Shown here: positions 1 to 49,443 of the stretch, piece by piece | How the letters are laid out: each line of letters opens with the position of its first letter | Position numbering within the stretch: the stretch's first letter is position 1 | Assembly: GCA_027484125.1 (NCBI GenBank) | Contig: JAIXUI010000010.1 | Location: 1 to 49,443 of the forward strand | Direction of reading: 5' to 3' | Length of the DNA stretch: 49,443 bases | Source: Bacteroidota bacterium | GTDB lineage: Bacteria; Bacteroidota; Bacteroidia; UBA7662; JAIXUI01 | Notes under the pieces: generated by a model | Seen by the model: the letters and a program-made list of their open reading frames with translations, nothing else | Told to the model about the DNA's origin: nothing | Database searches by the model: none | Position numbers and translations under genes: made by a program

Positions 1-348
1 GTAGTTCCAAATAACTTTGGTGAAGCTTATATCAATCAACACATTGCTCTTGTTAGACTAAAGAAATCTGTTAACCCAACTTATGCTGCATTTTATTTTT
101 TTATGCCTTTTGGATATTCAGCAATTCAAAAGAAAAATAAATCAGCGGTAAAATCAGGTTTAACTTTTAATGATATTAAAACATTACCAATAATAGTTCC
201 TCCCATCTCTCTCCAAACCCAATTTGCTCAAATCGTAGAGAAAACAGAAGCTCTTAAAAGCCAATACCAACAAAGCTTAAAGGAATTGGAGCAATTGTAT
301 GGCAGTTTAAGCCAAAAGGCGTTTCGGGGAGAGTTGATAAAGCATTAA
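1..348 (+). CDS. hsdS: Type I restriction enzyme specificity subunit HsdS, C-terminal fragment
   Basis: The frame is open from the first base, so the gene begins outside the window; 115 residues remain. They match the end of a type I restriction-modification specificity subunit: the phrase LPIIVPPISLQTQFAQIVEK (residues about 63-82) is the usual junction between the second target-recognition domain and the distal conserved helix. It is followed by a long helix (EALKSQYQQSLKELEQLYGS) and the common ending QKAFRGEL. HsdS selects the DNA site for the HsdM/HsdR complex, whose genes should lie to the left. The DNA is clearly more AT-rich than the following genes, which fits a mobile defence island. 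A strong terminator follows at 479-510. The family call is secure; whether the full gene is intact cannot be seen. Confidence 0.88.
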   Translation, partial: VVPNNFGEAYINQHIALVRLKKSVNPTYAAFYFFMPFGYSAIQKKNKSAVKSGLTFNDIKTLPIIVPPISLQTQFAQIVEKTEALKSQYQQSLKELEQLYGSLSQKAFRGELIKH

Positions 349-478
349 GTTTATTTCAGACATTAAATAAAATATCGTCTTTAATTTTATCCGATAAATG
401 AGTACTAATTTTCATTTACGGTATATCGCAGATTAGTTGAGAACCAAGCATAAAATTGGTTTGATCCTATTAGTAAGG

Positions 479-510
479 AGCTGTTTGACTTTAGTTGAAC
501 AGCTTTTTTG
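479..510 (+). terminator. Rho-independent terminator after hsdS
   Basis: A 7-bp perfect stem, AGCTGTT (479-485) with AACAGCT (498-504), encloses a 12-nt loop and is followed by a run of T on the plus strand. It lies about 130 bp after the hsdS stop codon. The sequence between 349 and 478 is AT-rich and shows no gene; 511-586 is GC-richer and also shows none. Confidence 0.7.
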
Positions 511-586
511 GTATACCCCCATAATCCCCTCCGGCTGGGGCCCTTTTCCTATTGCCGGCGTGGAGGGTGGTGGGTTGGTTTTTAGG

Positions 587-1483
587 TTAGGAGACTAATT
601 GAAGTTTAAGTTGAACTTTCTGGCCTCTTTTGATTTGAACGGTGGTTTTGATGGGTTGGTAGCCTTCTTTCTTGATTTCAAGGGTGTAGGTTCCGGAACG
701 GATGCCCGTGATTTCGGCAATGCCTTGCGCGTCGGTGGTTTGTTCCTCTCCGGTTAATTCGAGGAGGTCGCAAAGCACTTCTTGCATGGGTTCCCCTTGG
801 GTGTTGGTCACTTCTATTTTCACTTGGGTGCTGCGTGTGTGGGGGTCGAAGATGCGACTGGCAGCCAGGTATTGGTTCACCATGTCCGGATGGCTGACCA
901 TAAAGCGACCAATCAACAGGTTTTCGATGTCGCTTTCTAGCTGCATGGCTTCCGACAATTCGCTTCGGTAGCTTTCATTCAAACTTTTACGCTCTGATAC
1001 GCTAAGTCTGGGCCTGGGCATGAGATCGCGCGACTGGTCTATGGCCGTTTTTAAGGCGTTGACTTCTGCGGCGGTGATTTCATAGTCTTCCAAGGCTTCC
1101 AGGTTGCTACGGAGTGCTTGTTCTACATTTCTTGCAAACTCCAGCGCATCTAAAGCTGTGGCTTCGTTGAAATCGGAGGCCACCAGGTCGAGTACTTGCA
1201 TGAGCTCATGGTCTTGCTGCTCTTTGGCCCATACCCAACCGATTTTCGAGAGTGCTACGGCTTGGTCGCGCATGCTCTGGAACGCCTGCCGCTTTTCGGC
1301 GGTAGTACCGGACGTGCCATAACTCAAACTGTTTCTGAGGGTCTCCAAGCTTTCCACCTTAGCCTTGAGCTTGAGGTGTCGGGCTTTGAGAGGTTTGTAC
1401 GACTGAATGGTGCTCAAGTTTCCATTCAAAGCTTCTAGCGCCCGCTGTAACGCTTCTAAACGGGCATTGTCAATTCGCTGCAT
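587..1483 (-). CDS. Hypothetical helical protein with C-terminal carboxypeptidase-regulatory-like domain
   Basis: 298 residues with no signal peptide and no membrane segment. Residues 1-220 are strongly helical and charged, with heptad-like stretches near the start (ALQRALEALNGNLSTIQSY, LKLKAKVESLETLR), so coiled coil is likely. Residues about 222-298 form a small beta-sandwich of the carboxypeptidase regulatory (CnaB-like) type: KIEVTNTQGEPMQEVLCDL, then GIAEITGIRSGTYTLEIKKE, then GYQPIKTTVQIKRGQ. In Bacteroidota this domain usually sits in secreted or TonB-linked proteins, so its place at the end of an apparently cytoplasmic coiled coil is unusual. The ATG at 1483 has no Shine-Dalgarno-like sequence, which is normal in this phylum. 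I cannot assign a function. The neighbours are an hsdS fragment and a repeat array. Confidence 0.7.
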   Translation of the reverse strand: MQRIDNARLEALQRALEALNGNLSTIQSYKPLKARHLKLKAKVESLETLRNSLSYGTSGTTAEKRQAFQSMRDQAVALSKIGWVWAKEQQDHELMQVLDLVASDFNEATALDALEFARNVEQALRSNLEALEDYEITAAEVNALKTAIDQSRDLMPRPRLSVSERKSLNESYRSELSEAMQLESDIENLLIGRFMVSHPDMVNQYLAASRIFDPHTRSTQVKIEVTNTQGEPMQEVLCDLLELTGEEQTTDAQGIAEITGIRSGTYTLEIKKEGYQPIKTTVQIKRGQKVQLKLQLVS

Positions 1484-1759
1484 GATATAATAAAATGTTT
1501 AATGCTTCGGCTTTCCAATAGGTGAAGGGCGAAAAAGACCGAAGCGATTTCAAGATAACTTATCGAGATTAAAAGGTGGATATATCATACACTTTTTGGG
1601 TCAAATTCTAATGTTTAGCGGCCTAAATCGTCGTTTGAGGGTTTTTTATCAATTTTTTTTGCTAAAAACCCACTTAGGGAGGGCTATCCTTTAAATTACA
1701 CTCCCCTATCCTTCCCTTGATTTTTGGAGGCCTCCCCTCTATTCCAAACCGAGGATTTC

Positions 1760-1910
1760 CGACGCTTCACGAAGTCGTTCCGACGCTCCGCATCATCGAT
1801 TCGACACTTCACGAAGTCGTTCCGACGCTTCGCATAATCGATTCGACACTTCACGAAGTCGTTCCGACGCTTCACATAATCGATTCGACACTTCACGAAG
1901 TCGTTCCGAC
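1760..1910. repeat. Intergenic tandem array, 21-bp period with alternating A/B units (42-bp dimer)
   Basis: CGAC recurs at 1760, 1781, 1802, 1823, 1844, 1865, 1886 and 1907, exactly 21 bp apart. Two unit types alternate. A reads CGAC[A/G]CTTCACGAAGTCGTTC and contains the inverted repeat CTTC-AC-GAAG. B reads CGACGCTTCGCATAATCGATT and contains the palindrome AATCGATT. There are four A units, three full B units and one truncated B. Because 21 is a multiple of three and the units lack stops in several frames, translations on both strands give heptapeptide repeats; I treat these as by-products. The array lies between the 587-1483 gene and the secDF terminator. Bases 1484-1759 show no gene. Confidence 0.9.
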
Positions 1911-1928
1911 TTCCATTCCACAAACCAC

Positions 1929-1965
1929 AAAAAAAGCCGACCCTTCAAAAGAAAGGTCGGCTTTT
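1929..1965 (-). terminator. Terminator of secDF
   Basis: The stem GCCGACC (1936-1942) with GGTCGGC (1955-1961) is flanked by matching A and T runs. Read on the minus strand it ends in seven T residues, 24 bp after the secDF stop. The flanking A and T runs mean it could also work for plus-strand transcripts. Confidence 0.85.
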
Positions 1966-1988
1966 GTATTGATGTAGTGAGGCTTTGG

Positions 1989-4988
1989 TTACGCCTTTTT
2001 GTTTCGGTTTCTCCAATTACCAAAATCGAGTACTACAGATGCAGCAACGAAAATAGAGGAGTACGTACCAACAATAAGACCGATTAAGAGCGAGAAGCTA
2101 AATCCACGGATTACCTCGCCTCCAAAGAACAATAGAATCACCACGGTCAACATGGTGGCCAATGCAGTATTGATGGTTCGGCTCAATGTAGCGTTCAAGG
2201 CATCGTTGATCACTTCTGCATCATCTTTTGCTCCATGGTGTAAGGAGAAGTACTCACGCAAGCGGTCATAAACTACTACGGTATCGTTGATGGAGTAACC
2301 GATGATGGTAAGAATAGCAGCTATCAAATGCTGGTCAATCTCCAAGGAGAAAGGCATAATCTTCCATAATAGTGAAACAAACGCCAACATCACCAAAACG
2401 TCGTGAATTAACGCGGCTGCTGCTCCAATGGAATATTCAAGTTTGCGGAAACGAATGAGAATGTAGATACAGATTCCAACAATACCGAAAATGATAGAGT
2501 AAACTGCGGAAATCTTAATATCATCCACGATGGTTGGTCCAACTTTCTGAGAACTTAGTACGACTTTAGAAGCGAAGTCTTCATAAGACATGTTGGCAGG
2601 AATAAGCGATTTTAGACCTTCGTAAAGCTTTGTTTCCGCTTTAAGGTCAGCCTCATCAGATTTATCATTGATGAGATAAGCAGTAGTGATTCTGAATTTG
2701 TTATCGCCGCCAAAGGTTTTCACCTCTGGACGTGAACCCATGGATTCACCCAGCATTTCGCGTACTTCAGAAGAGCTAATGTCTTTATCCAATTGAACCA
2801 CGTAAGAACGGCCTCCTTTGAAGTCAACGCCTAAGTTGAAGCCATTCAAGAACATAGAACCGATACCGGCAAGAATAATCACACTGGAGGTGATGTAGAA
2901 AATCTTGCGGTTTTTAATGAACTGAATTTTCTCAACCTTGAAAAGGTTGCGGCTTAGTGGGGTATCGAAATTGATTGGTTTCTCTTTTGCAACTCGAGCG
3001 TCTATGATCAAGCGAGTGATGAATATCGCTGAGAACATGGAGCTGAAAATACCGATGATCAAAGTAGTAGCAAAGCCTTGGATAGGTCCGGTACCGAAGG
3101 TAAACAGGATAATCGCGGTAAGCAGAGTCGTTAAGTTAGAGTCGATAATCGCAGAATAAGCGTGGGTAAATCCTTCGATGATGGCCATTCGAAGTGATTT
3201 TCCGTTTTCGAGTTCTTCTTTGATACGCTCATAAATAAGTACGTTAGCATCCACCGACATACCCATAGAGAGCACGATACCGGCGATACCTGGAAGGGTT
3301 AGAACTGCCTGAAGCGAAGCAAGTACGCCAAAAGTGAAGAACAAGTTGGCAAGGATAGCAATACTAGCAATGTTACCCGCGGTTGAATAATACATAGCCA
3401 TATACAGAATGACTACCAGTAGGCCTGCGATGGATGCAATTAAACCGGAGTTGATGGCTTCTTTACCAAGGGTTGGACCTACTACTGCTTCTTCAACAAT
3501 TTTTGCAGGGGCAGGAAGTTTACCAGCTTCGAGGATGTTGGCTAAGTCTTTTGCTTCATCTACAGTGAAGTTTCCGGAAATAGAAGATACACCACCTGAA
3601 ATTTCGCTATTTACATTAGGGAAAGAATAAACGTAGTTATCAAGAACGATAGCAACGCTTTTTCCGATGTTGTCTGCTGTTAAACGGCGCCAAACTTTAG
3701 ACCCTTCCGGGTTCATAGTCATGGTCACTTCGATTTGTCCGAAGTTATCGATGTTCTCACGAGCATTGGTAATCACGTCGCCTTCAAGTGGAGCACGATC
3801 AGAATTGCCTTTTTTCTTAATTGCTATTAACTGGAAGAAACGTTCACCATCACCAACTCCCTTAGCAGTCCACAGCAAACGAAGGTTTTTAGGCAACATC
3901 ATGCGCACATCTTCGCGTGCAAACATGGCATTGATGTCTGCTGTATCAATCGCCATGGCATAACCAATGACCGGTCCATCAGGAACGGTACCTTTTTGTG
4001 GATCAACGTTGGGCTGAAGTTTAGCAAACAACGGATTTTGACGGATGGCTTCTTCTTGGCTAAGACTTGCGGAATCCTTACCGGTTTTCGCACCACCTTT
4101 CCCAATTTTAGACATCAAACTTGAGCCAGCTTTCGCACTGTCTTGTCCGGAATCTGATGCCGCAACTGCGGTTGTATCGGTGGAGCTGATTTTTCCGGTT
4201 TTCTTCTCCAGCTCATTGCGCTGTCCGAGGTATTTGTTTACATCACCAATTCTTGCAAGCACTTCACCTGCGTCATAAGTTTCCCAGAATTCCAAACTTG
4301 CGGTTCCTTGGAGGAGCTTACGAACACGACGTGGGTCTTTAACACCTGGAAGTTCAATGATAATTCTTCCGGTACCTTGCTGGCGCTGAATGTTTGGCTG
4401 AGTTACTCCGAACTTATCGATACGGGTACGAAGAATCTCAAAGGAACGATCGATGGCGCGTTCACTTTCCTGACGAAGCACTTTCTCTACTTCAGCGTCC
4501 GGGGTGTTGAACTCAATCTTGCCTGCATTTTCGCGGGTAGCGAAAACAGAAGCAAGCTTGGCATTGGGATCAACCTTTTTAAAGGATTGAACAAACAACG
4601 TAACAAAGTCTGCCTGACTGCTTTCTTGAGCTTTCACTGCAAGCGCCATAGCCTCATTGAATGTGGAATCAGTGCTATAGCCTGACAATGCGCGGATTAC
4701 GTCAGAGACAGAAACCTCCATCACTACGTTCATACCGCCCTTAAGGTCAAGACCTAAGTTGAGTTGTTTTTCACGAGCTTCTTTGTAGCTCACTTTCCAG
4801 AAGCCAACATCGAAGATGCTTTTATCGGCTACTGAATCAAGATAGCGCTCTTCTTTTGCCGCGTCGCCATTGGCGTACTCGCGTGCATCAGATTCTACCA
4901 TGGAGGCCATGAAGGTGTACGACAATTGGTACAAACAGGCCACCACGAGCGCATAAAGGAAGAATTTAACTAGTCCTTTTGCTTTCAT
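1989..4988 (-). CDS. secDF: Protein translocase subunit SecDF (fused SecD and SecF)
   Basis: A 999-residue single-chain SecDF, the usual form and length in Bacteroidota. It uses the proton motive force to pull preproteins out of the SecYEG channel on the periplasmic side. The SecD half has a first membrane helix near residues 8-30, the motif LGLDLKGGMNVVMEV, and a large periplasmic P1 region. A membrane domain from about residue 510 includes GMSVDANVLIYERIKEE (about 575-591) with the conserved proton-relay aspartate. The SecF half begins near residue 700 with LGVDFKGGRSYVVQ and contains IIGYSINDTVVVYDRL. A long linker rich in K, S and D (about 265-315) separates parts of P1. The small secretory gene at 5068-5457 lies 79 bp upstream with three inverted repeats between them, so expression may be controlled post-transcriptionally. 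Confidence 0.97.
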   Translation of the reverse strand: MKAKGLVKFFLYALVVACLYQLSYTFMASMVESDAREYANGDAAKEERYLDSVADKSIFDVGFWKVSYKEAREKQLNLGLDLKGGMNVVMEVSVSDVIRALSGYSTDSTFNEAMALAVKAQESSQADFVTLFVQSFKKVDPNAKLASVFATRENAGKIEFNTPDAEVEKVLRQESERAIDRSFEILRTRIDKFGVTQPNIQRQQGTGRIIIELPGVKDPRRVRKLLQGTASLEFWETYDAGEVLARIGDVNKYLGQRNELEKKTGKISSTDTTAVAASDSGQDSAKAGSSLMSKIGKGGAKTGKDSASLSQEEAIRQNPLFAKLQPNVDPQKGTVPDGPVIGYAMAIDTADINAMFAREDVRMMLPKNLRLLWTAKGVGDGERFFQLIAIKKKGNSDRAPLEGDVITNARENIDNFGQIEVTMTMNPEGSKVWRRLTADNIGKSVAIVLDNYVYSFPNVNSEISGGVSSISGNFTVDEAKDLANILEAGKLPAPAKIVEEAVVGPTLGKEAINSGLIASIAGLLVVILYMAMYYSTAGNIASIAILANLFFTFGVLASLQAVLTLPGIAGIVLSMGMSVDANVLIYERIKEELENGKSLRMAIIEGFTHAYSAIIDSNLTTLLTAIILFTFGTGPIQGFATTLIIGIFSSMFSAIFITRLIIDARVAKEKPINFDTPLSRNLFKVEKIQFIKNRKIFYITSSVIILAGIGSMFLNGFNLGVDFKGGRSYVVQLDKDISSSEVREMLGESMGSRPEVKTFGGDNKFRITTAYLINDKSDEADLKAETKLYEGLKSLIPANMSYEDFASKVVLSSQKVGPTIVDDIKISAVYSIIFGIVGICIYILIRFRKLEYSIGAAAALIHDVLVMLAFVSLLWKIMPFSLEIDQHLIAAILTIIGYSINDTVVVYDRLREYFSLHHGAKDDAEVINDALNATLSRTINTALATMLTVVILLFFGGEVIRGFSFSLLIGLIVGTYSSIFVAASVVLDFGNWRNRNKKA

Positions 4989-5000
4989 GGGTTGAATTAA

Positions 5001-5066
5001 AGTTTAAACTATTGGAAATCAGGCTTTTGACCGAAAGCCTGGAACGTCGAACTAAAAGATTAGTTC
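5001..5066 (-). promoter_or_regulatory. Cluster of inverted repeats between the RAP-ending leader gene and secDF
   Basis: Three inverted repeats fill the 79-bp gap. GAACTAA (5049-5055) pairs with TTAGTTC (5060-5066) and starts only 2 nt after the upstream stop codon. AGGCTTT (5021-5027) pairs with AAAGCCT (5034-5040). AGTTTAAACT (5001-5010) is a palindrome 13 nt before the secDF ATG. None is followed by a T run, so they do not look like ordinary terminators. A ribosome halted at the upstream stop would cover the 5-prime arm of the first hairpin. A role in controlling secDF translation is inference. Confidence 0.5.
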
Positions 5067-5067
5067 A

Positions 5068-5457
5068 TCACGGAGCCCTGAATGGGCGTGTACTGACGCT
5101 TATGGTGGAAAGCATCAAATCCCTGAATCTGAAACGGTTAATGGATTTTACCGGTCCAATTTGTGAAATAGAAAATTCAGGAATAGCTTGTAAAGAAACA
5201 AGTGTCAGAAACTTAATGTGGAAGGTGGGAAGAAGAACATTGGCACCGTGTGAAGCAGATACATACCACTCTGTTGGCTTAAGAGGAAAAGATTCTCTTT
5301 CTTGATTTTCCTCAGCCTGATTCTTGATTTTAACTTCCTTTTTAATAAAAGCGTTAGATTTTTCTTCAAATCCGGAAAGATTAAAAGAAAAAGCCATGAA
5401 CAACATGATGGCCATCAATAACCAGCTTGTCCATTTTTTTAATGCTTTCATTTTCAT
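5068..5457 (-). CDS. Small Sec-targeted protein ending in RAP; candidate translation-arrest leader of secDF
   Basis: 129 residues from the ATG at 5457 (another ATG at 5451 is possible). The N-terminus is a signal or anchor sequence: basic residues up to MKALKKW, then the hydrophobic stretch WLLMAIMLFMAFSF, with no clear AxA cleavage site. A charged region (KKEVKIKNQAEENQERE) and a soluble tail follow, and the chain ends STRPFRAP immediately before the stop, which is doubled (TGA TGA). R-A-P and R-A-G are the core residues of SecM (RAGP) and of the RAPP/RAPG arrest peptides found upstream of Sec and YidC genes. VemP plays this part for secDF in Vibrio. A strong promoter lies directly upstream, which supports a real gene. 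No enzymatic domain is recognised. The arrest function is inference. Confidence 0.65.
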   Translation of the reverse strand: MKMKALKKWTSWLLMAIMLFMAFSFNLSGFEEKSNAFIKKEVKIKNQAEENQERESFPLKPTEWYVSASHGANVLLPTFHIKFLTLVSLQAIPEFSISQIGPVKSINRFRFRDLMLSTISVSTRPFRAP

Positions 5458-5463
5458 TCGGCG

Positions 5464-5493
5464 CAAATATAGGCGAATTGATGTCTTAGACAA
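5464..5493 (-). promoter_or_regulatory. Bacteroidota-type promoter of the secDF leader gene
   Basis: On the minus strand TTG (5491-5493) is followed by exactly 19 nt and then TATATTTG (5464-5471), a perfect match to the Bacteroidota TTG-N19-TAnnTTTG promoter. It overlaps the 3-prime end of udk. Transcription should start about 4-5 nt after the final G, only 2-3 nt before the ATG at 5457, so the message would be almost leaderless. Confidence 0.75.
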
Positions 5494-6109
5494 GTACCTT
5501 GGCGTGTAGATGGTTCAACACCACCTCAAGTCCATTTTTATAGTGAATATTATTCACCACTATGATATCGGCCTTGGATCTTAATGGAAGGAGATACTTT
5601 TTATAAGAGGGCATCACATGCTCTTTCCATTGATAAGTAACACTTTCCGGACTGTACCCTCTTTCATGATAGTCTCGATGCAACCTTCTTTTGAATGCAA
5701 TTTCCTCGTCAGTTTCAATAAACAGTCTTAAATCGCATAAATCGCAGATTTCATCGTAATGAAAGACAAACAATCCCTCTAAAACCATAATGGGAGCAGG
5801 TTTTAGCGTAATGATTCCAGGTTCTTTATTGGGATTGTTGAAGGTGTATTCCTTCTTTTTAACCTCAACTCCTTGAATCAACGCATGAATGTCATCGTAG
5901 AAGAGCTGACGGTCGATAGAGGTAGGTAAGTCAAAATTGGTTTCTCCATTGTCATCCTTAAGCTGCATTTCTCTCGGATGATAATAATGGTCTTGAGAAA
6001 CAACCGTAATGGATTCAGGAGAAAAGGCGGCAGCGAGTTCATGCAAAAACGAGGTTTTTCCACTGGCGCTGCCACCTGTTATCCCTACGATATAAGGTTT
6101 AGACCTCAT
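5486..6109 (-). CDS. udk: Uridine kinase
   Basis: 207 residues, the usual length of uridine/cytidine kinase, which phosphorylates uridine to UMP in pyrimidine salvage. The P-loop GGSASGKTSFL is at residues 12-22. SQDHYYHP (about 39-46) carries the catalytic aspartate region, NFDLPTSIDRQ the nucleoside-binding segment, and FKRRLHRDYHERGYSPESV the lid with conserved arginines. The ATG is 1 nt after the accC stop, so the two genes are almost certainly cotranscribed. The last 8 bp of the gene overlap the -33 element of the next gene's promoter. Confidence 0.93.
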   Translation of the reverse strand: MRSKPYIVGITGGSASGKTSFLHELAAAFSPESITVVSQDHYYHPREMQLKDDNGETNFDLPTSIDRQLFYDDIHALIQGVEVKKKEYTFNNPNKEPGIITLKPAPIMVLEGLFVFHYDEICDLCDLRLFIETDEEIAFKRRLHRDYHERGYSPESVTYQWKEHVMPSYKKYLLPLRSKADIIVVNNIHYKNGLEVVLNHLHAKVLV

Positions 6110-6110
6110 T

Positions 6111-7448
6111 TTATTTCATTTTCCAATCGTTCAGGTAACCGGTATGAAAGTCGCCGGCGATGAAATTAGGGTCTTTCATCATCTGAAGGTGGAACGGTAT
6201 GGTGGTTTGAATGCCTTCAATGACAAACTCACTAAGTGCACGTTCCATGGTTGCAATAGCTTCTTGACGAGTTTGTGCAACAGCAATCAGCTTAGCAATC
6301 ATGGAATCATAAAATGGAGGAATGGTGTAACCACTGTAAATGTGGGTATCTACCCGAACGCCATGCCCTCCAGGAAGATGTAGCGTTGTAATCTTACCTG
6401 GACTAGGACGAAAGTCGTTATAGGGATCTTCCGCATTGATACGGCATTCAATCGCAACCATGTTCGGGATATAGTTTTTTCCTGTAATAGGTACGCCTGC
6501 CGCCACTTTGATTTGTTCTTTAATCAAATCATAGTCAATGACTTCTTCAGTAACCGGATGCTCAACCTGAATACGGGTATTCATTTCCATGAAATAGAAG
6601 TTGCGGTATTTATCCACCAAAAACTCGATAGTACCAGCTCCTTCATAATTCACCGCAAGAGCACCTTTGATGGCAGCATCCCCCATTCTTTGACGAAGGT
6701 CATCGGTCATGAATGGAGAAGGAGATTCTTCGATAAGCTTTTGATGACGGCGCTGAATAGAGCAATCGCGTTCACTTAAGTGACAGGCCCTACCATGCTG
6801 ATCTCCAACAATTTGAATTTCAATATGGCGTGGTTCTTCGATGTATTTTTCCATGTAAATACCATCATTACCAAAAGAAGCCATAGCTTCCATGCGGGCA
6901 CTATCCCAAAGACCTTCCAGATCTTCTTCTTTCCAAATGATGCGCATGCCTTTACCACCGCCACCTGCCGTAGCCTTAATAATCACCGGATATCCGATTT
7001 CTTTAGCGCACACTTTCGCTTCTTCCACCGAATCCAAAAGACCTTCAGAACCTGGAATTACCGGAACACCTGCCTTTTTCATCGTATCCTTAGCAGTGGC
7101 TTTATCGCCCATAGATCTGATAGATTCTGGAGAAGGACCAATGAATTTGATGCCGTATTCCTGACATAACTCTGAAAACTTGGCATTTTCAGAAAGAAAT
7201 CCATAGCCAGGGTGAATGGCATCGGCATTGGTGATTTCGGCAGCTGATAAGATTCTCGGAATGTTGAGGTAAGACTCCGAACTCTTCGGAGGACCAATGC
7301 AAACTGCTTCGTCTGCAAATCGAACATGGAGGCTTTCACGATCAGCAGTAGAATAAACAGCTACCGTTTTGATTCCCATTTCTCGGCATGTACGGATGAC
7401 CCGTAATGCAATTTCGCCACGATTAGCGATAAGTATTTTTTTAAACAC
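6111..7448 (-). CDS. accC: Biotin carboxylase subunit of acetyl-CoA carboxylase
   Basis: 445 residues. It carboxylates the biotin carried by AccB using bicarbonate and ATP, the first half-reaction of fatty-acid synthesis. The order is standard: N-terminal fold starting [23 protein letters not shown]-grasp with the glycine-rich loop [13 protein letters not shown], the metal and biotin site [16 protein letters not shown], and the C-terminal segment [16 protein letters not shown]. The start codon is GTG at 7448, supported by AAAGAGGA a few bases upstream. A strong hairpin terminator separates it from accB, so accC may be transcribed less than accB or from its own promoter. Confidence 0.96.
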
Positions 7449-7486
7449 AGGATTCCTCTTTAAGGTTTGTGTACGGGCTTAAAACA

Positions 7487-7523
7487 GAAAAGCCGGCAGA
7501 ACGAGGTTCTGACCGGCCTTTTT
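7487..7523 (-). terminator. Terminator or attenuator between accB and accC
   Basis: The stem GCCGG-CAGAAC (7492-7502) pairs with GTTCTG-A-CCGGC (7506-7517) around the 3-nt loop GAG, giving an 11-bp helix with one bulge. T runs follow on either side, so it can work on both strands. It lies between accB (stop at 7535) and the accC start at 7448, and would end most accB transcripts. Confidence 0.8.
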
Positions 7524-7534
7524 GGATTTTATAA

Positions 7535-8032
7535 TTATGCTGGATCTATTAAGAAAAGTGGTTGATCGTATTCTACCGGAGAAGCATTATCAACTAAAAT
7601 CTTGACGATTTTTCCCGAAATTTCAGATTCGATTTCGTTGAAAAGCTTCATAGCCTCAATGATACAAACTACTTGACCTTTCTGAATTTCATCTCCTACC
7701 TTCACAAATGGATCTTTATCTGGTCCTGGAGTACGGTAAAAAGTACCAATCATAGGACTTTTAATCGCTATGTACCTCGCTTCATCAGCATGGGTAGAAG
7801 ATTTGGGAGATTCGGCCACTGGTGCTGCGGGAACCGGAGCTGCCGCAACAGGAGCCGGAGCTGCCGCAACCTGCACAGTTTGAGGCATAACAGCCGGAAC
7901 GGTTACAACTTGCTGTTCAACAGCACGTTCTGCTTTGATAACCAGCTTGAAGCCTTCTTTTTCTAGTTCAACTTCGGTTACGCCTGATTTGGCAACAAAG
8001 CGAATGAGGTCTTGTATTTCTTTAATATCCAT
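7535..8032 (-). CDS. accB: Biotin carboxyl carrier protein of acetyl-CoA carboxylase
   Basis: 165 residues from the ATG at 8032. I choose this start because the family begins [13 protein letters not shown], and the frame further upstream lies inside efp. An N-terminal helical domain is followed by an alanine/proline-rich flexible linker (about residues 60-85) and the C-terminal biotinyl domain. EAMKLFNEI holds the lysine (about residue 129) to which biotin is attached. It shuttles carboxybiotin between AccC and the carboxyltransferase. It starts 7 nt after the efp stop, as the last gene of the operon before the terminator. Confidence 0.95.
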
Positions 8033-8039
8033 AGTAGGA

Positions 8040-8606
8040 TTATTTAACTCGTTCAACGTAATCGCCTGATTCTGTGTCAATTTTGATTTTTTCATCAACG
8101 TTGACAAACAATGGAACCATCACAGTGGCACCACTTTCTACCGTTGCTGGCTTGAGCGTATTACCGGAAGCGGTATCGCCTTTAATGCCATGTTCGGTAT
8201 AAGTAACTTTCATAACCACCGTTGATTTCAATTTTACTTGTAACGGGCGCTCTTCTTGAGTATGAACCATTACCTCTACTTCAGCACCATCCATCAGAAA
8301 CTGAGGAGCATTGATAATGTGCTTTTCAACTGTAATTTGTTCAAAAGTGTTCATGTCCATAAAGTTGTAACCTAGTTCATCTTTGTAGAGAAACTGATAA
8401 GGTCTGGTTTCAACTCTTACTGGATTAATTTTTGCACCTGAAGGAAAGGTGTTTTCCAAAACTCTTCCAGTGGTAAGACTTTTTAGCCTAGTTCTTACGA
8501 ATGCAGCTCCTTTACCGGGTTTAACGTGCTGGAATTCAATGATGCTAAAAAGATCATGGTTGAAATCAATGCACATTCCGTTTTTAATATCAGCAGTAGT
8601 TGCCAT
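8040..8606 (-). CDS. efp: Elongation factor P
   Basis: 188 residues, the family length. EF-P enters the ribosomal E site and rescues ribosomes stalled on proline runs. The three OB/KOW domains are visible: the N-terminal domain with the tip loop [15 protein letters not shown], whose lysine near residue 34 is the modified residue in other bacteria, a middle domain, and the C-terminal ending [16 protein letters not shown]. It lies between fabH and accB, all minus strand and closely spaced. The neighbourhood is of interest because a candidate proline-ending arrest peptide lies about 2.6 kb downstream. Confidence 0.96.
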
Positions 8607-8657
8607 GCTTTTGCAAATTAAGGACTATCGAATTGAGAATTATCAAATGTTGAAAAA

Positions 8658-9650
8658 TCAGTACGCCCATTTGACGTAAACAGCTCCCCAGGTGAATCCA
8701 CCACCGAAGGCACAAAGCACCAAATTATCTCCTTTTTTAAGTTTATCTCTCCACTCAAAAAGGCAAAGTGGAATAGTGCCATTGGTTGTATTTCCATATT
8801 TATGGATATTAACCATGGTCTTTTCTTCTGCAATACCGGTTCTTTCCCGGGTTGCGTCAATAATTCGTTTATTGGCTTGGTGTGGAACCAACCAAGCCAC
8901 ATTGTCAGGCGTTAGTTGATTTCTTTCCATTAGCTCAGCAGCGGTTTCTGCCATATTGGTCACGGCAAACTTGAATACCGTTTTCCCGTCTTGGGTCACG
9001 AAATGCTCACGAGCATCTACTGTTTCATGAGAGGCTGGCTTGAATGAGCCACCCGCTGTTTGATACAGATAATGACGGCCTTCTCCATTAGATCTCATGA
9101 TGGCATCAACTACACCTAAACCCTCATAATTAGGTTCAAGCAATACAGCTCCACCTCCATCACCAAAGATGATACAGGTATTTCGGTCTTGAAAGTTTAG
9201 AATTGAAGACATTTTGTCGGCACCCACAATGAGCACCTTCTTGTACATACCCGCCTCAATAAACTTAGCACCGGTAGTTAATGCAAAGATGAATCCTGAA
9301 CATGCTGCGCTGATGTCATAACCAGCAGCATTCGACATGCCTAGTTTATCAGAAATCACATTGGCTGTAGAAGGGAAAATGTGATCTGGTGTTGCAGTAG
9401 CACAAATCACCAATTCAATTTCTTCTGGTTTGGTGCCGGTTTCCTCGAGCAACCTTCGCACTGCTTCTACAGCAATATCAGAGGTAGCCATTCCGGGCTT
9501 AGTCCAAATGCGGCGCTCTTTGATTCCGGTTCTGGAAGTAATCCACTCGTCTGAAGTTTCTACAAACTTTTCGAGATCGTGATTGGTCATTACCTCATCT
9601 GGTGCCCAGGCATGTATGCCGGTAATTGCCGCCGTAATTTTAGAACTCAT
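8658..9650 (-). CDS. fabH: 3-oxoacyl-ACP synthase III (FabH)
   Basis: 330 residues from ATG 9650. It condenses acetyl-CoA with malonyl-ACP to start fatty-acid synthesis. The catalytic triad is present: Cys about 117 in DISAACSGFIFAL, His in WLVPHQANKRIID, and Asn in HKYGNTTNGTIPL. The frame stays open upstream into the end of plsX, but homologues begin at about this methionine (MSSKITAAITGIHAWAPDE). It starts 8 nt after the plsX stop, the common plsX-fabH pairing. Confidence 0.95.
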   Translation of the reverse strand: MSSKITAAITGIHAWAPDEVMTNHDLEKFVETSDEWITSRTGIKERRIWTKPGMATSDIAVEAVRRLLEETGTKPEEIELVICATATPDHIFPSTANVISDKLGMSNAAGYDISAACSGFIFALTTGAKFIEAGMYKKVLIVGADKMSSILNFQDRNTCIIFGDGGGAVLLEPNYEGLGVVDAIMRSNGEGRHYLYQTAGGSFKPASHETVDAREHFVTQDGKTVFKFAVTNMAETAAELMERNQLTPDNVAWLVPHQANKRIIDATRERTGIAEEKTMVNIHKYGNTTNGTIPLCLFEWRDKLKKGDNLVLCAFGGGFTWGAVYVKWAY

Positions 9651-9658
9651 GAGATGAT

Positions 9659-10597
9659 TTATGAAAAAGCAGTGCGAATGCGCTCCGAAATGTCGGATTG
9701 GCAAAGCGCCATAGCGTGTTTAAGCATGTTTTTGATAGCCTTGGCATTCGAAATACCATGACCGATTAGGACCGGTTTATTCAGTCCTAGAATAGGACTA
9801 CCTCCGTAGTCTTCGTAATTGAACAGATTGAAGAATTCATCTTCTATCCTTCTTCTTTTAATCAGCACATAAAAGGACTCCGCCATTTTCAACAACACAT
9901 TGCCGGTGAATCCATCAGTTACGATGACATCAGCTTTGTCGTTAAAAAGGTCGCGCCCTTCCAAATTGCCTATAAAATTTAGCGTACCCAGCTCTCTCAA
10001 CATTTTGTGAGCAGCCATGGTAAGCAGATTCCCCTTCTCCTCTTCTTCCCCAATATTCATCAATCCCACTTTAGGATCTGGAATATTCATAAGATACTCA
10101 GCATAAAGGCTTCCAAGGATTCCGAACTGCATCAGTACATCCGCGCGGCAATCGGCATTGGCACCAACGTCTAACAACAATCCATAGCCACCATTTTCCT
10201 TGGGGACCATAGAGGCAATACAAGGTCTGATTACTCCGGGAATCGTTTTCACGGTGTACATTCCGCCTACTAGCATAGCACCGGTATTACCAGCTCCAGC
10301 AAATGAGTCGATTTGCCCTTCTTTTAAGGCAAGAAACCCTCTGACTATGGAAGATTGCTTATACTGCGTAATGGCTTTGGTAGGATGCTCGCCCATTGGA
10401 ATGGTTTCCGGGCAATCCACCAATGTTAGGCGGTTCCTGTTTGGATGTCCTTCCGGAAATGCCCCTTCCATAACAGGCAAACTGCCGAAAAGGGTGAAGT
10501 TCACCGATTCCGGCAGTTCGTTGAGGGCGAGGGTAATTCCGGCCAGGGTTTCCGATGGGGCAAAATCTCCCCCCATGATATCTAGGCCGATGTTCAC
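9659..10597 (-). CDS. plsX: Phosphate acyltransferase PlsX
   Basis: 312 residues. PlsX converts acyl-ACP and phosphate to acyl-phosphate, the donor for PlsY in phospholipid synthesis. The start MNIGLDIMGGDFAPSETL is typical, although the family usually has DAMGGD. Further conserved parts are GAGNTGAMLVGGMYTVKTI, LLDVGANADCRADVLMQFG and VTDGFTGNVLLKM. It lies between rpmF and fabH, the conserved rpmF-plsX-fabH arrangement of many bacteria. Confidence 0.95.
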   Translation of the reverse strand: MNIGLDIMGGDFAPSETLAGITLALNELPESVNFTLFGSLPVMEGAFPEGHPNRNRLTLVDCPETIPMGEHPTKAITQYKQSSIVRGFLALKEGQIDSFAGAGNTGAMLVGGMYTVKTIPGVIRPCIASMVPKENGGYGLLLDVGANADCRADVLMQFGILGSLYAEYLMNIPDPKVGLMNIGEEEEKGNLLTMAAHKMLRELGTLNFIGNLEGRDLFNDKADVIVTDGFTGNVLLKMAESFYVLIKRRRIEDEFFNLFNYEDYGGSPILGLNKPVLIGHGISNAKAIKNMLKHAMALCQSDISERIRTAFS

Positions 10598-10613
10598 TAC
10601 TTCCCTTTGTTTA

Positions 10614-10805
10614 TCAGGCAGTTACTGCCTTGTCGATAACGACTTTTCCTTTGTAGTACATTTTACCTTCGAACCAATGAGCTCTGTGGTAAAGATGTGG
10701 CTGTCCGGTAGTAGGACAAATGGCTACTGTTGGAGCAGTAGTGGTGTAATGTGTTCTGCGCTTACGCTTACGTGCCTTGGAATGGCGGTGTTTAGGATTC
10801 GGCAT
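10614..10805 (-). CDS. rpmF: 50S ribosomal protein L32
   Basis: 63 residues with the basic N-terminus [20 protein letters not shown] and the Bacteroidota-type continuation [20 protein letters not shown]. Only one cysteine remains, so this is the form without the four-cysteine zinc ribbon. It is flanked by the DUF177 gene and plsX in the usual order. Confidence 0.96.
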
Positions 10806-10818
10806 GGTACAAGTCGAA

Positions 10819-11349
10819 TTAAGATTTTAGTTTTTTTAATGCTTCCCAACGGGGATCTATGAATTCAGGTTCCTCTTCTTCTTGTTCGGGAGTAGATTCT
10901 TCTTCTACAAAGTGTTCAAACTGTTGACCACAATCAGGGATAGAATTTTCTCCACAAACCACTCGAAGTGGCACTTGAAGGCTGGCTAATTCGTAAATGA
11001 ATTGAGCCATATTAAAAGAGATGGAAGATTCTGGCAGATAAATAATCTCATCCGTGCTGTTATCAGGTTCACCGAACTTAATCAGCAACGTTTCCGTAAC
11101 GTGGATGGGCATTTGTAGCTGTTCCAAACATCGGTCACAAGACATGCTGATATCACCCTTTAGGGTTAAATCTACCGTCATTTCCGTTTCCGATTTATCT
11201 AGTTTAGCTTCTGCTTGGAGTTTTCCTTCTCCTATCAGGGCGTTTTCAAAAAGAGCAAAGAACGATGAACCGATTTCATAACTGAATTCGTGAACGCCTG
11301 CTTTGAGGCCGACAAAGCGAATGTCGTAATCTTTAAGCGGGTCTTTCAT
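10819..11349 (-). CDS. DUF177 (YceD-like) protein
   Basis: 176 residues of the DUF177/YceD family, nearly always found just before rpmF. The segment [13 protein letters not shown] and a later [13 protein letters not shown] provide two cysteine pairs. The C-terminus is very acidic ([20 protein letters not shown]). YceD homologues have been linked to 23S rRNA metabolism; its role here is inferred from family and position. It is the first gene of the rpmF-plsX-fabH-efp-accB unit. GGAG precedes its ATG, and a TAnnTTTG promoter box lies at 11375-11382. Confidence 0.88.
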
Positions 11350-11374
11350 CTCCTTCAGCCCTTAATCAAGTGCG

Positions 11375-11382
11375 CAAAAGTA
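11375..11382 (-). promoter_or_regulatory. Promoter -7 box of the DUF177-rpmF-plsX-fabH-efp-accB operon
   Basis: The minus strand reads TACTTTTG, a perfect TAnnTTTG. The -33 region about 19 nt upstream is T-rich (TTTTTCA) rather than an exact TTG. The resulting leader is about 20 nt and contains GGAG before the start codon. Confidence 0.55.
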
Positions 11383-11424
11383 GTGAAACTAAAGGATTGT
11401 GAAAAACTGAAATGAATTAATTTA

Positions 11425-12504
11425 CTATTCTTCATTTTTCGACTTGTAATCCCTTGATTTCTTCATCTGCGGTTGAAGTGCATTCGCACTTAGTTGTGTA
11501 AATAGGCTTCGCCTTCTATAGATATCAACTGCTTTATAAAGCGCGTTTAGAAAGGAATCTGGCCTTGCTTTGCCGTGACCAGCTATGTCGTAGCCTGTTC
11601 CGTGATCCGGTGACGTTCTAACATAAGGCAAGCCTGCTGTAAAATTAACGCCTTCGTCCATGACCAAGGCTTTGAATGGAATCAACCCTTGGTCATGGTA
11701 CATGGCCACAACTGCATCAAAACGAACGTAGCTGCCACTTCCAAAAAAACCGTCTGCGGGAAAAGGTCCATAGGCCAGAATCCCAGACTCTTGAGCTTGC
11801 TGAATAGCAGGCATGATCACTTCTTGCTCTTCTTTCCCTAGTAAACCTTGATCTCCAGCATGTGGGTTTAACCCTAACACTGCAATCTTTGGTTTTGGAG
11901 TAGCAAAGTCTTGAATCAAAGTTTGGTTTAACGCCTCGATTACTTGAGCAATTTTTGATGTTTCTAAGGCTCCAGCGACCTGATGAACTGGTAAATGACC
12001 AGTTACTAAGGCCACTTTGAGGGTATCGCTTACCATCAACATAAGGGCATTGGCGTCAAATGCTTGGGCTAAATATTCTGTATGACCAGGATAGGGAAAC
12101 TGCTCACTTTGTATGCTATGCTTATCAATAGGAGCCGTTACCAAGACATCTATTTTCCCTGCTTTTAAATCACTAACAGCAGCTTCAAGACTTTTGAAAG
12201 CATAAATTCCTCCTTGTTCGGAAGCTTTTCCTGGTGTAATCGTAACTTCTTCCTCCCAAACTTGAACCAAATTAGGCCTCTTAGGATGGGCTTCGGCAGC
12301 ATCTTTAATCAAATGAAATTGAAAATCATGCAAACCGCTATGTTTCCTATAAAAGGAGGAAAGCTTGGAGCTTCCGTACACCACCGGACACAATTGGTTA
12401 AATATTCTGGAATCCTGAAGTGACTTGAGAATGATTTCCATTCCAATGCCATTCAGATCTCCTACAGAAATACCTACTCTAACCTTTTGAATACCGGCGC
12501 TCAT
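11425..12504 (-). CDS. pdxA: 4-hydroxythreonine-4-phosphate dehydrogenase
   Basis: 359 residues. PdxA oxidises 4-phosphohydroxy-L-threonine in the DXP-dependent pyridoxal phosphate pathway. The N-terminus VRVGISVGDLNGIGMEII is the conserved start. Metal ligands are seen as histidines in PGHTEYLAQAF, VAMYHDQGLIPFK and RTSPDHGTGYDIAG. The ATG overlaps the stop of the upstream aminopeptidase gene by 4 bp (ATGA), so translation is probably coupled. Confidence 0.95.
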   Translation of the reverse strand: MSAGIQKVRVGISVGDLNGIGMEIILKSLQDSRIFNQLCPVVYGSSKLSSFYRKHSGLHDFQFHLIKDAAEAHPKRPNLVQVWEEEVTITPGKASEQGGIYAFKSLEAAVSDLKAGKIDVLVTAPIDKHSIQSEQFPYPGHTEYLAQAFDANALMLMVSDTLKVALVTGHLPVHQVAGALETSKIAQVIEALNQTLIQDFATPKPKIAVLGLNPHAGDQGLLGKEEQEVIMPAIQQAQESGILAYGPFPADGFFGSGSYVRFDAVVAMYHDQGLIPFKALVMDEGVNFTAGLPYVRTSPDHGTGYDIAGHGKARPDSFLNALYKAVDIYRRRSLFTQLSANALQPQMKKSRDYKSKNEE

Positions 12505-13943
12505 CCAGCTATGTTTTTGAAGAATTGATAAAGCAGCCTCACTCCCACTCCGGTGCCTCCTTTGCCACGATAGCCACCATCTGATTCAAGAAAGGCTGGA
12601 CCGGCAATATCCAAATGAATCCAAGGATATTCTGTGAATCTCTCTAAAAACTTCCCGGCAGTTATAGCGCCTGCATACCTGCCACCAATGTTTTTCATAT
12701 CCGCAATATCTGATTTGATGAGGTCTGCGTAATCATCCCAAAATGGCAATTCAGCGAGACGTTCGTGAACGATATCTCCTGCTCGCTTAAGGTTAAGCAT
12801 ATTGGTTTCATCGGCGGTACCCATGCACACAGTGGCATTGGTTCCAATGGCCATTACTGCGGCGCCGGTGAGAGTAGCCAAATCAATTACCAACTCGGGT
12901 TCATAGCGTTTGGCATAATGGAGCGCATCTCCTAATATGAGGCGACCTTCTGCGTCAGTATTTAATACCTCTACAGTAAGTCCAGAGCCCATGGTTATGA
13001 CATCTCCAGGGGTATATGCATCGAGACCGGGTCGGTTATCGGTACTGGGAACTAAACCGATTACATGCACAGGCACCTCGTTCTTGGCCAAGGCATAGAG
13101 GGTTCCAACCACAGCGGCTCCGCCTGCCATGTCGCATTTCATGGAATCCATGCTACCGGGTGTAGGTTTTAAACTCAACCCGCCGGTATCATAAACCAAA
13201 CCTTTTCCAACCAGCACATAAGGCTTTTCATTAATCGGATTTTCAGGCTTCCATTCCAAAATATTGAAGGTAGGTGGCTGAACACTTCCTTTATTGACTG
13301 CTAACAATCCACCCATTTTGAGTGCTTCAATTTTCGCTTTATTGAGCGTTTCTACAGAAAACCCAGCTTCTTTTCCCAGTCGCTTCATTTCATCCGCAAA
13401 CTGAGTTGCATTAAGGAAGGATTGAGGTTCATTCACTAAATCTCTTGCATAGCCTACCGCTTTTATCACTTGCTTAAGATCCTGAACTTCCTGTTCACTC
13501 ACTGCATTATGGGCTTCTACCCACACCTTTTCAACAGAATTACGCAATTTTTCGGCATCCGATTTATACTTCAGAAACTGATAGGCGCTAAGCATAAATC
13601 CCTCTATCACCGCAAGAAACAAACCAGGCTGGGCATTGGAGCAAATAAATCCAACCTCCTGCGCTTTTGCTTGGTTGAGTTTTCTCGATAATTGATGGCC
13701 TACATTTCGAGCTGCTTCAAGGCTTGCTCCTGGAGTTTTTTTCTCCATTGGCCTTACCACATGCAGGTGGTAAGCAAAGCGATTGACGCTGATTACATTT
13801 TCATCCTTTTCAAATTTACCGGATATCCAGTCAAGCTCTTCTGGGGTAAACCAACCGGCTGGCAAACTTGTGGCTGCGTCGGTTACAAAAATCCGGTCAG
13901 CCTTTTCAGGTATCGTATTGTGGTATTTGAGTTTTGGGTACAT
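12501..13943 (-). CDS. pepA: Leucyl aminopeptidase, M17 family
   Basis: 480 residues. This two-metal aminopeptidase is visible from VLVGKGLVYDTGGLSLKPT (catalytic lysine and metal ligands), DMAGGAAVVGTLYAL, and the family signature NTDAEGRLILGDAL. There is no signal peptide, so it is cytoplasmic. It heads an operon with pdxA. The start is ATG 13943; just upstream lies TAACTTCG, one base off the TAnnTTTG box. It is divergent from rsmA, with only 50 bp between the two starts. The family is certain; the pepA symbol rests on family membership. Confidence 0.92.
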   Translation of the reverse strand: MYPKLKYHNTIPEKADRIFVTDAATSLPAGWFTPEELDWISGKFEKDENVISVNRFAYHLHVVRPMEKKTPGASLEAARNVGHQLSRKLNQAKAQEVGFICSNAQPGLFLAVIEGFMLSAYQFLKYKSDAEKLRNSVEKVWVEAHNAVSEQEVQDLKQVIKAVGYARDLVNEPQSFLNATQFADEMKRLGKEAGFSVETLNKAKIEALKMGGLLAVNKGSVQPPTFNILEWKPENPINEKPYVLVGKGLVYDTGGLSLKPTPGSMDSMKCDMAGGAAVVGTLYALAKNEVPVHVIGLVPSTDNRPGLDAYTPGDVITMGSGLTVEVLNTDAEGRLILGDALHYAKRYEPELVIDLATLTGAAVMAIGTNATVCMGTADETNMLNLKRAGDIVHERLAELPFWDDYADLIKSDIADMKNIGGRYAGAITAGKFLERFTEYPWIHLDIAGPAFLESDGGYRGKGGTGVGVRLLYQFFKNIAG

Positions 13944-13993
13944 ATCAGCGCGAAGTTACCAACCTCCTGTCAGGAAAGTAGTATTCTTGTGGT

Positions 13994-14764
13994 GTGAAAG
14001 GACCAGTAAAACCGAAAAAAGCCCTTGGGCAACACTTTTTAATTGACCGAAGCATCGCAGAAAAAATTGCCGATGCTTTAACCGGCTTCGGTAATTATCA
14101 ACAAATACTTGAGATAGGTCCTGGAACCGGAAAACTTACTGAGCATTTATTGGTCAAACCATGGCAACTTTTTCTCAGTGAAATCGATGAAGAATCGATT
14201 CATTTCCTGCTCGCTGACGAAAAATTCAAGCATCTCCCCCATGTAGGCGACTTTCTAAAAATGGATCTGAATGCGTTTTCAAAGGGCCAACAGTTCGGTT
14301 TAATAGGCAATTATCCCTATAACATCAGCACTGAAATCGTATTCAGAATGTTGGAATTCCGGCACCTAATTCCAGAAATGGCGGGTATGTTTCAGAAAGA
14401 AGTTGCCAAGCGTTTGTGCGAAGGTCCTGGATCTAAGGAATATGGCATTACCGGAGTTATTACTCAAGCCTTTTACGAAGCAGAGTATTTGTTTACCGTC
14501 AATGAAGGGGCGTTCAATCCTCCTCCTAAAGTGAAAAGTGGGGTGATTCGGTTAAAACGAAGAGAGGTTCCTTTAACTCAAGATTATTCCGGTTTTGCTA
14601 GAGTGGTGAAAACGGCGTTCAATCAACGTAGAAAAATGTTAAGTAATGCCTTGAAACCTATGTTAAATGGTAAAAGTGGTGCTGAAATGCCTTACCACGA
14701 CAAACGAGCAGAACAGCTTAGCATCGAACAATTTGAGGAATTGAGAACTTGGTTGTGGGCGTAA
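13994..14764 (+). CDS. rsmA: 16S rRNA (adenine-N6,N6) dimethyltransferase
   Basis: 256 residues. It dimethylates two adjacent adenines near the 3-prime end of 16S rRNA. The SAM site ILEIGPGTGKLTEHL and the catalytic motif GNYPYNISTEIVF (NxPY type) are intact. KKALGQHFLID is the classic N-terminal phrase and FNQRRKMLSNALK the C-terminal one. The start codon is GTG. It converges with the PorV-like gene, the two stop codons being 4 bp apart with no terminator hairpin between them. Confidence 0.95.
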   Translation: MKGPVKPKKALGQHFLIDRSIAEKIADALTGFGNYQQILEIGPGTGKLTEHLLVKPWQLFLSEIDEESIHFLLADEKFKHLPHVGDFLKMDLNAFSKGQQFGLIGNYPYNISTEIVFRMLEFRHLIPEMAGMFQKEVAKRLCEGPGSKEYGITGVITQAFYEAEYLFTVNEGAFNPPPKVKSGVIRLKRREVPLTQDYSGFARVVKTAFNQRRKMLSNALKPMLNGKSGAEMPYHDKRAEQLSIEQFEELRTWLWA

Positions 14765-14768
14765 CCCC

Positions 14769-15812
14769 TTACATCCTCCATCCAAGGGAGAGGACATTGG
14801 AGAACATACCAGCCGTTCTATCTCCAATTTGAGTCATGGCATAATCAACCTGAAAAGCACCAAGTCGAATTCCTGCTCCTAGGGAAGGAGTTATTTCAAC
14901 TTGATTGGCGATTGGATCTCTACCAATTCGAGAGATTCCTGCCCGAGCAAAAAAACGCTTTTCGTAGCCTATTTCAAGACCCAAGGAAGGAACTAAACTT
15001 CCTGCATTGGTAGTAAGCAATTCGTTTCTTCGTCCATCAGTGAAAATGGCTAAAGCCATTTCAGCTTGTAACGACCAAGTATTGTTTAAGTTGAAAAGTC
15101 GGCTAATGCCTCCATGTATCGAAGGAAGCGCAATTTCCATGCTTCCTTGCGGAAACAAGTTACCGGCTTGCTCTAAGCCGGATTGAAGCGCATTTCTGCT
15201 AAAGGTCCACAAAGTGAAAGTGCTGGTGGCGTTCCTAATTGCCAATCCAACGCGGTATTTACCAAGATTTCGAACCGCACCTAAATCAAAGCCTAAACCA
15301 AAGGCTTGAGCAAAAGGACCTATTTGCCGGTATATCAATTTAGTGGCTAATCCTACCGACCACTTTTTAATGCGTTTAGAATAACCCAGAAACAGGGCAT
15401 AATCAGCTGCAGAAAACGTACTGATGTTGTTATAGTTAATATTCCCGTTTGGGTCATAAAGATTTAAGGTATTGGGAATATCATCGATTCCTAACCTAAT
15501 TAAGGCTATCGAAAAAGTCTCTTGGGGTCTTTGCAAGCTAAAAGCAAGTGCGTCATAAACGGCTGCTCCGGCAAAATACTCGGCGTGCAGTGCGTTTGCG
15601 CGATACATGGAGGAAGAATCAGCGGCGAGGCCAGGATTATAGAATATGCTAAATGCTTGATTCCCCTGACTAATTCCGGCTTGTCCCATGGCCATAGCTC
15701 TGGCATCTGCTCCAATAGCCAGAAAGTCGTTGCTGTATTTAGCGGTTTGTGCTACTCCTTCTTTGGCCAACAAAAGCATGACCGGCAGCAGCAATCTTGA
15801 AATGATTTTCAT
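14769..15812 (-). CDS. PorV/PorQ-family outer-membrane beta-barrel protein
   Basis: 347 residues from ATG 15812, which directly precedes a signal peptide (MKIISRLLLPVMLLLAKEGVAQ). The mature start NDFLAIGADARAMAMGQAGI, followed by AFSIFYNPGLAA, is the hallmark of the PorV/PorQ family. The remainder alternates short strands ending in aromatic residues, as in a 14-strand barrel. PorV is the T9SS shuttle that carries cargo from the translocon to the sortase; PorQ is a related T9SS component. I cannot tell which paralogue this is. Three T9SS cargo proteins elsewhere in the window are potential clients. A perfect TAnnTTTG box lies 9 nt before the ATG. Confidence 0.8.
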   Translation of the reverse strand: MKIISRLLLPVMLLLAKEGVAQTAKYSNDFLAIGADARAMAMGQAGISQGNQAFSIFYNPGLAADSSSMYRANALHAEYFAGAAVYDALAFSLQRPQETFSIALIRLGIDDIPNTLNLYDPNGNINYNNISTFSAADYALFLGYSKRIKKWSVGLATKLIYRQIGPFAQAFGLGFDLGAVRNLGKYRVGLAIRNATSTFTLWTFSRNALQSGLEQAGNLFPQGSMEIALPSIHGGISRLFNLNNTWSLQAEMALAIFTDGRRNELLTTNAGSLVPSLGLEIGYEKRFFARAGISRIGRDPIANQVEITPSLGAGIRLGAFQVDYAMTQIGDRTAGMFSNVLSLGWRM

Positions 15813-15821
15813 GAATGAATA

Positions 15822-15829
15822 CAAACGTA
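15822..15829 (-). promoter_or_regulatory. Promoter -7 box of the PorV-like gene
   Basis: The minus strand reads TACGTTTG, a perfect TAnnTTTG, nine bases before ATG 15812. No exact TTG is seen 19 nt upstream. The leader would be only about 5 nt. Confidence 0.6.
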
Positions 15830-15832
15830 AGC

Positions 15833-15848
15833 GGCAATTATTATTGCC
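15833..15848. promoter_or_regulatory. Palindrome between tyrS and the PorV-like gene, possible operator
   Basis: GGCAAT-TATT-ATTGCC is a perfect 6-bp inverted repeat with a 4-bp spacer. It sits in the spacer of the PorV-like promoter, immediately upstream of its -7 box, where a bound regulator would block RNA polymerase. It is also 45 bp before the tyrS start. The operator role is inference. Confidence 0.4.
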
Positions 15849-15892
15849 TCTACACTTAAGCTATTATTTTCGCGAACTAATTAACAATTGCT

Positions 15893-17167
15893 ATGGATTT
15901 TGTTGAAGAATTGCGCTGGAGAGGCATGTTACATGACTTCATGCCGGGAACAGAAGATTACCTCAATCAGGGAATGGCAATTGGATATATCGGATTCGAC
16001 CCCACTTCTGACTCGCTTGGTGTTGGGAACCTCGTTCAAATCATGACATTGCTTCATTTTCAAAAATGCGGACATAAACCTGTGGTATTGGTAGGAGGCG
16101 CTACAGGCATGGTGGGCGATCCTAGTTTTAAAAACGCAGAACGAAACTTGTTAGATGAAAATACGCTTGCTCACAACCTAGCTTGCGTAAAAGCGCAGCT
16201 GGAAAAGTTTCTTGACTTTTCGGATGCCCCCAATGGCGCCATCATGGTCAATAATCACGATTGGTTCAAAAGTTTTGACTTCCTTGGTTTTATTAGGGAT
16301 GTAGGTAAACATATCACTGTAAACTATATGATGTCTAAAGATTCAGTCAAGAGTAGATTAGACAGCGGATTATCGTTTACAGAATTTTCTTACCAACTCA
16401 TTCAAGGATACGATTTTGTTCACCTTTGGAAGAACTTCAACTGTAAGTTACAAATGGGTGGTTCAGATCAATGGGGGAATATCACTACTGGCACTGAACT
16501 TATTAGGCGACTGGAAGGTGGACAGGCTTTCGCACTGACTACTCCTTTGATCACTAAAGCCGATGGTTCGAAATTTGGTAAAACCGAAAGTGGGAATGTT
16601 TGGTTAGATCCTGCCAAAACCAGTCCCTATCAGTTTTATCAATTCTGGTTGAATGCGGCTGACGCAGATGCTGGCAAATACTTTAAAATATTCAGCACCA
16701 GAAGTAAAGAAGAAATTACTTCAATCATTGAGCAACATGAATCAGCTCCTCATGAGCGTTTGCTACAAAAAACGCTTGCTGAGGATATCACAAACAGAGT
16801 TCATGGTGTAGCTGCATTAGAAATGGCCAAGAAAATGACTCAGATTCTTTTCGGGATGAAGTACGAAGAGCTTCAACTCCAAAGTGCTGAAACCCTGCAA
16901 GCAGTTGCTGATGAATTAGACTGTCCAACCGTTCCCGCATCCGCTATCCAAGACCTCAAGCTGCTGGATTTGGTTGTGGACTATGCCGGATTGTTGGAAT
17001 CGAAATCGGAAGCTAGAAAAATGATTAAAAACAACGGACTGTCGATTGGGGGAAGAAAAATTGTTTCTGACCAAGAAATTTTAAATCCAAAATCAGATTT
17101 GCTTTTGGATGGACAGTTTGTTTTTGTTGCTAAAGGAAAAACAAGGAAAATTCTGAAAATAGGTTAA
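15893..17167 (+). CDS. tyrS: Tyrosyl-tRNA synthetase with an altered HIGH motif
   Basis: 424 residues. It activates tyrosine and charges tRNA-Tyr. The Rossmann domain aligns throughout with bacterial TyrRS (GYIGFDPTSDSL, then LVGGATGMVGDPS). The class I signature, however, reads GVGN at residues 43-46 instead of HIGH, so the first histidine (His45 of the Geobacillus enzyme) is glycine. The second signature KFGKTESGNVW is normal, as are the tyrosine-binding region SYQLIQGYDF and the QMGGSDQWGNI loop. A C-terminal S4-like RNA-binding domain (about 350-424) is present. The gene is divergent from the PorV-like gene and followed by its own terminator. Confidence 0.95.
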   Translation: MDFVEELRWRGMLHDFMPGTEDYLNQGMAIGYIGFDPTSDSLGVGNLVQIMTLLHFQKCGHKPVVLVGGATGMVGDPSFKNAERNLLDENTLAHNLACVKAQLEKFLDFSDAPNGAIMVNNHDWFKSFDFLGFIRDVGKHITVNYMMSKDSVKSRLDSGLSFTEFSYQLIQGYDFVHLWKNFNCKLQMGGSDQWGNITTGTELIRRLEGGQAFALTTPLITKADGSKFGKTESGNVWLDPAKTSPYQFYQFWLNAADADAGKYFKIFSTRSKEEITSIIEQHESAPHERLLQKTLAEDITNRVHGVAALEMAKKMTQILFGMKYEELQLQSAETLQAVADELDCPTVPASAIQDLKLLDLVVDYAGLLESKSEARKMIKNNGLSIGGRKIVSDQEILNPKSDLLLDGQFVFVAKGKTRKILKIG

Positions 17168-17188
17168 TCAAGTTTTCTTTTCCTGAAG

Positions 17189-17238
17189 AAAGGCGCTAAC
17201 AGGTGGTAAATCATAACCATTAGTTAGTGCCTTTTTTA
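17189..17238 (+). terminator. Terminator of tyrS
   Basis: GGCGCTAAC (17192-17200) pairs with GTTAGTGCC (17223-17231), with one G-U pair in the RNA. An inner TGGT/ACCA extends the stem, and a run of six T follows. It ends about 12 bp before the thioesterase start. Confidence 0.75.
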
Positions 17239-17249
17239 TAAAATTGCGT

Positions 17250-17693
17250 ATGGAAATGAAGCGGAAGCTGCAAATCAGATGGTCTGATTTGGACCCCAAT
17301 GGACATGTAAGACATAGCGTTTACTACGACTACTGCTCACAGTTGAGAATGGACATGATGGCCGAAGCAGGACTTACTGTCCAAGATATGATGAAACAAG
17401 GCTTCGGTCCTGTAATTTTTAGGGAAGAAGCTATATTTAGAAGAGAAATTAACCTTCATGATTCAGTTACGCTTAATGTGAAAGTTGCGGCACTGAGAAA
17501 AGACGCCAGCCGCTGGACCATGAGACAAGAATTTAGAAGTTATCCAGAAAATGAATTGAAAGCCATTGTTACCATTGAAGGAGCCTGGTTAGACATTCGT
17601 CACAGAAAACTGTTAGATAAAATTCCAGCGTCTGTTTTAGCCCTTTTAGATCTATTTGAAAGAACTGAGGATTTTGAATGGCTTGATAATTAA
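17250..17693 (+). CDS. Hotdog-fold acyl-CoA thioesterase
   Basis: 147 residues from ATG 17250; an in-frame TTG two codons earlier is less likely. The N-terminal SDLDPNGHVRHSVYYDYCSQLRMDMM is the 4HBT signature, with the aspartate followed by a glycine-histidine pair and the long central helix. The strands VIFREEAIFRREINLHDSVTL and AIVTIEGAWLDIRHRKL complete one hotdog domain. Such enzymes hydrolyse acyl-CoA or acyl-ACP; the substrate cannot be told. TAAAATTG just upstream differs by one base from TAnnTTTG. It converges with atpG across a strong bidirectional terminator. Confidence 0.85.
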   Translation: MEMKRKLQIRWSDLDPNGHVRHSVYYDYCSQLRMDMMAEAGLTVQDMMKQGFGPVIFREEAIFRREINLHDSVTLNVKVAALRKDASRWTMRQEFRSYPENELKAIVTIEGAWLDIRHRKLLDKIPASVLALLDLFERTEDFEWLDN

Positions 17694-17718
17694 CCTTTTT
17701 GTAAAAGGTTTTTAAAAG

Positions 17719-17746
17719 AAAAAAGCAGGCTCGAGCCTGCTTTTTT
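17719..17746. terminator. Bidirectional terminator between the thioesterase gene and atpG
   Basis: A perfect 28-bp palindrome has an A6 run, GCAGGCTCGAGCCTGC and a T6 run. It serves both the plus-strand thioesterase gene and the minus-strand ATP synthase operon, whose last gene ends at 17765. Confidence 0.92.
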
Positions 17747-17764
17747 CTTTTATCTGAGGAAAGT

Positions 17765-18655
17765 TTATCCTTCGAGAGCTGCTACACCCCCAACAATTTC
17801 AGAAATCTCCTTAGTAATAGCAGCCTGACGTGCGCGGTTATATTGAAGCTTTAACTGTTTCAATAAGTCTCCTGCATTCTCAGTTGCCTTGTCCATAGAA
17901 GTCATACGAGCACCATGCTCAGAAGCATTGGTATCAAGCATGTAACGATGGAATTGTATTTTCAAATAAGAAGGTATCAAAGAGCGAATAATAAACGCTT
18001 GATCTGGTTCCATTAGATAATCAGCTTTCGAACCACCCTTACTTGACTCAACAGGCGTTGAAACAAGTGGAAGGAATTGCTGTGCCTGTGGAATTTGAAC
18101 AACTGCATTTTTGAATTCACTGAAAACCACTTCGATTACATCAAACTCAGCAGAGGTGAATCTACTCATCAGAGATTCACTAATTGCAGCAGTTTGCTGA
18201 AACGAAAATGATTTTCCAAAAATTCCGAGGTGCTGCGTTTCAAGCTTAATACCATCGAACTTGCGAAAAGCATCAGCGGCTTTTTTTCCAAGGGCCATAA
18301 CGGTCACCTGGCCATTAGCTTTCTGTGACGCATACTTTTCGTTGATCAATTGACGAGCGGCTTTGAAGAGGTTCATATTGAAGCCACCACAAAGGCCTTT
18401 GTCGGAAGACATCACCACAACTAAGATTTTCTCAGCGGGGCGTTGTACACCAAGTTCGAGCTCTACATCTCCGGTCAGGTTAGCTTGCACATTTCCAATA
18501 ACTTCCTTCAGCTTAGCAGTGTAAGGACGAATTTGGACAATGGCACTCTGAGCCTTACGCAGCTTCGAAGCAGAAACCATTTTCATGGCTTTGGTAATCT
18601 GCTGGGTCGAATTGATAGATGCAATCCGGCCGCGTACTTCCTTGAGACCTGACAT
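17765..18655 (-). CDS. atpG: ATP synthase F1 gamma subunit
   Basis: 296 residues. The central rotor shaft of F1. The N-terminal helix GLKEVRGRIASINSTQQITKAMKMVSASKLRKAQ and the C-terminal helix MTSMDKATENAGDLLKQLKLQYNRARQAAITKEISEIVGGVAAL are the two coiled-coil strands, given here in outline. The Rossmann-like middle includes SSDKGLCGGFN. It is the last gene of the cluster, 3 bp after atpA; atpD and atpC do not follow. Confidence 0.97.
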   Translation of the reverse strand: MSGLKEVRGRIASINSTQQITKAMKMVSASKLRKAQSAIVQIRPYTAKLKEVIGNVQANLTGDVELELGVQRPAEKILVVVMSSDKGLCGGFNMNLFKAARQLINEKYASQKANGQVTVMALGKKAADAFRKFDGIKLETQHLGIFGKSFSFQQTAAISESLMSRFTSAEFDVIEVVFSEFKNAVVQIPQAQQFLPLVSTPVESSKGGSKADYLMEPDQAFIIRSLIPSYLKIQFHRYMLDTNASEHGARMTSMDKATENAGDLLKQLKLQYNRARQAAITKEISEIVGGVAALEG

Positions 18656-18658
18656 GGA

Positions 18659-20239
18659 TTAAGCTTTGAATCTCGCTTTAACAACTCCAGCAGCTTCTAC
18701 AAGCTTATCTGTTAAATCGTCGGAAATTTTTCCAGCTTTTAGTGCCTTCAGCACGTCGGCGTGGTTTACTTCCATATACTCAAGATATGCTTTTTCAAAT
18801 TCTTTGATTTTATTCAAAGGTACGTCTAGCAATGCACCCTTCGTACCAAGATAAATAATCGCAACTTGCTTTTCTACCGTAAATGGAGAGTATTGAGGTT
18901 GTTTTAGAATCTCTACGTTTCGAGCACCTTTGTCGAGGACTGCTTTGGTAGCAGAATCAAGGTCTGAACCGAATTTAGAGAAAGCTTCGAGTTCACGATA
19001 CTGAGCCTGATCTAATTTTAAGGTACCTGCTACTTTTTTCATCGATTTAATCTGAGCATTACCTCCTACACGTGAAACTGAAATACCCACGTTGATAGCC
19101 GGACGAACACCTGAGTTGAAGAGATTCGACTCCAAGAAGATTTGTCCGTCAGTGATAGAAATAACGTTGGTAGGAATATAGGCTGAAACGTCACCAGCTT
19201 GGGTTTCAATGATAGGAAGTGCAGTTAATGAACCACCACCTTTCACTTTACCTTTCAAAGAATCAGGAAGGTCATTCATATTGGCTACGATATCCTGATT
19301 GTAGTTCAACTTACAAGCACGCTCTAGAAGACGGCTGTGGAGGTAGAATACATCACCAGGATAAGCCTCACGTCCTGGAGGACGACGAAGAAGAAGAGAT
19401 ACCTCACGATAAGCAACTGCTTGCTTAGATAAATCATCATAAACAATCAAAGCCGGACGACCTGTATCACGGAAATACTCACCAATAGCTGCACCAGCCA
19501 TAGGAGCATAAAACTGAAGTGGAGCAGGATCTGATGCAGTTGCAGAAACTACAACAGTATAAGGCATTGCGCCGCGATCAGTCAAGGTTTTAACAATGTT
19601 AGCAACAGTAGATGCTTTTTGACCAATTGCTACATAAATACAGTAAACAGGCTCACCTCGATCATAAAATTCTCGTTGGTTAAGAATTGTATCAATTGAG
19701 ATAGCTGTTTTACCCGTTTGGCGGTCACCGATGATCAACTCACGCTGACCACGTCCAACAGGAATCATGGAGTCAATAGCTTTGATACCAGTTTGAAGTG
19801 GCTCATGAACAGGTTGACGGAAGATTACCCCTGGAGCTTTACGCTCGATAGGCATTTCGTAGAGATCGCCAGCGATAGGGCCTTTTCCATCGATAGGCTC
19901 TCCTAGTGTGTTTACAACACGTCCTAGCATGCCCTCTCCAACTTTGATAGAAGCAATAAGACCTGTTCTTTTGGCAGTATCACCTTCCTTGATACCTTCT
20001 GAACGACCGAGTAATACAGCTCCCACGTTATCTTCTTCAAGGTTAAGAACAACGGCTCGGGTGCCATTTTTGAATTCAATAAGCTCACCGGCCTGTACCT
20101 TAGAAAGGCCGTAAATACGAGCAATACCGTCTCCAACTTGGAGGACTGTACCTACTTCTTCAATTTCGGTTTCGGTTGAAAAACCTGACAGTTGCTGACG
20201 GAGAATCGCTGAGATTTCGTCCGGTTTAACTTGTGCCAT
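18659..20239 (-). CDS. atpA: ATP synthase F1 alpha subunit
   Basis: 526 residues. The non-catalytic nucleotide-binding subunit of the F1 hexamer. The N-terminal beta barrel is followed by the P-loop [14 protein letters not shown] (about 172-185), the Walker B region [12 protein letters not shown], and the conserved [20 protein letters not shown]. The C-terminal helical domain ends normally. It is 19 bp downstream of atpH. Confidence 0.98.
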
Positions 20240-20258
20240 ATGAGGGTAAAAAGTTTAC

Positions 20259-20795
20259 TTAATTTACGAGGTTCTGACGGATTTCATTTAAGCCAGTCCG
20301 TAAACTGGCATCGATTTGATTGTCTGCAACCCGAAGTACAAAACCACCAATAAGTGATTCATCAACTTTAGAGTTAAGCACAATTTTCTTTTTGAGAGAA
20401 TTTTCAAGTGATTTCCTCAATGTCGCGATGTTTTCATCGCCCATTTCTGTAGCACTTGTAACAGTGGCTTTTACAATTCCCATGTGTTCATGGTAGAATT
20501 GGTCAAGTAACCAAGCAATTTCAGGCAGTAGATGCTCCCTTCTTTTGTCCACTATCAGTTCAATGTACTGCATACTGATATTATCGAACTCAGAAGAAAA
20601 TGCTTGATTCAACACTTTGGCCTTGAGATAAGCAGGAACAACAGGGCTCTTCAACATGGTGTGAAGTTGCTTGTTGTTTTTAATGGACTGGTTTAAGTCT
20701 GAAAAATCTTGAAAAACTTCTTGCAGTTTACCCTTTTCAACTGCAAGATCGAACAATGATTTGGCGTAACGCCCAGCGACTTTAAAGTCTTTCAT
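20259..20795 (-). CDS. atpH: ATP synthase F1 delta subunit (OSCP)
   Basis: 178 residues, the family length. It joins the F1 crown to the peripheral stalk. The N-terminal helical bundle begins VAGRYAKSLFDLAVEKGKL, and the C-terminal part carries the conserved VDESLIGGFVLRV followed by IDASLRTGLNEI. It starts 8 bp after atpF. Confidence 0.95.
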   Translation of the reverse strand: MKDFKVAGRYAKSLFDLAVEKGKLQEVFQDFSDLNQSIKNNKQLHTMLKSPVVPAYLKAKVLNQAFSSEFDNISMQYIELIVDKRREHLLPEIAWLLDQFYHEHMGIVKATVTSATEMGDENIATLRKSLENSLKKKIVLNSKVDESLIGGFVLRVADNQIDASLRTGLNEIRQNLVN

Positions 20796-20803
20796 TTCGA
20801 AGA

Positions 20804-21298
20804 TTAGTTCAGTTTGATATCGTCAAGAAGTGTGCTTGCAAGCTTTTGTTGTGCAGATTTATCTGCAAGTTGTTGACGTAGAAGCTTTTCTGCGATATCA
20901 ACAGAGAGTTCTGCCACCATGTTTTTCATTTCAGCACGAAGCGCTAGGCGGTCAGCCTCCAATTTTTTATTGGCATCTTCAATCATGCGATGCGCGGTTT
21001 CTTCTGCTTTGGCTTTCTCCTTAGCGAGGTAAGCCTCCGCATTCTTTCTTGCTTCCTGTAAAATGACTTCACCTTGTGATCTTGCTTCTGCTAACAAACG
21101 ATCATTGTCAGCTTTCACTGAAGCCATTTCCTTACGCGCTTCTTCAGCTTGACGTATTGCAGACTCTATGCTTTTCTCCCGATCTTGAACAGCCTTAAGA
21201 ATTGGCTTCCAAGCAAATTTTCCAAGGATGAAAACTAAAACTAAAAATGTGGCGGTCTGCCAAAAAATGAGACCTATGCCGGGGTTAAGTAATTCCAT
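20804..21298 (-). CDS. atpF: ATP synthase F0 b subunit
   Basis: 164 residues. It forms the peripheral stalk. One N-terminal membrane helix (about residues 8-28, IGLIFWQTATFLVLVFILGKF) precedes a long charged helix with right-handed coiled-coil character and the conserved end QLADKSAQQKLASTLLDDI. It is separated from atpE by 79 bp containing a strong hairpin. Confidence 0.96.
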   Translation of the reverse strand: MELLNPGIGLIFWQTATFLVLVFILGKFAWKPILKAVQDREKSIESAIRQAEEARKEMASVKADNDRLLAEARSQGEVILQEARKNAEAYLAKEKAKAEETAHRMIEDANKKLEADRLALRAEMKNMVAELSVDIAEKLLRQQLADKSAQQKLASTLLDDIKLN

Positions 21299-21325
21299 TG
21301 ATTTTCGATTGGGTTAAACACTTTT

Positions 21326-21362
21326 GGTCAGAGCCTTTCACCAACCGTGAAAGACCCTGACC
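21326..21362 (-). promoter_or_regulatory. Intercistronic RNA hairpin between atpE and atpF
   Basis: Arms of 16 nt (21326-21341 and 21347-21362) enclose a 5-nt loop. In the minus-strand RNA all 16 positions pair, two of them as G-U; in the plus-strand RNA the same positions would be A-C mismatches. This asymmetry points to function in the operon transcript. No T run follows, so it is probably a stability or processing element rather than a terminator. Confidence 0.65.
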
Positions 21363-21377
21363 GAAGTTCTTTGGGGC

Positions 21378-21644
<267 letters not shown>

Positions 21645-22661
21645 TTAGTGATGATGTTCTTCAACTGCTCCACCAATATACATGGCGCTGAGCAAAGTGA
21701 ATACGTAAGCCTGAAGGAAAGCAACTAACAATTCTAAGCAGTTCATGAATACAGAGAACGCTACCGAAACTGGGCCTACTGCAAAGCTTTTAAAAATGAA
21801 AATTAAACCTAACAAACTCAAAATGATGATGTGGCCTGCCGTGATGTTGGCAAACAAACGAATCATTAATGAGAAAGGCTTAGTGAAGATTCCAATGATT
21901 TCAACCGGTACCATAATCGGATACAACCAAAGAGGTACACCGGGAGGAGTGAAAATATGTGACCAATAGTACTTCTTCGCACTAAAAAGTGTGATTAACA
22001 AGGTTAACAATGAAAGAACTAAGGTTACAGCAATATTTCCGGTAAGGTTAGCACCACCTGGAATAAGTCCCAAAAGGTTGTTAACCCAAATGAAGAAGAA
22101 AACCGTAAGGAGATAAGGGACAAATTTGTCAGCTCCATGCCCAATGTTGGCACGTGCAATATCATCTCTTACAAACAACACCAGAGGCTCCATGAAACCT
22201 CTCAACCCAGACGGAACCAACGAACGTCCATAACCCTTTGCCACTGTAAAGAATACCAGCAACAGAATCACTGCACTCAGCAGTAGAGAAGCTACATTTT
22301 TAGTGATAGACAAATCGATTGGATGAATGCTTTCATCGCCAATTACCGTAAAATGGCCGTGGTTATAATGATAACGATCATAAGAAGACGTTTCATTATG
22401 AAAGTGATGAAAACTCATTACTTCCAAACCACGATCTGGGGTATGGAGAATTACTGGGAGATAGAGCGTAGCACCATCCCAAAAGTGCCATTCATGAGCA
22501 TCAGAGATGTGATGAAAAATCATATCTCCGATATTAAACTTCTCTTCGCCATTATTTTCTGCTCCCGAAGATGCTTTAACCGGATTAAACGCGGTTAAAA
22601 GCAGGCCGGCGACTAAAAATAGTAGCGCTTTAAAAGACTTAAGTGCGTGGTTTTGAATCAT
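21645..22661 (-). CDS. atpB: ATP synthase F0 a subunit
   Basis: 338 residues, with an N-terminal extension of about 110 residues, a signal-like first helix (ALKSFKALLFLVAGLLLTAF) and a histidine-rich stretch, as commonly seen in Bacteroidota. The membrane core contains the essential arginine in SLMIRLFANITAGHI and the final helices around MNCLELLVAFLQAYVFTLL. The chain ends HHH. The start overlaps the preceding gene's stop by 4 bp (ATGA). Confidence 0.96.
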   Translation of the reverse strand: MIQNHALKSFKALLFLVAGLLLTAFNPVKASSGAENNGEEKFNIGDMIFHHISDAHEWHFWDGATLYLPVILHTPDRGLEVMSFHHFHNETSSYDRYHYNHGHFTVIGDESIHPIDLSITKNVASLLLSAVILLLVFFTVAKGYGRSLVPSGLRGFMEPLVLFVRDDIARANIGHGADKFVPYLLTVFFFIWVNNLLGLIPGGANLTGNIAVTLVLSLLTLLITLFSAKKYYWSHIFTPPGVPLWLYPIMVPVEIIGIFTKPFSLMIRLFANITAGHIIILSLLGLIFIFKSFAVGPVSVAFSVFMNCLELLVAFLQAYVFTLLSAMYIGGAVEEHHH

Positions 22662-23053
22662 TTATCTGTCGAATTGGACGGCCTCAAATGCGGCCGCAAG
22701 GTAGTCATTAAACTCCAAACCACAAAGCATGTGTAGAGTATGTAATAAGAGAAAAACCAACCTACAAATAATAGGTCATATCCTGTCAGTAAAATAATGG
22801 CTATAGCAACTCCAACTAAACAAGCCATAAAATGAACGCCTATTGCTGATAATAAGTAATTTACTGCACTTTCCGGGTCCTTTTGCATGCCTTTCCACCC
22901 AACCCAACCGGTGATAAGAGAAACTAAAAAGAAAAAAATCGCACAAGGCACACTTAAAAAATGATACCAAGGCCAATGCTGAACGTAGGTTATTGCAATC
23001 AGCACAAAAACTAACAACTGAATAGCCAATAGCTGAACTAAAAACTTTTTCAT
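22658..23053 (-). CDS. AtpI-like four-helix membrane protein of the ATP synthase operon
   Basis: 131 residues from ATG 23053, which overlaps the atpZ stop as ATGA; the frame also runs further upstream, but that would overlap atpZ by more. Four hydrophobic helices are visible, near residues 3-22, 28-50, 68-90 and 92-115. Position between atpZ and atpB is that of AtpI, which in other bacteria aids c-ring assembly. Sequence similarity to AtpI is not obvious by eye, so the call rests on topology and place. Confidence 0.7.
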   Translation of the reverse strand: MKKFLVQLLAIQLLVFVLIAITYVQHWPWYHFLSVPCAIFFFLVSLITGWVGWKGMQKDPESAVNYLLSAIGVHFMACLVGVAIAIILLTGYDLLFVGWFFSYYILYTCFVVWSLMTTLRPHLRPSNSTDK

Positions 23054-23253
23054 TTCATCTTCATTAAACTTTGAATCACCTGCCAAATTGAGATAAAGAC
23101 TCCAATCAAAGCAAAAAGTGCGGTCATGTAAGGCTGTTGAAAGGCAAGCATTTCATCTAATTGAATACCTATCCACGTAAAAAGGAGAATGATGGCCGCC
23201 ATTTGAAACACAATTCCGGCGTATTTTCCATAAGCTGAAAACTTATTGTCCAA
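23050..23253 (-). CDS. AtpZ/AtpI-family small membrane protein
   Basis: 67 residues with two membrane helices, AGIVFQMAAIILLFTWIGIQ and ALFALIGVFISIWQVI. This is the pattern of AtpZ-type proteins, which accompany F-type ATP synthase operons and are thought to act in assembly or magnesium supply. It lies 1 bp after the bactofilin gene and overlaps the next gene by 4 bp. Confidence 0.82.
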   Translation of the reverse strand: MDNKFSAYGKYAGIVFQMAAIILLFTWIGIQLDEMLAFQQPYMTALFALIGVFISIWQVIQSLMKMK

Positions 23254-23254
23254 T

Positions 23255-23611
23255 TTAAGATAGTTTATTCGAACTACCCAGCATGGTGCATGAACCTAAA
23301 AATTCAGCTCCTGATTCTACAATCAGTTTACCAACCGTGATGTCTCCTTCAATTCTTGCCGTCTTTTTCAAATGTAAGCCGCCTCTACAGGTAACATTTC
23401 CCTTTACAATTCCTGAAAAATCAGCAGAATCACATATTACATCTCCTTCTATCAATCCGGTAGAACCAAGGGCTAATCTACTGGCAACAGTAACAGCACC
23501 ATGAATTTGCCCATCCACGCGTAAATCTCCAGGAGAGGTAACTGCTCCCTCCACTTTCGTTCCATGGCCGATGATGTTAATGAGTATTCCTGAACGTTCT
23601 TGGTCTGTCAT
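23255..23611 (-). CDS. Bactofilin (polymer-forming cytoskeletal protein)
   Basis: 118 residues of one bactofilin (DUF583) domain. The beta-helix rungs are visible as short repeats: GTKVEGAVTSPGDLRVDGQI, GLIEGDVICDSADFSGIVKG, and RIEGDITVGKLIVESGAEF. Bactofilins self-assemble without nucleotide and organise cell-shape or stalk machinery. The start overlaps the stop of the LytM-like gene by 4 bp, so the two proteins are made together. The partner suggests a membrane-anchored scaffold. Confidence 0.93.
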   Translation of the reverse strand: MTDQERSGILINIIGHGTKVEGAVTSPGDLRVDGQIHGAVTVASRLALGSTGLIEGDVICDSADFSGIVKGNVTCRGGLHLKKTARIEGDITVGKLIVESGAEFLGSCTMLGSSNKLS

Positions 23612-24450
23612 TGAATAGAAGCTTGAAAGAGCGGGGTTGGATCAACAGGAGAACCATTTATCCATAAAGAGAACCTAATCTTACGAAGTTTCGAATATCC
23701 GATTACCTCTGATGCTTTAACAAAGTTACCCGATTTTTTCAGACACTCTCCCAGATTGCTATAACCTAAGAGACTACCATCAGTAGATTGAATTAAAAGA
23801 CACTCTCCTGCACCAGGTAGATATCCGGCATACAACACCAATCCCGGTTGAATGCTTGTTACTAAACTATCAGATGTTGAAACAATATCCACTCCTGAAA
23901 AAGCCCCAGTTCGATTATAAGTTCTACTAATCTTCGAATTAAGCATGGGCCATGTATACATTCCTGACTTATTTCGGGAGGTTGGCAGATCAGCACTAGT
24001 CATATCTATCAGCATCTTCTTGAGGATAGAATCATTCCCTTTCGACAATTCTAGCAGCTCTGCATCATAAAGCTTGGGGTTCACATTCTTCAATGAATCT
24101 TTGGTTGATAGATTTTTTCCTGACACTACGTTAAATACGTTATCCAAATAGCGTTTATTCTGATTCAATGCTGTTTCTGCAGAATCAAGTTTAGATGTTA
24201 ATTGGCGTAGTTGTTTCCTCAATTGAGGGTCTGCATAGCCTGGAATGTATTCTTTCAATGGCGTGTACACAACGAAAAGAAATATCAATAGAATAACGGC
24301 AATGAGCATGGTGCTGATTGCGATATATACATTCAATGGTGATAGTCTAAACGAGGCTCTTTCTTGCAAACTATCCTCATCAAGAACTACCAACCTATAA
24401 ACCTCTCTGATTTGCCGGGAGAAAAGTTCATTCAGCTTAATGCCTGACAT
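23608..24450 (-). CDS. Membrane-anchored LytM/M23-like protein lacking the zinc ligands
   Basis: 280 residues: a cytoplasmic tail (about 1-37), one membrane helix (about 42-66), a periplasmic coiled coil (about 75-105) and a C-terminal LytM-like fold (about 165-280). The fold is recognisable from GVDIVSTSDSLVTSIQPGLV, LYAGYLPGAGECLLIQS, and FSLWINGSPVDPTPLF. The histidine ligands of active M23 peptidases are gone: HxGxD reads FSGVD, YxHL reads YSNL, and HLHFE reads KIRFS. It should therefore not cut peptidoglycan. Layout and bactofilin partner resemble Csd1/CcmA of Helicobacter and LmdC/BacA of Hyphomonas. First gene of the ATP synthase unit, with a good terminator just upstream. Confidence 0.8.
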   Translation of the reverse strand: MSGIKLNELFSRQIREVYRLVVLDEDSLQERASFRLSPLNVYIAISTMLIAVILLIFLFVVYTPLKEYIPGYADPQLRKQLRQLTSKLDSAETALNQNKRYLDNVFNVVSGKNLSTKDSLKNVNPKLYDAELLELSKGNDSILKKMLIDMTSADLPTSRNKSGMYTWPMLNSKISRTYNRTGAFSGVDIVSTSDSLVTSIQPGLVLYAGYLPGAGECLLIQSTDGSLLGYSNLGECLKKSGNFVKASEVIGYSKLRKIRFSLWINGSPVDPTPLFQASIQ

Positions 24451-24487
24451 GGTTGCAAGTTAATGCAGATGTTGAACGTTATTCAAT

Positions 24488-24518
24488 AAAAAAGGGTCGG
24501 AAATTCCGACCCTTTTTT
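24488..24518 (-). terminator. Terminator after the first giant T9SS protein gene region boundary, facing both ways
   Basis: An A6 run, the stem GGGTCGGAA/TTCCGACCC and a T6 run form a near-perfect palindrome. On the minus strand it lies 17 bp after the stop of the 24535-29850 gene and before the LytM-like gene, so it separates the adhesin from the ATP synthase operon. Confidence 0.9.
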
Positions 24519-24534
24519 AAGTTAGGCTTTAACC

Positions 24535-27500
24535 TTACTTTTTAATGACTACCGGAGAAATTCTTCTTCCTTCTGAAGTAATCACCTGAATGAAGTAAAG
24601 CCCCTCATTCATATCAGACACATTTAAAGTGTGAATGAAAGGGGAAGATTGTTTAATCACTTCGTGTTTAACAACGCGTCCCATCGGATCAATTAAATAG
24701 AGGTCGGTTACTCCTGAAACTTCACTGATATCAACATTGAAAACATCAGCAGATGGATTCGGATAAACTCTCAAAGCTTGGCTTGAGAAGTCTTTAACTG
24801 AAACTACCGAGTTGACAATAACATTAGCAGTGTCATTATTTCTGTTTCCATCGGCAGCAAATCCGGTGATATATACCCTCACATTGAATGAGCCCCCAGA
24901 AGTTGGCGTCCATTGAGAAGTGAAAGTAAAGTTCAAAGAATCTCCAGGTTGAATAGTAGAAGTAACAGTTTGTGTTGCTCTAGGAACATTGTTGACACTA
25001 TAGGCTACATCAAAATTTGAAATTGCAATTGAACCAACATTACGAATGGTCGCAGTAATTGGAGTTGGGCCACTAATAATTGCATTCGCAGCAGGAGATA
25101 CTATTCTTTGAATGGCAGCATCGGTAGCACTTACTATGACCACCCGGGTGGCAGTATCGTTCGCTACTTGAACATCGCCTGTAACACGACTAAACAATTT
25201 CAACACATGAGAACTTCCAGCAGGCACCAGCCATGGAGTGGTGAAAGTTACTTGTATAGAGTCTCCCGGGTTAAGTGGTCCAGGAACTGATTGAGTAACT
25301 GCAGTACCATTGTTAACATTATACCCAACAGCAATATTGGACAAGGATGCTGTTCCAAAATTTCGCAACCAACCTCTGATCACTTGGTTACTACCGGCAT
25401 TTACTGCACTAAGTGGTGCTGAAATTCTGGTGAATCCTGCATCAGTGGTTTGAGCAACACCTGATACTATCACATTTATAGTATCAGATTTCGAGCAATT
25501 GCCATCGGTAACGGTTACGATAAATGGATAAGTTCCCGCAGTTGCAAATGGCCCCACAATAACAGTATCAGAATTGGTAACTGGAGTAGTATTCCAAGAT
25601 ACTGACCATGCACCACCGCCTGAGAAAGTAAGACCTGTATTGGGAGAACCAACCGTTTGTAGGTCATTTGCAGAAGAAAGCACCCAGTCAGCTGCATTAT
25701 TGTTATCGCTAATTTTTCTTATAATGCCAGCACGACCTGAGGAACTAGGGATCGTTCCAGACCAGTCAAGGCTGGTGACACCTGAAACACCAACGACATT
25801 AAAGTTATTAGATGCCACAACATCAACAATTGTTTGATCGGGACGCTTTAGAATAAATCCGGCAGCAGTAGTCGAAGAAAGCGCACCATTAGTTCCGCCA
25901 GTATTAAAATAAAGATTAGCCGGAGAATCAGTTCCCGTTCCCAAGTGTAAAACCAATTGGCCACCACCTGGAACAATTGTACCCGCAGGAATTGAGTAAG
26001 TTCGTGGAGAAACCCCTACTTGTTCATAAATGTAACCTCCCATATCAAATGGTGAACTTCCTAGGTTAGAAATCTCAACAAAATCAGCATCGGTTGTTGT
26101 AAAATGAGCTGGATAAGTAAGTGTTCTACCAGTACCTGTACTGAACAGCGTAATTTCAGTGAACTTAATTTTAGGCTCGTTGTAAGCTGCTCTAAGTATG
26201 GTTGTTTGCCCAACATTAAGGTTTACATCAGGACCTGCACTTACCAGGATTTTATCATCAGTATAGTTAAAAGTAAGAGAAGTATCTGTAAGGCCATTGT
26301 TAGAAATTGCTGCAACTTTATAGTAAACCATGGTAGCTGATGTTCCAGCCGGTATAGTTCCAATCCATCGACTAGTGGCAGAATTGAAGGTCATCGGAGC
26401 TACTGAGAAGGGCCCTGTAGCATTCCCTGCCAAGTTATAAAGCACGTTAACCGTTTGAATTGGAGCGAGAGCAGTAATATTCGCTTCAACTGTTCTTGGC
26501 ATTAATGAACAAGTGTCTCTTAAATCGTTAACAGAGGTGATAACAGGATTTAAAGGCTGCCAAATTTCAATATTGTCAAATGCAAAACCATCGTTTTGAG
26601 TAGTACCATCTGAGGCGAATGCTACCCTTAGTCTTGCATTAGACTGATTAGCTAATTCAGGAAGAGAACGTTCTGCTGTAACCCAAGCTCCAGAACTAGT
26701 ACTACCAAGTCCAGACCATGCAAAAGTTCCGCCATTAGTAAGAAATTGATTGACAGAACCGGGAGCTGAACCACCTGACATACCATTGTTGTTATACCAG
26801 TTGATTGAACGAAACTCATTAACACTACCAAGAGGGAACCAAGTTGTACCACCATCGATAGAACCCTGTAGCACAGCTCCGTCGATATTCAACTGAGATG
26901 ACCAGAAGATGTTCATTCGAATTCTGGGGTTTGGCAATGTTGAGAAGTTGAAGCAAGGAGACATTACAAATGAGCGCTCATTGGGATTATGAGTTCCTGT
27001 CAATCCTGTTACATAAGACTGAGTACCATTAGGAGCTGCAGTATTAATTACAGGTTTGTTGGGTGTTCCAAGAGCCCATGAGCTTAAAACACCACCTGCT
27101 AGCCAACCTCCATTTCCTGCTTCAAAATTTTGAGTGTAAGGAAAAGTGGCAACTGTTTGAATGCTGTTGACTACTGCAAGCAGGGTGTCATTAAATACCT
27201 GTCCGTCACCTGAAGCAGAAACTTGTATGCGAACGCTGTAAGAGCCAGGAGTAGTAAAATTCGCAAGAGGAGTTAACGAATAAATGGCAGTATCACCGGG
27301 ATTAATTGTAGCAGAAATCAAAGTGTTCTGTACTGCTCCGCCATTGATTTGATAAGTAACGTTGAAATTCGAAACAGCAACAGTACCTCTATTGGTGATT
27401 TTCACTTTCACTGTATCATTACCCAAACCACATCCAGAGATTGGAGCGGCAAGATCAACAACACCTAAATCGACCGGTGTAACATTGAACTCATAGGCAC

Positions 27501-29850
27501 CAGGATCTGGTGTAGTAGCATTCCTAATTGCACCTAAGATGTCATCGGTAACGTAAGACAAGGATTGAGCGATGTTGTTAATCGAAGCAGTTGTTGGAAT
27601 TGGGAAAACTGGACTCAAATAACCAGGATTTACCAACTGTGAATTAGCATCTTGCCCTCTAGCAGTAGTCCAATCAGCCAAAGAAGCAAAATCAGTAGCA
27701 GCAACTCTCACCAAGTTAGAGTTTACAGCATTGTTTAGAAAGAAGACATTGTTATTGCTTTGAGTTACACTTGCAGTTGTATCAAGACTGATATTTAAAG
27801 CCCTTACACCAGCACCTAAACTTGGAGTAGCACTTGAGCCTGAAATATAAAGGATGTTGTTTTTGATCACTAATCCATTGTATGCAGGGTTTGTACTCGT
27901 ACCACCTGTTGCGTTTATAAGCCCATAAACGGTGGTAGAATTACCATTAATCAAAGAAATGTTTAATGTGTTATTCGCAATCTCCATGTAATCGGTAGGA
28001 TTTACCGGAATTGCAGTTGAAGAAAATGAAGCAGCTACTGTCATCAAACGAGGAGTGGTAGAACGAACATTTCCACTTACCACGTTATTATAAAACAAAT
28101 TGGGGGTATTGACATCCCCATCAAAATCAGAGAATGAAAATCCACCGGCACCTAAATCACCGGTGACCAGGTTTCCATGAATTTTAGAATTTACAATTTT
28201 TGAAAAAGTACCTGCAAATGCGGTAGTACTAGTCTGAATGGTATTGAATTCATTGTTGTTAAGTTCTAAATCCTTCTGATTGGAAACTGTTATGAAAGAG
28301 GCATTATTGACTCTTACAAATTTGTTACTCGCAATTTTATTTCCGTTAGATAAGCCAAAAGCAAAGGGAAGACCAAGTAAGTCAAGTTGATTATTGCCGT
28401 TTCTAAAAGTACATCCAGTAACTAAGTTGTTAGAGGAGGAATTGATTTGCAATAATCGATTAAATGTACTTGTAGTTCCTGTTACAGTGTCTGCCAAGAA
28501 AGTACAATTAGTAATGGTGTTGAAATCGGCATCCAATCGCAACCTCATGGAGAACTGCTGAGTAGCACCTGTACCGGTAAATGTGGCAGGACGGGCGAAA
28601 GTCAGGTTAGAAAAAACAAAATAATCGGCACCAACTAAATCAAATCCCATTTTAGTTAGCACAGTATCAAACGTAATTACCGCTGTACCTGAAGCAGGTC
28701 CCGCAAAGTTGATCGGGCTAGTTGCAGAGGCACCTGAAATAGGAGGAATAACCACAGGACCTTCAGTGTAAGTACCCGAAGCAACATTGAAGGTTACAGA
28801 ACCAGAAACACCACCACATTTTAAAGCGTCAACAGCGGCAGCAAAAGTTTGGAAGTTGCCATTGGCTCCAATGGTGTAAGCGCCATTCAGAGGAGCACAA
28901 TAATTGAATACCAATGTGTCGTTGCCTGCTAAAATATCAGGAGCTCCATTAACTGAGTTAACCCATACTTTAAGTACACCTGAACCTGTAGATGGGAACG
29001 TAACTTGTGACAAGAAACTAAAAGTTCCTACTTGCCCAGAAATAAAGGAATTATTCAAACTCTCGGTTACAACAGCACTGTTATCTAACTGATAAGACAG
29101 AGAACCTGAGGTAATGGTGGTATTTCCATTGTTGCCAAGTTGAACAGTTACTGTTTGAGGAGTTCCTGTGATAATTGGTCGGGATGGAGATGTTAAAGAC
29201 ATTAACCCTAAATCAGCCCCATTAAGATTTCCAAACTCAAACTTTACGTTTGGACGGATAGTATTCAAGGTGCCATTAGTGGTGGGTGGATTGTTATCTG
29301 CATTCCAAGAGAGCATTTTAGTAACATTGGTAAAATGCGTTCGATACTGAGTTGGGCTTGTAAAGTTGGTGATACCTGCCCCACCGAGATTAGTTTCTAT
29401 GAAAACTATCAAATTCCCCCCGGAATACACAAATGGAGTTGGAAGCGTTAGATCAACCCAATTTCCCTGTGAGATTGTAGCAGTGTCCACGGTACCCGTT
29501 GCGTGGGGCAAAGCACTACCTAAAATGGATGTAGTGGGTACACCAGTGGTAAAAGTAGTGTCGTTCCAGGGTAAGAAATAAATGGAATACGGAATCTGAG
29601 CATTGAAAAAACCGATGGTGGTGTCCATGAAAAAGGAAACCTTAGTAATAGCACCAGTCCTAAATCCAAGTTCCTGAGGGGTATAAAGAATGGCTGCTCT
29701 TTCAAAACCATTGACCACACTCAAGGGGAACCTTGTCCGAGTACTCGACGGATGCGGAGGGTTTCCCGAAGGAACTTCTATACTGGTCTGTGCCATAAGT
29801 CCTGAAAGGCAACTCAGGAAAAAAAGCAGGAATACATACAGATTTTTCAT
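24535..29850 (-). CDS. Giant T9SS-secreted modular protein A (beta-helix, CARDB, lamin-tail domains)
   Basis: 1771 residues from ATG 29850, which begins a signal peptide (MKNLYVFLLFFLSCLSGLMAQ). Rough layout: N-terminal beta-sandwich (22-215); CARDB-like domain (215-330); right-handed parallel beta-helix with many NN-ladder turns ending in DPGAYEFN (330-800); CARDB (805-910); jelly-roll/MAM-like domain (915-1090) starting FPYTQNFEAGNGGW; an Ig-like stretch; lamin-tail domain (1220-1370) with DADFVEISNLG; PKD-like segment; two further CARDB repeats; and a T9SS type A sorting domain at the end (RVYPNPSADVFNVDI to VVIKK). Probably attached to the surface or released. Function unknown; adhesin or polysaccharide-binding scaffold are possibilities. 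Same architecture as its upstream neighbour. Confidence 0.88.
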   Translation of the reverse strand: MKNLYVFLLFFLSCLSGLMAQTSIEVPSGNPPHPSSTRTRFPLSVVNGFERAAILYTPQELGFRTGAITKVSFFMDTTIGFFNAQIPYSIYFLPWNDTTFTTGVPTTSILGSALPHATGTVDTATISQGNWVDLTLPTPFVYSGGNLIVFIETNLGGAGITNFTSPTQYRTHFTNVTKMLSWNADNNPPTTNGTLNTIRPNVKFEFGNLNGADLGLMSLTSPSRPIITGTPQTVTVQLGNNGNTTITSGSLSYQLDNSAVVTESLNNSFISGQVGTFSFLSQVTFPSTGSGVLKVWVNSVNGAPDILAGNDTLVFNYCAPLNGAYTIGANGNFQTFAAAVDALKCGGVSGSVTFNVASGTYTEGPVVIPPISGASATSPINFAGPASGTAVITFDTVLTKMGFDLVGADYFVFSNLTFARPATFTGTGATQQFSMRLRLDADFNTITNCTFLADTVTGTTSTFNRLLQINSSSNNLVTGCTFRNGNNQLDLLGLPFAFGLSNGNKIASNKFVRVNNASFITVSNQKDLELNNNEFNTIQTSTTAFAGTFSKIVNSKIHGNLVTGDLGAGGFSFSDFDGDVNTPNLFYNNVVSGNVRSTTPRLMTVAASFSSTAIPVNPTDYMEIANNTLNISLINGNSTTVYGLINATGGTSTNPAYNGLVIKNNILYISGSSATPSLGAGVRALNISLDTTASVTQSNNNVFFLNNAVNSNLVRVAATDFASLADWTTARGQDANSQLVNPGYLSPVFPIPTTASINNIAQSLSYVTDDILGAIRNATTPDPGAYEFNVTPVDLGVVDLAAPISGCGLGNDTVKVKITNRGTVAVSNFNVTYQINGGAVQNTLISATINPGDTAIYSLTPLANFTTPGSYSVRIQVSASGDGQVFNDTLLAVVNSIQTVATFPYTQNFEAGNGGWLAGGVLSSWALGTPNKPVINTAAPNGTQSYVTGLTGTHNPNERSFVMSPCFNFSTLPNPRIRMNIFWSSQLNIDGAVLQGSIDGGTTWFPLGSVNEFRSINWYNNNGMSGGSAPGSVNQFLTNGGTFAWSGLGSTSSGAWVTAERSLPELANQSNARLRVAFASDGTTQNDGFAFDNIEIWQPLNPVITSVNDLRDTCSLMPRTVEANITALAPIQTVNVLYNLAGNATGPFSVAPMTFNSATSRWIGTIPAGTSATMVYYKVAAISNNGLTDTSLTFNYTDDKILVSAGPDVNLNVGQTTILRAAYNEPKIKFTEITLFSTGTGRTLTYPAHFTTTDADFVEISNLGSSPFDMGGYIYEQVGVSPRTYSIPAGTIVPGGGQLVLHLGTGTDSPANLYFNTGGTNGALSSTTAAGFILKRPDQTIVDVVASNNFNVVGVSGVTSLDWSGTIPSSSGRAGIIRKISDNNNAADWVLSSANDLQTVGSPNTGLTFSGGGAWSVSWNTTPVTNSDTVIVGPFATAGTYPFIVTVTDGNCSKSDTINVIVSGVAQTTDAGFTRISAPLSAVNAGSNQVIRGWLRNFGTASLSNIAVGYNVNNGTAVTQSVPGPLNPGDSIQVTFTTPWLVPAGSSHVLKLFSRVTGDVQVANDTATRVVIVSATDAAIQRIVSPAANAIISGPTPITATIRNVGSIAISNFDVAYSVNNVPRATQTVTSTIQPGDSLNFTFTSQWTPTSGGSFNVRVYITGFAADGNRNNDTANVIVNSVVSVKDFSSQALRVYPNPSADVFNVDISEVSGVTDLYLIDPMGRVVKHEVIKQSSPFIHTLNVSDMNEGLYFIQVITSEGRRISPVVIKK

Positions 29851-29869
29851 CGTATTGTTTGACATAATA

Positions 29870-29877
29870 CAAATGTA
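29870..29877 (-). promoter_or_regulatory. Promoter -7 box of giant protein gene A
   Basis: The minus strand reads TACATTTG, a perfect TAnnTTTG. The -33 region about 18-20 nt upstream is GTTTTC, an imperfect match. Transcription would begin near the ATG at 29865, leaving about 15 nt before the ATG at 29850 that begins the signal peptide; this decides the start. Confidence 0.6.
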
Positions 29878-29911
29878 AAAACTGCGTGTATCGAAAACAT
29901 GTAATAAATGC

Positions 29912-29938
29912 AAAAAGGCTTGTTAAATAACTAGCCTT
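29912..29938 (-). terminator. Second terminator downstream of giant protein gene B
   Basis: AAGGCT-T-GTTA (29915-29925) pairs with TAAC-T-AGCCTT (29928-29938), and five T residues follow on the minus strand. It lies just upstream of the promoter for gene A and insulates it. Confidence 0.65.
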
Positions 29939-29960
29939 CTTTAAAACCTATTAACAACAG

Positions 29961-29985
29961 AAAGGGCGACCAATTGGCCGCCCTT
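29961..29985 (-). terminator. First terminator downstream of giant protein gene B
   Basis: GGGCG-A-CCAATTGG-C-CGCCC is a 20-bp self-complementary stem with one mismatch. It is followed on the minus strand by TTTCTGTT, 20 bp after the stop of the 30007-35286 gene. Confidence 0.75.
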
Positions 29986-30006
29986 CTGCATAAAGAATTT
30001 GAAACT

Positions 30007-33000
30007 TTACTTACGAATTACGATAGAAGCCGTGCTTTGAGAATCACGACCAATAAAACGCAAGGTGTAAATACCGGCTCTCAAATCTGAAACATCAAGT
30101 GTTTCAGTGACTTCTGATAAATCACCATGAAGAACACGCTCTTTAACCACTCTACCCATTGCATCAATCATTTGAAGACGACCATTTGTAGCAGAAGTGA
30201 ATTGAACGTAAAGTTCACTGCTAGCAGGGTTAGGATATACTTTTCCAAAATCCTTACCATTCAATTCAATTACTGAAACAGTTGAATTTACTGTTACAGA
30301 AGCAGTGTCGTTAGTTCGGTTGACATCATTGGTTAGACCAGTCGTATAAACTCTGATGGTTCTTGCACCAGTTCCTGTTGGAGTCCAAGGAGCAGTAAAC
30401 TGGAACGTGATAGAATCGCCAGGTTGGATAGTTGTGGTAACGGACTGAGTTGCAGTAAACACATTATTTACAGAATAAGCTACGTCGAAACCAGTGATAG
30501 GCATGTTACCATAGTTTTTAACAATAGCACTTATAGGTGTTGCAGAGGAAATATTGGCATTAGTAGTTGGAGAAATGATTCTCGCTACACCACCATCTAC
30601 CATTTGGGTTACAACAACTTTACTTGCGGTATCATTTTGAACATTGGCATCGCCTGCGATTGCTGAAAACACTTTTATCGTATAAGAACCACCTACGGTT
30701 GGCGTCCAAGGTGTAGTAAAGGTTACTTGAACGGAGTCACCAGCATTCAAAGGACCAGAAAATGGCTGCGTTACAGCGGTATTATTGTTAATTCTGTATC
30801 CTACCGTAGTATTAGAAATTGCGATGGTACCAGTATTTCTAAACCAGCCACGGATTGTTACAGGCTGATTTAGAGTAACAGTACTTGCAGCAGGGGCACT
30901 TACGCGAGTAAAGCCACCATCTAAAGTTCCACTACCACCAGTTACAATAACACTTACTGTGTCTGAAGAAGTACAAATACCATCAGTTACAGTAGCGATG
31001 TAATTATAGGTTCCTGCTGCAGCGAATGGCCCAACAGTAACCGTAACATTTTGAGTGGGAGGAGTAGTATTCCAGCTAACTTGAGCATTAGAGCTCACGG
31101 TTACTCCAGAGTTTGCAGCTCCAATAGTTTGAGTAGTTACTGAAGAAAGAGACCAATCTGAAGCATTATTTGCATCAACATTAGTTCTTACAAGACCAGC
31201 ATTTCCAGAAGAACTTGGAATCGAACCTGACCAATCAGCAGCAGTAACACCTGAGGTTGCAGCAAACTGATATCCATTGGAAGCAACTGCATCTAATACA
31301 GCACCGGAAACATTACGTAAAATGAAGCCTGCCTGAGAACCGGAAGAAAGAGATCCATTGGTACCACCCATATTGAAGTAGAAGTTAGCAGGATCGTCAG
31401 TGCCGGATCCAACATTAAGAACCATGGTTGCAGCAGCAGGAAGTACTACGTTTGGAATGGTGAATGACCTTGTTGTTGCACCTACAACTTCAACTTGGTA
31501 TCCTGTCAAATTAATAGGTGAGTTACCAAAGTTTCCAATTTCAATAAAGTCAGCATCATTAGGATTAACATAGGCAGGATAAGAGGCTGTTTGGCCTGTT
31601 CCTGTTTTGAAGAGCGTAATTTCAGAGATACGAACCAAATTTTCATTCGGTAATGTAGCAGTCAAAGTAGCGGTCTGGCCAGTAGTGATATTTTGGTTAG
31701 GACCTGCATTGATGACCAGATAAGCATTAGTATAAGAGTACACATTGCTAGTATCTGATAAACCTGCACTATCGAGAGCAGTAACCAGATAACGAATCAT
31801 GGTTCCGGCAGTTCCACCTGGGATTGTACCAGTCCAAAGATTAGTACCCGCATTGAAATTCATTGGAGCAGCGGTAAATGTGCCACTGTTGCTCAAATCA
31901 TAATGAAGGTTTACCGTCTGTAAGCCAGCAAATCGAAGGATACTGGCAGATACTTGGCGAGTCATCACAGAACAAGTATCATTCAAACGAGTTACTGTCT
32001 GAATCACTGGATCAACTGGCTGAACAATAGTGAAATCATCGAATGCGAAACCATCATCCTCTCCGGAAGCATCAGAAGTAAATCTAATTCTAAACTGAAC
32101 TTGTGCTTGGTTTGCTAATACTGCCAAAGGATATTCTGCAGTTAACCAACTTCCAGAACCAGGACTTCCTACCCAAACAGGCTGTCCATTGGATGAGTTC
32201 ACGGATGATGCATTATACCAATTGATACCACTACCTACTGTACCAAGTACAGTCCAAGTGGCTCCACCATCTGTTGAATATTGTACGTTAGCACCATCCC
32301 AGTTATTCTCACTATCCCACCATACTTTCATGGTCAATTTAGGGTTGGAGAGATTGGCAAACGAAAAGCAAGGTGATTGAACAAAAGAAGCTTCATTAGA
32401 ATTATACAAACCTGTTAGGTTGGTCACCCAAGAGTTTGGTGCAGAAGCTGCTGAGTTAATAATACTTTTTGCAGGAGTACCGAGTGCCCAAGACGAGTTA
32501 TTACCACCTGAAACCCAGCCACCCGATCCAGCGTCAAAGTTTTGGGTATAAGGGAATGTGGTAATCACAGGGATGCTTTCAACCACCTTAAAGGTTGAGT
32601 CGTTAAGCGCATTTAAATCACCAGCTACATTTGCAATTGCAACAAAATTATAAGTACCAGCTGTTGCTAAGTTAGCCGCAGTAGTAAAGGTGTAACTAAC
32701 CGTATCGCCAGGATTAATTGGGCCTGCAAATACAGCAGAAACTGGAGTACCACCGTTTACAGAATAGCTTACATTAATGTTAGTAGCTACAGCAGTTCCA
32801 AAATTGTAAATACGAATAGAAACATTCTCATTAGCAGTTAATCCACAACCATTGTTTGGAGAAGTGATTGCCACAACACCAACATCGTTTGGACTAACAT
32901 TAAATTCATAAGCACCGATGTCAGGAGTAGCAGATCTTGTAGCTCCAGTAAAGTCTGTTGTAACAGAGGCAATCGGAGTTGCTGAATTATTCAGAGGAAG

Positions 33001-35286
33001 AGCACTTGGAGTAAGGTTAGTGGCAGTTGCAAATACTGGATTTGCACTTACTGAACTAATCTCTTGTCCGGTAGCTGCTGTCCAGTCGGCTACTGTGTTG
33101 TAGGTAAGAGGAGCAAAAGTTGCGATAAACAAAGGAGCAACACTGTTTGCTTGGAAATAGTTGTTGTTAGAGAACTGAGCACCACTTAAAAGCGCAGTAT
33201 CTGCAACAAAAAAACCACCCCAAGAGTTACCAGTGTTTTGAGCGTTATTGGCTTTCAAGCCAACTATGTTGTTGTTTTTGAAAACGAGATTGTCAAAAGC
33301 ATAAGCGTCTAAGCTGTTAAAATTCTCGTTTAAAGAAACCATACCATTTGTACCGAATGCAGCACCGCTACCAGCTTGAATACGTGCGGTATTAAACACA
33401 ATTTCAAGGTTGTCTTTAGGATTCGGATTTGCAGCAACAGTGTCATATCGTGCTTCGATAGTGAAAGCGCGAGGGGTTGTGCTGCTTGTAATAACGTTTA
33501 CGACGTTGTTATAAACCTGATTGGCGGTAGCATTAACATTGTTCATGTCAATCAAGTAGAAAGCTGTTGTACCAAGGTTTCCATTGATAAGGTTGTTTCT
33601 AACTGAAGCGCCATTTACTGACTCTAAACGGATACCAGTTCCAGGAGTATTAGTAGCATTACCTGTTAGCGTGTTGCTAGTTACTTGAGGAGCATCTTGA
33701 CGAGTCAAGCTTATACCAGTACCTCTATAATTAACGATGATGTTATTAGTTACTATGGTGTTTAATCCAAACACACTATTTGACCCCGCACCAGTCACTG
33801 CATCGCTAACCCCTCTGAATGTATTTCCATCGATGTTAAAGCCGCTACCTGAAAATCTAATTCCAACATTTCCAAAAATGGTGGTAGAGTCATTAAACAC
33901 ACAACCAGAGATACTGCCATTCATAGCGCCAACTCCATAATTCAATAAGGTAGAGCTTGTGAAATTTCCAGTGATAACTGGGCGTGCAAATGTTAGGTTA
34001 CTAAAACTAACATTGCTTGCGTTTTGTACACGGAAGATATCACGGTGAGGAGCAGCACTTGCGGTATCACATAACAAAGTGACGTCAGCAGCTGAGCCAG
34101 TAGAAGAGGTAAACATGACACTATTGGTAGCAGAAGAACCTGGAACCGCATTAATGGTGTAACGACCATAGTATGTTCCGGGTAGAATTTGGAAAACTAC
34201 AGGACCTGCTACACCACCACAGGTGATGGCATTAACTGCATCCTGAATGCTGCTGTAAGTTCCACCAGTACCTACTGTGTAAGTACCTGCAGGAAGTGCT
34301 AAACACAGATTGGAAGTTAAAGTATCATTGGCAGGGTTTAAATCAGGGCTACCGTTGGCGTTGGTAATCCAAACTTTTAATTGAGGAGTTCCTGAAGCAG
34401 GGATAGTAGCTTGAGTTGCGAAGGTATGAAGCGTATTTCCACCTAATGGGATGCTTCCACTAAAAGGCTCAATAACAGGAGTTCCGCCATTAACTGAGAA
34501 ACCAACTGAGCCAGAGGTAATGGTATTTGCGGCGAAGTTGTTAATGCGGAAAGTAACTGTTGCGTTACCTGGAGATACAGGGCTAGTTGGGCTGATTAAA
34601 GCAGTTGCAGCAGCGTCAGTACCTGCAGTTGGGAGAAAACCGAAACGCATGTTTGGGCGATCCTGACTGTTGAATACTTGCCCTGTAGTACCGGGACAAG
34701 TATTAACATTGTCCTGACGATCCCAAATACTAGCCATAAAACCGGTACCGGTCATATTAACAATAGCGTTATTGGTGTAGGAAATAGTACCTGAAGGTGT
34801 TGAGTTATCAAAACAAACTTCTATAACCACATTGCTAACACCATCCCAGAAAAAGTTGGTGCTGAAAGGATGGTTATTCCAACCTTGCTGATCCGTGTAA
34901 GAAGGGTTTGTATAGACTGAAGTCAGACCAGTTACAAAACCACCAGACAAATCTGTTGCAGTGGTTCCTCCCATCTTAATTTCAAAGTTCAACAAAGCTG
35001 TTGAAAGTGAGCCTCCACTCGCAGAATAAGTTGTCAGTGCGGTTGTGACCACATCAAAATCCAAGGCATTGATGTTACCAGCGGATGCACCGGCGGCAGT
35101 TAATTCTGAGGCAAGCACGAGGAACTGAGCCCTGGAAGACTCATACCAGTTGCCGTAGGGTGATGGATAGGTGGTACCGGTGTTATTCGTTGTACCTGTA
35201 CCTACCGTTACCGTTAGCTGAGCCTTTGACTGCCAACCAATTAGCAGCAGGCTCAACAATGCAAGCAATCGTAAGCGTTTAATCAT
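30007..35286 (-). CDS. Giant T9SS-secreted modular protein B, paralogue of protein A
   Basis: 1759 residues. The signal peptide is MIKRLRLLALLSLLLIGWQS. Domain order repeats that of its neighbour: N-terminal sandwich, CARDB-like domain, parallel beta-helix ending in DIGAYEFNVSP, CARDB (DVGVVAITSPNNGCGL), jelly-roll domain (FPYTQNFDAGSGGW), Ig-like stretch, lamin-tail domain (NDADFIEIGNFG), PKD-like segment, two CARDB repeats, and a T9SS sorting domain (KVYPNPASSELYVQF to SIVIRK). Many blocks are near-identical between A and B, for example FAFDD/FAFDN and NNYGN-type turns, so they arose by tandem duplication. TAACTTTA (35304-35311), one base off TAnnTTTG, may be the promoter. No catalytic motif was found. 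Confidence 0.88.
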   Translation of the reverse strand: MIKRLRLLALLSLLLIGWQSKAQLTVTVGTGTTNNTGTTYPSPYGNWYESSRAQFLVLASELTAAGASAGNINALDFDVVTTALTTYSASGGSLSTALLNFEIKMGGTTATDLSGGFVTGLTSVYTNPSYTDQQGWNNHPFSTNFFWDGVSNVVIEVCFDNSTPSGTISYTNNAIVNMTGTGFMASIWDRQDNVNTCPGTTGQVFNSQDRPNMRFGFLPTAGTDAAATALISPTSPVSPGNATVTFRINNFAANTITSGSVGFSVNGGTPVIEPFSGSIPLGGNTLHTFATQATIPASGTPQLKVWITNANGSPDLNPANDTLTSNLCLALPAGTYTVGTGGTYSSIQDAVNAITCGGVAGPVVFQILPGTYYGRYTINAVPGSSATNSVMFTSSTGSAADVTLLCDTASAAPHRDIFRVQNASNVSFSNLTFARPVITGNFTSSTLLNYGVGAMNGSISGCVFNDSTTIFGNVGIRFSGSGFNIDGNTFRGVSDAVTGAGSNSVFGLNTIVTNNIIVNYRGTGISLTRQDAPQVTSNTLTGNATNTPGTGIRLESVNGASVRNNLINGNLGTTAFYLIDMNNVNATANQVYNNVVNVITSSTTPRAFTIEARYDTVAANPNPKDNLEIVFNTARIQAGSGAAFGTNGMVSLNENFNSLDAYAFDNLVFKNNNIVGLKANNAQNTGNSWGGFFVADTALLSGAQFSNNNYFQANSVAPLFIATFAPLTYNTVADWTAATGQEISSVSANPVFATATNLTPSALPLNNSATPIASVTTDFTGATRSATPDIGAYEFNVSPNDVGVVAITSPNNGCGLTANENVSIRIYNFGTAVATNINVSYSVNGGTPVSAVFAGPINPGDTVSYTFTTAANLATAGTYNFVAIANVAGDLNALNDSTFKVVESIPVITTFPYTQNFDAGSGGWVSGGNNSSWALGTPAKSIINSAASAPNSWVTNLTGLYNSNEASFVQSPCFSFANLSNPKLTMKVWWDSENNWDGANVQYSTDGGATWTVLGTVGSGINWYNASSVNSSNGQPVWVGSPGSGSWLTAEYPLAVLANQAQVQFRIRFTSDASGEDDGFAFDDFTIVQPVDPVIQTVTRLNDTCSVMTRQVSASILRFAGLQTVNLHYDLSNSGTFTAAPMNFNAGTNLWTGTIPGGTAGTMIRYLVTALDSAGLSDTSNVYSYTNAYLVINAGPNQNITTGQTATLTATLPNENLVRISEITLFKTGTGQTASYPAYVNPNDADFIEIGNFGNSPINLTGYQVEVVGATTRSFTIPNVVLPAAATMVLNVGSGTDDPANFYFNMGGTNGSLSSGSQAGFILRNVSGAVLDAVASNGYQFAATSGVTAADWSGSIPSSSGNAGLVRTNVDANNASDWSLSSVTTQTIGAANSGVTVSSNAQVSWNTTPPTQNVTVTVGPFAAAGTYNYIATVTDGICTSSDTVSVIVTGGSGTLDGGFTRVSAPAASTVTLNQPVTIRGWFRNTGTIAISNTTVGYRINNNTAVTQPFSGPLNAGDSVQVTFTTPWTPTVGGSYTIKVFSAIAGDANVQNDTASKVVVTQMVDGGVARIISPTTNANISSATPISAIVKNYGNMPITGFDVAYSVNNVFTATQSVTTTIQPGDSITFQFTAPWTPTGTGARTIRVYTTGLTNDVNRTNDTASVTVNSTVSVIELNGKDFGKVYPNPASSELYVQFTSATNGRLQMIDAMGRVVKERVLHGDLSEVTETLDVSDLRAGIYTLRFIGRDSQSTASIVIRK

Positions 35287-35314
35287 TTGATTTGGTTTTG
35301 GCCTAAAGTTAAAT

Positions 35315-35360
35315 AAAAAAGGAGCATTTCCACTTTTAATCCAATGAAATGCTCCTTTTT
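35315..35360 (-). terminator. Terminator of the peptide transporter gene
   Basis: GGAGCATTTC (35321-35330) and GAAATGCTCC (35346-35355) form a perfect 10-bp stem with a 15-nt loop. On the minus strand it is followed by six T residues. It lies 15 bp after the transporter stop codon. Confidence 0.85.
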
Positions 35361-35374
35361 CAAATGAGATTGTG

Positions 35375-37231
35375 TTAACGTAATCCGTGCATCATTTTAA
35401 GCAGTCGTCCACTAATCAAGAATAAAATCAGGGAAGCAACTCCAGCCATATAAACGAAAATCATAAAAAAGTCGTAAAGGTTACTGATTTTCATGCCTAA
35501 GAACGTTGGTCGCTCCGGATTAAGATTCCATTGCTCTATCTGACCTCCATCTTTCATGGTGTAAAGCATTTGACCATCCTGAGAAATAGCGGCATTAGAA
35601 AATCCTTTGCTTGCTGCACTTATTAATTTGAGGGCATAAACCGAAACATTTTTCTGTTCCATTGGAATGGCCTGTGCTCCAATTACTTTTCCGTCTTCAC
35701 ACTTAATCTCTGTCACCGGCAACGCCAAACTATCTTTAGGAGATTGGCTGAATACGCCTTCTGCCAGTTTCATGGTGTTGATAGAAGCCAACAAGTCCTG
35801 ATTTTCAACTTTACAAGATGCCACCATCTTAACTTCTTCAGGGTATAAGGCAGAAAGGTCTCCGGCAAATTTGTTGGCGGTTGCTGTTGACATAAACCAA
35901 ACACCCATCAACAACGACACGAAGCGGGTTGGTGCGAGCTTCACTACCATTGATAATCCAATCGGTGATAAGCAAAGCTCCCCAATAGTATGAATCAGGT
36001 AAAGGCCAATCAACCACATCATGGATACTTTATCCCATGGTTTAACGCCGTCAACTCCCCATGCGATAAACAAATAACCAAGTGCGAGGAAAGCTAATCC
36101 CAAAGATTGTTTAACCGGAGAAGCGGGCTCTTTCTTTCTTGCATTCAAAAAAGTCCAGACTGAAACTGCAACAGGTGCAAGTACTACAATAAAAAGAGCA
36201 TTGAAAATCTGGAATAGTGAAGCGGGCATGGTCCATCCTAATATGACGCGATCCGTTTGCTCTTGAGCGAAAAAAGTAAGCGACGCTCCTGCTTGTTCAA
36301 ACGCAGACCAGAAGAAGATTACGAAAAAGGCTACGATGTAGATTACCCAAATTCTGTCTTTTTCAGTTTTTGTTAGGCTTGAGTCTGTAATAATTAATCC
36401 AGGAAGTACGATACAAGCAGAGAAGATAATTCCACCGATGGTGTCGAAACCGGCTTTAGCCGTGAATAGCCAATAGAGTACAATCAACAAGGCAGCACCT
36501 ACGATGATTTTCACAGGGCTAACTTTAGCCGGAGGAGTTGCTCCTTCCGCTTGGTGGTCAATTTTCACCGGAGGTAATCCTACCGCGCTGCCGTCTGGTC
36601 TTACAACGAATTTATTCTTGAGCCATACAAAACCGATTAAGCTCAAAATCATCCCGATACATGCTGCAAGAAATCCCCATCTGAACATAGAGGGAACTAC
36701 TTGTCCGGCTGCATCATATACTTCACCAAGATTCCCACAAACAACCGGAGCTAAAAGAGCCCCCAAGTTGATGCCTTGATAGAATATGGTGAAAGCTGAA
36801 TCTACGCGGCTATCGCCTTCCGGATACAGCTGTCCAACCATAGAAGAGATGTTGGGTTTAAAAAAGCCATTACCAAAAATGAGGAAGCCTAAACCGGTGT
36901 ACATAAGCAGTTTGGATGTTTCAACTGTCTCAAACAAACTGCCGCTCATGAACATAAAAAACTGCCCGATGGCCATCAGAACACCACCAAAAATGATGGA
37001 TCTCCTATTGCCCCAATATCGATCAGCGATGTATCCACCTAACAAAGGGGTTAGGTAAACTAATCCGGTATAACTCCCGTAGATTTTAGAAGCAAAGGCT
37101 TTATCAAACATCAGCGCGTTCACCATGTACAAGGTGAAGATGGCGCGCATACCATAATAACTGAACCGCTCCCACATTTCAGTGAAATAGAGCAAGTACA
37201 ATCCGCGGGGGTGCGAAGTAGTTGTTGACAC
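35375..37231 (-). CDS. POT/PTR2-family proton-coupled peptide transporter
   Basis: 618 residues. It should import di- and tripeptides with protons across the inner membrane. The TM1 motif EMWERFSYYGMR contains the proton-coupling ExxER pattern, and FYQGINLGALLAPVVCG matches the PTR2 signature. About 14 membrane helices can be counted. Residues about 450-570 form a long soluble insertion between the penultimate and last helices (from AGDLSALYPEEVKM to GMKISNLYDF), a feature seen in Bacteroidota members. The start codon is GTG at 37231. It is a single-gene unit with its own terminator. Confidence 0.92.
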   Translation of the reverse strand: MSTTTSHPRGLYLLYFTEMWERFSYYGMRAIFTLYMVNALMFDKAFASKIYGSYTGLVYLTPLLGGYIADRYWGNRRSIIFGGVLMAIGQFFMFMSGSLFETVETSKLLMYTGLGFLIFGNGFFKPNISSMVGQLYPEGDSRVDSAFTIFYQGINLGALLAPVVCGNLGEVYDAAGQVVPSMFRWGFLAACIGMILSLIGFVWLKNKFVVRPDGSAVGLPPVKIDHQAEGATPPAKVSPVKIIVGAALLIVLYWLFTAKAGFDTIGGIIFSACIVLPGLIITDSSLTKTEKDRIWVIYIVAFFVIFFWSAFEQAGASLTFFAQEQTDRVILGWTMPASLFQIFNALFIVVLAPVAVSVWTFLNARKKEPASPVKQSLGLAFLALGYLFIAWGVDGVKPWDKVSMMWLIGLYLIHTIGELCLSPIGLSMVVKLAPTRFVSLLMGVWFMSTATANKFAGDLSALYPEEVKMVASCKVENQDLLASINTMKLAEGVFSQSPKDSLALPVTEIKCEDGKVIGAQAIPMEQKNVSVYALKLISAASKGFSNAAISQDGQMLYTMKDGGQIEQWNLNPERPTFLGMKISNLYDFFMIFVYMAGVASLILFLISGRLLKMMHGLR

Positions 37232-37272
37232 GATAGACTTGATTTAGTTAGCCTAAACTATGAAAAAAGTAA

Positions 37273-38787
37273 TCAGTTCGGGGAATCAGGCCCTGAGTTT
37301 TTCAAATCAAGGTCGAAAATCAGGTTTTCATCCTTGAAAAGAAGACTATCAGGACCGCTTGACAAGAACAACCGAAGGGCTTTGAGCTTCTGATTTCTCA
37401 CTTCTCCTTTCACCCTAACCATTTGCGTAACGATGCCCATTTTCCTTGAGGGATTCAAAATTCTATTTCCTACTCCCCAAGGAGCCTTATACATTTCCCA
37501 AACAACTTCATCTTGCTTTTTTAGGGTAATGGTTTGGACTTTTTGAGCCAATGCAGCTGAAAAACCTGGATAAACTCCAACCGGCCAAGTATCGAAATAG
37601 CTTACACCGCAGCCAATAAAAACGCCTACAACCCAAGCCCATGGTGATTTCCATGGTACTGATTCATTTCTTTCTTCGAAAGAGCCCAATGGATTTTTAT
37701 ATGGCCATATTAAAATCAGCAGCAATCCTAAATGCCAAAATGCGATACCAAGGGTAAGATAAACGCCCAAATGAAATCCCATTGCCATCAAGATGTAGGC
37801 TTTTCTCCATTTTGGCCCAAGGATTATCAGAGGAAAGGTTAACTCGAAGATCAACACCCAACCACTCAAAATCATCCACATCCAATCTGATGTGGGTTTC
37901 CATACCGGAGACTCCGGCAATACGGACCATTGGTTATAGGCAATGGCTTTCATGGCATTTGGTGTTGCCCATAATGGACCATTCCAAGCCCATTTCCATA
38001 AACCAGGAAATACATAGGCCATTATTATCAATAAACCCAACCAAAACAATCCCTTGAAGCTGCTATCGGAACGCGGATTTTCTTCCTTTTCCCCTTTCAT
38101 TTTGGCCACCCAAGCATCAACTGACCATACTTTCCATGCTGGTGACCACGCTAATAGCAAGGCAGCCCACCACCATAAATGGTAATGATCCACCTTTCCA
38201 TATGATTGAGGTACAAGTAAAACAAAAAAGGAACTGATGGTCGCAATTTTTGCAGATAGACTACCTCGAAATCCTATCATGGCCGCTATGGAAGTTGCTT
38301 GGGCCAATAATGAAACGATGGATACTAATTCTGGTTCCAACAACCATGTTCCTTTTATAAAGCTCCATAACCATGGAGGTTCTTGTAATTCATCGGGCAG
38401 CAAACTCATGCTGGCCGGATGATTCTGAATAATAAGAGCCAGAAGGCCTCCGTAAACGAGAATCCTGTAAATCGCTAACCGTCCCAACGAAACTTGCTCA
38501 TTCCACCATCGATTGAGATGCTGCTGAATTTCAAACTTATAGCGAATAAAAACAAATAAAATCGACGCCAGTAACAGAGAGTTCCAAAAGCTGACTCGAA
38601 TCACCAACCATTGGTATTCCTCCATGGTGTGTGCTCTTCCGGTAAGAGCGGCGTGTTGCAGGCGAAGTGGTTCTGCCCAGTTCCATAATCCTTCTACCCA
38701 AGGTTTTATTTGGAAGACAAGCGCCCAAAAAATAGGGAACAAAAGAAGCAGCAGCGGCCACCACCAATTCCGTTTTACACGACTCAT
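37273..38787 (-). CDS. HTTM-domain membrane protein
   Basis: 504 residues with roughly 9-10 membrane helices and many tryptophans. The spacing of helices and the stretch SYGKVDHYHLWWWAALLLAWSP match the HTTM domain, named from vitamin K-dependent gamma-carboxylase. Bacterial HTTM proteins are mostly uncharacterised. A short soluble C-terminal domain (about 400-504) follows. The ATG overlaps the mutL stop by 4 bp, so it is translated with mutL, although no functional tie to mismatch repair is known to me. Confidence 0.72.
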   Translation of the reverse strand: MSRVKRNWWWPLLLLLFPIFWALVFQIKPWVEGLWNWAEPLRLQHAALTGRAHTMEEYQWLVIRVSFWNSLLLASILFVFIRYKFEIQQHLNRWWNEQVSLGRLAIYRILVYGGLLALIIQNHPASMSLLPDELQEPPWLWSFIKGTWLLEPELVSIVSLLAQATSIAAMIGFRGSLSAKIATISSFFVLLVPQSYGKVDHYHLWWWAALLLAWSPAWKVWSVDAWVAKMKGEKEENPRSDSSFKGLFWLGLLIIMAYVFPGLWKWAWNGPLWATPNAMKAIAYNQWSVLPESPVWKPTSDWMWMILSGWVLIFELTFPLIILGPKWRKAYILMAMGFHLGVYLTLGIAFWHLGLLLILIWPYKNPLGSFEERNESVPWKSPWAWVVGVFIGCGVSYFDTWPVGVYPGFSAALAQKVQTITLKKQDEVVWEMYKAPWGVGNRILNPSRKMGIVTQMVRVKGEVRNQKLKALRLFLSSGPDSLLFKDENLIFDLDLKNSGPDSPN

Positions 38788-40628
38788 GCCTGAGGTTTGA
38801 GCTTTTCTGCTATTTCATGAAGTGAAAGTGTAAACAAAGTTTGCCGGCCATCCGGCGTGTAATCAGGGTATTGACAAGCGAAAAGCTGGTTGATGAGCTT
38901 CTCCATTTCTACCCGATTTAGCATTTTTCCGGCAGGTATAGCTTGAAGGCGGGCTAAGGTTCGTGCTAGTGCTTCCCTCCTATCCGCCCTATGCAGTTGG
39001 ACTTGGTGACGAACTTGGTCGATGAGGGATTGAATCAAAGATGAGGCATCAACTCCTTCCATATCCACTGGTAAACCTTGCACCAAGAAGGTCGTGGGGC
39101 CGAATTCTGTTAATTCGTAACCCAATTGAAGCAAGTCCTCAAGGTTTTCTCTTAATACTTGCGATTCCTGCACACTTAGTTCAAGTCGCACTGGAAACAG
39201 AATTTGCTGTACCGGTACCTGTTGCTGTAATTGCCATTTCGATAAATACTGCTCGAATAAAATGCGCTCGTGTGCTGCATTTTGGTCAATCACCAACATG
39301 CCCGATTTAATTTGAGCCACTACATAAGCATGATGAAGCTGGAACAACTGCTTTTGTTTTTCCTCCTCCGGTTGTAAGGTTTCCAAAGGCAATTCCGCTT
39401 GGTCTTGTTCTACTGGTTTAGCTGTTTGAAGGGCCGCTTCATACAAGGATTTCCAAGCAGCAGCAGGCGTACTTGCCTGACCAGACGAGCGAATGGTAGC
39501 AGCGGGCAGGTGTCCACCTCCACCTGGAAAATTGTTCGCACCCGAACTTCCTGTTCCTGAAAGAGAAGAAGAGCCGGAAAGCCTAGCACTTGGATTTTGA
39601 AAAACAGTCTCGGATTCAAAATCGAGACTGGGAGCCAATTGAAACTGAGCCAAGGACTTTCTCAACGCGGAATACAAAATGGCATAGACCGCTTTTTCAT
39701 CCTCAAACTTTACTTCAGTTTTAGTAGGATGCACATTCACATCCAACGCAGCGGGGTCCATTTCCATGAACAGCACATACAGCGGATAATGACCATCGGG
39801 CAATAAGTCTTTATAAGCATTCATTACCGCATGATGGAGATAAGCATCGCGTATGTATCGTCCGTTGGCGAAAAAGAACTGTTGCCCTCTACTTCGTCTG
39901 GAATGAGAAGGCTTTCCAATAAATCCGGTTAACGCTACAATTCTGGTTGGTTCATCAACAGGAATCAGATTTTCGATTTGACCTTGACCCAATAGTGCTA
40001 CAATGCGCTGTTTAAGGTTCTCTGAGCGAAGTTGGTACAAGGTATGGCCATTATGTTCCAGGCTAAAAGCCACTTCAGGATGCGACATGGCCAAGCGCAT
40101 AAACTCGTCCTCGATATGTCTGAATTCAACATTATCAGTTTTCAGGAAAACCTTACGAGCCGGAATGTTGAAGAATAGGTTTCGAATTGTGAATTGTGTT
40201 CCGGTATTGCATGCTACAGGCTCTTGTTCGGTCACTTTAGAGCCGGAAACAAGCAGCCTTTGCCCCACGGCATCATCACTTCTTCGGGTTTTGAGTTCTA
40301 CTTCGGCCACCGCAGCAATAGAAGCAAGTGCTTCTCCACGAAACCCGAAAGTTGAGAGTCGAAATAAATCGTCGGAAGAAGCGATTTTAGAAGTAGCATG
40401 ACGCTCGAAGCACATGCGAGCGTCTAATGGGCCCATACCAGAACCATTGTCAGTGACCTGAATCAGCGTTTTCCCTGCATCCTTCACCACCAACCGAACC
40501 TCTGTTGCCCCCGCATCTACACTGTTTTCCAACAGCTCTTTCACCACTGAAGCAGGCCGTTGTACCACTTCGCCGGCCGCAATTTGGTTAGCCAGCGCAT
40601 CGGGCATCAGGTTGATTTTTTCGCTCAT
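38784..40628 (-). CDS. mutL: DNA mismatch repair protein MutL
   Basis: 614 residues. The GHKL ATPase motifs are intact: KELLENSVDAGAT (Glu34, Asn35), DNGSGMG (from Asp60) and TFGFRGEALASIA. A proline/glycine/serine-rich linker spans about 340-400. The C-terminal dimerisation domain has DQNAAHERILFE (about 446-459) in place of the DQHA(X)2E(X)4E endonuclease motif, and TPDGRQT where CPHGRPT-like residues are expected. So the nuclease site is altered or lost. TTATTTTG, one base off the TAnnTTTG box, lies 5 nt before the ATG. Confidence 0.95.
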   Translation of the reverse strand: MSEKINLMPDALANQIAAGEVVQRPASVVKELLENSVDAGATEVRLVVKDAGKTLIQVTDNGSGMGPLDARMCFERHATSKIASSDDLFRLSTFGFRGEALASIAAVAEVELKTRRSDDAVGQRLLVSGSKVTEQEPVACNTGTQFTIRNLFFNIPARKVFLKTDNVEFRHIEDEFMRLAMSHPEVAFSLEHNGHTLYQLRSENLKQRIVALLGQGQIENLIPVDEPTRIVALTGFIGKPSHSRRSRGQQFFFANGRYIRDAYLHHAVMNAYKDLLPDGHYPLYVLFMEMDPAALDVNVHPTKTEVKFEDEKAVYAILYSALRKSLAQFQLAPSLDFESETVFQNPSARLSGSSSLSGTGSSGANNFPGGGGHLPAATIRSSGQASTPAAAWKSLYEAALQTAKPVEQDQAELPLETLQPEEEKQKQLFQLHHAYVVAQIKSGMLVIDQNAAHERILFEQYLSKWQLQQQVPVQQILFPVRLELSVQESQVLRENLEDLLQLGYELTEFGPTTFLVQGLPVDMEGVDASSLIQSLIDQVRHQVQLHRADRREALARTLARLQAIPAGKMLNRVEMEKLINQLFACQYPDYTPDGRQTLFTLSLHEIAEKLKPQA

Positions 40629-40755
40629 CGATGCAAAATAATCAGAATACTATGGATGAGAGAAGCCCAAATTAGGATAGTGGGTTGCTAACAGAAGCGT
40701 AACGTCCATTTGACGAAGGGTTTATACTGCTCCACTTATTTCGACTCGATTTATT

Positions 40756-41592
40756 ATGACAGAAAAACGTCAAGTAGAATTGGTGATTCTATCCGATTTG
40801 CATTTAGGTACCATTGGTTGTCATGCCAAGGAACTTGTTCACTATTTGGACAGTGTTAATCCGGGCATGCTCATCCTCAACGGAGACATCATCGATATCT
40901 GGCAATTCAGCAAACATTATTGGCCAAAATCACACATGAAAGTGATTAAAAAGCTGGTCAGCATGATGAGCAAAGGGATACCAGTAGTTTACCTCACCGG
41001 CAATCATGACGATATGCTCAGAAAATTCAGCCCTTTCGAATTAGGCAGTTTTCAACTCAAAAACAAACTTTTGCTTGAATTAAATGGGAAACAGGCCTGG
41101 ATTTTTCACGGTGATGTGTTTGATGTAACCATGAAACATTCCCGCTGGTTAGCCAAATTAGGAGCGATTGGTTATGACTTGCTCATTTTGCTCAATCGAC
41201 TTTGCAATACCATTAGCCAAAAAATGGGAAAAGGCAAACTTTCCTTTTCAGCCCGTATAAAAAATGGAGTGAAAAAAGCTGTAAAGTTTATTGACGATTT
41301 CGAGATGACCGCTGCTGAGTTAGCGATTGAAAATGGCTATGACTTTGTGATCTGTGGTCATATTCATCAACCCATCATTCGAGAAATTACCACTGACAAA
41401 GGCCAAGTTACTTACCTCAATTCCGGTGATTGGATAGAAAACTTAAGTGCATTGGAATACCATCAAGGTAATTGGAAACTGTATAAACATCAGGAATTAG
41501 TACCCGAAAAAGCAGAGGAAGAAGACGAAATGATTGTGCCTGATTTTCTTGAAACACAAGTGGTTCAATTGTTTAGCAAAATCATTTCATGA
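40756..41592 (+). CDS. LpxH-like UDP-2,3-diacylglucosamine diphosphatase
   Basis: 278 residues of a calcineurin-like metallophosphoesterase. All metal motifs are present: SDLHLG, NGDIIDIWQF, TGNHDDMLRKF, FHGDVFD and CGHIHQP. The insertion and overall length fit the UDP-2,3-diacylglucosamine hydrolase family, which makes lipid X for lipid A, more than general phosphodiesterases. The product would act at the inner face of the cytoplasmic membrane. The next gene, a glycosyltransferase, overlaps by 4 bp, in keeping with a lipopolysaccharide role. A true LpxH and a paralogue cannot be separated by eye. Confidence 0.82.
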   Translation: MTEKRQVELVILSDLHLGTIGCHAKELVHYLDSVNPGMLILNGDIIDIWQFSKHYWPKSHMKVIKKLVSMMSKGIPVVYLTGNHDDMLRKFSPFELGSFQLKNKLLLELNGKQAWIFHGDVFDVTMKHSRWLAKLGAIGYDLLILLNRLCNTISQKMGKGKLSFSARIKNGVKKAVKFIDDFEMTAAELAIENGYDFVICGHIHQPIIREITTDKGQVTYLNSGDWIENLSALEYHQGNWKLYKHQELVPEKAEEEDEMIVPDFLETQVVQLFSKIIS

Positions 41593-42578
41593 AAATCCTT
41601 TATGCCTTTCAAGGAACTGGCAACGGGCACACCGCCAGAGCCATGGAATTGCTGCCACATTTATTCAAAATGGCCCAAGTAGATGTGTTGGTAAGTGGAA
41701 GGCAACATCAGTTAAAACTCCCCTTTGAAATTCGTTATGCCTACCAGGGAGTTGCTTATGTAAACGGCAGAAATGGCAATTTATCCTGGAGTAAAAGCTT
41801 ATGTCAACTGGGCATTTCCCGATTTGTTAAAGACGTCAATGCACTTCCTGTCAAAAACTATGATTTGATTATCAATGACTTTGAGCCGATAAGCGCTTGG
41901 GCAGGTAAGCTTAAGGGAGTTCCTGTTCTTGGGCTCAGTCATCAGGCAGCATTTCTAAGTCCCAAAAGCCCTAGACCAGAAAAGTCGCATTGGATTGCCG
42001 AGCAACTCTTCAAGCATTACGCTCCGGTTGATGAATACCTCGGCTTTCACTTCGAAAAATTCGATTCAAAAATTGAATGGCCCATACTTCGTGGAAACAT
42101 ACGCAGCGCGGAGCCTGAAAATCACGGCCACTATACGGTTTATCTTCCAGCCTACCGCGACCAGCAAGTAATCCGCTGGCTCACCCAACTTACGGAAGTT
42201 CGATGGCATTTGTTTTCTACCCAATGCAAAACACCTTACCGGTTTATGAACATTCAGGTAAATCCAGTCAACACCGAAGGGTTTACCCAAAGTCTCATCC
42301 AGTCCGCCGGATTACTTTGTGGAGCAGGGTTTGAATCCCCGGCAGAGGCGCTTTATCTTGGTAAAAAGCTGATGGTCATTCCGATGAAAGGACAATATGA
42401 ACAAGCATGCAATGCCGCCGCCCTTCAACAATTAGGTGTTCCGGTAATCCCAGAGCTTAATGATGTTCATTTTCAAACTTTGGAAGCTTGGATCAATAGC
42501 AGAAACAAACTAAAGTTGGCCTATCAAGACGAAACGCTTGCAATATTGGAGCGATCAGTAGCACTGTATCAGCCTTAA
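41589..42578 (+). CDS. MurG/GT28-like glycosyltransferase
   Basis: 329 residues, GT-B fold. The N-terminal Rossmann start ILYAFQGTGNGHTARAMEL contains the glycine-rich acceptor-side loop. The C-terminal donor-binding region GAGFESPAEALYLGKKLMVI, followed by EQACNAAALQQLGVPVI, is typical of GT28/GT1 enzymes that use UDP-sugars. No signal peptide. The start overlaps the LpxH-like gene as ATGA, so lipid or cell-wall glycosylation is likely, but the sugar and acceptor are unknown. Confidence 0.78.
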   Translation: MKILYAFQGTGNGHTARAMELLPHLFKMAQVDVLVSGRQHQLKLPFEIRYAYQGVAYVNGRNGNLSWSKSLCQLGISRFVKDVNALPVKNYDLIINDFEPISAWAGKLKGVPVLGLSHQAAFLSPKSPRPEKSHWIAEQLFKHYAPVDEYLGFHFEKFDSKIEWPILRGNIRSAEPENHGHYTVYLPAYRDQQVIRWLTQLTEVRWHLFSTQCKTPYRFMNIQVNPVNTEGFTQSLIQSAGLLCGAGFESPAEALYLGKKLMVIPMKGQYEQACNAAALQQLGVPVIPELNDVHFQTLEAWINSRNKLKLAYQDETLAILERSVALYQP

Positions 42579-42593
42579 CTCTGATAAACATCT

Positions 42594-42743
42594 TTATAGC
42601 TTTCGAGATTGTAGTTCACTTCGAAATCTCAGGTATTGAGTAAAGGGCGCGTAAATATCACTCCGCTCAAGGTCAGGGGTCATGTCCTCAAACAACTTTC
42701 CTATTTTACAATTTTGCAGATAGCTGCTTTTAGATTTATCAAC
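42594..42743 (-). pseudogene. Possible remnant of a gene 3-prime end
   Basis: On the minus strand an open frame of 49 codons ends at TAA 42594-42596 and reads VDKSKSSYLQNCKIGKLFED, then MTPDLERSDIYAPFTQYLRF, then RSELQSRKL. It is protein-like in composition but has no ATG near its upstream end. The same frame continues past a single TAG (42744-42746) with NHGACLFSNYRYNHTS before another stop. This looks like the decayed C-terminus of a lost gene. I do not recognise the family, and chance cannot be excluded. The rest of 42579-42819 shows no other feature. Confidence 0.3.
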
Positions 42744-42819
42744 CTAAGAGGTATGGTTGTATCGATAGTTCGAAAAAAGACATGCTCCATGGTTTAAGTT
42801 GATTTAGTTTATTTGCTAG

Positions 42820-43941
42820 GTGAAATTTCTTCTGAAGTTACTCCTTCTCTGCTTGGTAATAACGCCTCATGTAAAAGCACAGATAGTCAATCCGGGAATG
42901 ACCGACCAGTATGATTCAATCGCTTTGGGAAAAGTGACCATAGAAGGATTCATTGACACCTACTTCCTCTACGACTTTAGTAAACCACCCAATCAGGAGC
43001 GCCCTTATGCAGTTTCTTCCAATCGGGATCACGAATTCAATATCAACTTAGCCTATGTAGATGTGAAATTTCGGTCAGAACGGATTAGAGCAAGGCTAGT
43101 TCCCGGCTTCGGCAACTACATCAACTCCAACTATGCCACTGAAACCGGCACCCTAAAAAACTTGGTAGAAGCCAATGCGGGAGTTTTACTATTTCCCAAA
43201 AAGAACATTTGGTTAGATGCGGGCGTGCTAGGTTCTCCCTTTACCAATGAAAGTGCTATTTCAAAAGATCACCTGATGTACACCAGAGCCTTGGCTCCTG
43301 AATATGTTCCCTATTTCATCACCGGCGCTAAAATCACCTACCCTATTTCCGACCGTTGGACTCTTTACGGCTATTTAATCAACGGCTGGCAAAACATTCA
43401 AGACCAAAACAGAAGTTTAGCCATAGCAGCGCAATTGGAATTCAGGCCCAATAAGCATTGGCTGATTAACCTGAATTTATACGGAGGCGACGAAAATCAA
43501 GCAAATCGTCCACGATTCCGAAACCGATGGTTTGGAGATTTGTATGCCGTATGGAAATCTGACGGACCCTGGAGCGCCACAGCTTGTGCTTATTTCGGAA
43601 TTCAAAACATGACTACCAGCAACCAATTGCAAAAAAGCTTCGGTTGGGGACAAATCAATGGTGTTTTACAATATGCCATCAACAAGCAAAGCGCTATTGC
43701 GGTGAGAGCGGAATACTTCCATGATCCACATAACATCCAAATAAGCTCGGTAAATCCTGTTTTAGTAGGATTTTCGACTGGAGGCGCAGGTTTCTGCTTC
43801 AATCACCGATTAAGCAAACAAGCGATGTTTAGGGCTGAATACAGGAATTTCACGGCTTCGAATCAGCATTTTTTCGGCAGAGATTCCGGCTATTCCAACA
43901 ATAACCATTTGCTGATTACCAACCTGACGGTCTGGTTCTAA
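42820..43941 (+). CDS. OmpL-like porin (bbp2-type beta barrel)
   Basis: 373 residues beginning with GTG. The signal peptide MKFLLKLLLLCLVITPHVKA is followed by a barrel with alternating amphipathic strands, many aromatic girdle residues and the final aromatic NLTVWF expected for outer-membrane insertion. The pattern of VTIEGFIDTYFLYDFSKPPN, then AYVDVKFRSERIRARLVPGFGNY, fits the putative beta-barrel porin-2 family common in Bacteroidota. Substrate unknown. It converges with the gene ending at 43970; no terminator lies between. Confidence 0.78.
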   Translation: MKFLLKLLLLCLVITPHVKAQIVNPGMTDQYDSIALGKVTIEGFIDTYFLYDFSKPPNQERPYAVSSNRDHEFNINLAYVDVKFRSERIRARLVPGFGNYINSNYATETGTLKNLVEANAGVLLFPKKNIWLDAGVLGSPFTNESAISKDHLMYTRALAPEYVPYFITGAKITYPISDRWTLYGYLINGWQNIQDQNRSLAIAAQLEFRPNKHWLINLNLYGGDENQANRPRFRNRWFGDLYAVWKSDGPWSATACAYFGIQNMTTSNQLQKSFGWGQINGVLQYAINKQSAIAVRAEYFHDPHNIQISSVNPVLVGFSTGGAGFCFNHRLSKQAMFRAEYRNFTASNQHFFGRDSGYSNNNHLLITNLTVWF

Positions 43942-43969
43942 AATTGACTTGTAGCTAAGGATTAGTCGG

Positions 43970-44914
43970 TCAATAAGCGTCAAAACCTACATCTCGAAAA
44001 CGTGCGCGAGAAAACCTCGGCAAATTCAACGATCTGCTTATTCCGATGGAAGTGAACGGGTAATTATGTAGCCCTTGCTGGAACATCAGTCCCCAGTTGT
44101 GCTTTTTTCCGAACTCTTTGTAATTCAAACGCCACACAATGGGTTGGTCGCCATTGCCGATATAACCAAAATACCCCGACAATTCCGTATCCAGCCAATA
44201 CTTGCCGGGCTCTCCGATACCGAAACTTCCACCCGCCATGATGGCGTCGTTCTGACGGTATTCATCGGAAGCGGTTTGCCAGGAGTAAAAGCCCACCAAA
44301 GCTTTCCACCTTATCCAAGTCTTTCTTCCAATTACGGGCCCAACTTCCTCCGAAGCACATAGGTCGAACCAATAACCGGGAGCGTCGGTGTAGCGGGCAT
44401 CATCCAGTTTTCCACCGGAAGCGGTTCGACCATAAAGCCCTAATGAAATAGCCGGAAATCCACCTCTTTCTTGCATGAGTTGAACTCTTGTTCCGAAATA
44501 CAAGTCTCCGGTAGCCCATCCACTTTTTTCAGGGTTTCTCGCTCTTCTTAAATCTCGTGTGGCAGAATCGGTATGGTAATACTCCAACGGCACACCGGAG
44601 AGTTCCAGTTGGGCATTTTCTCCTAAAGGAAATACCGCTTTCAAGAATAGGTTGGTGGTTCTATCGTTTAGCAAATTGTGCTGCATCAACCTAGACTCTA
44701 AGTAAGCTTTGCCTCTTAAAATTGCATCCGGCATTTCCGGCACCGGTAATGCATTGGGACCGAAATAGGCTGGCGCATATCGCATATACTGCGACCAATG
44801 GGTTATTCCATTCCAGTTAACCAATTGGTTCCAATAGGTGTAACGCTGTGCTTGTACCTGATGGTAGCCCAAACCAATCATACAATAGGCTATCAGCAAC
44901 AACTTTCGCGTCAT
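43970..44914 (-). CDS. Hypothetical exported protein, probable outer-membrane barrel
   Basis: 314 residues from ATG 44914, which overlaps the aroQ stop as ATGA. The signal peptide is MTRKLLLIAYCMIGLGYHQVQA. The mature part is rich in W, Y, G and R with strand-like segments (GDLYFGTRVQLMQERGGFPA, then ISLGLYGRTASGG) and ends in a short aromatic strand, consistent with a beta barrel. I do not recognise a family. It is the last gene of a three-gene unit after the FG-GAP gene and aroQ. Confidence 0.65.
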   Translation of the reverse strand: MTRKLLLIAYCMIGLGYHQVQAQRYTYWNQLVNWNGITHWSQYMRYAPAYFGPNALPVPEMPDAILRGKAYLESRLMQHNLLNDRTTNLFLKAVFPLGENAQLELSGVPLEYYHTDSATRDLRRARNPEKSGWATGDLYFGTRVQLMQERGGFPAISLGLYGRTASGGKLDDARYTDAPGYWFDLCASEEVGPVIGRKTWIRWKALVGFYSWQTASDEYRQNDAIMAGGSFGIGEPGKYWLDTELSGYFGYIGNGDQPIVWRLNYKEFGKKHNWGLMFQQGLHNYPFTSIGISRSLNLPRFSRARFRDVGFDAY

Positions 44915-45351
44915 GAACCCTGATTTAACCAAGCCGATAGTGCAAATTGATAGGAATTAAGTCCAAAACCTGCGATGGATGCTATACAGAAAGGTGCAGT
45001 TAACGACACTCTTCTTAAATCTTGCCTCGAAGCGGGATTAGAAATATGCACTTCAATAACCGGGGTAGTGATGGCTGCCAAGGCGTCTGCAAGCGCAAGC
45101 GAGGTATGGGTGTAAGCGGCAGGATTGAGTAGCACTAAATCGGCATGGCCAACACTCTGTTGCAACCAGTCGATGAGTTGCCCTTCATAATTGGATTGAA
45201 AAAACGTAAACTCAACCTGTTCTATAAACTGTTGAGTTAGCTGCTCTTCCAAATCCTTCAAGGTTTCATGACCGTAAATCTCCGGTTCTCTGGTCCCTAA
45301 CAAGTTCAAATTGGGCCCGTTGACTACCCAAACCTTTTTCTTTTCCATCAT
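44911..45351 (-). CDS. aroQ: 3-dehydroquinate dehydratase, type II
   Basis: 146 residues from ATG 45351, which overlaps the upstream stop. It converts 3-dehydroquinate to 3-dehydroshikimate. The motif NGPNLNLLGTREPEIYG holds the catalytic Arg21 and Tyr26; QSNYEGQLID, LNPAAYTHTSLALADAL and VIEVHISNP are all conserved. It is a cytosolic enzyme in the middle of a unit that otherwise encodes exported proteins. Confidence 0.95.
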   Translation of the reverse strand: MMEKKKVWVVNGPNLNLLGTREPEIYGHETLKDLEEQLTQQFIEQVEFTFFQSNYEGQLIDWLQQSVGHADLVLLNPAAYTHTSLALADALAAITTPVIEVHISNPASRQDLRRVSLTAPFCIASIAGFGLNSYQFALSAWLNQGS

Positions 45352-47594
45352 CGATCGTTTACCACCACTTTTTGCCATTGGCTTATGCCAGAGGTATTTC
45401 TTGCCTGTAGCAAATAAATCCCCGAACTCAGGGACGTGCGTATGTTCCAGTTAGAGTCCGGCGATTTAAATGGTTGGATTAGTTTTCCGGCCAGATCGTA
45501 AAAACCTATCGTCCAGTCTTCCGGATTTCCGGCAAGTCCGCTCAGATTCCAGTTGTTATCTGCATTGGGGTTAGGAAAAACTGTCCATTTTTCAAGGTTC
45601 ACTTCCTTGGTAGAGGTGGTAATGTTAGCAACATTCAGAAAGGCCTGAATGCCTGCTCTCCAAAATCCAACAAGCAAATCTGTCAAAGTATCCCCGTTCA
45701 AATTGATGAGCGCCGGAGCGGAATAGGAGCCAATTCTTTTCTTATAATCCAATCCGTTGATTCCATTTCGGAATAGGTTGGTGTCGAGGGGGAAATTACC
45801 GGTTAAGTTGGAAGTGAAGTCGGGATAGACGAAGACAAATCCATCTTCAGAACCTACTACCAAATCAGGGCGACTATTGCCATTGAGGTAGCCGATTCTA
45901 GGTATGGAGTAACCTGTTGAGAATGTTGCGACGTTGACCCTACCAAACGTGTCGGTTTCTAAAACAAACTGTGGGTTAACGGCGGTTCCGGTATTTCGGT
46001 AATACTTGAGAATACCCGCGAAATTGCCAATAACGAGGTCTCTTTTACCATCGTTATTCACATCAAAGGCTTCCGGTGCAGCTCTTCCTCCGACATAGAT
46101 ATTCTGATAGTTCATAATGGGTTGAGCCCATTGAGGTGCGCTGCCTGAGGGCGCAACATTTCTCACCAAGTGCACATATCCATCTCTTTCTCCAAGCAAA
46201 ATATCTTGATCGCCATCGCCGTCGAAGTCGGCTATACAGGGCACTAAATCGCGGAACAAAATTCCATTAGCCAGTCCCAAATAATTGGTATCAACCAACT
46301 GGAAAGCTGGGGCCTGGGGGGTACCGGTATTCCGGTAGAAGTGCAAAACTGCCCTATTTTCCCAGTTCATGAAGGCGATTAGCATGTCTTGGTCGCCGTC
46401 GTTATCTAAATCACCGGCGGCAGGTACTGAACGACGCCAACCTCTTATATGCTGATCTATCAGAAAGTTTTTACTGACTAACTGAAAACTGTCTGATGCT
46501 GGTAGCGCTCCGCGGATATTGCGATAATACTGAATGTGATTGTCGCGGTTGGAGGAGAAGGCGTCGCCGTTAGTGACAACAAGGTCTGTTTTTCCGTCTT
46601 CATCCACATCAACAGGGGAAGCAATAGGAAAAATCGGGTTGTGTATTTTGGTGGAATAATGCGGGAATAATGTGTCTTTGTAGGTCATCCTGGCTTCCTG
46701 GATAGTTCCTCCATTTCTAAGATAAACCAGATTGGGAAAACCTACGTCTCCCAACAGTACATCTTGGTCGTTGTCATGGTCTATATCCATTAAGGTGATG
46801 GAAGAGCCGGAATGTTGCACTCGCGGTGTTCTGAATGAAGCAGCGGTGGGATTGCAGTTGCTATCCGTTAGCAACAGCACGCCATTATTCAGGGAATACT
46901 CGTAAAACTTTCCCCAACAGCGAGACTCAGCTTTAAATTCAAGGCTGTCGCTGTGGTTATATTTCTCTCTGCTGAGATTTTTAAAGAAGTTGATTTGACC
47001 GGTAAAGAAATTATCAAAGGAAAGAATATCGAGGTCTCCGTCCCGATCTAAATCTGCAATGCCGGGCATGTCAAGGTTCATCACATAAATGTTGATGGGG
47101 AATCCGAAACCAAAATCGGCAACTAAAATGGAAGAAAGCAGACTAAACTGCGGTTGAAGTGGAGTTCCTATGTTTCGATAGACGCCAACATTGCCGTTAG
47201 TACTGAAGAATAGATCCAGCAATCCATCGCCATTATAATCACGAAATAAGAACCAATAGCGAATATCGTCAGGAAAAATCCGCTCATAATCAGGTGCATA
47301 GCGATAGGTGTATTGTCCATTCCTTTGCACCTTTAAGAAGGTTAGAATTCTGTTGTCGTTTCGGTCGAGGGCTACAAGGTCTTTCATGCCATCCCCATTG
47401 AAATCGATAAAGTCGAACTGAGAAACACCCAAACTGCCGGACCAAGGATCAGCCAGTAGTTGTCCGGAAAGACCTGTAACCGGTACCGCTGCATGGTACT
47501 TAAAACGGATAGGAGCTTGAGCTTTTAAGGCAGTTCCGCTCAGCAACATCACCACGGTTAAGGCGAAGACTATAACTTTGGCTTTTCTCCACAT
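45348..47594 (-). CDS. FG-GAP/VCBS repeat protein with T9SS sorting domain
   Basis: 748 residues from ATG 47594, directly before the signal peptide (MWRKAKVIVFALTVVMLLSG). About ten FG-GAP repeats with Asp-rich calcium loops are visible, for example DFNGDGMKDLVALD, DYNGDGLLDLFFS, DLDRDGDLDILSFD, DIDHDNDQDVLLGD, DVDEDGKTDLVVT, DFDGDGDQDILLGE and DVNNDGKRDLVIGN. They should form one or more integrin-like beta propellers. The final 85 residues are a T9SS sorting domain (VFPNPNADNNWNLSG to VVVNDR). A surface or secreted protein; ligand unknown. It is followed by aroQ with a 4-bp overlap. Confidence 0.88.
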   Translation of the reverse strand: MWRKAKVIVFALTVVMLLSGTALKAQAPIRFKYHAAVPVTGLSGQLLADPWSGSLGVSQFDFIDFNGDGMKDLVALDRNDNRILTFLKVQRNGQYTYRYAPDYERIFPDDIRYWFLFRDYNGDGLLDLFFSTNGNVGVYRNIGTPLQPQFSLLSSILVADFGFGFPINIYVMNLDMPGIADLDRDGDLDILSFDNFFTGQINFFKNLSREKYNHSDSLEFKAESRCWGKFYEYSLNNGVLLLTDSNCNPTAASFRTPRVQHSGSSITLMDIDHDNDQDVLLGDVGFPNLVYLRNGGTIQEARMTYKDTLFPHYSTKIHNPIFPIASPVDVDEDGKTDLVVTNGDAFSSNRDNHIQYYRNIRGALPASDSFQLVSKNFLIDQHIRGWRRSVPAAGDLDNDGDQDMLIAFMNWENRAVLHFYRNTGTPQAPAFQLVDTNYLGLANGILFRDLVPCIADFDGDGDQDILLGERDGYVHLVRNVAPSGSAPQWAQPIMNYQNIYVGGRAAPEAFDVNNDGKRDLVIGNFAGILKYYRNTGTAVNPQFVLETDTFGRVNVATFSTGYSIPRIGYLNGNSRPDLVVGSEDGFVFVYPDFTSNLTGNFPLDTNLFRNGINGLDYKKRIGSYSAPALINLNGDTLTDLLVGFWRAGIQAFLNVANITTSTKEVNLEKWTVFPNPNADNNWNLSGLAGNPEDWTIGFYDLAGKLIQPFKSPDSNWNIRTSLSSGIYLLQARNTSGISQWQKVVVNDR

Positions 47595-47599
47595 AGCTT

Positions 47600-47607
47600 C
47601 AAAATTA
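47600..47607 (-). promoter_or_regulatory. Promoter -7 box of the FG-GAP gene
   Basis: The minus strand reads TAATTTTG, a perfect TAnnTTTG, five bases before ATG 47594. No TTG is seen at the ideal 19-nt distance. The transcript would start at or next to the ATG. It sits only 5 bp from the murF start on the other strand, so the two genes share this control region. Confidence 0.6.
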
Positions 47608-47611
47608 GGTT

Positions 47612-48934
47612 TTGTACACATCAACAGACGCACTTTACGAGAAGTTCGTTGGCTGCAACCAACAAATCAGTACAGATTCCAGAAAAATTAGTCCGGGCTG
47701 CCTTTATCTGGCACTTAAGGGTGAAAATTTTAACGGTAATCAGTTTGCGCACCAAGCCCTTGAAAGCGGTGCTTCATTCGCTGTGGTGGACGAGCTGCAA
47801 TGGGTTACTGACGAACGCATCTTGCTGGTTGAAGATGGACTTTCGGCACTTCAGGCTTTAGCCCAACATCACCGCAAGCAGTTGCAGGCCGTGGTGGTCG
47901 GAATTACGGGTTCCAATGGAAAAACCACTACCAAAGAACTAATTGCTCAAGTGCTTGGTAGTCATTTCGCTATACATGCCACACCTGGTAATTTGAATAA
48001 CCACATCGGAGTGCCTTTGACGCTTTTAGGCATCCGGCCGGAGCATGAAATGGCGGTGGTGGAGATGGGTGCTAATCATCCGGGTGAGGTGGAATTGTTG
48101 TGCGAATTGGTTCTCCCTGATTGTGGCGTGGTCACGAGCATCGGCAAGGAGCATTTGGAAGGTTTTGGAAGTCTGGAGGTGATTATTCAAACTGAGTGTG
48201 CGCTTTATGATCAATTGATGGCCTCCGGTGGGGTCGTTTTTGTGAATCATGACGACGAGATTCTTTTTCCACGTGCCGAGAGCTACCGAAACCGATTCAG
48301 CTATGGCAAAAACAAGGAAGCTGATGTGGTGGGCGCTATGTCGCCGGGTGAATTACAGCTTCGCATGCGTTGGGAGACCGCCTATGCTGCCTTGCCCGGT
48401 GCGCCGGTTTTGCAAACGCAGTTGAGCGGCGATTACAACTTTTACAATGTGATGGCCGCAGCTACCATTGGCAAATATTACGGGGTTCCCTACCGGAAAA
48501 TCAATGAAGCCATTACCGCCTATCAACCGAAAAACAACCGTTCTCAGTTGGTGGAAGCGGGTTCGAATGTATTTCTGGTTGATTGTTACAATGCCAATCC
48601 TTCTTCTATGGAGAAAGCACTGGAATACTTGGAGCGGGTAAAAACGGACAAGACTAAAGTGGTGGTGCTGGGAGACATGTTTGAGTTGGGTGAATTTGAA
48701 GCGGAGGAGCATGCCGCGATTCTTCAGAAGGCTCTGCTTACCAGCGCTAAGCGAATTTTGCTGGCGGGTAAAGCTTTCCAGAAAGCGGCGTCAGCGGTTG
48801 CGGATGTGCGGGTGGAGGTGTTTGCTGATGTTGCTGCGTTGAAGGCTCAGGTTCCTGTTCAAAGCTTGGAGGATTGCATGGTGCTGTTGAAGGGAAGTCG
48901 TGGGATGAAGCTGGAGCTGTATCTGCAAGACTGA
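47612..48934 (+). CDS. murF: UDP-N-acetylmuramoyl-tripeptide--D-alanyl-D-alanine ligase
   Basis: 440 residues. It adds D-Ala-D-Ala to the peptidoglycan precursor. The N-terminal domain has ISTDSRKISPGCLYLALKGE, the ATP site is GITGSNGKTTTKELI (about 97-111), the central domain has VEMGANHPGEVELLCEL, and the C-terminal domain has YNANPSSMEKALEYLE and VLGDMFELGEFEAEEH. The apparent start is TTG at 47612; no ATG lies between it and the conserved region, so this rare start is likely. The last 300 bp are GC-richer than the window average. Confidence 0.95.
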   Translation: MYTSTDALYEKFVGCNQQISTDSRKISPGCLYLALKGENFNGNQFAHQALESGASFAVVDELQWVTDERILLVEDGLSALQALAQHHRKQLQAVVVGITGSNGKTTTKELIAQVLGSHFAIHATPGNLNNHIGVPLTLLGIRPEHEMAVVEMGANHPGEVELLCELVLPDCGVVTSIGKEHLEGFGSLEVIIQTECALYDQLMASGGVVFVNHDDEILFPRAESYRNRFSYGKNKEADVVGAMSPGELQLRMRWETAYAALPGAPVLQTQLSGDYNFYNVMAAATIGKYYGVPYRKINEAITAYQPKNNRSQLVEAGSNVFLVDCYNANPSSMEKALEYLERVKTDKTKVVVLGDMFELGEFEAEEHAAILQKALLTSAKRILLAGKAFQKAASAVADVRVEVFADVAALKAQVPVQSLEDCMVLLKGSRGMKLELYLQD

Positions 48935-48937
48935 TTG

Positions 48938-49021
48938 GTTTCACGCGGTTTTCACGCGGTTTCACACAGAGATTTCACGCGTTTTCACGCAGAGGGCGCC
49001 AAGGTTTCGCAAAGTGCGCGA
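48938..49021. repeat. Short degenerate TTTCACGC direct repeats downstream of murF
   Basis: TTTCACGCGG or close variants occur at about 48939, 48950, 48960, 48973 and 48983. Sequence with CGCAGAG, CGCCAAGG and CGCAAAG follows. This resembles the CGCAAAG-type short repeats scattered through intergenic regions of many bacterial genomes. No gene is seen here. Confidence 0.6.
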
Positions 49022-49059
49022 AGTTTTTTTGAGGGGATTTTGAGTTGGCAGATTTTTGT

Positions 49060-49353
49060 TGTGTTGGTTAAACATGGAGGTGGGACGGTTAATCATTTAA
49101 CTGGGACTATCAATCATTGAGGTGGGACGGTCAAACATTTAACTGGGACCATGAAACATTAAGGTGGGACCATCAATCATTCGACTGGGACCATCAATCA
49201 TTAAGGTGGGACCATCAATCATTGAGGTGGGACAGTCAAGCATTCAACTGGGACCGTCAATCATCGAGGTGGGACGGTTAAGCATTCGACTGGGACCGTC
49301 AAGCATTGAGGTGGGACAGTCAAGCATCCAACTAGGACCATGAAATGTCAGAC
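49060..49353. repeat. Second 21-bp-period tandem array with alternating GGT/ACT units
   Basis: TGGGAC (TAGGAC in the last copy) recurs at 49081, 49102, 49123, 49144, 49165, 49186, 49207, 49228, 49249, 49270, 49291, 49312 and 49333, each exactly 21 bp apart, with a degenerate copy at 49060. Units preceded by GG alternate with units preceded by AC, except for one GG-GG pair at 49207/49228. The shared remainder is close to [C/G][A/G]TCAA[T/G]CATT. Stop codons occur in the plus-strand frames, so it is not coding. It ends immediately before a short open frame. Confidence 0.92.
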
Positions 49354-49443
49354 GGTTATGGTTAGGAACAATAGTATTGTAAATTTGAAATACCAAACGG
49401 CGGTTCAGCACAAGTTAACCAGCGAAGTATTCAAGGATTTCCA
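49340..49443 (+). CDS. Start of an unrecognised reading frame, cut by the window end
   Basis: An ATG inside the last repeat copy (49340), or a second in-frame ATG at 49358, opens a frame that runs to the edge: VRNNSIVNLKYQTAVQHKL then TSEVFKDF. The composition is protein-like, but only about 34 codons are visible. A TAAATTTG at 49380-49387 fits a -7 promoter box, which would instead put the real start further right. Family not recognised. Confidence 0.3.
   Translation, partial: MKCQTVMVRNNSIVNLKYQTAVQHKLTSEVFKDF

Follow-up and report, generated by a model that had tools for sequence, protein, structure and literature searches.

A probable Pro-stop arrest leader peptide upstream of secDF in a Bacteroidota bacterium and its positional counterparts in related genomes

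The closest described systems come from the survey of 30,175 genomes by Fujiwara et al. (2024), in which 396 secDF upstream ORFs (uORFs), found mainly in three Bacteroidota orders and ending in a conserved proline, make up the group uDF_NAP-stop (PMC10987492). A tested member of this group accumulates peptidyl-tRNA, needs its stop codon and depends on residues −3 and −1, the toeprint places the stop codon in the A site, and the authors grouped the six clusters by their terminal proline (PMC10987492). Pro-stop termination arrest in Bacteroidota with a Sec gene downstream is also represented by uA_NSP-stop, which precedes secA in Sphingobacteriaceae (PMC10987492). In Vibrio, VemP stalls in elongation, and its nascent chain is then compacted and helical (PMC5449182). 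The cryo-EM model of RAPP-type arrest ascribes the stalling to the nitrogen of the A-site proline, with the third residue of the motif, also a proline, in the P site (PMC10951233). Meanwhile homologues of CliM, a leader found in Clostridia upstream of yidC, stall either in elongation or at the stop codon (PMC13183943).

The window, i.e. the whole stretch of 49,443 nucleotides that was analysed, harbours a small frame directly upstream of secDF which invites comparison with these systems. The features of the two genes are as follows:

5068–5457, minus strand: leader-peptide ORF, 129 aa plus TGA, a candidate AP-stop arrest peptide (AP-stop counterparts found by position in all 17 genomes of the order with assembled upstream DNA; close relatives show purifying selection)
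5368–5433, minus strand: hydrophobic signal/anchor segment, residues 9–30 (hydropathy only, 13-residue windows up to 2.5)
5071–5079, minus strand: terminal Arg-Ala-Pro codons (A-P at −2/−1 in 17/17), of which the Pro codon 5071–5073 is the presumed P-site codon
5065–5070, minus strand: tandem TGA TGA read from the sequence, the first TGA being the presumed A-site codon
1989–4988, minus strand: secDF, a fused SecD-SecF of 999 aa and the presumed regulated gene (Pfam SecD_SecF_C, E 3.9e-75, and others)

The leader ORF begins with an ATG at 5457 (an in-frame TTG further upstream would give 141 aa) and its product ends in ...STISVSTRPFRAP (STRPFRAP), followed at once by TGA TGA, the first TGA occupying 5068–5070. 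The start of secDF at 4988 lies on the same strand, 79 nt past this first stop. At the other end of the peptide the lysine-rich stretch MKMKALKKW stands ahead of the hydrophobic segment, which is separated from the stall site by a spacer of about 97 residues, a length within the fit for Sec-type monitoring substrates (PMC10987492). Searches of Pfam, NCBIfam and PDB with the leader peptide returned no family match (best E 1.2, none and 0.56, respectively), which is in favour of the leader-peptide reading. The description given in the earlier note, that of a small frame just before secDF with a signal-like N-terminus, no recognisable domain and the end STRPFRAP followed by TGA TGA, is thus confirmed from sequence, hydropathy and family searches.

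As a tblastn search with the 129-aa peptide gave no convincing homologue in 60 relatives, counterparts were sought by their position before secDF instead: SecDF was located in the relatives, the DNA preceding it was taken and all frames in this DNA were read. In the window's order the upstream DNA is assembled in 17 genomes from 6 genera and 3 families, and each of them has, 74–167 nt before secDF, a signal-bearing ORF with an x-Ala-Pro-stop end. By the same criterion such an ORF was found at 27 of 30 loci of a second order (the order of genome G034) and at 9 of 16 loci of a third (the order of G021), the last count having been obtained with fixed criteria before several secDF starts were relocated, so that it omits two further RAP-stop members (L304 and L305) as well as the NAPP and RAPQ forms. 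At the 194 other Bacteroidia loci no AP-stop leader stands before secDF, and 2 of 621 control ORFs of at least 200 aa end in AP. In the SecDF tree the placement of the window's order among the groups has a support of 0.18–0.28, which is too weak to decide between one and several origins of the Pro-stop leaders.

In the window's order the leaders end in FRAP (the window itself), SLAP, ALAP, AQAP, TRAP, GRAP or SQAP. Only A-P-stop is invariant there, position −3 being occupied by R in seven, by Q in seven and by L in three genomes; the corresponding residues are N (18), Q (5), K (3) and R (1) in the second order and R (6), L (2) and A (1) in the third. The notion of RAP as the conserved core therefore stands for its Ala-Pro and falls for its arginine. 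The stop codon itself varies across the 17 same-order genomes (TGA in 6, TAA in 8, TAG in 3), and the tandem arrangement is not conserved among these relatives. Between genera the whole leader proteins, 112 to 177 aa long with start codons chosen by eye, have no detectable similarity and their middle cannot be confidently aligned, but the ends align. In close same-order pairs outside the window's own family, dN/dS over the leader ORF amounts to ∼0.1–0.3, and the last 20 codons show no nonsynonymous versus 4–8 synonymous changes (pairs G008/G004 and G003/G001). Judged from these comparisons, the leaders of these relatives have a conserved end under strong purifying selection and a drifting middle. 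A kept end, a drifting middle and a constant place before secDF were the pattern to be looked for according to the earlier note, and the outcome is clearly positive.

The same data bear on the idea that the leader is an ordinary small protein of the secDF operon, for instance an accessory Sec factor, whose Ala-Pro end serves as a binding tail and not as a stall signal. Purifying selection along much of the ORF in close relatives would suit such a protein, as would the stretch KINKxSFYxHYFKVIEEVExRNSQ, which the uORFs of the third order keep far from their end. However, between genera both sequence and length become unrecognisable and A-P-stop is kept; in two genomes of family f50 the core is NAPP and is extended by short tails (IF, SAQ) that are unrelated, so that what is conserved does not have to stand at the very C-terminus; and the published relatives that were tested do stall ribosomes (PMC10987492). 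An ordinary protein is, accordingly, a very unlikely explanation.

The proposal of a secDF arrest leader peptide is supported by the positional conservation of the AP-stop end together with the drifting middle, and by this, and by analogy with the published group, the leader ORF very probably encodes a Sec-monitoring arrest peptide of the Bacteroidota Pro-stop type that would stall the ribosome at termination. Like uDF_NAP-stop, it is a small co-directional secDF uORF of unassigned family in Bacteroidota, has an N-terminal localisation signal (a signal or transmembrane segment by hydropathy) and a long variable spacer of more than 30 residues, and ends in an invariant Pro right before the stop (17/17). 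It differs from the published clusters, which were compared by description, in having Arg in place of Asn at position −3, where its order has R, Q or L. The strict NAP motif is absent for this reason; since the published clusters were grouped by the terminal Pro, Arg at −3 excludes the leader from the strict motif and not from the Pro-stop class. Nevertheless, two points count against arrest: residue −3, which matters in the tested NAP-stop peptide, is not the Asn found there, and computation revealed no RNA switch that would join a stall to secDF translation.

In the scheme that we favour, the leader would be made as an exported protein, and once its C-terminal (R/Q/L)-Ala-Pro lies in the peptidyl transferase centre and the A site is occupied by the stop codon, hydrolysis by the release factor would be inhibited, so that the ribosome stalls; both the stall and its register are drawn by analogy with the uDF_NAP-stop experiments and toeprints (PMC10987492). 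Engagement by the Sec machinery would pull the nascent chain and free the ribosome, hence the stall would persist only when export is slow, and a persistent stall would, to judge from the rest of the family, raise secDF expression. Stalling at termination had been put forward as a new variation, but it is already known, since uDF_NAP-stop and uA_NSP-stop, both with the stop codon in the A site, were published in 2024 (PMC10987492). The present locus differs from uA_NSP-stop in the gene downstream and in the motif, and no Pro-stop uORF precedes secA in this genome, where a long lipA-like open frame stands instead; the DNA upstream of yidC lies beyond the end of its contig. VemP resembles the leader as an exported arrest peptide regulating secD2-secF2 and differs from it in having no C-terminal motif in common. 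If the assignment is right, Pro-stop secretion monitors would extend to a whole order with an (R/Q/L)AP-stop end (17/17 versus 0/194 outside the three orders).

The leader ORF is preceded by a candidate promoter:

5464–5493, minus strand: Bacteroidota-type promoter TTG-N19-TATATTTG (pattern matches), the −7 element of which ends 6 nt before the ATG of the leader ORF

A search of both strands of the 49-kb window finds the pattern TTG-N17-24-TAnnTTTG only twice, in keeping with the suggestion that the leader has a promoter of its own. Relatives of family f2 carry the same element at −14. As the −7 element ends so close to the ATG, both here and in these relatives, the leader mRNA may be nearly leaderless. 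No promoter pattern was found between the leader ORF and secDF in this genome; hence both genes are probably carried by one transcript.

The leaders of the third order allow the arrest motif itself to be considered. Their common N-terminal stretch, quoted above, marks these uORFs as homologous, and most of them end in RAP-stop or LAP-stop. Three have a different residue after the A-P core: in two f50 genomes (L297 and L298) the leaders end in NAPPIF and NAPPSAQ, respectively, 79–83 nt before secDF, and in one f4 genome (L286) the end is RAPQA, 192 nt before secDF. Among orthologous leaders the A-P core can therefore be followed by a stop, by Pro or by Gln, which suggests, as far as sequences go, that termination (RAP-stop) and elongation (NAPP, RAPQ) stalls may have interconverted within the secDF leaders. 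In one further homologous leader (L284), which carries KINPRHFYTHYFRMIEEINDRNSQ and lies 129 nt before secDF, the end is YIPLSFR, and the arrest end seems to have been lost or replaced.

Such leaders bring the RAPP/RAGP-type peptides (ApdA, ApdP, ApcA, the RQH family and SecM) close to the Pro-stop type. Both are encoded by signal-bearing uORFs of Sec genes and have R/Q-A/G-P in the same register, with the third residue in the P site. The four-residue elongation-arrest motif R/Q/H-A/G-P-P/G is, however, absent from the window's leader, where RAP is followed by TGA: the A site would hold a stop codon and no prolyl nitrogen would be available in it, so that the chemistry of the release factor must be blocked instead. 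Tentatively, and with slightly less than even confidence, the Pro-stop and RAPP/RQH arrest peptides may be regarded as one class, in which a P-site (R/Q/N/K/L)-(A/G)-P core would block the peptidyl transferase centre whatever the A site holds. One must bear in mind that the RAPP model rests on the nitrogen of the A-site proline and would need to be extended for an RAP core that blocks release factors. A similar split between elongation and the stop codon exists among the CliM homologues, as the NAPP and RAP-stop forms of the third order would show, but the CliM motif (KYxIW) is unrelated, and there the penultimate Leu blocks the GGQ loop of the release factor (PMC13183943). In the 2024 survey the Pro-stop motifs were described as seemingly unrelated to the known ones, and NAPP is absent from its main text (PMC10987492). 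Should RAP-stop and NAPP work alike, one short core would account for arrest both in elongation and at termination in different phyla; that survey did not draw this link.

How a stall would act on secDF depends on the gap between the two genes, which contains three inverted repeats:

5048–5067, minus strand: hairpin 1, found by folding; a ribosome stalled at the stop would cover its 5' arm; the hairpin includes the second TGA
5020–5041, minus strand: hairpin 2, an 8-bp perfect stem CAGGCUUU/AAAGCCUG with no U tract, not terminator-like
5001–5010, minus strand: perfect palindrome, seen in the sequence of the gap between leader ORF and secDF

All the elements that the earlier note had listed here, a hairpin starting 2 nt past the stop as well as two more inverted repeats, are present, except that stem 1 runs from 5067 and so takes in the second TGA. 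According to the same note, the stalled ribosome would open the hairpin and so raise secDF translation; the secDF start would thereby be exposed, as in SecM or uDF_RQH_Enterobacterales. This concerns only the step downstream of the stall and is compatible with arrest as such. That hairpin 1 begins within the footprint of the stalled ribosome, that the gap folds better than all of 200 shuffled sequences (z = −3.4), and that arrest-dependent induction of secDF2 through a stem-loop has been shown for another family (PMC10987492) are consistent with such a switch. However, the secDF ATG lies ∼31 nt past hairpin 2 in an AT-rich stretch, and when the footprint was masked, the unpaired probability of the secDF start did not change (0.37 in both states; 0.55 against 0.53 for the wider region). 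Masking over 51 loci (the window and 50 others) likewise gave no shift in accessibility (Wilcoxon p 0.14, 0.66 and 0.91 in the three orders), the secDF start did not pair with the footprint region consistently more than in shuffled sequences, and predicted accessibility gave no sign of SecM/uDF_RQH-type gating, in which a structure masks the start until the stalled ribosome opens it. The hairpins are not conserved, intergenic z-scores being mostly near zero in the relatives, and a search of Rfam gave a sub-threshold chance match only. The ability of hairpin opening to raise secDF translation here seems, on this evidence, quite improbable.

In TnaC, a Pro-stop stall is situated just before an untranslated gap, and the Pro-stop stall supposed here, with the untranslated gap behind it, would match that geometry. 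A stall at the stop codon would then shield the mRNA from Rho or RNase, so that the secDF mRNA survives and is otherwise lost; this, too, concerns the downstream step only and agrees with the arrest reading. C exceeds G in the first 60 nt past the stop in all three orders (234/184, 340/282 and 119/96), although the bias is mild, and terminator-like hairpins occur in 7 of 27 gaps of the second order versus 0.7 expected, but in none of 15 gaps of the window's order. Since masking had no effect and such hairpins do exist in the second order, control through Rho or through mRNA decay is a live alternative for the downstream step, though still a rather unlikely one. The gaps also hint, at the level of sequence, at transcription attenuation in the second order and not in the window's order, where the search for an intrinsic terminator or attenuator yielded none in 15 gaps.

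Six of the seven second-order gaps with terminator-like hairpins belong to loci L254, L255, L256, L258, L265 and L268. On the other side of secDF, within 240 bp of its 3' end, there is a 42-bp tandem array (1757–1910) of 3.6 copies with 96% matches and a sub-period of 21 bp.
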